From NCBI GenBank assembly GCA_016235425.1, contig JACRLC010000052.1, forward strand, positions 1 to 34,242: DNA of 34,242 nt, given 5' to 3'. The notes beneath the pieces were generated by a model. The model worked only from the letters and a program-made list of their open reading frames with translations. It had not been told where the DNA came from and made no database searches. A program made the translations under genes and the position numbers. Shown one piece after another: positions 1 through 34,242 of this stretch; position 1 is the stretch's first letter, and every line of letters begins with the position of its first letter. This DNA comes from Chloroflexota bacterium. GTDB lineage: Bacteria > Chloroflexota > Anaerolineae > Anaerolineales > Villigracilaceae.

Positions 1-102
1 AGGTTGTCGGAGAGCCGGATGAGGGAAAACCTCATGTCCGGTTCGATGTGGCAGGGGATGGAAACCAGGATTTATATCCCAGGCGCCATCCCTTGACCCT
101 AC
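1..102 (+). mobile_element. 3' end of a group II intron (domains V and VI)
   Basis: Domain V is at 12-44. GAGCCGGA (12-19) pairs with TCCGGTTC (37-44), TGAGG (20-24) pairs with CCTCA (30-34), the loop is GAAAA, and the two-base bulge TG sits at 35-36. The catalytic AGC triad is at 13-15. Domain VI follows: 50-61 pairs with 86-98 and leaves A96 unpaired, where the branch-point adenosine belongs. The intron would end in AC at 102, six bases after A96, matching the usual 3' AY end. The reverse transcriptase gene, if present, lies upstream of the window. Base pairing was worked out by eye; the family assignment is from known intron structure. Confidence 0.82.
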
Positions 103-106
103 CACT

Positions 107-131
107 GGTCCCTTCGACAGGCTCAGGGACC
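107..131. repeat. Palindromic repeat of the CTTCGAC..GCTCAGG type
   Basis: GGTCCCT (107-113) is an inverted copy of AGGGACC (125-131), with the core CCTTCGACAGGCTCAGG between. The same core, with small changes, recurs at 8732-8747, 10248-10262 and 11191-11222. It is a dispersed palindromic repeat of the REP kind. Confidence 0.6.
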
Positions 132-239
132 GCAGGTGGGATTCGCCGCCATTTTCGAGCAGTTTCCTCGCTTCGGGTTTTTCCTGCTCCCAAACACTGT
201 CCACGCCCGCCCCCACCGCCATTACCCCAGCAAACTACG

Positions 240-257
240 CCGGGGCTTACGCAAACC
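240..257 (+). repeat. Left copy of an 18-bp direct repeat
   Basis: This site reads CCGGGGCTTACGCAAACC and matches 17 of 18 bases of the copy at 4241-4258 in the same orientation. The two copies enclose the Yip1/ABC cassette. It may be the end of a lost insertion sequence or a duplicated target. Confidence 0.55.
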
Positions 258-561
258 ATTGGGCGGCTATATACTGACCTTTGTGAAAATAATCCCGAAA
301 TTGCAACTTCTATGAAAAATCGTATACTTAAACTATCCGGGGATATCTCGATTATAGGTTGTCACTTCTTATAGGTATTCCGTCTGGCATGAATCGAATA
401 GTTTATCCTATGAACAGGTAACTTGCTAATTGACAAGGATGTTATTGGCAAATCAAACGATTGATAGTCGCACACTACGGGGATATCAAGATAGTAGAAT
501 GAGCATACTAGACGGCGCATAATTACGGTGTTAACCAAAATTGACCTGCCCCTTTCTCTCT

Positions 562-568
562 AAGGAGG
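562..568 (+). promoter_or_regulatory. Strong ribosome binding site fixing the start at 574
   Basis: AAGGAGG ends five bases before the ATG at 574. It overrides the possible TTG start at 541, which has no such signal. Confidence 0.7.
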
Positions 569-573
569 ATGAT

Positions 574-1173
574 ATGGAGCAACGAGTTCCTACCGCATTG
601 AGGGATAGACTTCGCGGCATGTTGATTCAACCCAATCAAACAATGGCTACTGTGGCGCCCAATCTGACCGAAGGCGCGCTAATCGTGGTGGGGCTTATTG
701 TGATAGCCGGGATCCGGGTAGCGCTGGAAGTTGCTTACGCGGCAAAAGGAAATACTGTTGGTTTCGCTATTGGTGGCGCTGGGATTGGTATCAGCATGGC
801 TTGGGTAAGCCTGACGCTTCTCCTTCGCCTTATCGCCCGCGCATTGGGTGGCACTGGCAACTATCGCAACTTGCTGGCCTTAATGGGATATGCCTCTATC
901 CCGATGATCCTGACCACATGGGTTTCCATCGTTATCTTTATCGTCTCGCCAGTGCTATTGCCTAACCTGGGTGGCACCGGGTGGAGTCCACTGCACACTC
1001 TCATTGGGTGGATCGGCATGGCCTGGGGCTGGCCAGGGGTGCTGAGTTATTACGCCTTACGGCATAGCCAGCGGTTGTCCGCCGGCAGGGCTGGGAGCAT
1101 TGTCGCGGTAGTCCACATTTTGATGCTGCTCGGATGGTTCCTGCCTGTGCTCGTGCCAGGCTGGTTTGGATAA
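574..1173 (+). CDS. Yip1-family integral membrane protein
   Basis: A 199-residue membrane protein. About five hydrophobic segments are visible: residues near 35-58, 68-90, 102-128, 142-160 and 176-195. The stretch GGTGNYRNLLALMGYASIP resembles the conserved core of the Yip1 domain (PF04893), which in bacteria marks small polytopic proteins of unknown function. The start is the ATG with the AAGGAGG site. It is the first gene of a block that continues with two small membrane proteins and an ABC exporter, so it may be an accessory to that exporter. That link rests on position only. The family call is moderately sure; no specific function can be given. Confidence 0.7.
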   Translation: MEQRVPTALRDRLRGMLIQPNQTMATVAPNLTEGALIVVGLIVIAGIRVALEVAYAAKGNTVGFAIGGAGIGISMAWVSLTLLLRLIARALGGTGNYRNLLALMGYASIPMILTTWVSIVIFIVSPVLLPNLGGTGWSPLHTLIGWIGMAWGWPGVLSYYALRHSQRLSAGRAGSIVAVVHILMLLGWFLPVLVPGWFG

Positions 1174-1189
1174 TCTTAGAGGTACCTCC

Positions 1190-1423
1190 ATGAATAAAAA
1201 TAACCTGGGCATAGTAATCTTCCTGCTTGGCATTTTCTTTTTGTTTATGCATACAACCTTACCATTCTTATGGTTATTGACAGGAATTGCTTATCCCTAC
1301 CCACTATCTTCAAATCAAGGCGTCTTGTTCTATCTTCAAGGTTTTTCACCTCCGATTGGGGCAGTACTTCTTGTTGTGGGTAGTTTGATTTACAGCGAAG
1401 GAAAGGAGATTTCCAGAAAATGA
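1190..1423 (+). CDS. Small membrane protein, unknown
   Basis: A 77-residue protein with two hydrophobic segments (residues about 6-32 and 51-70), separated by a Tyr/Pro-rich loop and ending in a basic tail (GKEISRK). The ATG at 1190 is preferred to an upstream TTG at 1166, because 'agagg' lies just before it and the TTG would overlap the previous gene. Its stop overlaps the next start as ATGA (1420-1423), so the two are translationally coupled. The DNA is more AT-rich than the ABC genes that follow, which suggests a separate origin. No family was recognised. Confidence 0.55.
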   Translation: MNKNNLGIVIFLLGIFFLFMHTTLPFLWLLTGIAYPYPLSSNQGVLFYLQGFSPPIGAVLLVVGSLIYSEGKEISRK

Positions 1424-1830
1424 ATTTCCCGAGCACTCATCCTTATTGGACATGGATGTACTTCGGCGTTTTCGGAACCGCTGGGACGGTATTGTTTATC
1501 CTAACCATGTGGACTGTTGCTAAACTTCGAAAAAAATCAGATCAAAAGCTTCGGCTTGCATTACGGCTAAATTTGCTGGGGTATATGTTTTTGTTTATTG
1601 CTTCCTGGTTCGCATGTGGAATTGGAGGGCCGCCCGGGAACTTGCTGAGTGCGGATTCGGTAGTCCACAATAATTTAGCCGCTCTTGGAGCCGCTACAAT
1701 GGCAATGTTTTTTTCTGTGCCGGGTTGGTGTTTTGTGTTTCTTGGTTACCGTTTAATGTTGAAAACAATTCTACTTGACACCAATTTAGAAGATGCACTG
1801 AGGCAGAATGAAACCAATAATTCCGGCTAA
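1420..1830 (+). CDS. Four-helix membrane protein, unknown
   Basis: A 136-residue protein. It has hydrophobic segments near residues 12-32, 48-68, 83-100 and 100-117, and a charged cytoplasmic stretch (KLRKKSDQKLR) after the first helix. The start codon overlaps the stop of the preceding small gene by four bases, so the pair is coupled. A gap of about 120 bases separates it from the ABC ATPase gene. That gap holds a small AAATT/AATTT inverted repeat near 1845-1857 and no clear promoter. No family was recognised; a membrane partner or immunity-like protein for the exporter is only a guess. Confidence 0.55.
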   Translation: MNFPSTHPYWTWMYFGVFGTAGTVLFILTMWTVAKLRKKSDQKLRLALRLNLLGYMFLFIASWFACGIGGPPGNLLSADSVVHNNLAALGAATMAMFFSVPGWCFVFLGYRLMLKTILLDTNLEDALRQNETNNSG

Positions 1831-1950
1831 TGCCACTGAGCAACAAATTCGCAATTTGCGGGCTGTCAGAATAAAAATGCAACAGCCATTCAAATACGAA
1901 TGAGACGAAATCGGAACACTGATCAGCCAATAAAAATACGGAGGCTAAAA

Positions 1951-2895
1951 ATGCCGAATATTGTCGAAGCGAATAAACTGGTCAAGCAATACCCAGGCAG
2001 CCCGGAGCCAGCGGTGCGCGGGGTGAGTTTTGCCATCCAGCAGGGCGAGATATTCGGATTTCTAGGCCCGAATGGCGCTGGCAAGACCACCACGATCTCG
2101 ATGCTGTCGTGCCTGCTAAAGCCGACCGAGGGCAGCGCAACGGTGACCGGGTTCGACTTGATCCGTCAGTCGGCAGAGGTGAAACGGCGAATTGGGTTGG
2201 TGCCTCAGGACCTGGCACTGTACCCGACGCTATCGGCGCGCGACAATTTGTCCTTCTTTGGCCGTATCTACAGCCTCAAGGGCTCCGACCTGCGTCAGCG
2301 CGTTGACGATGCCTTGAAGATGGTCGGCCTGTTTGATCGGGCTGGCGACGCCGTCGAGACGTTTTCAGGCGGGATGAAACGCCGGGTCAATATCGCGGCC
2401 GGACTGCTGCATAAGCCCGAGGTGCTGTTTCTCGACGAACCAACAGTCGGCGTTGATCCGCAGTCGCGTAATTTCATCTTTGAAAACGTCGAGTCGCTCA
2501 ACCGGGATGGGTTGACGGTACTGTATACCACGCACTACATGGAAGAAGCCCAGCGGTTATGCGACCGCGTGGCGATCATTGACCAGGGTCAGATCATCGC
2601 ACTGGATACACCAAAGGCGCTGATTGATTCGCTTGGCGGCGGCATCATCCACCTGGGTGTGCCGCCTGAGATACCCGAATCGCTCATCGCAGAAGTTGAG
2701 CGCCTGCCCGGCGTGCAGAGTGTGGCACACACGGACGGTAAATTGGAAATTACCGCACAACACGCGCAGCACGCACTGATCAGCGTGATCAAAGTTTTCA
2801 ATGAAGCCGACGTATCCATCACCTCGCTCGAGATCCTGGAACCGAACCTCGAAACGGTGTTCCTGCACCTGACCGGCAAGCGGCTGCGAAATTAG
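1951..2895 (+). CDS. ABC transporter ATP-binding protein (DrrA/CcmA type)
   Basis: Cytoplasmic ATPase of an ABC-2 exporter, 314 residues. Visible motifs are Walker A GPNGAGKTT (about residues 40-48), a Q-loop in GLVPQD, the signature FSGGMKRR, Walker B VLFLDEPTVG and the H-loop TTHYMEEA. The C-terminal 80 residues form the extra domain common in DrrA/NatA-like subunits. The start is the ATG at 1951 with 'acggagg' upstream. An alternative in-frame start at 1900 lacks a site. The permease gene follows after 40 bases. The substrate cannot be read from sequence; drugs, sodium ions and lipids are known substrates of this family. Confidence 0.9.
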   Translation: MPNIVEANKLVKQYPGSPEPAVRGVSFAIQQGEIFGFLGPNGAGKTTTISMLSCLLKPTEGSATVTGFDLIRQSAEVKRRIGLVPQDLALYPTLSARDNLSFFGRIYSLKGSDLRQRVDDALKMVGLFDRAGDAVETFSGGMKRRVNIAAGLLHKPEVLFLDEPTVGVDPQSRNFIFENVESLNRDGLTVLYTTHYMEEAQRLCDRVAIIDQGQIIALDTPKALIDSLGGGIIHLGVPPEIPESLIAEVERLPGVQSVAHTDGKLEITAQHAQHALISVIKVFNEADVSITSLEILEPNLETVFLHLTGKRLRN

Positions 2896-2935
2896 TTTGT
2901 AACAAGCCTTCTCGCCAACTTCCCGGAGGATTGAC

Positions 2936-4234
2936 ATGATTGGACAAATTCTCGCGACCACCTGGAAAGACCTCAAAATTCTGCTGAAAGACTTTGGCGG
3001 TCTGGCCACGCTGTTCCTGATGCCGACGATGTTCATCTTCGTCATGACGCTGGCGCTGGGCGGCTTATTCAACCGCGGCGGCGACAACCCCATCGAAATC
3101 CTGGTTGTCAACAACGACACAGGCGCGATTGGGTCTCAGATCGTCGAAGAGCTTCGGGCAACCGAGGGCTTCACCGTCGAGACCGAGTGGGACGGCGAAA
3201 CGTTGACGCGTGCCAAAGCCGAGGCGTTGATCGTTGATGAGAAGCGCAGCATCGCCGTGATCATCCCGGCCAATTTCAGCGACACGATCGAGCGCAGCGT
3301 GTTCGACACCCCGACCGACGAAACGCCGCAGAAGGCCCGGATTGACCTGGTCGTCGATCCGACTTTATCGTCGCAGATCGTCGGCCCGGTCAAAGGTACC
3401 CTGAAAGGGTTGGGTCAGCAGGCCTTGATGACAGGCGTCGCCCCGCGCGGCATTGACCTGTTCCTCGATCAAATTGACCAGTCATCTGACTCGCCAATGT
3501 CAACTGAGGCTCGAGAGTCACTGCGCGAAAAGGCGGTTCGGAGCACTGCCGGGGGCGGGGACACGAGCTCAGTGCTTGAGGTTGTCCAGATGCAACCGGC
3601 AGGCATGGAGATCGAGAAATTGCCCAACTCCGTCCAACAATATGTTCCCGGTTGGACGTTGTTCGGTGTATTCTTCATCGCCCAGACGCTGGCCACCAGC
3701 CTGCTGGAAGAGAAGAAGGTCGGCACTTTTCGCCGGTTGCTCGTAGCGCCCATGTCGCGCGCCGCGCTCTTATTGGGCAAACTGACGCCATTCTTGATCG
3801 TCAACCTGATACAGATCGTGCTGATGTTCGCGGTCGGTGTTTTCATCATGCCGCTCGTTGGCGCGCCCAAACTCGAATTAGGCCAACATCCCGAAGCGCT
3901 GATCCTGATCTCGCTAGCCGCCTCACTGGCCGCCACAGGGTTGGGACTGTTGATCGCGGCGCTCACCAAAACCGCAGAGCAGATTAGCGGCCTCGGCACA
4001 CTGCTGGTGGTCACGATGGCGGCTCTGGGCGGCGTGATGGTGCCGCGCTACATCATGCCCGATTTCATGCGAACCATCGGCCTGATCTCGCCGCACGCCT
4101 GGGCCTTGACCGCGTATCAAGATGTGCTGGTGCGCGGCTATGATGTGGCACACATCCTGCCCGAGGTTGCCGCGCTAATGGGCTTTGCCGTGGTGTTCTT
4201 CGGGGTGGCCTTGTGGCGCTTTAAGTGGGACTAG
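2936..4234 (+). CDS. ABC-2 type transporter permease
   Basis: Membrane partner of the preceding ATPase, 432 residues. There is one N-terminal transmembrane helix (about 20-42). A large extracytoplasmic domain (about 45-235) follows, with the phrase 'IEILVVNNDTGAIG' typical of ABC-2 permeases. Five or six helices end the protein (about 240-430), including the EEKKVGTFRRLLVAP coupling segment. This layout matches YhgE/Pip-like and NatB/DrrB-type permeases (ABC2_membrane_3). A clear ribosome site (cggagga) lies five bases before the ATG. One or two copies of this protein with two ATPases would make the exporter. The gene ends 37 bases before the convergent glycosyltransferase, without a clear terminator. 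Confidence 0.88.
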   Translation: MIGQILATTWKDLKILLKDFGGLATLFLMPTMFIFVMTLALGGLFNRGGDNPIEILVVNNDTGAIGSQIVEELRATEGFTVETEWDGETLTRAKAEALIVDEKRSIAVIIPANFSDTIERSVFDTPTDETPQKARIDLVVDPTLSSQIVGPVKGTLKGLGQQALMTGVAPRGIDLFLDQIDQSSDSPMSTEARESLREKAVRSTAGGGDTSSVLEVVQMQPAGMEIEKLPNSVQQYVPGWTLFGVFFIAQTLATSLLEEKKVGTFRRLLVAPMSRAALLLGKLTPFLIVNLIQIVLMFAVGVFIMPLVGAPKLELGQHPEALILISLAASLAATGLGLLIAALTKTAEQISGLGTLLVVTMAALGGVMVPRYIMPDFMRTIGLISPHAWALTAYQDVLVRGYDVAHILPEVAALMGFAVVFFGVALWRFKWD

Positions 4235-4240
4235 ATTTGA

Positions 4241-4258
4241 CCGGGACTTACGCAAACC
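4241..4258 (+). repeat. Right copy of the 18-bp direct repeat
   Basis: This site reads CCGGGACTTACGCAAACC, one base different from 240-257 and in the same orientation. It sits in the short gap between the permease stop and the convergent glycosyltransferase stop, marking the right edge of the accessory cassette. Confidence 0.55.
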
Positions 4259-4271
4259 TTTATCCAAAAGA

Positions 4272-5432
4272 CTACTTCACAACCGCAACCCCTTTTACCA
4301 CTCTCTCCTCCCTCTTCACCCACGACAATCTCTCCACATCGCGCCGCGCCTGCCCCCCCAACGCAACCCTGCGCGGTTCATCCCCAAGCAACCCCTCAAT
4401 CTCCAATCTCCAATCTCGAATTACCAATTCCCAATTACCCGAATCGCCCCCAGGGAGGCAAAACACCGCGTTCCCATCATTCAACACTTCACGTATCGAA
4501 GGCAAATCCGCGCTGACAATCGCGCGGCCTGCCGCCATGTACTCGAACATCTTCATCGGGTTGATGACTTCGGCGATGTCCTGCCCACTGCTGGCGGAAA
4601 TGGAGCGGCTGTAGGGCATGAGCAAAACGTCCGAGGCGGCCTGGTAAAGCGGGATAATTTTATGCTCCACGAAGCCCGTCATCGTCACGTTCGTCAGCGC
4701 GGCCCCACGCAGTTTGCCGCGCCAAAAATCCACCAGTTCAGGCGTGCCGCCCACCCACAAAAAATTCACTTGTTGCATTTGCTTTGCGAGTTCAAACAAC
4801 AAGTCTGCGCCGCGGCCGGGGTAGATGTGACCCGTGAATCCAACCGTCAAACCATCGGTCAGATTTAATTGACGACGCGCCTCCTGTGGATTTGGCAAGC
4901 CTTGATATTTTTCCAATTCGACGCCATTCGGCGCGACAAGCAACGCTTCATCCGGGAACCTAAGCTGGGTCGAGCGTTCTAAAGCATTTCTCAACGCTGA
5001 CGTAGTGACCGTCATCACCTTTTGGCCGCGCGCTTTCCAAAATTGACTCAGCCACCACGCGCCCATGCGCCCGGCCACGTCCGCGTGCATTTCGAGGACG
5101 ACGGGATAACCTGCCCATAATCCAAGCACAGCAGATTGAGGAAGCCAGGTGTAAATTAAATCCGCGTTGAAATTCTTCGCGGCGCGCTGGGCGTGGAGGA
5201 TAAAGTCGAAGCGTTTGAGATGTCTGTTTGACGGAAGCAGTTCGAGGTCCGGGGCGAGGCGGAGGCCGTAGTGTGAGAGCAGGGTCTCTTTTGGGACGCG
5301 GCCAGTTTCTGCGGGGGCGAACATGCGAACGTCGTGATCCAATTGAATTAAAGCCTGGTTCACCTTCATCGCCTGAATCGAATTGGCGGTGAGGGACGGG
5401 ATGCGCGAGTTGGTGATGACGGCGATTTTCAT
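4272..5432 (-). CDS. Family 4 glycosyltransferase
   Basis: Adds a sugar to a growing surface polysaccharide or glycolipid in the cytoplasm. It is 386 residues with a GT-B fold. The N-terminal half opens with MKIAVITNSRIPS and a helix carrying the Gly/Ser-rich acceptor side. The C-terminal donor domain contains VGFTGHIYPGRGADLL and the typical FEYMAAGRAIVSADLPSIREVL stretch with the E-x7-E-like spacing. The ATG at 5432 overlaps the methyltransferase stop as ATGA. Longer frames upstream only read into that gene. It is the last gene of the minus-strand polysaccharide cluster. The sugar specificity is not evident. Confidence 0.85.
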   Translation of the reverse strand: MKIAVITNSRIPSLTANSIQAMKVNQALIQLDHDVRMFAPAETGRVPKETLLSHYGLRLAPDLELLPSNRHLKRFDFILHAQRAAKNFNADLIYTWLPQSAVLGLWAGYPVVLEMHADVAGRMGAWWLSQFWKARGQKVMTVTTSALRNALERSTQLRFPDEALLVAPNGVELEKYQGLPNPQEARRQLNLTDGLTVGFTGHIYPGRGADLLFELAKQMQQVNFLWVGGTPELVDFWRGKLRGAALTNVTMTGFVEHKIIPLYQAASDVLLMPYSRSISASSGQDIAEVINPMKMFEYMAAGRAIVSADLPSIREVLNDGNAVFCLPGGDSGNWELVIRDWRLEIEGLLGDEPRRVALGGQARRDVERLSWVKREERVVKGVAVVK

Positions 5433-6340
5433 TCGGCTGGCTTGGACGCGACGAAAGTGAACGACCCCGTAAAGTGCCGGATGCGCGTATTTTCGAGCGG
5501 CTTCCGCGTGACGAGGCTTCCGCCAAGCCACCAGAGTTTGTGAAGCAACTCAAGCGGGAAGACGATGGCCTGGGCCAATGCACGCGGCATCTTGAAAAAC
5601 ATCCCCATGCTGGCTTGCGCTTTGAGCGACGACCAGGTCTCGCTCGGCGCGAGTCTTTCAACCGTCAGGCCGCCATATCGCAGTAAGTTGTGCGCGCCCA
5701 AATGTGAGTGATGATAAAAACTGGTTCCGTGAGACGGCTCAAGAAAGGCGACCGTGCCAATCAATTTGCCGCCGGGTTTTAGAACCCGGTTGATTTCGCG
5801 CATCATCACAAACGGGAAACGGACATATTGCATGACCGTGATGCACAGAATAAAGTCGAAGGTTTTATCTTTGAACGGGAGCATGTGAGCGTCGCCCAAA
5901 ATTTGAGCGTTGGGCGCTTCGTAATCCAGGCCCACCCATTCAAAGCCTGCATGTTCGCTGATTTGTTTGTGAATTGCATCGCCGCAACCGAGGTCGAGCA
6001 TGAGGCTGTCTTTTGATTTTGCCCTGGGGAAATAACTCAGGATTTCTTTGGTGAGATGGCGGGGAACACTGACGCCCGAAAAATCCACCTCCGGCGCGGG
6101 GTTGGTTTGCAAAGGGTCGAATTGAAACCCGCCGTTGGGGAGGAGGGGCGTGCCAAGCTCAAAATCGAGGGGATAGTTTTTGGGTCGTTGCAGGCGCAAG
6201 TCGAGCGCGCCTGATTTTGTATATTTGTATTGCAAGCCACAGGCGGTGCATTCAGCGCCGTCTTTTATTTTTTCCAGTCCGTGACCGCAGTAACTGCATA
6301 TTAAATTGTTCCATACGCGGCTTGAGATGGGGTCGGTCAT
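5429..6340 (-). CDS. SAM-dependent methyltransferase with N-terminal zinc ribbon
   Basis: 303 residues. A short zinc-ribbon-like part has C15-x2-C18 and C31-x2-C34, as in Trm112-like or 'Trm112-fused' methyltransferases. A class I methyltransferase core follows with motif I LMLDLGCGD and the post-motif phrase FDFILCITVMQYVRFP (Methyltransf_11 type). The C-terminal 60 residues include an amphipathic segment that could touch the membrane. It probably methylates a sugar, lipid-linked intermediate or quinone-like compound. Its place between a flippase and a glycosyltransferase favours surface glycan modification, but this is inference. The start at 6340 has 'gggaga' upstream. Confidence 0.8.
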   Translation of the reverse strand: MTDPISSRVWNNLICSYCGHGLEKIKDGAECTACGLQYKYTKSGALDLRLQRPKNYPLDFELGTPLLPNGGFQFDPLQTNPAPEVDFSGVSVPRHLTKEILSYFPRAKSKDSLMLDLGCGDAIHKQISEHAGFEWVGLDYEAPNAQILGDAHMLPFKDKTFDFILCITVMQYVRFPFVMMREINRVLKPGGKLIGTVAFLEPSHGTSFYHHSHLGAHNLLRYGGLTVERLAPSETWSSLKAQASMGMFFKMPRALAQAIVFPLELLHKLWWLGGSLVTRKPLENTRIRHFTGSFTFVASKPAE

Positions 6341-6356
6341 GGAGCGATTCTCCCGG

Positions 6357-7691
6357 TTAGATTTCCGCCTGACGACGGCGAATCTCGGTCATGCCCCGCC
6401 AAACCATCAGGCCAACAGAAAAGATATAGTAGAAAGACAGCAGGGCGGCTTCCATCACGTAGCCGTAACGCGGCACGAGCAGGAAGGCCAGCCCAACTTT
6501 AAGTACACCCGCGATGACGGTAGCAGTCAACGGGAAAGTGGGGAGACCCAATGAAAGCAAAAGCGGCCGATTCCAGAAAAGCGTGAAATTAAAAACCATG
6601 CCGACAAGCAGGGCCATCAAGGCGGGATACGCCGCGACAAATTTGCTTCCGTTCAACCACAACAGCCATTGACCGAACAGAATCATGCCCAATCCCAGGA
6701 TGAAGTTGTAGGCAAACGCAATAGTGGTGACTTTTCGCAGGAAGTCCCGCAGGCGCGGCCATGCCTTTTGAACGATAAGCCGGTTGAATTCAGGGTAGGC
6801 CGTCAGAATGAGCGGATGAACAGGCAGGGCCAGCAAAAGGATGATGGCGTACGCGGCTTTGTAATATCCAGCGGCTTCGTTTGTGAGGAAGAATCCCACC
6901 CACAGGATTTCGCTTTCGCGGAAAACAAGAATGGCCGTTGCGCTCAAATTGGAACTGACCGCAAAGCGCACTTTTTCGCGAAAATTCGGCAGGACGCGTA
7001 ATGAGGTCTTCCACCAGCCGCCGCCAAGTCTGAGTGTGAGGTGATGCATGGCGGTAAAAAACATTCCAAGCCCAAGAACGAGCTTCCCCGCCAGGTACGC
7101 GTAAAGGACAAACTGCAAACTTTCTTTGGCAAAGAATGCGAACGTAATCAGTCCCGCGGTGAGAATGCTTTGCGCGAGATTGATCACGCCCTGAAGTTTG
7201 ATCTTGCCAACAGCCTGAAGGATGCCTGTTGATGTTTCAGTATTGAAATTGGCCAGCAGTCCGAGGCTGTAGACGATGAACAGCCACGCGATATCGGGCG
7301 TCTTGGCAATGTATCGGGAGGCAAGCCCGGCAGTGACAGTGACGAGTACGAAAGCCAGCAGGGAAACCATGGCTTCGGTCAATGATGCGGCTTTTACCAG
7401 CGCGGCGGCTTTATCTTTCTCATCCTTTTCTAGATATTCCCCCCCATAACGGACAACCAGTTCACTCATGCGAAACGACAACAGACCGTTAACTGTCGAG
7501 GCATAACTCATGATGATTCCGACCAGGCCAAATCCCGCCGGGGTAAGCAGGCGTGCGGCGAGGATGCCTTGAAGGACGCTTAAACCAAGACTGATCGTAT
7601 TACTGCTGAAAAGGACACTGCTGGAACCAACTACCCTTTGGATGAGATGATCTTCGCGCCAGCCGGAAGTGATTTTCTGAAAAAGGGACAT
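6357..7691 (-). CDS. Wzx-like oligosaccharide flippase (MATE/MVF superfamily)
   Basis: Polytopic membrane protein of about 444 residues with roughly twelve to fourteen hydrophobic segments. It begins GSSSVLFSSNTISLGLSVLQ and LAARLLTPAGFGLVGI, the usual opening of polysaccharide-export flippases (Polysacc_synt family). It would move lipid-linked saccharide units across the inner membrane. The ATG at 7691 has no clear ribosome site. A GTG five codons upstream (7706) is an alternative. The gene is 16 bases upstream of the methyltransferase and 25 bases downstream of the epimerase, so one transcript is likely. Confidence 0.85.
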   Translation of the reverse strand: MSLFQKITSGWREDHLIQRVVGSSSVLFSSNTISLGLSVLQGILAARLLTPAGFGLVGIIMSYASTVNGLLSFRMSELVVRYGGEYLEKDEKDKAAALVKAASLTEAMVSLLAFVLVTVTAGLASRYIAKTPDIAWLFIVYSLGLLANFNTETSTGILQAVGKIKLQGVINLAQSILTAGLITFAFFAKESLQFVLYAYLAGKLVLGLGMFFTAMHHLTLRLGGGWWKTSLRVLPNFREKVRFAVSSNLSATAILVFRESEILWVGFFLTNEAAGYYKAAYAIILLLALPVHPLILTAYPEFNRLIVQKAWPRLRDFLRKVTTIAFAYNFILGLGMILFGQWLLWLNGSKFVAAYPALMALLVGMVFNFTLFWNRPLLLSLGLPTFPLTATVIAGVLKVGLAFLLVPRYGYVMEAALLSFYYIFSVGLMVWRGMTEIRRRQAEI

Positions 7692-7716
7692 GAGTGAATT
7701 GCGCACAAGAATCTTT

Positions 7717-8697
7717 TTACTGCGTCAGCACTTCCCGCGCCCATTCGCGCTCAGCGTTGTACCATTCGACCAGCCGCTTTATCCCTTCGCGCAAACTGAC
7801 TTGTGGTTCCCAGCCCAGCAGTTCGCCCGCCTTGCTCACATCCGCCCAGTTGGAACGCATGTCTGCGAGATCGGGCGGACCATATTGGACGATTGCTTTT
7901 TTGCCGACAACATCCTCGACCAGTTTGATCAGGTTGTTGATGGTGATGACTTCATGCCCGCCGACGTTAATGATCTCGAAGCCAAGCGGTCTCAACGCGG
8001 CAATGATGCTGCGTGCAATGTCATCAATGTAAGTGAAGCCGCGCGACTGTTCGCCATCGCCATTGACGCGGACCGGCTGTCCCTCGCTGATCCATTTCAC
8101 AAAGCGGAAGATCGCCAGGTCGGGGCGCCCAGCCGGGCCAAAGACGGTGAAAAAGCGCATGACGCTGACATCCGTGCCATGCAGGTGATGATAGGCATGT
8201 GCCATCGCTTCCGCGCCTTTTTTACTGGCGGCATACGGTTGAAGCGGCTCACTGCTCGAAGCAGTCTCAGGCGTTGGGTAGGGAGGATTCTCGCCATAGA
8301 TGCTTGAGGTGGATGCCAGAATAAATTTTGGAATCCCATGCCGGTGACATAGTTCCAGCATGTTTACCGTTCCCAGAATGTTGGACTCGACATAGATCCA
8401 CGGATTCTGCACACTGGCACGGACGCCCGCCCATGCCGCGAGGTTGATCAGGCCATCGAAGGGATGAGTGACAAGCGACGAGTGACGGGTGAGAATGCCG
8501 CGATCCGAGATGTCGTCGCGGATGAACTCAAAGCCATCCATCGCCTGGAGTCTCTTCAAGCGATATTCCTTCATGCGGATGTCGTATGCTTCGTTCATAT
8601 TATCAATGCCAACGACGGTGTGTCCCTGCTCGATCAGCATTTCCGAAGTCCGCGCACCGATAAAGCCTGCCGCGCCGGTAACCAGATAGTTTGCCAT
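7717..8697 (-). CDS. NAD-dependent nucleotide-sugar epimerase (UDP-glucuronate 4-epimerase-like)
   Basis: Extended short-chain dehydrogenase of 326 residues. The NAD-binding GAAGFIG is at residues 8-14, the serine cluster STSSIYG at about 129-135, and the catalytic Tyr155/Lys159 lie in YAASK. The phrase RFFTVFGPAGRPDLA is typical of UDP-glucuronate 4-epimerases and close UDP-GlcNAc epimerases. The start at 8697 has AAGGTG six bases upstream. The long extension toward 8835 is read-through of a repeat. Residues 68-78 (LTRHSSLVTH) are coded by repetitive 'cactcgtc'-like DNA and look like a repeat entry in a variable loop. It supplies a sugar donor for the cluster. Confidence 0.85.
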   Translation of the reverse strand: MANYLVTGAAGFIGARTSEMLIEQGHTVVGIDNMNEAYDIRMKEYRLKRLQAMDGFEFIRDDISDRGILTRHSSLVTHPFDGLINLAAWAGVRASVQNPWIYVESNILGTVNMLELCHRHGIPKFILASTSSIYGENPPYPTPETASSSEPLQPYAASKKGAEAMAHAYHHLHGTDVSVMRFFTVFGPAGRPDLAIFRFVKWISEGQPVRVNGDGEQSRGFTYIDDIARSIIAALRPLGFEIINVGGHEVITINNLIKLVEDVVGKKAIVQYGPPDLADMRSNWADVSKAGELLGWEPQVSLREGIKRLVEWYNAEREWAREVLTQ

Positions 8698-8712
8698 AGT
8701 CATCACCTTATT

Positions 8713-8880
8713 AAATGTCATTGCGAGCGCACCCTTCGACAAGCTCACCTGTGCCTGCGCCCCAGGTGCAGGCAGGGCAGGCTTCGCGAAACAATCTCCT
8801 GTTTGCCGGAAAAATCCCAGCGACATTGGTTCCATTTTGGGGGATTGCTTCGGGCAAAAACCGCCCTCGCAATGACATTT
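8713..8880. repeat. MITE-like element, copy 1 (15-bp terminal inverted repeats)
   Basis: AAATGTCATTGCGAG (8713-8727) is an exact inverted copy of CTCGCAATGACATTT (8866-8880). Inside lie a CCCTTCGACAAGCTCA core (8732-8747) and a second inverted pair, 'aacaatctcc' near 8786 and 'gggggattgctt' near 8839. The 168-bp element fills the whole gap between the epimerase start and the dehydrogenase stop (8886). A related element lies at 10227-10482. Confidence 0.7.
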
Positions 8881-8885
8881 GGTAT

Positions 8886-10208
8886 TTAGAGTCTTACAAC
8901 CTTTTCGTTATTCTTTGCGAGTTTGCCCGTCGCATTGCGTGAATCGAAGACAAATTTTGCCGAGTCAATGATCGCCTTGTAATCATAGACCGTGTGGTTC
9001 GTGACGATCACCACCGCATCCGCCTCCTTCACAGACTTCATCACATCCTTGACGGTGTCCATTTGCCAGCCGTCGTGTTCGTGATGAATGTGCGGGATAT
9101 ACGGGTCGTGATATTCCACCAGCGCGCCCTTCTTCCGCAGGAGGCCGATCACATCCAACGCAGGCGACTCGCGCACATCGTCAATATCGGGTTTGTAAGC
9201 CACGCCCAGCACAAGGACTTTGCTTCCCTTGAGCGCTTTGCCGCGGTCATTCATCGCATCCAGTATGCGCGCCACAACGTAACGCGGCATGTTCGTGTTG
9301 ATCTCGGATGCCAGCTCGATGAAACGCGCGTTGTAGTTGAAGGACTTCATTTTCCACGAAAGATACAACGGGTCAATCGGGATGCAATGACCGCCCAGAC
9401 CCGGTCCAGGCGTAAACTTCATAAATCCGAAAGGCTTGGTGGCCGCCGCGTCGATCACTTCCCACACATCCACACCAAGGCGCTCACACATGATTGCCAG
9501 TTCATTGACCAGGCCGATGTTGATCATGCGGAAGGTGTTTTCCAGCAGTTTCGACATCTCCGCCGCTTCCGCAGATGAGACAGTGAAAATATGCTGGATC
9601 GCACCCGCGTACCAGGCCGCGGCCACTTCGCCACAATCTTCGGTAATGCCGCCGACCACTTTCGGCGTATTGAGAGTGGTGAAGTCTTCGCGTCCCGGGT
9701 CCACACGCTCAGGTGAGAATGCCAGGAACCAGTCCTCGCCGATTTTGAGATCATTATCCGTGCCAAGTTTCGGCAAAAGAAGCTCGCGCGTCGTACCGGG
9801 ATAAGTGGTTGATTCCAGCACAACGACCATTCCCTTGTGCATGAATTTTGCCAGTTCATCCATGGCCGAAATGATGAACGACATATCCGGGTCGCCGGTT
9901 TGGCGCAGCGGCGTCGGCACACAAATGCTGACCGCGTCCATTTCCTTGAGCACCGCGAAATCGGTCGTGGCAGTCAAATGACCGGACTTGACCAGTTTCT
10001 CCACCGCCTCGGTCTTCACATCCGGTATGTACGATACGCATTTATTCAGCGAATCAACCTTGCGCTTGTCCGGGTCCACGCCGGTGACGTGAAATCCCGC
10101 CTCTCCAAATACAACGGCCAGCGGCAGTCCCACATAGCCAAGCCCCAAAATGGCAATTTTGGCTTTCTTGTCTTTCAAGCTCTTGATGAGTGTTTCTTTG
10201 GTAGACAT
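8886..10208 (-). CDS. Nucleotide-sugar dehydrogenase (UDP-GlcNAc 6-dehydrogenase-like)
   Basis: Oxidises the C6 hydroxyl of a UDP-sugar to the uronic acid with two NAD+ in the cytoplasm. It is 440 residues, the normal length. The N-terminal Rossmann motif GLGYVGLP is at 22-29. The catalytic cysteine C275 lies in GGHCIPIDP, followed by LYLSWK, a form usual in WbpA/WbpO/VipA enzymes acting on UDP-GlcNAc or UDP-GalNAc. The C-terminal UDP-binding domain begins near LGVAYKPDIDDVRESP. The start at 10208 is about 19 bases from one inverted-repeat element and the stop is 5 bases from another. It probably feeds the epimerase and glycosyltransferase downstream. The exact substrate is inferred. Confidence 0.87.
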   Translation of the reverse strand: MSTKETLIKSLKDKKAKIAILGLGYVGLPLAVVFGEAGFHVTGVDPDKRKVDSLNKCVSYIPDVKTEAVEKLVKSGHLTATTDFAVLKEMDAVSICVPTPLRQTGDPDMSFIISAMDELAKFMHKGMVVVLESTTYPGTTRELLLPKLGTDNDLKIGEDWFLAFSPERVDPGREDFTTLNTPKVVGGITEDCGEVAAAWYAGAIQHIFTVSSAEAAEMSKLLENTFRMINIGLVNELAIMCERLGVDVWEVIDAAATKPFGFMKFTPGPGLGGHCIPIDPLYLSWKMKSFNYNARFIELASEINTNMPRYVVARILDAMNDRGKALKGSKVLVLGVAYKPDIDDVRESPALDVIGLLRKKGALVEYHDPYIPHIHHEHDGWQMDTVKDVMKSVKEADAVVIVTNHTVYDYKAIIDSAKFVFDSRNATGKLAKNNEKVVRL

Positions 10209-10226
10209 TCTTTTCCTTATTCTTTT

Positions 10227-10482
10227 ATGTCATTGCGAGACGGTGTTCCCTTCGACAAGCTCTGGGCAGGCTTCCGTCAAAGCAATCCCCGATTAAACTG
10301 CGGGAACTGTTTAATAACTCACCTTACACAGTTTCTCTCCCTCACCCCCAACCCTTCCCCCTTCGGGGAAGGGAGTCCCCTCTCCCTTCGGGAGAGGGCT
10401 AGGCTGAGGGTGCGCAACACCAGTTAATAAGATTGTCGCGTCTAACAGGAGATTGCTTCGCAACGTGCGCTCGCAATGACAT
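10227..10482. repeat. MITE-like element, copy 2 (13-bp terminal inverted repeats)
   Basis: ATGTCATTGCGAG (10227-10239) is an exact inverted copy of CTCGCAATGACAT (10470-10482). Its ends and inner parts ('aaagcaatcccc' near 10276, 'aggagattgctt' near 10447) match copy 1. It carries the CCCTTCGACAAGCTC core at 10248-10262. It is longer than copy 1 because a pair of CCCTCACCCC-type hairpins sits inside it (10339-10412). Confidence 0.7.
10339..10412. repeat. Face-to-face pair of CCCTCACCCC-type palindromes
   Basis: The first unit (10339-10374) has CCCTCACCCC followed by a TTCCCCCTTCGGGGAA hairpin. The second (10377-10412) has CCCTCTCCCTTCGGGAGAGGG followed by CTGAGGGTG. It is the first unit type in reverse orientation. 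Single units of the same family lie in coding DNA at 21555-21589 and 23553-23588. The pair is nested in the larger inverted-repeat element. Confidence 0.7.
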
Positions 10483-10488
10483 GATTAT

Positions 10489-11127
10489 CTAAAATAAACT
10501 CAACTGCTTCGGTTCTTCCCTCGGCGCTTCTTCTTTCTTCGCGGCAAGAGCAGACTTTCCCAACGCGGCGCGCGCCTGTTTCAATAGCTCAGGCAGTTTG
10601 GCGAAATCGCCCAGAATGGCAGGCTTGAGCGCGGCCTGATGCAAAGCCGCCGCAGGGTGGAACATCGGGATTACAAAGCGGTCGCCAACCTTCCGCATTT
10701 GCCCATGCACCGCGCTGATCTTCGCACCCGGAAAAAACTTGTTCATCGAAAACCGCCCCAGTGTCACGATGATACTCGGATTAATGGCTTTGATCTGCGC
10801 TTCGAGATAAACGTCACACGCGGCAAGTTCGTCGGGCAATGGATCGCGGTTTCCGGGCGGGCGGCACTTCACCACATTACCGATCCAAACGTCCGCGCGC
10901 GTCACGCCTGCCTGCGCCAGCAGTTGATCCAAAAACTGACCCGCCGCACCAACAAACGGGCGTCCCTGCTCGTTTTCATGAAAGCCGGGTCCCTCGCCGA
11001 TAAACATGATCTCGGAATGAGACGGGCCTTCGCCGGGCACTGCCTTTTTTCGCGAACGATGCAATTCACATTTCGTGCAGACCGAAACTTCCTTCGCAAC
11101 TTTGGCAAGAATTTCTTCAGCGCTCAT
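10489..11127 (-). CDS. Type 4 uracil-DNA glycosylase
   Basis: Removes uracil from DNA in base-excision repair. It is 212 residues. Four cysteines (C17, C20, C88, C104) are placed as in the [4Fe-4S] cluster of family 4 enzymes: CTKC near the start, KCRPPGNRDP in the middle and C104 after it. The catalytic-loop phrase is GEGPGFHENEQGRPFVG and the C-terminal histidine motif is MFHPAA. The last 25 residues are a charged Lys/Glu-rich tail. The ATG at 11127 has GGAGGT six bases upstream. It lies next to rimI-tsaB-tsaE, separated by an 88-base gap that holds a palindromic repeat. Confidence 0.92.
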   Translation of the reverse strand: MSAEEILAKVAKEVSVCTKCELHRSRKKAVPGEGPSHSEIMFIGEGPGFHENEQGRPFVGAAGQFLDQLLAQAGVTRADVWIGNVVKCRPPGNRDPLPDELAACDVYLEAQIKAINPSIIVTLGRFSMNKFFPGAKISAVHGQMRKVGDRFVIPMFHPAAALHQAALKPAILGDFAKLPELLKQARAALGKSALAAKKEEAPREEPKQLSLF

Positions 11128-11190
11128 ATCATACCTCCGTTTTCATTTTGGCAGTTTCGCCTTGAAAACGTAAATTTCACGTGCAACTTT

Positions 11191-11222
11191 GTCCTTCGAC
11201 TGCGCTCCGCTCCGCTCAGGAC
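11191..11222. repeat. Palindromic repeat overlapping the rimI stop
   Basis: GTCCT (11191-11195) and AGGAC (11218-11222) frame a CTTCGAC...GCTC core with a doubled CCGCT unit. It is the same repeat family as at 107-131. The minus-strand TGA that ends rimI (11216-11218) lies inside this element, so the repeat supplies the end of the gene. Confidence 0.55.
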
Positions 11223-11677
11223 GAAATAGTGTTCAAACGTTCCAACGTCATCAAGATCGCATCCTCATTATTATCCTTGTAGTAGCGCGGCCTGCGTCCG
11301 GTCTCCACAAACCCGTGTTTGCGATACATCGTCAGGGCGGCGCTATTGCTCTCACGCACTTCCAAAAACGCGCTGACCGCGCCTTCCTCAATCGAGGATT
11401 TCAAGGCATGAACCAGCAGTTCCCGCGCCACACCCTGCCTGCGAAAATCGGCCAGCGTCGCAATCGTAGCGATGTGCGCCTCGTCCACGATCAACCACAA
11501 CACAAGTATTCCGATGATGCGTCCATCCAGTTCGGCCACCCAGCAACGCGCCGCCGGGTTATCGGTGATCTCGAAACGGAACGACCTCTCCGGCCACGGC
11601 AAACTAAACGAAGCTTGATCAATCGCAACGACCTGGGACAGATCATCGAGCGTCATTCTTCGAATATTTACCCTCAT
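11216..11677 (-). CDS. rimI: Ribosomal-protein alanine N-acetyltransferase
   Basis: GNAT-fold enzyme of 153 residues that acetylates the N-terminal alanine of ribosomal protein S18 in well-studied bacteria. The acetyl-CoA loop reads FRRQGVARELL (about 81-91). The opening IRRMTLDDLSQVVAIDQASFSLPWPERSF and the end EVRESNSAALTMYRKHGFVETGRR are typical of RimI. The start overlaps the tsaB stop as ATGA (11674-11677), and rimI next to tsaB is a common arrangement. The stop codon and the last two or three codons fall in or against a palindromic repeat, so the C-terminus may be shifted from the ancestral one. Confidence 0.88.
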   Translation of the reverse strand: MRVNIRRMTLDDLSQVVAIDQASFSLPWPERSFRFEITDNPAARCWVAELDGRIIGILVLWLIVDEAHIATIATLADFRRQGVARELLVHALKSSIEEGAVSAFLEVRESNSAALTMYRKHGFVETGRRPRYYKDNNEDAILMTLERLNTISS

Positions 11678-12342
11678 GCAGGCGGGGTTCCTGCAACGTG
11701 CAAATAAATGGGTGCGAGCGCGGCGGCCTCATCCACTTTACCTGCCTGCCAGCGCGCCCAGGCCAGCTCCGCCAAAATTGCAGGACGACGCACAGACTGC
11801 GCGGGCGACGCAAGCAGAACATTCACGCGTTTCCGCGCCAATCTTTGACGATCCTCCGCAGACAACTCGCCCGCCACATGAGTTGGACTCTCGATCTCAT
11901 CCGCCAGATCATCCGCCGTCCCGCTTCGCGCGGGACCCTGGGACTGCCACCCGTTTTTCGAGCTTTTATACCAGCCGAAAGCGATCCTGCCGCGCCCGGC
12001 CTGAATCACCGCGGCCAGCGGATGTTTGCTCGGCGGCTGCGCCGCGGCGACGATATCCAAAGTGGGAATGCCAACGAGAGGCAAATGACGCGCGAGGGCA
12101 AGTCCTTTTACCAAAGACAACCCGACTCTTAAACTTGTAAACGAACCCGGTCCGATCGCAACTCCCAAAGCGCTGACCATGTCCATGGAAACGCCGGACC
12201 GGTCCAAAAGTCCCGCGAGAGCCGGGGCCAGCTGCGTGGTGTGATGCTGTTGACTCGTCCACGTCATTTCGGCGAGGACATTTGCCCCATCGTACACAGC
12301 CAGTCCCACTTGCGCGGTGGATGTATCAACGGCAATCAGCAT
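11674..12342 (-). CDS. tsaB: tRNA t6A biosynthesis protein TsaB
   Basis: Inactive ASKHA paralogue that holds TsaD in the complex making N6-threonylcarbamoyl-adenosine on ANN-decoding tRNAs. It is 222 residues. It opens MLIAVDTSTAQVGLAVYD and has the conserved VAIGPGSFTSLRVGLSLVKGLAL segment (about 62-84), diagnostic of TsaB. The start overlaps the tsaE stop as TGATG, giving the order tsaE-tsaB-rimI. TsaD and TsaC are not in the window. The C-terminal half is Ala/Arg-rich and less conserved, as usual. Confidence 0.92.
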   Translation of the reverse strand: MLIAVDTSTAQVGLAVYDGANVLAEMTWTSQQHHTTQLAPALAGLLDRSGVSMDMVSALGVAIGPGSFTSLRVGLSLVKGLALARHLPLVGIPTLDIVAAAQPPSKHPLAAVIQAGRGRIAFGWYKSSKNGWQSQGPARSGTADDLADEIESPTHVAGELSAEDRQRLARKRVNVLLASPAQSVRRPAILAELAWARWQAGKVDEAAALAPIYLHVAGTPPA

Positions 12343-12839
12343 CAGCCTGCTCCAAACATGGTTCTGCGGATTCCATCGAGCAAACCATCGTAACGTTTGC
12401 CGCTGGCTTTGAAAACCATCTGGCGGTGTTCGTCAGACATGTAATCGAGATTGACCCACAAGCGCTCATCAGGGACGAGACCACCGATGCGTTCGGGCCA
12501 TTCAACAATGAGCGGGCCCTGCGTGAGCATTGAATCCAAATCGAGTTCCTCGGCTTCAGGAACTGAGTCGAGGCGATATGCATCGAGATGAAAAAATTGA
12601 CTCTGATCCGCGCGGCGATAGACGTTGACCAGGATGAATGTGGGACTGGAAACCGTATCGAGCGAACCCCAGCCCTGCGCGAGTCCCTGCACGAAGGTGG
12701 TCTTCCCCGCCCCGAGATTGCCCTGCAAACAAATCACATCGCCCGCCTGCAGCATCCCGCCAAGACGCATCCCCACGCGGCGCGTCTGTTCAGGACTGCG
12801 GCTGAAAAATTCAAGTGTGTGAGCATCGAGAATGGGCAT
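12342..12839 (-). CDS. tsaE: tRNA t6A biosynthesis ATPase TsaE
   Basis: ATPase of the TsaB-TsaD-TsaE complex, 165 residues. The P-loop GNLGAGKTT is at about 40-48. The switch-like SSPTFILVNVYR and the FHLDAYRL-DSVPEAEELDL stretches are family hallmarks. It is the first gene of tsaE-tsaB-rimI. No ribosome site precedes the ATG. Instead a good -10 box (TATAAT) lies so close that transcription should start one or a few bases before the ATG, so the message is probably leaderless. The C-terminal tail from GKRYDGLL is variable. Confidence 0.92.
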   Translation of the reverse strand: MPILDAHTLEFFSRSPEQTRRVGMRLGGMLQAGDVICLQGNLGAGKTTFVQGLAQGWGSLDTVSSPTFILVNVYRRADQSQFFHLDAYRLDSVPEAEELDLDSMLTQGPLIVEWPERIGGLVPDERLWVNLDYMSDEHRQMVFKASGKRYDGLLDGIRRTMFGAG

Positions 12840-12847
12840 TGGCGGTG

Positions 12848-12875
12848 ATTATACTGCTCCCGGCGCGAAACGCAA
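12848..12875 (-). promoter_or_regulatory. Promoter of tsaE-tsaB-rimI, leaderless
   Basis: On the minus strand TTGCGT (12875-12870) and TATAAT (12853-12848) are 16 bases apart. The expected transcription start is near 12840-12842 and the tsaE ATG begins at 12839. No ribosome site fits between them. The -35 box lies against the stop of the upstream glycosyltransferase gene (12877). Confidence 0.6.
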
Positions 12876-12876
12876 T

Positions 12877-14112
12877 TTACGCGGTGTCCTGCAGCCTGGT
12901 TTCGAGGGAATTGATTTTCCGTTCATCCGCGGCGGGCAGTGCGGCTTTTCGCGGGCGCGTTTTTGGGGCGGGACTTAGATCGAGGCGTTCCCCGATGGCG
13001 CGCGCAATCGTACGCGCTGAATCGGGGCGCGAAGCGCGGCGGGCATTTTCAGCCACCTGCTTATATTCCTTCGGGCGGCTGATCCAACGCGTGAGGGCGC
13101 GCACGACAAGCTGGGGTGTGGGTGCAAATACACCCGCGCCCGCTTCTTCAATGAACGTGACGTTGCCATCTTCCTGCCCCGGCAGTTTTGCATACATTAC
13201 GATTGGAATATTCGCGTTCAAACCTTCGGTGATGGTGGCCGCACCCGCCTTGGTGACAAGGATGTCGGCGGCGCGCATGAAGTCGGGCATGTCATGTGTG
13301 AAGCCGTAGATGAGCGTGGGATTTTCCCAATTATGCGCTTCGAGATAGGATTTCAATCTCTGGTTGCGCCCGGCAATAATGACCTGTGCTATATCGAGTC
13401 CTGATTCGTCGATGGCGCGCGCAGTCTTGGCGAGCGGTCCCATGCCCTCACCGCCCCCTACAAGCAGGGCAATCTTCTTGTCCAGCGGCCAGCCAAGTTT
13501 TTTTCGCATGGTGCGTTTGTTTCCGGGAGGCAGGCAATAACGATCCATCACCGGGAAGCCGACCACTTCGAGTTTATCCTCAGGCATCCCATGGGTCAGG
13601 CCGCGCAACCGCGCCGCTTCCGAAGGGACGAAGATGCGGTCGGCGCGTTTATCGAACCATAACGCATGTGTGGTGACGATGTCGGTCACAACCGTGAAGA
13701 ACGGCGGGCGAATCCAGCCCAGCGCCTTGAGCGCAAATGAGTTTGCGAAGGGATGCACCGTGACGATGAGATCGGCAGGATGGCTCTTGACCATTGCCTT
13801 GACCGCGCGCCTCACGTACGGCCACACGGATGCCGTGATCACGCGCACACGCGCGCGTCCGTCTGTGGCGTAAAAAGACGCCTCCCACAACTTTGGCGCT
13901 TTGACCATCTGCGGGTACAGGGCCGGCATTTTATTGAGCGGCAGGGGAGCGAAGTTTTTCATTGCGTCCACCATTTCGGTGGTGACGGTATCTCCGTATT
14001 CGAGATGCAAGGCTTCGACAATTGCCTCCGCGGCAGAACGATGCCCCCCGCCTGTATCTGAAAAATAAATGACGACGTGCGGCGGTCTATGGTTTTTGTG
14101 ATTGTTGTTCAT
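12877..14112 (-). CDS. Family 28 glycosyltransferase (MGDG synthase / UgtP-like)
   Basis: Probably transfers a sugar from a UDP-sugar to diacylglycerol at the inner membrane face, making a glycolipid. It is 411 residues. The N-terminal acceptor domain begins VIYFSDTGGGHRSAAEAI, the glycine-rich signature of MGDG-synthase-type proteins (PF06925). The C-terminal donor domain has ALLVGGGEGMGPL and ILVTKAGAATITEGLNANIP, as in MurG/UgtP. The last 35 residues are basic and Pro/Lys-rich. The start overlaps the DUF951 gene by 26 bases. Either MGDG or glucosyl-diacylglycerol synthesis would fit; MurG itself is unlikely because the N-terminal motif differs. Confidence 0.85.
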   Translation of the reverse strand: MNNNHKNHRPPHVVIYFSDTGGGHRSAAEAIVEALHLEYGDTVTTEMVDAMKNFAPLPLNKMPALYPQMVKAPKLWEASFYATDGRARVRVITASVWPYVRRAVKAMVKSHPADLIVTVHPFANSFALKALGWIRPPFFTVVTDIVTTHALWFDKRADRIFVPSEAARLRGLTHGMPEDKLEVVGFPVMDRYCLPPGNKRTMRKKLGWPLDKKIALLVGGGEGMGPLAKTARAIDESGLDIAQVIIAGRNQRLKSYLEAHNWENPTLIYGFTHDMPDFMRAADILVTKAGAATITEGLNANIPIVMYAKLPGQEDGNVTFIEEAGAGVFAPTPQLVVRALTRWISRPKEYKQVAENARRASRPDSARTIARAIGERLDLSPAPKTRPRKAALPAADERKINSLETRLQDTA

Positions 14113-14305
14113 TTTCTTCGTGTTCCGTGAGATTCACTTTCATTCGTTTCGCCAGTTCGCGGCGGGTAAGCATGACGCGTCTTCCGCAACCCTTGCACTC
14201 CAGCCCAATATCCGCGCCGAGACGCACAACCGTCCAATCAAAGGAACCGCAGGGGTGCTGCTTTCGCAAACGGAGATGGTCGTTGAGGCGGAGGTCGGGA
14301 AGCAT
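14087..14305 (-). CDS. DUF951 family protein
   Basis: A 72-residue protein. It matches the DUF951 pattern: a beta-rich core LRLNDHLRLRKQHPCG followed by VVRLGADIGLECKGCGRRVML. C19 and the pair C37/C40 could bind a metal or nucleic acid. DUF951 proteins are small, widespread in Firmicutes and Chloroflexota, and of unknown role, often close to translation or DNA genes. The gene overlaps the downstream glycosyltransferase by 26 bases. No clear ribosome site is seen. A TATAAT box lies about 47 bases upstream. Confidence 0.85.
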   Translation of the reverse strand: MLPDLRLNDHLRLRKQHPCGSFDWTVVRLGADIGLECKGCGRRVMLTRRELAKRMKVNLTEHEENEQQSQKP

Positions 14306-14351
14306 TTTCAGGAATCAGTTTTCAGTTATCAGCGGCTGGCTACGGGATGGA

Positions 14352-14357
14352 ATTATA
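14352..14357 (-). promoter_or_regulatory. Possible -10 box for DUF951 and glycosyltransferase genes
   Basis: A TATAAT on the minus strand lies about 47 bases before the DUF951 ATG, in the divergent gap to the phosphoribosyltransferase gene. A good -35 box was not found. Confidence 0.4.
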
Positions 14358-14432
14358 CCGCCTTGCCGCGTCGGGGCAGATTGAGTTGTGATAAACTTGG
14401 CACGTCATTTGAACTTTGCTTTGGAGAAATCG

Positions 14433-14984
14433 ATGTCCAAACGTGAAACCTATCCCATCGAAATCGCCGGGATCAAACGCGAACTGCGCCTCTTCGAGAT
14501 CAAACCCGGCCTGCGGATTGCGATTCTCAACATTCTGGGGGATACCGAACTGGTGCAAGCCTGCGCTCGTGAACTTGGCAAAAAACTAAAGGATGTGGCC
14601 TACGACGTGCTGGTGACCGCGGAGGCCAAGTCCATTCCGCTGGCGCACGCATTGTCCGTGGAAACAGGCAAGCCCTACATCGTCCTTCGCAAAACGTACA
14701 AACCATACATGGGCGACGCGTTGAAAGCCGAGACCCTGTCCATTACCACGAACCAGCCACAGGTTTTGATTCTGGATGAAAAAGACCGCGAGACCATGAA
14801 GGACAAAAAGGTGGTCATCGTGGACGACGTGATCAGCACCGGCTCCACCCTGCAAGGGATGCGGATGATCCTGGACAAGTCCAATGCAACAGTGGCCGCC
14901 GAAGCCGCCATCCTCACCGAAGGCGACCGCGCTCAATGGATGCACATTTATTCGCTGGGGCATCTGCCGCTGTTTACGGAGTGA
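14433..14984 (+). CDS. Purine-type phosphoribosyltransferase
   Basis: 183-residue type I phosphoribosyltransferase. The PRPP-binding motif VVIVDDVISTGST is at about 127-139. The upstream part DVLVTAEAKSIPLAHALS and YIVLRKTYKPYM resembles adenine phosphoribosyltransferase, but it is closer to the group of PRTase-like proteins of unclear base choice. It would join a purine base to PRPP in salvage. PRPP synthetase is also in the window (21987-22976). The ATG at 14433 has GGAG seven bases upstream; the ATT start at 14388 does not. The gene stands alone on the plus strand. Confidence in the fold is high, in the substrate moderate. Confidence 0.8.
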   Translation: MSKRETYPIEIAGIKRELRLFEIKPGLRIAILNILGDTELVQACARELGKKLKDVAYDVLVTAEAKSIPLAHALSVETGKPYIVLRKTYKPYMGDALKAETLSITTNQPQVLILDEKDRETMKDKKVVIVDDVISTGSTLQGMRMILDKSNATVAAEAAILTEGDRAQWMHIYSLGHLPLFTE

Positions 14985-15025
14985 TGAAGCAGACAAGTTC
15001 ATAACGATGAGTAATAACTGCTGTT

Positions 15026-15094
15026 ATGCAGAACGTCCCGAAGGTTTGGCTGAATCAACAGGGTCTTACGAGAAAAACCTTCGGGACGGTGCAT
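15026..15094. repeat. Long inverted repeat (14-bp perfect stem)
   Basis: CGTCCCGAAGGTTT (15034-15047) pairs exactly with AAACCTTCGGGACG (15075-15088), and ATGCA/TGCAT extend the stem outside a small bulge. It lies between the phosphoribosyltransferase stop and the terminator. The arm AAGGTTT also resembles the terminator stem that follows, so the two hairpins may share an origin. Confidence 0.65.
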
Positions 15095-15121
15095 AAGGTG
15101 AGTAATAAGTAACAAGCAATG

Positions 15122-15156
15122 AAAAACCTGAAGGTCTCTTAAACCTTCAGGTTTTT
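15122..15156. terminator. Bidirectional intrinsic terminator
   Basis: A 13-bp perfect stem AAAAACCTGAAGG (15122-15134) / CCTTCAGGTTTTT (15144-15156) with a nine-base loop. It has a T run on the plus strand and, by symmetry, on the minus strand. It would stop both the phosphoribosyltransferase transcript and the convergent GIY-YIG gene, whose stop is 20 bases away. Confidence 0.8.
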
Positions 15157-15175
15157 ATATCCAACAACTCGCCTC

Positions 15176-15445
15176 TCATTTCTTGTTACTTGCTACTTGT
15201 TTCTCATTACTCATCAACTTTCTCTTCCGCTCCCGCGTCATTCTCTTGATTGCAACCTCCCTCCTCATCGCCGTTCTTCGATCCGTTTGAGGCTCAAGAT
15301 AAACCATCTTAACCGGGAGCCTGCTTCGGGTGTAGCGTGAAGCGGTTCCCTTGTTGTGTTGATTCAACCGCCGCTCAGGATCAGCCGTCCAGCCGGTGTA
15401 ATACGTCCCATCCGAGCATTCCAAAATATAACAATAACAGGTCAT
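15176..15445 (-). CDS. GIY-YIG domain protein (UPF0213/UvrC-type nuclease fold)
   Basis: 89 residues, the usual length of small GIY-YIG proteins. The motif is CYILECSDGTYYTGWT (here YI...YTG) with Arg in PERRLNQH and the Glu within MRREVAIKRM. Such proteins are predicted single-domain nucleases of unknown role. The last dozen residues (MSNEKQVASNKK) are coded by the imperfect repeat 'tcattactcat...ttgttactt'. An inverted relative of it lies at 15099-15120, so the tail looks repeat-derived. The start at 15445 is chosen because the homology begins there. No ribosome site is visible. It is followed by the terminator at 15122-15156. Confidence 0.8.
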   Translation of the reverse strand: MTCYCYILECSDGTYYTGWTADPERRLNQHNKGTASRYTRSRLPVKMVYLEPQTDRRTAMRREVAIKRMTRERKRKLMSNEKQVASNKK

Positions 15446-15456
15446 GCCATTTGGAT

Positions 15457-15479
15457 TGCCCGCAGTTAAACTGCGGGCA
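15457..15479. repeat. Near-perfect palindrome between GIY-YIG and tyrA genes
   Basis: TGCCCGCAGTT (15457-15467), one A, and AACTGCGGGCA (15469-15479) make a perfect inverted repeat. The core CAGTTAAACTG recurs in the terminator at 33479-33514. It lies just upstream of the GIY-YIG start and just after the tyrA stop and could end the tyrA transcript, though it has no T run. Confidence 0.6.
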
Positions 15480-15485
15480 GAACAT

Positions 15486-16472
15486 TTATTTTTCCGGTGT
15501 CGTGCGTTTGACGAACGCGCTCCCAAACAACCGCTCGCTAAATGACGGTATATCCGGCAGTTCGCGCCTGGCTTCCATCCAATCTGCGGACATGCGCTCG
15601 TCCATCCAGCGCTGACGTCCAACAAGCGCGGCTTCGAGGCGTTCCGCCACGCCGTCGTCATCGCCTTTTTCAATATCGTCGCGCAAGCCGCGCAGGGAAG
15701 CCATCATCACATCCAGCGCGTGAACGACGTTCGCGCGGTTGTGCAACGCCGCCATTCTCAGCGAATCAATTTCATCGTTGTAGGCCAGTCCCGCTGTCAG
15801 CGTGGCATACGCGCGTCCCGCAACCTTGCGCGCTTCCTGCCAGCCGGGCTGGTCAATGGTGGCGTTCAGAAAAGCCGCGGCCACCAATTGCGGCAGGAGA
15901 TGCGTGCGCGCCATCAAGCCATCCGACTCGGCCATGTCCGCCAGCAGAGGCGCGGCCCCTAACAGGCGTACGAAATCGGCAGCCAAAGTCATAACCTCGC
16001 CGGGCGTGCCATACGGAGCGTCAATCACGAAGAGGCCTTTTGAAAACAAATCGGCCTGTGCGGCTTCGAGGCCGAAACGTAAATTGTGCAATAAATCAGG
16101 GTTGATGGCCGGGACGAGTCCCACATAGTAACGGCCTTCGGGCAATAATTCCTTCGCCCACTTCATCACTTCCGTTTTCACCGGCGCGGTATCCAGCACG
16201 ATTGTGCCTTCCTGCAAATCCGGCGCGATGAACTCCAGAGTCTCGCGCACCTGGCTGATCGGCACGCACAAAACCACGAGCTTCGCATCCTTCACGGCGC
16301 TCGGAAGGTTATGCTCGGCCTTATCCACCGCGCCCTTCTTCTGCGCCTCACGCTCCACCTCCACCTTTTTATCATGCCCCACGCGCAGGATCGCATCCTT
16401 ATACTGCCCAAGCGCCAGCCCGATCGAAGCGCCGATCTGTCCCATGCCGATAATCGTAATTTGAACAGCCAT
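15486..16472 (-). CDS. tyrA: Prephenate dehydrogenase-like protein
   Basis: Would oxidise prephenate to 4-hydroxyphenylpyruvate for tyrosine synthesis. It is 328 residues. The Rossmann motif IIGMGQIGASIGLAL is at about 6-20, followed by the strand VVLCVPISQV. The middle phrase VLDTAPVKTEVMKWA is typical of TyrA. The second domain has ARTHLLPQLVAAAF, where TyrA enzymes carry the substrate-binding His of an HLPQ-like motif. The ATG at 16472 has GAGG five bases upstream. A minor chance remains that it is another NAD-binding reductase. It stands alone under its own TATAAT box. Confidence 0.8.
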   Translation of the reverse strand: MAVQITIIGMGQIGASIGLALGQYKDAILRVGHDKKVEVEREAQKKGAVDKAEHNLPSAVKDAKLVVLCVPISQVRETLEFIAPDLQEGTIVLDTAPVKTEVMKWAKELLPEGRYYVGLVPAINPDLLHNLRFGLEAAQADLFSKGLFVIDAPYGTPGEVMTLAADFVRLLGAAPLLADMAESDGLMARTHLLPQLVAAAFLNATIDQPGWQEARKVAGRAYATLTAGLAYNDEIDSLRMAALHNRANVVHALDVMMASLRGLRDDIEKGDDDGVAERLEAALVGRQRWMDERMSADWMEARRELPDIPSFSERLFGSAFVKRTTPEK

Positions 16473-16499
16473 GTTATCCTCGCAAAAAAAGATAGCGGG

Positions 16500-16505
16500 A
16501 TTATA
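16500..16505 (-). promoter_or_regulatory. -10 box of tyrA
   Basis: A minus-strand CAGTATAAT lies 27 bases before the tyrA ATG. The same CAGTATAATC context occurs before tsaE. The -35 region is weak. A strong hairpin (16528-16558) lies just upstream of the promoter. Confidence 0.5.
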
Positions 16506-16527
16506 CTGCCAACGTCCCCTTAAAGTG

Positions 16528-16558
16528 TGAGAACCACGGACGCCGACCGTGGTTCTCA
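16528..16558. repeat. 12-bp hairpin in the divergent tyrA/ogt gap
   Basis: GAGAACCACGG (16529-16539) and CCGTGGTTCTC (16547-16557) form a perfect stem with a seven-base loop; outer bases T and A extend it. It has no T run, so it may be a binding site or a relic of a repeat rather than a terminator. Confidence 0.55.
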
Positions 16559-16706
16559 TTTGAAAGGAGGAGAAGAGAAATCACCTTACGCACGTAAATT
16601 TATCATGGTTGTCCTAAAAGTACTTGACGCCAAACCTACGCTTACCCTACGTTTGTACGACAACTAACAGGGTTGTAAGTGATTCTTTCTTTTGGAGGAC
16701 GACTCA

Positions 16707-17231
16707 ATGACATTCCCTGACCTTTTGATTTACACCGGCCAACTAAACGACACTCCTCTCGGAGATTTACGCCTCGCCGCCTCCGACCTGGGCCTGGTCG
16801 CCGTTGAATGGGCAGACTCCCAGCCCCAGCTTGATTCCTATCTGCGCCGGCTGAAATTCCCCGTCAAACCCAACGAATCCAAAATCAAACCCTTCGCCAA
16901 AGAACTGCGCGAATACCTGCAAGGCAAGCGGCGTGAATTCACCTTCCTCATTGATTGGGCAGCTTTGCGTCCGTTTCAGCGAATGGCAATGCAGGCAGTC
17001 TTCGCTATCCCATACGGTGAAACACGCACCTACGCCGAAATCGCCGCCCAAATTGGACACGCGCACGCCTACCGCGCCGTCGGCCGCGCCAACGCCACGA
17101 ACCCCATGCCGCTCGTCATCCCCTGTCACCGCGTGATTGGAACAGATGGAAAGTTACACGGCTACGGAGGCGGAGATGGATTGCCTACGAAAGAATGGCT
17201 GTTGAAGATGGAAGGGGCTGTGATTGCGTAG
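16707..17231 (+). CDS. ogt: Methylated-DNA-protein cysteine methyltransferase (Ogt/MGMT family)
   Basis: Takes alkyl groups from O6-alkylguanine onto its own cysteine in a suicide reaction. It is 174 residues. The active-site motif PCHRV has C140 and is preceded by AVGRANATNPMPLVI, followed by GYGGG. The N-terminal half is the variable alpha/beta domain. The helix-turn-helix part reads PYGETRTYAEIAAQIG. GGAGG lies nine bases before the ATG at 16707. An earlier in-frame TTG (16692) overlaps that site and is rejected. A possible promoter TTGACG (16624) with TACGTT 18 bases on is weak. Confidence 0.9.
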   Translation: MTFPDLLIYTGQLNDTPLGDLRLAASDLGLVAVEWADSQPQLDSYLRRLKFPVKPNESKIKPFAKELREYLQGKRREFTFLIDWAALRPFQRMAMQAVFAIPYGETRTYAEIAAQIGHAHAYRAVGRANATNPMPLVIPCHRVIGTDGKLHGYGGGDGLPTKEWLLKMEGAVIA

Positions 17232-17252
17232 GTTCGACCCGTCCACGCCTGG

Positions 17253-17834
17253 ATGACTGAGTCTCTGTCTCATGATAGACTCTTGCCATCGAAATCTGTA
17301 GTCTGGGCTTTTACAAACTTGAACATCCTCCTCCAACTCTTCTGGACTTTCCTCAAAGTCAACCTCCTCAGCACATCCGGCCCTGCCTCGGTGGGATTGC
17401 TCTATCACGAAGCCGTGGGCACATTCGTTACCGAGAGCCAGTTCGTGCAGGCGGTGGGATTCTCCTCCGTCCTGCCGGGAAGCGACGCGTTACAGCTTGC
17501 CATGTACATCGGATATGCCGCGGCCGGAATCCCCGGCGGCCTCGTGGCGCTGACCGCCTCCATTTTACCTCCCACCCTCATCATCCTCGGCGTGACCATG
17601 ATCCTGCATCGTATGCGCCGCGAGGCATGGGTCAGCAACTTCGTGAACGGGCTGGCTCCTGCCATTTCAGTTCTCATGGTTTTCACGGCCTGGAAAATAT
17701 TTCAAAAAGGCGGGGCCACAGGCTGGGAAGGCTGGATCATCGGTGTCGTCAGTCTCACTGCCATGTGGCTCAAAGCGCCTGAACGCCTGGTTGTCATTAT
17801 CGCGGGAATCATCGGGATACTTTTTCTAAGATGA
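17253..17834 (+). CDS. Half-size chromate/CHR transporter, first of a pair
   Basis: 193-residue membrane protein with a single CHR domain (Chromate_transp, PF02417). The family core SGPASVGLLYHEAVG and LPGSDALQLAMYIGYAAAG are followed by PPTLIILGVTM. It is about half of a full-length ChrA. The next gene is a paralogue with the same core, and the two overlap by ATGA, as in known short-chain CHR pairs that act together. The known role is chromate or sulphate efflux. For divergent members such as this the substrate is not certain. The start has no ribosome site, and a TTG near 17317 would give a shorter protein. Confidence 0.8.
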   Translation: MTESLSHDRLLPSKSVVWAFTNLNILLQLFWTFLKVNLLSTSGPASVGLLYHEAVGTFVTESQFVQAVGFSSVLPGSDALQLAMYIGYAAAGIPGGLVALTASILPPTLIILGVTMILHRMRREAWVSNFVNGLAPAISVLMVFTAWKIFQKGGATGWEGWIIGVVSLTAMWLKAPERLVVIIAGIIGILFLR

Positions 17835-18367
17835 ACAAATCCAAATTCACCGTCTGGGTTAAATTATTGTGGATGTTCTTGAAGGTGAATCTGCTTTCAC
17901 CTTCGGGCCCGGCCTCGGTTGGATTGCTTTACAAGGAAGCCGTCGGGACGATCATGACGGAAGAAAGCTTCGTCGAAGCGGTGGGCTTCTCGAACGTCCT
18001 GCCGGGAAGCGAAGCGCTCAAACTCGCCATGTTCGTCGGCTTTGCCGCGGGCGGTGTCCCCGGCGTGCTCACCGCCCTGCTCGGCGCGGTGCTTCCACCC
18101 ACGGTGATGATGCTGGTCGTAGCCGCAGTTCTTCAGCGCTTTCAGCAGGAGAACTGGCTCAACGGTTTTGTGGCAGGCATGAGCCCTGCGGTGGCCGCGT
18201 TGATTATCGTGGTTGCAATCGAACTCTTCCGCGTCGGCCAGACCAAAAAAGTAGGCAAACGCACCATGCTTATTGCCACCCTCAGCGCAGTGGCATTCTT
18301 TTTTGAAGTTCCATCTCCGTTAGTTTTACTCGGCGCGGGGATTTTGGGAGTAATCTTATTCCGCTAG
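17831..18367 (+). CDS. Half-size chromate/CHR transporter, second of a pair
   Basis: 178 residues with one CHR domain. The core SGPASVGLLYKEAVG matches the first paralogue at most positions. It is followed by LPGSEALKLAMFVGFAAGG and VLPPTVMMLVVAAVL, then a hydrophobic end (LVLLGAGILGVILFR). The start overlaps the previous stop by four bases. Two halves of similar orientation probably form an antiparallel or dual-topology heterodimer; this is known for short CHR pairs and inferred here. The Usp gene starts 12 bases after, so it shares the transcript. Confidence 0.8.
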   Translation: MNKSKFTVWVKLLWMFLKVNLLSPSGPASVGLLYKEAVGTIMTEESFVEAVGFSNVLPGSEALKLAMFVGFAAGGVPGVLTALLGAVLPPTVMMLVVAAVLQRFQQENWLNGFVAGMSPAVAALIIVVAIELFRVGQTKKVGKRTMLIATLSAVAFFFEVPSPLVLLGAGILGVILFR

Positions 18368-18379
18368 GCAGACAACACC

Positions 18380-19228
18380 ATGAACCCTGATCTATTAATT
18401 ACAACCAACGGCTTCAAAGGAACGTGGCCCTCCATTGAATATGGCGCGTGGCTTGCGGCGACTCTCCAAACCAAAATCTCGCTTCTTGGCGTGACCGAGA
18501 ACCTGAGTCCCGCGGCGATAGACGATCACCACCCTTTGGAGGACGTTTTCGCGCGTGCCGTCGAGCTGTTCCAGCAAAAGGGACTGGAGTACAGCCTCGA
18601 GGTCCGAAACGGGGACGCGGAGCAGGTCATCCCGCGTAAAGCCAAAGAGGGTAACTTCATCACCGTGCTTGGGCCGCTTGGCCGTCCGCAAATCCGCAGG
18701 TGGCTGATCGGGAAATCGATACGTCATTTGATGGAAGAGATCAGCGGGCCGATCTTGTATGTGCCTGTCTCGTGTTTGCCGTTGAAGAAGGTTTTGATCT
18801 GCATTGGCGGCCTCGGCTACGAAGTGACCGCCGAACACATCGCCATGCAGGTTGCGATGTCCAGCCGCGCCGAGATCACCTTGTTGCACGTTGTCCCACC
18901 CGTGGACCTGGATTACCCCACCACGCGCGCCGAGCGTGAAAACTGGCAACACCTCGCGGATACCAATACGCCCGTGGGACGGAGTCTGCGCCAGGCTTTG
19001 GAAATTGCTGAAAAAGACGGCTTGACCGTCATCGTGAAAGGGCGGCGGGGAAATGTGGTGGAAGAAATCATTTCTGAAACAAAGGGAGGAGATTACGACA
19101 TGCTTTGTATGGGTTCGCCCTACAGCGGGAGCGCATTGCGGCAGTTATACGCGCCTAATGTCACAGCCGAAATAGCCGAAGGCGCGCGATGCCCCGTGTT
19201 GACGGCGAGGTATAAGCGCGAGGGGTAA
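18380..19228 (+). CDS. Tandem universal stress protein
   Basis: 282 residues with two Usp-like halves. The first starts LLITTNGFKGTWPSIEYGAWLA and the second starts KVLICIGGLGYEVTAEHIAMQVA (about residue 134). The second half ends VEEIISETKGGDYDMLCMGSPYSGSALRQLY..TAEIAEGARCPVL, resembling the glycine-rich ATP-binding end of Usp proteins. In the first half the typical G-2x-G-9x-G pattern is degraded, as in many tandem forms. It probably works as a soluble stress or transporter-regulating protein. Its place after the CHR pair suggests it tunes them. Confidence 0.8.
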   Translation: MNPDLLITTNGFKGTWPSIEYGAWLAATLQTKISLLGVTENLSPAAIDDHHPLEDVFARAVELFQQKGLEYSLEVRNGDAEQVIPRKAKEGNFITVLGPLGRPQIRRWLIGKSIRHLMEEISGPILYVPVSCLPLKKVLICIGGLGYEVTAEHIAMQVAMSSRAEITLLHVVPPVDLDYPTTRAERENWQHLADTNTPVGRSLRQALEIAEKDGLTVIVKGRRGNVVEEIISETKGGDYDMLCMGSPYSGSALRQLYAPNVTAEIAEGARCPVLTARYKREG

Positions 19229-19275
19229 GTATGATGCCAGGACAAATATCCCCACAACACATCTATGGAAGATAG

Positions 19276-19752
19276 TTACAGACTACTGAGGTCGTCAATT
19301 GGGGAGTGATAACCATTGGTTATCATCAGATCAAGAGTATTTTGTGCTTGTGAGTGTGTCAACACTTTCTTCCTTACACATTGAACCAGAATGCCTATCG
19401 TTCCGATCACTGAAATTTGATATTGCTTTGCCGTCTCGCGGGCAAATAAATCATCTGTCGCAAAGATTGCGCCGCGTTTACAGGCAATTGCCAGGCATGA
19501 ACGTTCGCCTGCGCCAAGCCTGGCGGACAGACTCAGCCCAAAAGATTTTTCTTCCTCTGTTTGCTCGATAACTTTCAAATCCTTCCATGCAGAACGAGGC
19601 AAACTGGCAGTGATAACTCCTACGGCATACTCAGCGCTGACTTCCGACGTTGTGCAAATTTGATTTCCCCACAGCGAAAAGACAGCCGAAACAATCTGCG
19701 CTTGGGCAAAATTACTCAAGACAGTGTTATCGAGAAGAACAAAGCGACTCAC
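19276..19752 (-). CDS. PIN-like (DUF3368-type) toxin
   Basis: 158 residues. The opening LLDNTVLSNFA with an acidic residue, LGAGERSCLAIACKRGAIFATDD with a Glu and a double Asp, and VIGTIGILVQCVRK resemble the DUF3368 group (PF11848) of predicted PIN-like nucleases. Such toxins would cut RNA. The start is a GTG with 'agga' eight bases upstream, five bases after the antitoxin stop. The pair is one operon. The Asp/Glu residues that would bind metal are present at the ends of the usual strands. Functional activity is inferred. Confidence 0.75.
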   Translation of the reverse strand: MSRFVLLDNTVLSNFAQAQIVSAVFSLWGNQICTTSEVSAEYAVGVITASLPRSAWKDLKVIEQTEEEKSFGLSLSARLGAGERSCLAIACKRGAIFATDDLFARETAKQYQISVIGTIGILVQCVRKKVLTHSQAQNTLDLMITNGYHSPIDDLSSL

Positions 19753-19757
19753 GCTTC

Positions 19758-20192
19758 CTACCCCATATCTTCAATGGATTTTATTTCTTCCTTTACCTCG
19801 TCGGCAGACTGAGGCCCAACTCTCAGCGGGATACCCAATCGCACCAGCCTCATCCTTAATTCATGAGAGTTCATGCCGAGCAATTCTCCAGCGCGTGCCA
19901 GGCTGAGATGCAAAGCCATGTAATGGCCCAGAACCAAATCATACCGAGCTTGAACGTCTGAAGAAATGGCTTTCAAAGTCTCATCATTAATTACAACATC
20001 TTTTTCATATTTTTGGGGATTGCCGAAATATTGCATCGCGGCGCGCTGGAGTTGAAAATCCACGATGTCCATCATCGCTACCTCGGGTTGACCATGGCTT
20101 TCGACTACAGTGGTCTTTCCACGCAGAACATCGCGAATAATTTGGCTGGTATTGCGGGCTAAATCGGTTTTGCGAACACGAACGTATTCCAT
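19758..20192 (-). CDS. Composite antitoxin: Phd/YefM-like N-terminus plus UPF0175-like C-terminus
   Basis: 144 residues. The first 45 (RKTDLARNTSQIIRDVLRGKTTVVESHGQPEVAMMDIVDF) look like a Phd/YefM antitoxin. Residues about 95-130 (ALHLSLARAGELLGMNSHELRMRLVRLGIPLRVG) look like the helix-turn-helix of UPF0175, the usual partner of DUF3368 toxins. A middle linker joins them. It would bind DNA and the toxin downstream. The start at 20192 has 'aggagcg'-like bases upstream. The fusion is a by-eye family call. Each half is plausible, the combination less common. Confidence 0.7.
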   Translation of the reverse strand: MEYVRVRKTDLARNTSQIIRDVLRGKTTVVESHGQPEVAMMDIVDFQLQRAAMQYFGNPQKYEKDVVINDETLKAISSDVQARYDLVLGHYMALHLSLARAGELLGMNSHELRMRLVRLGIPLRVGPQSADEVKEEIKSIEDMG

Positions 20193-20320
20193 ATCACGCT
20201 CCTACAAATTACGTATTTTACACATTATACATGGTTTTTGCCTTATAAACAATTAGCGCCGTTCACTGGTTGGGTGAAAACCGGCGCTGATCAAGTTTTT
20301 GTGCTTTACCCACAAGCGTT

Positions 20321-21046
20321 CTATAACCCTGGCGTATATGTCTTTTCCCACTCATCAATCGCGGCGCGGATGGCAGACTTTACAGCCGCATCGGGAACTT
20401 CCTCCACTGTCGAGTATTTTTTCATGCCGATCATAACCTCCACACCGCCTTCGTGGGATTCCTGCAGGCGGATATCCTGACCGGCAAGCAGGGTGTTCAT
20501 CATTCGTTTTTGAAGGATGGAATCAATTTGTTCGACAATGCTGAGAGGAGGCGGGGCCGCTTTTTTCGCAGTCGGTTTGACTTCGGGGGTGAGAGATGAC
20601 ATGATAACGGGAGCAGGCGCGGGCGGAGTCTGAACCGTCCTTGAGGGGGGAGGCGGCGCGGAGGCGGGTTGTCCTCCCTCGAGCCAGGGGCGCACAAGAC
20701 TGAGGAGGCCGATCAAACGCTTTTTCTGCTCCGCCGATAATCCGGCGGCAGTGTCGATGTGTTCCCCATCCAACTCAAGGGCAAGCTGGCCGCTTTCATC
20801 TTTCAGCCGCAAGAGACCGGGATCATCGGCACCGGTCGTTGCGAAAAGGGAGAGACGCTCTTCGGCCTCGGCCACTTTTTTCTGCGCTTCCTTGATCGCA
20901 ACTTCGGATTTGCCTTCAGCTTCCCTGATCTTTTTGGCGGTACGGTTATTGGAATCAAAAAAACCGATCACCCAGCCAATTAGAAGAGCAACAATCGGGA
21001 TCAGACAACGATAGACGAGAATTGAGAGATCAATGCCTTCGATCAT
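20321..21046 (-). CDS. Single-pass membrane protein with coiled coil
   Basis: 241 residues. There is one N-terminal transmembrane helix (about 9-29), then a charged coiled coil (about 36-68, AAKKIREAEGKSEVAIKEAQKKVAEAEERL). A Pro/Ala-rich linker (about 125-165) follows, and then a C-terminal domain (about 170-241) with repeated Val/Glu-rich beta pieces (GGVEVMIGMKKYSTVEEVP). No family was recognised. The start at 21046 has GAGGTG four bases upstream. It follows fpg by three bases and is the last gene of the minus-strand run that begins with MeaB. It could anchor or scaffold something at the membrane, but no role can be assigned. Confidence 0.6.
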   Translation of the reverse strand: MIEGIDLSILVYRCLIPIVALLIGWVIGFFDSNNRTAKKIREAEGKSEVAIKEAQKKVAEAEERLSLFATTGADDPGLLRLKDESGQLALELDGEHIDTAAGLSAEQKKRLIGLLSLVRPWLEGGQPASAPPPPSRTVQTPPAPAPVIMSSLTPEVKPTAKKAAPPPLSIVEQIDSILQKRMMNTLLAGQDIRLQESHEGGVEVMIGMKKYSTVEEVPDAAVKSAIRAAIDEWEKTYTPGL

Positions 21047-21049
21047 AGC

Positions 21050-21904
21050 TCACCTCAACTTCTGACAATTCGGGCAGACGTGCGTGCCGCGCTGGCCGAC
21101 GACCAGTCTCTGGATCTTCCTGCCGCAAACGAAACAGGGCTGGCCTTCGCGGTCATAAACGCGAAAATGATTTTGGTAGCCGCCGCCGCGATAGACCCAG
21201 TCAATGCTTGCGCCGTTGCGGCGGATGCCTTCCTCCAGCACTGCGCGAATGGACCGGTGAAGCGCTTCGGCCTGTTTGGGTTTGACGGTGTCTGAAGCGG
21301 CCAGCGGATGAAGTTTTGACATGTGCAGGCATTCATCGGTGTAGATGTTTCCGAGGCCTGCAAGGAAAGTCTGGTCGAGGAGCAATGGCTTGAGCTGGCG
21401 GTGACGAGCGCGCAGGTTTTCGTACAACCATTGCGGGGTGAACTCGTCGCTGAACGGTTCGGGGCCGAGACTACCAAGTACATTTTCGATATTGTCAGTA
21501 AGCCAAACGCGCCCGAATTTGCGTGTGTCATTGAATACCAGCGAAGCTGTTCCTCCTTTCCCTACGGAAGAGGGGTCAGGGGTGAGGGTAAGGATCAGCC
21601 GATCATGCTTCTGCGGCTCAATTTTACCCTCTCTGAGGAACAAATCGCCGCTCATGCGGAGGTGGACCAGTAGGCTGTAGGTCCTGTCCTGAAGTTGTTG
21701 GCGAGGTTCAAATTGGATGATGAGGTACTTGGCGCGGCGCGAAACGTCCGCGATTTTTTGACCCATCACCAATTCCTTGAATTTCCTCGCGGAGGGAATC
21801 GCCACCGTGCGCGCCCAGCGGACATCGGCCTCCAGGATGATCCTGCCGGCCAATTTCGGCTTTAGGACACGTGCAATGGTTTCTACTTCGGGAAGTTCGG
21901 GCAT
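21050..21904 (-). CDS. mutM: Formamidopyrimidine-DNA glycosylase
   Basis: Removes 8-oxoguanine and formamidopyrimidines and nicks the site. It is 284 residues. After Met comes the catalytic Pro-Glu (PELPEVETI); RRAKYL supplies the active Lys (K59). The helix-two-turn-helix lies in DQTFLAGLGNIYTDE. The zinc finger has C257, C260, C277 and C280. Residues 106-120 are an unusual insert coded by a CCCTCACCCC-type palindrome, in a loop where other Fpg proteins are about nine residues shorter. A second small extra loop lies at about 68-76. The start at 21904 is chosen because PELPE must follow the first Met. Confidence 0.93.
   Translation of the reverse strand: MPELPEVETIARVLKPKLAGRIILEADVRWARTVAIPSARKFKELVMGQKIADVSRRAKYLIIQFEPRQQLQDRTYSLLVHLRMSGDLFLREGKIEPQKHDRLILTLTPDPSSVGKGGTASLVFNDTRKFGRVWLTDNIENVLGSLGPEPFSDEFTPQWLYENLRARHRQLKPLLLDQTFLAGLGNIYTDECLHMSKLHPLAASDTVKPKQAEALHRSIRAVLEEGIRRNGASIDWVYRGGGYQNHFRVYDREGQPCFVCGRKIQRLVVGQRGTHVCPNCQKLR
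21555..21589. repeat. CCCTCACCCC-type palindrome inside fpg
   Basis: The unit has the same order as the one at 23553-23588: an AGGGG arm, then GGGGTGAGGGT (plus strand). It is translated in fpg as the odd loop TPDPSSVGKGG. It was probably inserted in frame after the gene was established. Confidence 0.6.
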
Positions 21905-21986
21905 ACGAATAAGTTTGATGGAATGCAAAGAGAAGTTGTTTGAAAATCCGTTTTATGTTTCGTGAGCAGTTGCACTGCGAACAGAA

Positions 21987-22976
21987 TTACTCGTTGAACA
22001 TCTCGCCAACCGACCGGCCTTCATGCGCGCGTTTGATCACTTCGCCCAGCATCGAAGCGACGGTGAGTATGGTGATGCGGTCTTTGAGACATTGCATTTT
22101 CTCTTCAGGGATGGGACAGCTATCCGTGGTGATGATGTGTTTGATGGGAAGCCCGGCCAGGCGCTTCGCCCCGCTGTTTGAAAGGATGGGATGCACAAAT
22201 GCCAGGTACACGTCGCGCGCGCCGTTCTTCTTGACCACATCCACAGCCTGCGAGATCGAGCCGCCGGTATCCACCTCGTCATCCACGATAATCGCGTCGC
22301 GGTTTGCCACATCGCCGATCAACGTAAGCGCCTCGGCTTTGGCGTCGTTACCCTGGCGGCGTTTTTCAATGAAAGCGACCGGCAAATCCATATCCGCCGC
22401 GTAGTTGCGGGCCTTCTTCGCAAAACCAAGATCGGTAGCCACCACAACAGGGTCCGCCATGCCCGCGCGCAAATGTTCATTGATATATTCGATAAGCATG
22501 TGAGAAGCCGTCAGCACATCGCCCGGCACGGAGAAGAATCCCTGGATTTGTCCCGCGTGCGGGTCGAGAGTCATGTAACGGTCCGCGCCTGCGACCTCGA
22601 GCATATCGGCCACCAGCCGCGCCGTGATCGGCACGCGCGGCTGGTCTTTCTTGTCCGAACGGCCATAGCACAGATACGGCACAACCGCCGTGATGCGCGC
22701 GGCTGAATCCAACCGCAGTGTTTGGATCGTGATCAACAACTCCATCAGGTTACGATGCACAGGCGAAGACGTGGTCTGGATCACATACACATCCTGTCCG
22801 CGCACACTCTCACCTAATTTCACGAAGATATTTTCGTTCGGGAACTCGATCACTTCGCGCGTACTCAAGCGCTGGCCGAGATAATCGGAAATCTTTTGAG
22901 CAAGTTCGGGCGAGCCTGTTCCTGCAAATAACTTGATCCCACCATATACTTTCAAATCGTGATGAAAGTGGTGCAT
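21987..22976 (-). CDS. prs: Ribose-phosphate pyrophosphokinase (PRPP synthetase)
   Basis: Makes PRPP from ribose 5-phosphate and ATP for nucleotide, His and Trp synthesis. It is 329 residues. The pieces KLFAGTGSPELAQKI, FVKLGESVRGQDVYVIQ, CYGRSDKKDQPRVPITARLVADML, TLDPHAGQIQGFF and the PRPP-binding VDDEVDTGGS are all in the usual order. The start at 22976 overlaps the GNAT stop as TAATG. Another in-frame ATG at 23009 falls inside that gene. It is a member of the minus-strand run MeaB-GNAT-Prs-Fpg. Confidence 0.92.
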   Translation of the reverse strand: MHHFHHDLKVYGGIKLFAGTGSPELAQKISDYLGQRLSTREVIEFPNENIFVKLGESVRGQDVYVIQTTSSPVHRNLMELLITIQTLRLDSAARITAVVPYLCYGRSDKKDQPRVPITARLVADMLEVAGADRYMTLDPHAGQIQGFFSVPGDVLTASHMLIEYINEHLRAGMADPVVVATDLGFAKKARNYAADMDLPVAFIEKRRQGNDAKAEALTLIGDVANRDAIIVDDEVDTGGSISQAVDVVKKNGARDVYLAFVHPILSNSGAKRLAGLPIKHIITTDSCPIPEEKMQCLKDRITILTVASMLGEVIKRAHEGRSVGEMFNE

Positions 22977-23536
22977 TATGATTGTTTCTCCTTCATACGA
23001 GCCGTCCACTCGGAGCGCAATACGCTCATTAAAATAATATCGTCATATTTGCCGTGTTTGAATACGGCCTCCCGCATCCGCCCTTCTTCCACAAAACCTG
23101 CCTTCTCATAAGCGCGTATGGCGCGCGGGTTATCGGCGTAGACTTTCAAACACACGCGGTTCAGGTTCAAGGTCTGGAAACAATGGCGCAGGAGCAGGGT
23201 CATCGCCTCGGTTCCGTATCCTTGGTTCCACGCGGATTTATCGCCGATCATGATCCCCAACTCGCCTGAACTGTTCACCCATTCGATGCCGAATACGCCG
23301 CAATTGCCGATCAGCTTCCAACCGTCGCCGTCACGCACTTCAATCGCCAGCGGCTTCTCGTTTGGGTCGCGTTGCAGGGAGCGCTCGAACCAATGCTCCT
23401 CTTCCACGTTCGACATCGGCAAATAAAGTGAAAGCCCATGCGTCACTTCGGGGTCATTCACCCAGGCATAATAATGTTTTACGTCCTCGCGTTCTGCCGC
23501 GCGCAAACGCACCTGCTCTCCATAGATCATGCTCAT
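22976..23536 (-). CDS. GNAT-family N-acetyltransferase (RimJ/RimL/SpeG-like)
   Basis: 186 residues of the Acetyltransf_3 type. It opens YGEQVRLRAAEREDVKHYYAW. The acetyl-CoA loop region reads SAWNQGYGTEAMTLLLRHCF, with the common end NLNRVCLKVYADNPRAIRAYEKAGFVEEGRMREAVF. Targets in this family vary (ribosomal proteins, spermidine, small amines) and cannot be told apart here. It overlaps MeaB upstream (ATGA, 23533-23536) and prs downstream (TAATG), so all three are translationally coupled. An internal Met at 23530 is a possible shorter start. Confidence 0.82.
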   Translation of the reverse strand: MSMIYGEQVRLRAAEREDVKHYYAWVNDPEVTHGLSLYLPMSNVEEEHWFERSLQRDPNEKPLAIEVRDGDGWKLIGNCGVFGIEWVNSSGELGIMIGDKSAWNQGYGTEAMTLLLRHCFQTLNLNRVCLKVYADNPRAIRAYEKAGFVEEGRMREAVFKHGKYDDIILMSVLRSEWTARMKEKQS

Positions 23537-24591
23537 TTTGACCTTTCACTTTCCCCTCTCCCCCTGGGAGAGGGGCCGGGGTGAGGGTTCATTAGCACTT
23601 TCACCGCTTCCCACGGTGAGAGGTTTCTTTTTACAACCTTCTCGACAATTTCATCATACTGTTTTTGCGGGACACCTTCGCGGAAACGACTCATCAGCGT
23701 CTCCCGGATCAACGCATCCAACTCGACCTCGAGCCTGGCGCGCTCACGAGAGGCCCAATCTCCGCTTTGACGTAAGTGCGCCGCGTGCTTCGCAACCAGC
23801 CCCGCCAGTTCGGCAATGCCAGTGCCCTCGGTTGAGACCGTCCGCTGGATCGGCGGAATCCAGATCATGCCATCGCGCGGAGCCGCCTGTACAGAGTCGC
23901 TCATGATTTGACCGTGATGCCTGAACACGCGTTGACTCGGATGCGCCAGATCCAGCATGGACTTCAACGATCTTTCCGTGTTCTCCACACCGGGACGGTC
24001 CGCTTTGTTGACAACAAGAATATCGGCAATCTCAAGGATGCCTGCCTTGATCGCCTGAATGTCATCGCCGAGGCCGGGGGCTTCCACAACGATGGTCGTA
24101 TGCGCGAGCCCGGCGATATCCACTTCGCTCTGCCCCGCGCCAACCGTTTCGATCATCACAATATCATATCCCGCCGCATCGAACACTTGCACTACGCTTG
24201 CAGTTGCCTGGGCCAGCCCGCCGAGCGAACCGCGCGAGGCCATTGACCGGATGAACACCCCGGCATCGCCTGCCAGGTCGCGCATTCGCACGCGGTCGCC
24301 AAGCACCGCCCCGCCCGTGAACGGACTCGACGGGTCAACCGCCACAATCGCCACACGTTTATCGTCCTGCCTGCGGAAATGCAAAGCCAGTTGGTTGACC
24401 AGCGAGGATTTCCCCGTGCCCGGTGCGCCGGTCACACCGATGAGATGCGCCCTGCCTGTGTGAGGAAACAACTCGGCCAGCGCGGCGCGGCCTTCCAATG
24501 AATCGTTTTCAACTTGAGTGAGCAGGCGTGCCAGCGCGAGCCGGTCGCCGCCAAGAACGGAGGATGCCAAAGTCATGAACTCATTGCTCAT
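23533..24591 (-). CDS. meaB: MeaB-type GTPase, chaperone of B12-dependent mutase
   Basis: G protein that gates loading and protects methylmalonyl-CoA mutase. It is 352 residues. The P-loop GAPGTGKSS is at about 55-63. The conserved AVDPSSPFTGGAVLGDRVRM and FIETVGAGQSEVDIAGLAHTT-like stretches and the NKAD base motif are all present. The last 18 residues (NPHPGPSPRGRGESERSK) come from a palindromic repeat at 23553-23588 and are not a normal MeaB end. A short gap with a hairpin separates it from the B12-binding subunit gene. That subunit is present but the large mutase chain is not in the window. Confidence 0.92.
   Translation of the reverse strand: MSNEFMTLASSVLGGDRLALARLLTQVENDSLEGRAALAELFPHTGRAHLIGVTGAPGTGKSSLVNQLALHFRRQDDKRVAIVAVDPSSPFTGGAVLGDRVRMRDLAGDAGVFIRSMASRGSLGGLAQATASVVQVFDAAGYDIVMIETVGAGQSEVDIAGLAHTTIVVEAPGLGDDIQAIKAGILEIADILVVNKADRPGVENTERSLKSMLDLAHPSQRVFRHHGQIMSDSVQAAPRDGMIWIPPIQRTVSTEGTGIAELAGLVAKHAAHLRQSGDWASRERARLEVELDALIRETLMSRFREGVPQKQYDEIVEKVVKRNLSPWEAVKVLMNPHPGPSPRGRGESERSK
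23553..23588. repeat. CCCTCACCCC-type palindrome at the meaB end
   Basis: CCCCTCTCCC (23553 onward) and the matching GGGAGAGGGG arm are followed by GCCGGGGTGAGGGT. It is translated as the PHPGPSPRGRG tail of MeaB on the minus strand. It is the same family as 10339-10412 and 21555-21589. Confidence 0.65.
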
Positions 24592-24606
24592 TCCATCATA
24601 CGCGAA

Positions 24607-24631
24607 ACGGATTACGTAAATCGTAATCCGT
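24607..24631. repeat. 10-bp hairpin between B12-subunit and meaB genes
   Basis: ACGGATTACG (24607-24616) and CGTAATCCGT (24622-24631) make a perfect stem with a TAAAT loop. There is no T run behind it. It could slow transcription between the two genes or be a stray repeat. Confidence 0.5.
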
Positions 24632-24644
24632 GATCGCTAAAGTT

Positions 24645-25043
24645 CTATCCCATCACCGCGTGTTTGACCTCGCGGATAATATCGTCAGTGGAAGCGCCGG
24701 GACCGTACACCCCGGTCACGCCCATTTCTTTCAGGCGGTGCAGGTCTTCATCCGGGATGATGCCGCCGATGAACACCTTCACGTGGGACTGCCCGTTCGC
24801 TTTCAACAATTCCATCACGCGCGGCGTGAGCGCCATGTGCGCGCCGGAAAGCACCGAGAGGCCCACCACATCCACATCCTCCTGCAAGGCGGCTTCGGCG
24901 ATCATCTCAGGCGTCTGGCGCAGGCCGGTGTAGATCACCTCCATGCCTGCATCGCGCAATGCGCGCGCCACCACCTTTGCGCCGCGGTCATGTCCATCCA
25001 AGCCGGGCTTGGCAACCAGTACACGAATCTTACGTTCGGTCAT
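24645..25043 (-). CDS. B12-binding subunit of methylmalonyl-CoA mutase type
   Basis: 132 residues forming one cobalamin-binding domain (PF02310). The cobalt-binding D-x-H-x-x-G motif is visible as LDGHDRGAK (H18). The SVLSGAHM and GGIIPDED segments hold the B12 tail, as in small subunits of methylmalonyl-CoA mutase or related acyl-CoA mutases. The protein is too short to be a whole mutase and needs a large subunit elsewhere. The ATG has a GGAGG site five bases upstream and a -10 TATAAT (25071-25076). It lies directly upstream of meaB on the same strand, which is functionally consistent. Confidence 0.9.
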
Positions 25044-25070
25044 GTTTCCTCCGAAGGAATAATCAACGAG

Positions 25071-25076
25071 ATTATA
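25071..25076 (-). promoter_or_regulatory. -10 box of the B12-subunit gene
   Basis: TATAAT on the minus strand, 28 bases before the ATG at 25043. No good -35 was found. The divergent gap to 25240 holds no recognisable riboswitch. Confidence 0.5.
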
Positions 25077-25223
25077 CTATGTTGCACAAAGGGGACATCT
25101 GCTTCGCCATTACAATTTGTACGCTTCTGGCAAGGCCCTTTACGCGAATGTTTTTGCAACTCACCTGCAACTCATTTCCCCCGCGTGGGGCATGGCATAT
25201 AACACAGGTCAACATTAAAATTA

Positions 25224-25232
25224 TGCTATACT
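25224..25232 (+). promoter_or_regulatory. Extended -10 promoter of the 25240 operon
   Basis: TGCTATACT carries a TG one base before a TATACT box. The ATG at 25240 comes seven bases after the box, so transcription probably starts at or just before the ATG and the message is leaderless. No ribosome site fits. Confidence 0.5.
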
Positions 25233-25239
25233 CAAAAAT

Positions 25240-25482
25240 ATGAAGACGCCGCGTGATTATTGGCCGCGCTGGGCAGAGACCTTGCGCCGATATCAGCTCA
25301 ATGAATTTGCCGCCTCGCTTCTCGAAGCAGGAAGTCCTCTTGCTGTACTTGGAGCGCAGGCGCTTTATTTTAGCCGCGGCTTCTTCGGCAATGACCAGCT
25401 CACCGCCCTCGCCGCCACCCTTGAAGAAGAAAGTGAAGCCCATGCTTTCGCCTCATTCTTAACCCAGGAGGCCGCCCAATGA
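25240..25482 (+). CDS. Small hypothetical protein, first of the membrane/ASKHA operon
   Basis: 80 residues, mostly helical by composition (MKTPRDYWPRWAETLRRYQLNEFAASLLEA), with no transmembrane segment, no cysteines and an acidic C-terminal half (LEEESEAHAF). No family was recognised. It opens an uninterrupted plus-strand run to 33459 and overlaps the next start by ATGA (25479-25482). The start is likely leaderless. The gene might be a soluble partner of the membrane proteins it precedes. Confidence 0.6.
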   Translation: MKTPRDYWPRWAETLRRYQLNEFAASLLEAGSPLAVLGAQALYFSRGFFGNDQLTALAATLEEESEAHAFASFLTQEAAQ

Positions 25483-26210
25483 CCGAACTGATCATACTTG
25501 CAGTTGTCGCGGCGCTCCTGCTCACCCTCACGCTTTGGAAGCGAAAGTCCCCAAAACAATTACGCGCCATCCCGGCATTCACACGTCTTTACAGTGCAAT
25601 GGGGTTAAGTGTGGAAGATGGTACGCGCCTGCACATCTCACTTGGGCATGGAAGTTTGCTCACGCCGCGCGGCGGATCGGCTTTGGCCGCGCTTGCCATG
25701 TTACGACATCTCGCCGAACGCACCTCCTCCAGCGACCGTCCTCCGGTTGCCAGTTCCGGCGATCCGGTTTTGAGTCTGCTCACACAGGATACTTTAAAGG
25801 AAGGTTACATCGCCGCGGGCGCGGAGGAACTCTTCGTCCCCACAACCGGGCGGCTGACAGGAATGAGCCCCTTCGGTTTTGCCGCGGGAACCATGCCCGT
25901 CGTCCGCGATGAGAACGTATCCGCTAACATCATGGTGGGAAGTTTCGGGCCCGAGTCTGCGTTGATTGCAGATGCCGCCGAGCGCGGCAATGTAATCACC
26001 ATCGGCGCAAGCGACGACCTCACGGCGCAATCCATCCTGTTCGCCGCCGGGCAGGACGCATTGATTGGCGAGGAGCTATATGCCTCCGGCGCGTACCTGG
26101 GCGCAGGTGCAGTACATCCCGCCAGCCTGACCGTGCAGGATATTCTGCGCTGGGTCATTATTCTCGTTTTGTTTGGCGGCGCATTCGCAAAACTTGCGGG
26201 GGTGATCTGA
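25479..26210 (+). CDS. Membrane protein with DUF6754-like domain
   Basis: 243 residues. There is a transmembrane helix at each end (about 3-20 and 222-241). Between them is a soluble part with repeated conserved phrases: RLHISLGHGSLLTPRGGSALAALAML, AAGTMPVVRDENVSANIMVGSFGPES and LIGEELYASGAYLGAGAVHP. This resembles the DUF6754 family of uncharacterised proteins (by memory, not search). The function is unknown. The start and stop overlap both neighbours, so it is coupled to the next membrane protein. The glycine-rich central fold could be a Rossmann-like or binding domain. Confidence 0.65.
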   Translation: MTELIILAVVAALLLTLTLWKRKSPKQLRAIPAFTRLYSAMGLSVEDGTRLHISLGHGSLLTPRGGSALAALAMLRHLAERTSSSDRPPVASSGDPVLSLLTQDTLKEGYIAAGAEELFVPTTGRLTGMSPFGFAAGTMPVVRDENVSANIMVGSFGPESALIADAAERGNVITIGASDDLTAQSILFAAGQDALIGEELYASGAYLGAGAVHPASLTVQDILRWVIILVLFGGAFAKLAGVI

Positions 26211-26842
26211 TGCGCGTCCTGACCGCCGTTATCGCGATTGCCTTCGGCTTGCTCGTTCTCGCGGGCTATTTCATCCCCGCGCTTCATGAATGGCAAACGC
26301 TCCTGTTGAACTGGGCAATGATCCTCGCCGCCGCCGCCGCAATTGTGGGCGTGTTCAATCTCATCTCCGTGCATGGCGAAAAGATCCGGCAACGTGAAAA
26401 GGGTAATTTATACAGCGCACTTTTGATCATCAGCCTCGTATCGACGTTTTTATTCGGCCTCGTCCAATACCTGACGCAGGGCGCTGTGCGCGTGCTTCTC
26501 GATGACTTGATGAGCACACTCGTCAACGGCATTATCTTCCCCGCCGAAGCCATGCTGATGGGATTGCTCACCGTCACCCTGCTTTACACAGCCATCCGCC
26601 TCCTGCGCCGCCGCGCAAATCTGATGAGCATCGTTTTCCTGATCACTGCCGCGTTGATCCTGCTCGGCACGGCCACCCTGCCATTTGGGGACATGCCAGT
26701 CTTTAGCGGATTGCGTACCTTTATAACGCAAACGCTGGCAGTGGGCGGTGCGCGCGGCATCCTGATCGGTGTGGCGCTTGGCACGCTCACCACCGGCCTG
26801 CGCGTGCTCCTGGCAACAGACCGCCCCTACGGAGGCAAGTGA
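26210..26842 (+). CDS. Six-helix membrane protein, unknown
   Basis: 210 residues. It has about six hydrophobic segments (near 5-22, 32-52, 70-90, 105-130, 140-157, 170-195) and a charged loop GEKIRQREKGNLYS after the second. It overlaps the genes before and after by TGATG. No family was recognised. It may form the membrane platform of the operon. Confidence 0.65.
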   Translation: MRVLTAVIAIAFGLLVLAGYFIPALHEWQTLLLNWAMILAAAAAIVGVFNLISVHGEKIRQREKGNLYSALLIISLVSTFLFGLVQYLTQGAVRVLLDDLMSTLVNGIIFPAEAMLMGLLTVTLLYTAIRLLRRRANLMSIVFLITAALILLGTATLPFGDMPVFSGLRTFITQTLAVGGARGILIGVALGTLTTGLRVLLATDRPYGGK

Positions 26843-29277
26843 TGCCGGATATTACCTGTCCCGTATGCGGTGAGGTCAACTCGGCGGACCAGGAATTCTG
26901 CCAGTATTGCCAATCGCGCCTCGAACCGCTGACCGGCCCGCTCAAAGGCGCGGACGCGCCCATCACGCCGGGCCAGCATCCCACAAAGAAAACGACCGCG
27001 GAACTTGAACCGATCCTGCCTCAATGGTTGAGGGAGGCGCGCGACAAAGCGCGCAAGACAGTTGAAGAACAGGCCGCGCAGGAACCCCAACCCCCAACAC
27101 CCGCTTCCCCGCCGGACCTGTTGGCTGGTCTGCAATCCCAGGGAGGCCATGAAGAAGAAGAGACTCCCGACTGGCTGGCAAGCATCACAGGCGCGAAACC
27201 GAAGGCGAAGAAAACCGAGGCCGAACCCACCGAAGTCCATTGGGTGGAATTGGGCAAGCCGGATGAATTCATGCGGGAACAGGATGAAGAAACGGGCATC
27301 CCAGCCACCCAGGAGCCATCTGCCTCTGCAAGCAAAGGCGGATTGCCTCCGTGGTTATCCAGCGCCCAGCCCACACAGGAAGATGGAGTCGATGAACTAA
27401 CGGCATGGTTCCGTCAGGAAAGTGAAGGCGAAAAGCCGCGGGCGGAGAAACCTGCTTTTTTAACGGATGCAGGTTCCGGGTCGTCCGAGGCGCTTTCAAA
27501 GTCGAGCGAAGAGACGCCAGATTGGTTAAAAAGTTTACAGGCGGAGCAATCCGCGCAGTTGGAAATCCCGCAAGCTGAAACGTCCCTGCCGGATACATCG
27601 AATGCGGACTGGTTGAAGAACCTGCAGGAACAACAATTCGATGCGGGACAAGAAAGCGCCGGGAGGGAAGCACCGATCCAGGGCGAGGTGCCAGCCTGGT
27701 TAAAGGGCGATACCACACCGCCCTCCGAAACAAAGGAAGTGCCGTCCTGGTTGCGCGGCTCAAGCCCTCCAGCGTTCACCTCCGAAGAAACATCCTCGGC
27801 GGAGGAACCCGCAGGGGAAAATCTTCCCGATTGGCTCAAGGCCGCCGCGCCGCAATCATCGGTGTTCGAGGAAGAGACGGCCGCGCCTGCACCCGCAGAG
27901 AGTCCCGATTGGCTCTCCTCACTTCAAAAAGAAGGAGCCGCCTCCATCTTTGAACCGGAGACACCCGAAGAGGGCGCGCCGCCGTCCGCCTTTGTGGATG
28001 AATCGCTCTCCAATGTAAACACGGACGCGCTCTTCACCGAACTTCCCGATTGGCTTTCAAATGTAAGCCCGGCGGAGACGAGCGCAACATCTGCCGAAGC
28101 CTCACTAACCCCGCCGGCTAAAAGCGCGGAGACTCTTGAACCCGGCGACCTGCCGTCCTGGGTGCAAGCCATGCGCCCGATTGAATCTTCGATGGCGGCG
28201 CAACAAGCGCCCGCCTCGGTCGGCGGCGAACAACCGCTCGAGACGCGCGGCGCGCTGGCGGGACTGCACGGTGTTCTTCCGGCAGTGCCGGGCGTGGGCG
28301 CTTCCAGCAAACCGAAATCCTATTCGATCAAGCTGCAAGCCAGCGAGGAACAGCAGGCGCACGCTGAATTGCTGGAGCAAATTCTTGCGGCAGAGACAGC
28401 GCCGGAACCAATCGCTTCGTTTTCGCCGCTGGCAGCCCAACGCGGACTGCGCTGGCTGCTGGCAATTTTATTGTTCGCCGCCGTCGGCGCTATGCTGTTT
28501 TTACGGACACAGTCCTTCGCAGTGCCATCGGGTGAAACAAACGAGATCAGGGACGCGCGTTTGATCACGGAAGCCATCCCCGAAAACGCGCCGGTTTTGG
28601 TTGTCATTGATTATGAGCCCGCGCTGGCCGGTGAAATGGAAGCGACTGCCGCGCCTTTGCTCGACCACGCCATCATCCTGAAACATCCGATCCTGACTTT
28701 TATTTCAACGAACCCAATCGGTGGAATGCTTGCTGAACGCCTCTTCACCGGACCTCTGAAAGACCGCGGTTATCAACGCGGGACTCAGTACCTGAACCTG
28801 GGTTACCTCCCCGGCGGCCTGACAGGTGTTCGGGCCTTCGCACAAAACCCTGCCGCGGCCGTGCCCTTCGACATGGACCTCGCCCCCGCATGGACGGGCA
28901 CGCCGTTGCAAAACGTGACGTCGCTTGGGCAATTTGCGGCCATGATCGTGATTACAGACAATGCCGAATCCGCCCGCACGTGGATCGAACAGACTGCTGA
29001 CAAGCGCCCGGCAACACCCCTCATCATGGTCTCCAGCGCGCAGGCCGCGCCGATGATCGAACCCTACTACCAATCCCGCCAGGTCAGCGGCATGGCGAGC
29101 GGACTTCACGACGGTGCGATCTTCGAACGAAACAACGCCGGTCTTCCCGGCCTCGTGCGCGGGTATTGGGATACGTTCAGTGTTGGCCTGCTTTTGGGAA
29201 TGGTCTTGATCCTGGGTGGCGGTTTGTGGAACCTGGCGCTCGGCCTGCGGGACCGCGCTATGGCAGAGGGAAAATAA
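26842..29277 (+). CDS. Zinc-ribbon membrane protein with eleven W-L short motifs
   Basis: 811 residues. An N-terminal zinc ribbon has C6, C9, C20 and C23 (CPVCGEVNSADQEFCQYC). A low-complexity, acidic, Pro/Ser/Glu-rich region runs from about 40 to 520. Within it the motif [LTVS]-P-[DASPQ]-W-[LV] recurs with tryptophans near residues 62, 111, 171, 228, 257, 286, 303, 331, 357, 404 and 440. A transmembrane helix follows at about 537-556, then a folded external domain to about 775 and a last helix at about 778-802. The even spacing of the motifs suggests many docking sites for one partner. GGAGG lies six bases before the ATG; the GTG one codon earlier is too close to it. The function is unknown. 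Confidence 0.7.
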   Translation: MPDITCPVCGEVNSADQEFCQYCQSRLEPLTGPLKGADAPITPGQHPTKKTTAELEPILPQWLREARDKARKTVEEQAAQEPQPPTPASPPDLLAGLQSQGGHEEEETPDWLASITGAKPKAKKTEAEPTEVHWVELGKPDEFMREQDEETGIPATQEPSASASKGGLPPWLSSAQPTQEDGVDELTAWFRQESEGEKPRAEKPAFLTDAGSGSSEALSKSSEETPDWLKSLQAEQSAQLEIPQAETSLPDTSNADWLKNLQEQQFDAGQESAGREAPIQGEVPAWLKGDTTPPSETKEVPSWLRGSSPPAFTSEETSSAEEPAGENLPDWLKAAAPQSSVFEEETAAPAPAESPDWLSSLQKEGAASIFEPETPEEGAPPSAFVDESLSNVNTDALFTELPDWLSNVSPAETSATSAEASLTPPAKSAETLEPGDLPSWVQAMRPIESSMAAQQAPASVGGEQPLETRGALAGLHGVLPAVPGVGASSKPKSYSIKLQASEEQQAHAELLEQILAAETAPEPIASFSPLAAQRGLRWLLAILLFAAVGAMLFLRTQSFAVPSGETNEIRDARLITEAIPENAPVLVVIDYEPALAGEMEATAAPLLDHAIILKHPILTFISTNPIGGMLAERLFTGPLKDRGYQRGTQYLNLGYLPGGLTGVRAFAQNPAAAVPFDMDLAPAWTGTPLQNVTSLGQFAAMIVITDNAESARTWIEQTADKRPATPLIMVSSAQAAPMIEPYYQSRQVSGMASGLHDGAIFERNNAGLPGLVRGYWDTFSVGLLLGMVLILGGGLWNLALGLRDRAMAEGK

Positions 29278-29278
29278 C

Positions 29279-29971
29279 ATGGTCATCTCCCCCGAATTAA
29301 TTGAACTCATCACGGGCATCCTGAGCTTTCTGATTACTTTGATGATCCTGAGTTACCTGATTGGCGACAATCCGCTGTTCCGCATTGCGGCCTATCTTTT
29401 CACGGGCGTCTCGGCAGGTTACATCGCAGTGGTGGCATGGTGGCAGGTTTTACTGCCGAAGCTGGTGTATCCGCTAGTCTCCGGCAACCCAATGGAAAAA
29501 GCATTCGCGGCCATTCCTCTTTTTGGGGTTGGGTTAATCCTCATGAAAATATGGCCGCGCTTGAGCAAGATCGGAAATCCCGCGATGGCTTATCTCGTAG
29601 GGGTGGGCGCGGCGGTGGCAATCGGCGGCGGGCTGACAGGCACACTCTTCCCACAGATCGGCGCAACGATCAACGCCTTTGACATAAACCTTGTCCCATC
29701 CGACAGGCCGCTTGGTTTCGTCGGTTGGATTTTGAACGGCGGGATCATTTTGCTGGGAACAGTCACATCGCTGGCGTATTTTCACTTTGGGGCAAACGCC
29801 AAACCCGACGGTTCCGTCAAACGCTTTATCCTGATCGAGATTCTCGCCTGGGTCGGACAGATCTTCATCGCAATCGCTTTAGGTGTCATCTTCGCGGGCG
29901 TTTATGCCGCCGCGTTGACCGCGTTCATCGAACGCATTTCGTCACTCCTTAAATTCATTGGATTACTCTAG
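29279..29971 (+). CDS. Polytopic membrane protein, unknown
   Basis: 230 residues with six or seven hydrophobic segments (about 8-30, 37-60, 75-93, 100-125, 147-170, 180-205, 206-226). Glycines are frequent in the helices (GVGAAVAIGGGLTGTLFPQIG). The ATG is at 29279, two bases after the previous stop. An upstream in-frame reading (29216) belongs to the earlier gene. It ends five bases before the MutL-like gene. No family was recognised; it could be the membrane anchor for the ASKHA protein. Confidence 0.65.
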   Translation: MVISPELIELITGILSFLITLMILSYLIGDNPLFRIAAYLFTGVSAGYIAVVAWWQVLLPKLVYPLVSGNPMEKAFAAIPLFGVGLILMKIWPRLSKIGNPAMAYLVGVGAAVAIGGGLTGTLFPQIGATINAFDINLVPSDRPLGFVGWILNGGIILLGTVTSLAYFHFGANAKPDGSVKRFILIEILAWVGQIFIAIALGVIFAGVYAAALTAFIERISSLLKFIGLL

Positions 29972-29976
29972 CCACT

Positions 29977-31734
29977 ATGCCCACATCATTGGTTGAAGGC
30001 GACTCTCTATTGGCAGTGGACGTCGGCGCGGCCACCACGCGCGCCGTGCTTTTCGACGTTGTGGAAGGCGGATACCGATTCGTTGCATCTGGCCAGGCGC
30101 CATCCACAGCGGAAGCGCCATTTAAGGACGTGAGCGAAGGGGCGCGCAACGCCATCGAGAATTTGCAGGCGATCATTGGCCGCGCCCTGCTCAATGGCAG
30201 CCGCGACCTCATTACACCGAGCCAGTCCAATGGGTCCGGGGTGGACGCGTTTGTCGCCACTTTATCCGCCGGGCCGACGATGAAAGCAGTCATTGTGGGG
30301 TTGTTGACAGACGTATCTTTGGAAAGCGCGCGGCGTCTCACCGAGACCATTTACGCGCGCATCGTGGACACGATGTCGCTGAACGATCACCGCAAATCCG
30401 AACAGCAGATTGACAGCCTTCTGCGCGTGCGGCCCGACATCGTCGTCATCACGGGCGGCACAGATGGCGGCGCGTCGCGTTCGATCCAAAAGATGTTGGA
30501 GCCGGTGGGGCTGGCAAGTTTCCTGATGCCGGCAGACAGGCGGCCGGCGGTGCTGTTCGCGGGCAACCAGAAAATGGAAAGCGAGATCAAATCGCTGGTC
30601 GGGTCGCTGGCTCCGTTGCTCCACTTCAGCCCGAACGTGCGTCCCTCGCTCGAAACCGAAGACCTCGACCCCGCGGCACGCGAGTTGGCGCGCCTTTTTG
30701 TGAACGTCCGCAAGAAACAGATCAAGGGCGTGGATATGCTGGATATTTGGTCACACGGACATATCCTGCCGACGGGTTATGCCGTTGGCCGTATGATGCG
30801 CTTCTTGAGCAAGGTTTACAGTTCGACCAAGGGAATCCTGAGTGTGGATATCGGCGCATCGGCCTCCGTAATCTCAGCCGGGTTCAGAGGCAAATCCACG
30901 CTGGGCGTTTACCCGCAATTCGGCCTCGGCGAGAATTTGCCCGGCCTGCTCAACTACACAACATTGGAAGACATATTGCGCTGGTCGCCGCTCGATATTC
31001 CCAGCGATGCTCTGCGCGATTATCTTTATCAAAAATCCCTGTATCCTTCCGCCATCCCGGCCACAAAAGAGGACCAGGCTCTCGCCCAGGCGGTTTCGCG
31101 CCAGGCGTTATATCTCGCCATGCAAACGGCGCGGCGCGACTTCCCGCGCACCGCTTCAACCTTGAAATCGGGCCTGCTTCCGTTATTTGAACCGATCCTT
31201 GCCGGAGGAGGCGCGCTCAGCGACTCGAACCGTCCCGGTGATGGACTGCTCCTTTTGCTGGATGCCCTCCAGCCCATCGGCGTCACAACGGTCATCCTGG
31301 ACCAAAACAACCTGCTCCCATTGCTTGGAACGGCCGCGGCCCGAAACAATTTGCTCCCTGTGCAAGTGCTGGACTCCGGCGCGTTCCTGAGTGTTGGCAC
31401 TGTGGTCGCGCCGGTGGTCTCCACTACGTACGGCGCGCCCATCCTGCGCGCCAAATTGGAATACGACAACGGCACGGAAGCGCGCGTGGATGTCAAGTTC
31501 GGCAGTCTCGAAACCCTGCCCCTGCCGAGCGGCACAGCCGGAAAACTGACCTTCCAACCCATGCGCGGCGTGGATGTTGGATTCGGCCCGGGTCACGGAG
31601 GCACATTGCCGGTCAGCGGCGGCGCGCTGGGTGTGGTCTTCGACGGGCGCGGCCGTCCGCTTAATCTTCCGGCAGATGGCGTGCGCCGCCGTGAATTGAT
31701 CAAAAAGTGGCGCTGGACGCTGGGAGGCGAATAA
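29977..31734 (+). CDS. MutL-type ASKHA protein (glutamate mutase L family)
   Basis: 585 residues, close to the usual size. It carries two phosphate-binding motifs of the actin/Hsp70/hexokinase fold: LLAVDVGAATTRAVLFD (about 11-27) and ILSVDIGASASVISA (about 287-301). An adenosine-type motif PILAGGGALSD lies at about 406-416. The pattern matches the MutL proteins of B12-dependent glutamate mutase operons (PF13941), thought to be reactivases or chaperones. Here the neighbours are membrane proteins and not mutase subunits, although a B12 subunit and meaB lie 5 kb away on the other strand. It probably binds ATP and switches its partners; the partner is not known. Confidence 0.8.
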   Translation: MPTSLVEGDSLLAVDVGAATTRAVLFDVVEGGYRFVASGQAPSTAEAPFKDVSEGARNAIENLQAIIGRALLNGSRDLITPSQSNGSGVDAFVATLSAGPTMKAVIVGLLTDVSLESARRLTETIYARIVDTMSLNDHRKSEQQIDSLLRVRPDIVVITGGTDGGASRSIQKMLEPVGLASFLMPADRRPAVLFAGNQKMESEIKSLVGSLAPLLHFSPNVRPSLETEDLDPAARELARLFVNVRKKQIKGVDMLDIWSHGHILPTGYAVGRMMRFLSKVYSSTKGILSVDIGASASVISAGFRGKSTLGVYPQFGLGENLPGLLNYTTLEDILRWSPLDIPSDALRDYLYQKSLYPSAIPATKEDQALAQAVSRQALYLAMQTARRDFPRTASTLKSGLLPLFEPILAGGGALSDSNRPGDGLLLLLDALQPIGVTTVILDQNNLLPLLGTAAARNNLLPVQVLDSGAFLSVGTVVAPVVSTTYGAPILRAKLEYDNGTEARVDVKFGSLETLPLPSGTAGKLTFQPMRGVDVGFGPGHGGTLPVSGGALGVVFDGRGRPLNLPADGVRRRELIKKWRWTLGGE

Positions 31735-31736
31735 CC

Positions 31737-32792
31737 ATGCAGGCACCCGTTCATCACATCCTCGCCCTGACCACGATTGTCCGTGAACGCGTCCTGCCCG
31801 TCGCAGGAACCGTGACCGCGCGTTTGAATCAAAAGGTCAGTTCAGGGGATGTCATTGCAGAAGCAAACTGGGCGCGCGAACATATTTTGCTGGATGTAGC
31901 GCGCGCGTTGCGCGTGTCTCCGAACGCGGCAGATCGTCTTCTGAAGTGCAAAGTGGGCGATACGCTCGCGGCCAGTGCAGAAATTGCAGTGGGCAAAGGT
32001 TTGTTCCCGCGCAGTGTGCGCGCCCCGCGCGAGGGCAAGGTGGTCGCGGCGGGCGGCGGACAGGTTCTGATGGAAGTCGGTGAAACCAGGTTGGAACTGC
32101 GCGCCGGCATCCCCGGCACGATCATTCAGATCATTCCAGGACGAGGCGCGGTCATTCAAACCGCGGGTGCATTGATCCAGGGCGTTTGGGGAAACGGGCG
32201 CATCGATACCGGCCTGCTCGTCAGCCTTGTGGAAAAACCGGATGCCGTCCTCACTGCCAGCCGGCTGGACGTGAGCCTGCGCGGCTCGATCATTTTAGGC
32301 GGTTCCGTGAAAGATGCCGAAACCCTGCAAGCCGCGGCCGAACTGCCCATACGCGGTCTGATCGTTTCGAGCTTGCCCCCCTCGCTCCTGCATCTCGCAC
32401 GCGAGATGCGTTACCCGATCGTTGTCACAGACGGCTTCGGCACAATGAACATGAACTCTGCCGCCTACAAATTGCTCAGCACAAATGCCAAACGTGAAGT
32501 CACAGTCAATGCCGAGACATTCGACCGTTACACCGGAACGCGCCCCGAAGTCATTATTCCGCTTCCCATTTCACAGGATCCAACCGTGCCGCGCGATGTG
32601 GACACGTTCGCGCCCGGTCAACAAGTGCGTTTGAGACGACCACCCTCGGCGGGAGCGATCGGCACGTTGGTGAGCATCAAGCCCGGCCTGACCATCCTGC
32701 CCAGCGGACTGCGCGCGCACGCCGCAGAGGTCAAACTCGAGAGCGGTGAATTGGTCATCGCGCCTCTCGTAAACCTTGAAGTTGTGGGATAA
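31737..32792 (+). CDS. Beta-rich protein with barrel, Rossmann-like and KOW-like parts
   Basis: 351 residues in three parts. Residues about 15-160 hold two hammerhead or biotinyl-like beta pieces (VLPVAGTVTARLNQKVSSGDVIAEA and APREGKVVAAGGGQVLMEVG). Residues about 180-280 read like a small alpha/beta fold (IRGLIVSSLPPSLLHLAREMRYPIVVTDGFG). Residues about 300-351 look like an SH3/KOW-type barrel (FAPGQQVRLRRPPSAGAIGTLVSIKPGL). It has no signal peptide or helices, so it is cytoplasmic. The ATG at 31737 follows the MutL-like stop by two bases. The function is unknown, but it would fit an adaptor of the ASKHA protein. Confidence 0.65.
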   Translation: MQAPVHHILALTTIVRERVLPVAGTVTARLNQKVSSGDVIAEANWAREHILLDVARALRVSPNAADRLLKCKVGDTLAASAEIAVGKGLFPRSVRAPREGKVVAAGGGQVLMEVGETRLELRAGIPGTIIQIIPGRGAVIQTAGALIQGVWGNGRIDTGLLVSLVEKPDAVLTASRLDVSLRGSIILGGSVKDAETLQAAAELPIRGLIVSSLPPSLLHLAREMRYPIVVTDGFGTMNMNSAAYKLLSTNAKREVTVNAETFDRYTGTRPEVIIPLPISQDPTVPRDVDTFAPGQQVRLRRPPSAGAIGTLVSIKPGLTILPSGLRAHAAEVKLESGELVIAPLVNLEVVG

Positions 32793-32922
32793 TAGAAAAA
32801 AATTCGCGCTCCCGAGAAAGCATCGGGACGATGCAGCAGAGGTCGGACTCTGAGCGAAGACAAAGAGAAAGACCGCAGTCGAAGCGCATGTGTCATGACT
32901 TTGAAATTGAGGAGAGTGCTTC

Positions 32923-33459
32923 ATGTATGAAGGTGATGAATCCAACTTTGACGCCGCGCCCCCGGAAGAATCAAGCAATCGCACCTTCCTGATTGCCGCC
33001 GGAATCCTGGGTGGTATCGTATTGCTGTCCATTGCATGTCTCGCCGGATATGCCTTGTTGGTTGTGCCAGGGCAAAGACAGGCCGCGCAACAAGCCGCCG
33101 ACGCCAAAGCAACCCAGGATGCCCAGATCAACCAGGCTGTGACAGCCACCTTCGAGGCATCCATCTTCCCGACCCAGACCCTGCCTCCCACGCCGACCCA
33201 GGTGGTGGCACAGGCTTCGGCAACGAATACTCCCTTTGCCGTCACGCCCAGCCCTGACCCGGCCACTGCCACCGTTGCCGCAGCATTGACCCAGGCCGCC
33301 GCCGCCCAACTGACCGTCGTGCCAACGTCAACAGCCTTACCCGGCACAGGCTTCGCCGATGAATACGGCCTGCCAGGTCTCGTGGTCATGGCGATGGCAT
33401 TTATGGTTGTGATCCTGTTGGCACGCCGCTTACGCAGCGGCCCGACAATTTCAAAATAA
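32923..33459 (+). CDS. LPXTG-type surface protein with N-terminal anchor
   Basis: 178 residues. A 24-residue hydrophobic segment (about 23-48) follows an acidic, charged N-terminus. An Ala/Gln coiled piece and a Thr/Pro/Ala-rich linker (about 80-140) come next. The C-terminus has LPGTG (about 140-144), a hydrophobic stretch LVVMAMAFMVVILLA and a final RRLR, the full order of a sortase signal. The linker is typical of an exposed, flexible stalk. No sortase is in the window. A GGAG site precedes the ATG. It ends the operon before the terminator at 33479. A role as a membrane or surface spacer is inferred. Confidence 0.7.
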   Translation: MYEGDESNFDAAPPEESSNRTFLIAAGILGGIVLLSIACLAGYALLVVPGQRQAAQQAADAKATQDAQINQAVTATFEASIFPTQTLPPTPTQVVAQASATNTPFAVTPSPDPATATVAAALTQAAAAQLTVVPTSTALPGTGFADEYGLPGLVVMAMAFMVVILLARRLRSGPTISK

Positions 33460-33478
33460 GCAATCCCCGCAAATTATT

Positions 33479-33514
33479 GATGAGACGACAGTTAAACTGC
33501 CGTCTCATCTTTTT
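33479..33514 (+). terminator. Intrinsic terminator at the end of the operon
   Basis: GATGAGACG (33479-33487) pairs with CGTCTCATC (33501-33509). The inner CAGTT/AACTG extends the stem around one mismatch, and a run of T follows (33510-33514). It lies 20 bases after the stop of the LPXTG-type gene, close to the convergent LamG fragment. Confidence 0.8.
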
Positions 33515-33533
33515 ATATTCGTACAATCAAGAA

Positions 33534-34094
33534 TTATGGCGCTGGAGGCAGAGGTCCGATGTAAGTATCACGATGGGCCGTTACATGGTCAAAGAGCATC
33601 GTTCCGGCTGTGCCTGTATCCACGCCGCTCACAGCTCCCAATCGCAATTGGTTAATAAGCAAAGTATCATTATCCAAACCAGCAAGCGCCTCCATCTGAG
33701 TATCATCAATCCACAATTCAGCCGCGCCATTATTCACTCCGGCAAAAGAACCTGCCTGCCAGCTAACTTCAATAACATGCCAGTCATTACTAATGGCGTA
33801 TTTGCCCGTGTTCACATAGGTGCCATCGTCTTTACGCGTCTGCACCCTGAACTTGTATTCATTGTTCTCGCGCAAGAGTTCAAGGCGGATAATCTTATCG
33901 CCTGTGCCCGCGTACGCACCTTCGTAAATGTAGTGCGCTTTGCCGTTTACAAGTGTGAGGCTATTGGGGTTGAAGTAGAAACGCACATGATATTCGCTCT
34001 CATTGATGGGTGAATCGTAGTAGGCAATGATGGATGCGGTGTTGTCAATCAGGGCTTTTTGGTGATTACCCACAAGTCCGTATCCGACATTCAA
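33534..34094 (-). pseudogene. Truncated LamG/ConA-like domain fragment
   Basis: 186 residues read like the C-terminal part of a Chloroflexota concanavalin-like domain: ESEYHVRFYFNPNSLTLVNGKAHYIYE, VSWQAGSFAGVNNGAAELWIDDTQ and LRLGAVSGVDTGTAGTMLFDHV. The domain is a beta sandwich found at the end of large surface proteins. The reading continues upstream without a stop to about 34236, but only as repeat-like translation (GFHEFSRIGFKNPCELAKF). No good start was found; the TTG at 34094 is weak. It is best seen as a stranded 3' piece of a larger gene. It ends just before the convergent terminator. Confidence 0.55.
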
Positions 34095-34241
34095 AGCCTC
34101 AAAGCCAGAGCATTCTGCCGCAAATTTCGCTAATTCACACGGATTTTTAAAACCAATTCGCGAAAATTCGTGAAATCCGCGGCTGAGGTTTTGCTTTTTT
34201 TCTCTGAAATTGGCGGGCGTAAAAGATGTGGGTAATCACCA
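34060..34241. repeat. 15-bp inverted repeat around a repeat-like segment
   Basis: TGGTGATTACCCACA (34060-34074) is exactly the inverse of TGTGGGTAATCACCA (34227-34241). The 150 bases between are AT-rich and translate into similar repeat-like strings in more than one frame. The left arm lies inside the LamG-like fragment, the right arm at the window edge. Confidence 0.55.
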
Positions 34242-34242
34242 G

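Follow-up and report, generated by a model that had tools for sequence, protein, structure and literature searches.

A conserved Chloroflexota gene set with a MutL-family ASKHA protein appears to encode a membrane-anchored machine

Eight neighboring genes, whose content and order are kept in many relatives and partly across much of Chloroflexota, seem to specify a membrane-anchored machine for which we found no earlier description. It includes a protein of the MutL family, which has been described as a glutamate-mutase helper (PMC4682846). Our favored reading, with a probability of roughly 0.45, is an ASKHA switch that is tethered to the membrane on a multivalent scaffold and may serve polarity or surface organization. 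In the open-licence literature searched we found no description of the eight-gene system, no mention of DUF6754 and nothing relevant on MutL together with glutamate mutase in Chloroflexota.

Organization and conservation of the eight-gene run

The window, i.e. the whole analyzed stretch of 34,242 nucleotides from a Chloroflexota contig, contains a run of eight open reading frames, A to H, on the plus strand between 25240 and 33459, preceded by two genes on the opposite strand:

23533..24591, minus strand: context, MeaB, GTPase chaperone of the mutase (TIGR00750, 339 bits)
24645..25043, minus strand: context, methylmalonyl-CoA mutase small (B12-binding) subunit (TIGR00640, 176 bits)
25240..25482, plus strand: A, soluble protein of 80 aa without known family (no Pfam match)
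25479..26210, plus strand: B, DUF6754 membrane protein, 243 aa (PF20539, 6.6e-25, and hydropathy)
26210..26842, plus strand: C, membrane protein with six predicted segments, 210 aa (hydropathy)
26839..28428, plus strand: D1, putative scaffold half of D, aa 1-530 (zinc ribbon and 10 P-x-W-[LIVM])
26857..26910, plus strand: zinc ribbon of D, CPVC...CQYC (sequence motif)
28429..29274, plus strand: D2, membrane half of D, aa 531-812 (AlphaFold)
29279..29971, plus strand: E, membrane protein with six predicted segments, 230 aa (conserved GDNPLFR...GY...GT..PQ)
29977..31734, plus strand: F, MutL-family ASKHA protein, 585 aa (PF13941, 1.1e-61)
31384..31731, plus strand: C-terminal extension of F, ~aa 470-585, GGxLGxVxDxRGRPLxLP (alignment)
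31737..32792, plus strand: G, soluble partner of F, 351 aa (AlphaFold)
32923..33459, plus strand: H, two-segment protein of 178 aa with LPGTG-type sorting end

As the initial annotation had stated, all eight genes share one strand and the first four overlap, by 4 nt (A/B), 1 nt (B/C) and 4 nt (C/D). The corrected start of E (29279) falls 1 nt past D and that of G (31737) 2 nt past F, and G and H are separated by 130 nt. A simple hydropathy scan assigned no membrane segment to A and G, two each to B, D and H and six each to C and E, in agreement with the earlier picture of A as small and soluble, C as a six-helix and E as a polytopic protein; the single hydrophobic stretch of F lies inside its fold. 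A scan for promoters and terminators between 24900 and 34242 yielded 18 terminator-like sites against an expected 11.1 (sd 3.9) and 4 promoter-like sites against an expected 3.1; none of them was drawn on here.

Conservation of this order, proposed earlier as a check, was found. The locus set comprised the best 80 of 398 relatives of E on genome contigs, all 80 being Chloroflexota loci labeled as Anaerolineae, genera thereof or plain Chloroflexi, several of these contigs being common to the F-based locus set. Among these best 80 every gene was present wherever the contig reached: A in 71/71, B in 73/73, C in 74/74, D in 76/76, F in 70/70, G in 68/68 and H in 65/65 loci. As far as the contigs permit, A, B, C, D2 and E remain grouped in the fetched loci, relatives of A lying upstream of B in 22 of 40. 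PF20539 (B) was detected in 38 of 151 genomes, every one with F, a count that, like the other co-occurrence counts over genomes given here, ignores shared descent; B and F were both detected in 37 of them, F of the 38th (G105) being broken by a contig end. In 29 of these 38 genomes the two genes share a contig, within about 7 kb of each other; in eight they are on separate contigs, G105 being the ninth in which they are not linked. Among 14 control genomes outside Chloroflexota the Pfam profiles found no PF20539 and two weak matches to PF13941 (F). Five genomes (G003, G013, G075, G033 and G117) carry F-G without A-E in the fetched stretch, so the membrane unit would be dispensable for the role of F-G there.

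The modular protein D and the membrane proteins

D is a fusion of two modules that are found apart elsewhere, a zinc-ribbon P-x-W-L scaffold and a two-helix membrane unit. Its first part, D1 (aa 1-530), carries a CxxC...CxxC ribbon, matched by zinc-ribbon Pfam families at 9.3e-05 and weaker, below their cut-offs, and, within a linker of low complexity, 10 P-x-W-[LIVM] motifs, against a mean of 0.23 and a maximum of 2 in 1000 shuffles. The zinc ribbon reported earlier was thus recovered, and the eleven W-L motifs reported with it become ten unless the W-L of a membrane helix is counted. The number of motifs in D proteins reaches 63 elsewhere; of 34 D proteins, 28 have more P-x-W-L than any of 200 shuffled versions, and the remaining 6 show no excess. 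D1, which we consider the probable cytosolic scaffold half, occurs without the A-B-C-D2-E unit but beside F, mostly also beside G, in ten fetched loci and in L250-L256, while in L060, L068 and L244 D2 lacks D1 and accompanies A, B, C, E, F and G (in L244-L246 the lone D2 was judged by length and the missing motif).

The AlphaFold model of D2 (mean pLDDT 88.1) consists of a helix, an alpha/beta Rossmann-like domain and a second helix. The best fold match is 1kjn (VIA Z 9.3), with RCK and dehydrogenase-type folds about 1-2 Z behind, and Foldseek returned no match at E <= 0.001; we take the fold as generic alpha/beta. The domain probably lies outside the cell. B is DUF6754-like, as annotated earlier (PF20539, 88.2 bits, cut-off 27), with a hydropathy-predicted membrane segment at each end, and its soluble part is probably cytosolic, judging from the KRKSPKQLR that follows the first segment. 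Profiles of B, D2 and E gave nothing usable against solved structures. The LPXTG-type nature of H also held up: it shows the predicted features of a sortase substrate, with LPGTG near the C-terminus, a membrane helix and a basic end, in a genome with five PF04203 sortase matches. Among the 40 fetched loci H was found only in its own gene order, with relatives in 12 plus the window.

The P-x-W-L motif is also present in the tail of F at two loci, L047 and L049, and a TPR protein encoded in the window's genome has 12 copies. Relatives of this TPR protein are found in 52 of 62 genomes with F and in 10 of 89 others; 38 of 41 surveyed loci yielded a TPR protein, 24 of the 38 with 0 to 3 motifs. A further P-E-W-L cluster of the same genome (C62) belongs to an LRR-ROC-like protein, named by eye, which lies outside this system. 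The motif proteins of this genome were drawn from 100 of 120 motif places, and another motif-rich protein may exist.

The genes could also form a conserved block of separately acting proteins with nothing but transcription in common. The restriction of H to its own order among the 40 fetched loci, its 130-nt spacing and the 11 tested genomes in which G is not lost but encoded once, away from F, would fit such a block, yet it leaves unexplained why D fuses modules that occur apart elsewhere, why A, B, C, D2 and E are kept together where contigs permit and why genes overlap, and we regard it as unlikely.

The MutL-family protein, its partner G and the mutase question

F is MutL-like, as first proposed, and passes PF13941 with 209.4 bits (cut-off 27). 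It falls far below the GlmL cut-offs, with 98.8 bits for NF040745 (cut-off 475) and 74.6 for TIGR01319 (cut-off 204.05), and its C-terminal extension is missing from both GlmL rows of the alignment; by these sequence features F is not GlmL. The phosphate-1 (D/E-x-G), phosphate-2 (D/N-x-G) and adenosine Gly motifs are present in 19 of 20 non-GlmL rows, L062 being degenerate. Phosphate-2 of F is without the last residues of the GlmL motif, so ATP hydrolysis is uncertain. In a tree with the two GlmL rows the GlmL pair is supported at 100/100 and its split from the other rows at 61/74; since this split is weak and the divergent F rows G003 and G075 group with GlmL on long branches, a single clade of all F is unsupported by the tree.

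An F profile that included the two GlmL rows gave PilM as the most sensible PDB match, a weak one (E 0.013), and in Pfam, searched up to E 1, F matched neither an FtsA nor a PilM family. F replacing FtsA was ruled out: FtsA was matched in 151 of 151 genomes. FtsW/RodA was detected in 62 of 62 genomes with F, and the 17 genomes without it all lie outside that set, a link that says little because eight of the 17 belong to one family. The PilM match, the ASKHA protein travelling with membrane genes, and the pili that Chloroflexales have near septa (PMC7332563) would suit a pilus or secretion apparatus whose cytoplasmic platform contains F as the counterpart of PilM/GspL, with B, C and E as inner-membrane platform proteins. 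This is improbable, as Pfam recognized no assembly ATPase, pilin or secretin in the eight genes (the flanking frames being mostly unannotated), B and E match no solved structure usably, and the same paper names for these pili the Tad genes, a separate known set (PMC7332563).

G adjoins F in 28 of 37 F-clade loci, and the 12 genomes tested have one G match each. G is the partner of F, and the two proteins probably make physical contact. Its AlphaFold model (mean pLDDT 88.6) comprises a barrel part (~1-120), a swivelling domain (121-276) and a KOW domain (288-351), with a fold match to 2hi6 (VIA Z 11.3) and a KOW of NusG/Spt5 type. The KOW domain named in the initial annotation was therefore retained, and the middle domain, there called Rossmann, is matched best by swivelling beta/beta/alpha folds, RraA among others. 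When G lies away from F, it is followed by a receiver-MglB protein in 11 of 11 loci. The MglB domain of this neighbor matches MglB in the PDB at 1.9e-15 and stays below the NCBIfam MglB cut-off (28.1 vs 200). In G110 and G118 a small GTPase adjoins an MglB-like gene, that of G110 matching solved MglA at 1.7e-73. The MglB-like neighbor domain is absent from the window's genome and was found in 1 of 18 genomes of its own class (G072, weak).

It is quite doubtful that F-G is a nucleic-acid or translation-linked factor at the membrane (KOW, RraA-like swivelling domain, zinc ribbon, TPR), for example in local mRNA handling: the KOW domain of G aligns with NusG/Spt5 and ribosomal-protein folds and the middle domain with RraA among others, but KOW and swivelling domains can mediate contacts between proteins too, Pfam recognized no RNA enzyme in the eight genes and the membrane parts would be left unexplained.

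The divergent mutase small-subunit gene starts about 200 bp upstream of the run, with the MeaB gene next to it, so the earlier statement that no mutase chain is present stands for the run, where Pfam recognized no glutamate mutase chain, and fails for the window. The subunit lies upstream in 5 of 13 own-order loci, window included, and adjacent in 11 of the best 80 of 398 E relatives; a B12-binding subunit profile detects a neighbor in the window, there of methylmalonyl-CoA type, and in 4 of the 37 F-clade loci. A MutL-like protein occurring mostly with mutase subunits, named beforehand as the observation that would count against a membrane system, was not seen, F going with A-E or G. The two true GlmL loci (G089 and G060) have an adjoining B12-binding mutase subunit and neither A-E nor G in the stretch. 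The proposed co-occurrence check was also made: the methylmalonyl-CoA mutase large subunit (PF01642) is found in 113 of 151 genomes, 59 of 62 with F and 54 of 89 others, and was not detected in G072 (complete A-H operon, genome 99% complete), G077 and G121, which have F.

That F is a reactivating chaperone of a B12-dependent enzyme, like GlmL, with the membrane genes in the complex of that enzyme, as the initial annotation had offered, is very improbable and is rejected on neighbors and PF01642 co-occurrence (a search confined to this B12 enzyme), for all that F is in the MutL family, that the subunit and MeaB lie upstream and that 59 of 62 genomes with F have the large subunit: adjacency is infrequent, the mutase is common anyway, three genomes have F and no detected mutase, F misses the GlmL cut-offs, and MeaB is the known chaperone of methylmalonyl-CoA mutase (PMC10481361).

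The proposed machine and its relation to known systems

The other initial suggestion, that an ASKHA protein may switch an envelope machine, is a reasonable hypothesis since the order is conserved, F goes with these genes or with G, and the nucleotide-binding motifs are kept. In the machine that we propose A, B, C, D2 and E would form the membrane unit, its D2 domain facing outward and its DUF6754 domain facing the cytosol. F and its partner G would be the cytosolic part that moves or switches, and D1 would join it to the membrane unit. The zinc ribbon and P-x-W-L array of D1 may serve as a multivalent docking strip that holds many copies of a cytosolic partner at the membrane, either F-G or the separate TPR protein with the same motif, and ATP binding or hydrolysis by F would alter which partners stay held. 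Because G stands beside a receiver-MglB protein where it lies away from F, the state of F-G is there probably set by two-component signaling and the MglA/MglB polarity pathway.

A bolder version, which we hold to be unlikely, is that the ATP-driven F-G layer, coupled through the P-x-W-L array of D to an outward-reaching membrane complex and steered by MglAB, is the core of a Chloroflexota polarity or surface-movement machinery. The receiver-MglB protein and an MglA-MglB pair would then set place and time in genomes of Chloroflexus and Herpetosiphon type, and in non-gliding relatives the machine might position activities of the surface or cell wall along cells or filaments.

In many Chloroflexota a family described as a glutamate-mutase helper is part of what appears to be a conserved membrane assembly. 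Naming these genes by their family match alone would probably mislead. The assembly provides concrete testable candidates for questions of Chloroflexota cell biology.

F shares with GlmL/MutL (NF040745, TIGR01319, PF13941) the Pfam family and the nucleotide-binding motifs, with 22-23% identity to the two GlmL rows, but scores far lower, has about 110 additional aa at the C-terminus and is encoded next to membrane genes and G rather than mutase chains. As with ASKHA proteins of PilM/FtsA type, F apparently acts at the membrane, here via a scaffold, and the terminal tail of some F and D1 proteins is basic and aromatic; unlike those ASKHA proteins, F matches PilM only weakly and no FtsA family. 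The gene family that follows G in the 11 loci has an MglB-like domain, as in the MglA/MglB polarity switch, whereas here this domain shares a protein with a receiver domain, and the window's genome lacks it. Finally, D resembles multivalent motif scaffolds in being a membrane protein in which a single short motif recurs in a low-complexity array, and differs from them in that the array is P-x-W-L with a zinc ribbon, a combination for which we know of no described receptor.

Organization and conservation of the gene run

The initial annotation described a run of eight genes on one strand, the first four overlapping, and the open-frame coordinates bear this out: frames A to D overlap and are followed by gaps of 1 nt (D-E), 5 nt (E-F) and 2 nt (F-G). 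The divergent upstream neighbours, which that annotation did not name, are a mutase small subunit and MeaB; they adjoin the operon in some relatives only.

Features of the gene run (open frames A to H) and its divergent neighbours, with Pfam results
21987-25043, minus: mutase small subunit, MeaB, GNAT gene and PRPP synthetase-type gene
25240-25482, plus: A, no family above cut-off
25479-26210, plus: B, DUF6754 membrane protein, well above cut-off
26210-26842, plus: C, six-segment membrane protein, no family above cut-off
26839-29277, plus: D, zinc ribbons alone, below their cut-offs
29279-29971, plus: E, six-segment membrane protein, no family above cut-off
29977-31734, plus: F, MutL, well above cut-off
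31737-32792, plus: G, soluble partner of F, no family above cut-off
32923-33459, plus: H, LPXTG-type, no family above cut-off

A search of 151 Chloroflexota genomes with PF13941 gave a match in 82, above cut-off in 64. Two of these 64 (G089 and G060) carry true GlmL, the MutL-family accessory protein of glutamate mutase, at 454 to 567 bits, against a maximum of 268 bits in the remaining genomes; the other 62 constitute the F+ set. Forty neighbourhoods were fetched and searched with profiles built from the proteins of the window. F was present in 39 of them (none in L070), including two GlmL loci, which leaves 37 F-clade loci. Besides the window, the number of fetched loci with a match is 22 for each of A, B and C and 24 for E; the order shared among the fetched loci is A-B-C-D-E-F with two exceptions: L032, where the called frame of C runs beyond the start of B, and L063 (genome G015), where an extra frame separates E from F. 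Of the 37 F-clade loci, 28 have G right after F; the nine others comprise seven of Chloroflexus, Herpetosiphon or G150 type, L063 (a short contig) and L050 (no G called). Among the 40 loci, H is limited to 12 of the same family and same order as the window, and to the window itself.

Named genomes were scanned with E, and the best 80 of 398 relatives were taken. These 80 are titled as Anaerolineae, genera thereof, or plain Chloroflexi/Chloroflexota, and each gene is present wherever the locus extends to its expected place; the set overlaps the 40 loci, several being the same records. Conservation of the gene order in Chloroflexota, a check proposed with the initial annotation, is thus confirmed in the fetched loci and the 80 E loci.

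In the f9 family (L063; L234 of genome G002) the E-F gap reaches ~1.6 kb, and other fetched loci holding both genes differ. Some assemblies are broken inside or near D (L258, L264 and split contigs of G012, G024, G052 and G078), which divides the operon between contigs; the repeats of D are perhaps the cause.

The F-G pair and the modules of D

D has two parts: D1 carries the zinc ribbon and the P-x-W-L array, and D2 is an alpha/beta domain with a helix on either side. A D1-type D accompanies F without A, B, C and E in ten fetched loci (L050-L053, L055-L057, L059, L062 and L064), nine of which also have G; the motif count is 0 or 1 in L056, L059 and L062. Seven further D1-type loci were found (L250-L256). 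In L060 and L068 the genes A, B, C, E, F and G are accompanied by D2 without D1, and L244-L246 look D2-only where contigs allow, with a D of ~300 aa and the motif absent. D without P-x-W-L occurs in G015, G105, G129 and L048, and F-G without A-E within the fetched stretch in G003, G013, G075, G033 and G117. In our reading F-G forms the core; D1 is one addition to it and the A-B-C-D2-E unit another, and the D1-D2 fusion links these two.

The phosphate-1, phosphate-2 and adenosine motifs of F are recognisable in 19 of 20 non-GlmL sequences, the exception being L062. In this F relative (L062:8542-10227, minus strand) phosphate-1 and phosphate-2 look degraded, and by its sequence it is possibly a non-ATPase member.

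The middle domain of the predicted G model (pLDDT 88.6) matches the UPF0107/aconitase-X small subunit (Z 11.3, rmsd 2.5, 112 residues), rifampin phosphotransferase (Z 11.1) and RraA (Z 9.9), and for the C-terminal part the matches are KOW domains from NusG, Spt5 and ribosomal proteins (Z ~8-9, 50-60 residues). By eye, no phosphohistidine motif was seen in the swivelling part. Exactly one G match per genome was obtained in all 12 genomes tested, the window's own and 11 without G beside F.

The P-x-W-L motif and a TPR protein

In 28 of the 34 D proteins, P-x-W-L is more frequent than in any of 200 shuffles (exceptions L048, L056, L059, L060, L062 and L068). When the D set is put aside, just two frames from the window and the 40 loci have at least two motifs. 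One is F of L047, with the motifs in its tail; the other, 97 aa long, is apparently spurious. The tail of F of L049, a protein counted within the D set, likewise has such motifs. A pattern search of the window's own genome gave the following protein.

L079:7885-10818 (own-genome contig C22), minus: TPR-linker-TPR protein, 977 aa, 12 P-x-W-L motifs

It is the only other motif-rich protein among the matches listed (100 of 120 pattern places). A P-E-W-L cluster at L080:7273-10353 (minus strand, contig C62) was rejected as belonging, by eye, to an LRR-ROC-like protein, leucine-rich repeats mimicking the pattern.

Relatives of the TPR protein were detected in 62 of 151 genomes at 1e-10; by counts that ignore shared descent, 52 genomes have both it and F, 10 F only, 10 the TPR protein only and 79 neither, and some TPR-only genomes (G105, G033, G117) have F by a finer profile. 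At least seven motifs are present in 14 of the 38 TPR proteins read (the own protein, all 11 same-family and same-order relatives read, G011 and G124), and 0 to 3 in the remaining 24. In four Chloroflexus- and Herpetosiphon-type genomes the protein instead has another repeated motif, PFSLEELGLSPEEIAQ-like, of which a loose pattern counts 15 to 27 copies. The relative in Chloroflexus-type G118 (L111:5532-10847, plus strand) holds 23 exact PFSLEELGLSPEEIAQ copies and no P-x-W-L, so the repeated motif differs among lineages.

Signalling neighbours, proposed mechanism and known systems

Downstream of displaced G, on the same strand and within ~3.5 kb, one gene family is found in 11 of 11 loci. It directly adjoins G in five and is separated from it by a receiver-histidine kinase family in five (in one also by a small frame); in L281, where G was not called as a frame, strand and order agree with the rest by the match positions. 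The encoded protein combines a receiver domain with a C-terminal one; the alignment of the latter matches solved MglB, of the MglA/MglB polarity pair, at 1.9e-15, and Pfam and NCBIfam recognise this C-terminal domain only under their cut-offs. Relatives of this domain, ordinary MglB-like proteins included, occur in 30 of the 151 genomes searched, all F+, and are absent from the window's genome. A small GTPase lies beside an MglB-like gene in G110 (L319:4365-5522, Herpetosiphon-type), where it matches solved MglA at 1.7e-73, and in G118 (L320:4386-5534, Chloroflexus-type). We take G118 to be Chloroflexus aurantiacus and G110 Herpetosiphon aurantiacus, the class names being presumed likewise. 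A gene pair follows the receiver-MglB gene in two of three f28 loci (L279, L286). In Herpetosiphon-type L279 (10827-16077) G is followed by the signalling genes receiver-histidine kinase, receiver-MglB, FIST and GAF-STAS, the last two being that pair.

The architecture speaks for a membrane unit made up of B, C, D2 and E with A, for a cytosolic ASKHA protein with its steady partner (F-G), and for D1 as a multivalent strip between them. ASKHA proteins change shape with nucleotide, and F should therefore do so; the strip would hold many copies of a partner. Since F-G is kept in lineages without the motif, the TPR protein or some other cytosolic protein is perhaps a likelier receptor for the motif than F itself. 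Our confidence in this mechanism is moderate, somewhat below even odds. The sole outside clue is the MglB-like neighbour of G, which for the genomes that have it suggests polarity or surface movement; its absence from the window's genome counts against a general gliding role. It is improbable, at roughly one chance in eight, that the set forms the core of a Chloroflexota polarity or surface-movement machinery, with F-G as ATP-driven layer, a D-coupled membrane complex and receiver-MglB/MglA-MglB input in Chloroflexus- and Herpetosiphon-type genomes.

A section of PMC3368417 states that no homologues of the gliding genes from Myxococcus and Flavobacterium were found and that gliding genes of Chloroflexi were not identified; the MglA-like protein found here is one point against the former statement in that section. 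Excerpts of PMC7332563 report pili near septa, Tad genes only and intracellular filaments in Chloroflexales, and an excerpt of PMC13104615 lists Chloroflexota as additional gliding lineages. No paper on DUF6754 was found among the open-licence papers searched, and the gene set matches no described system found in the searches made here. Against solved structures the F profile places PilM on top, weakly. F is not GlmL. The end of its phosphate-2 differs from that of GlmL, and F has a C-terminal extension of ~110 aa with GGxLGxVxDxRGRPL, which is absent from both GlmL sequences.
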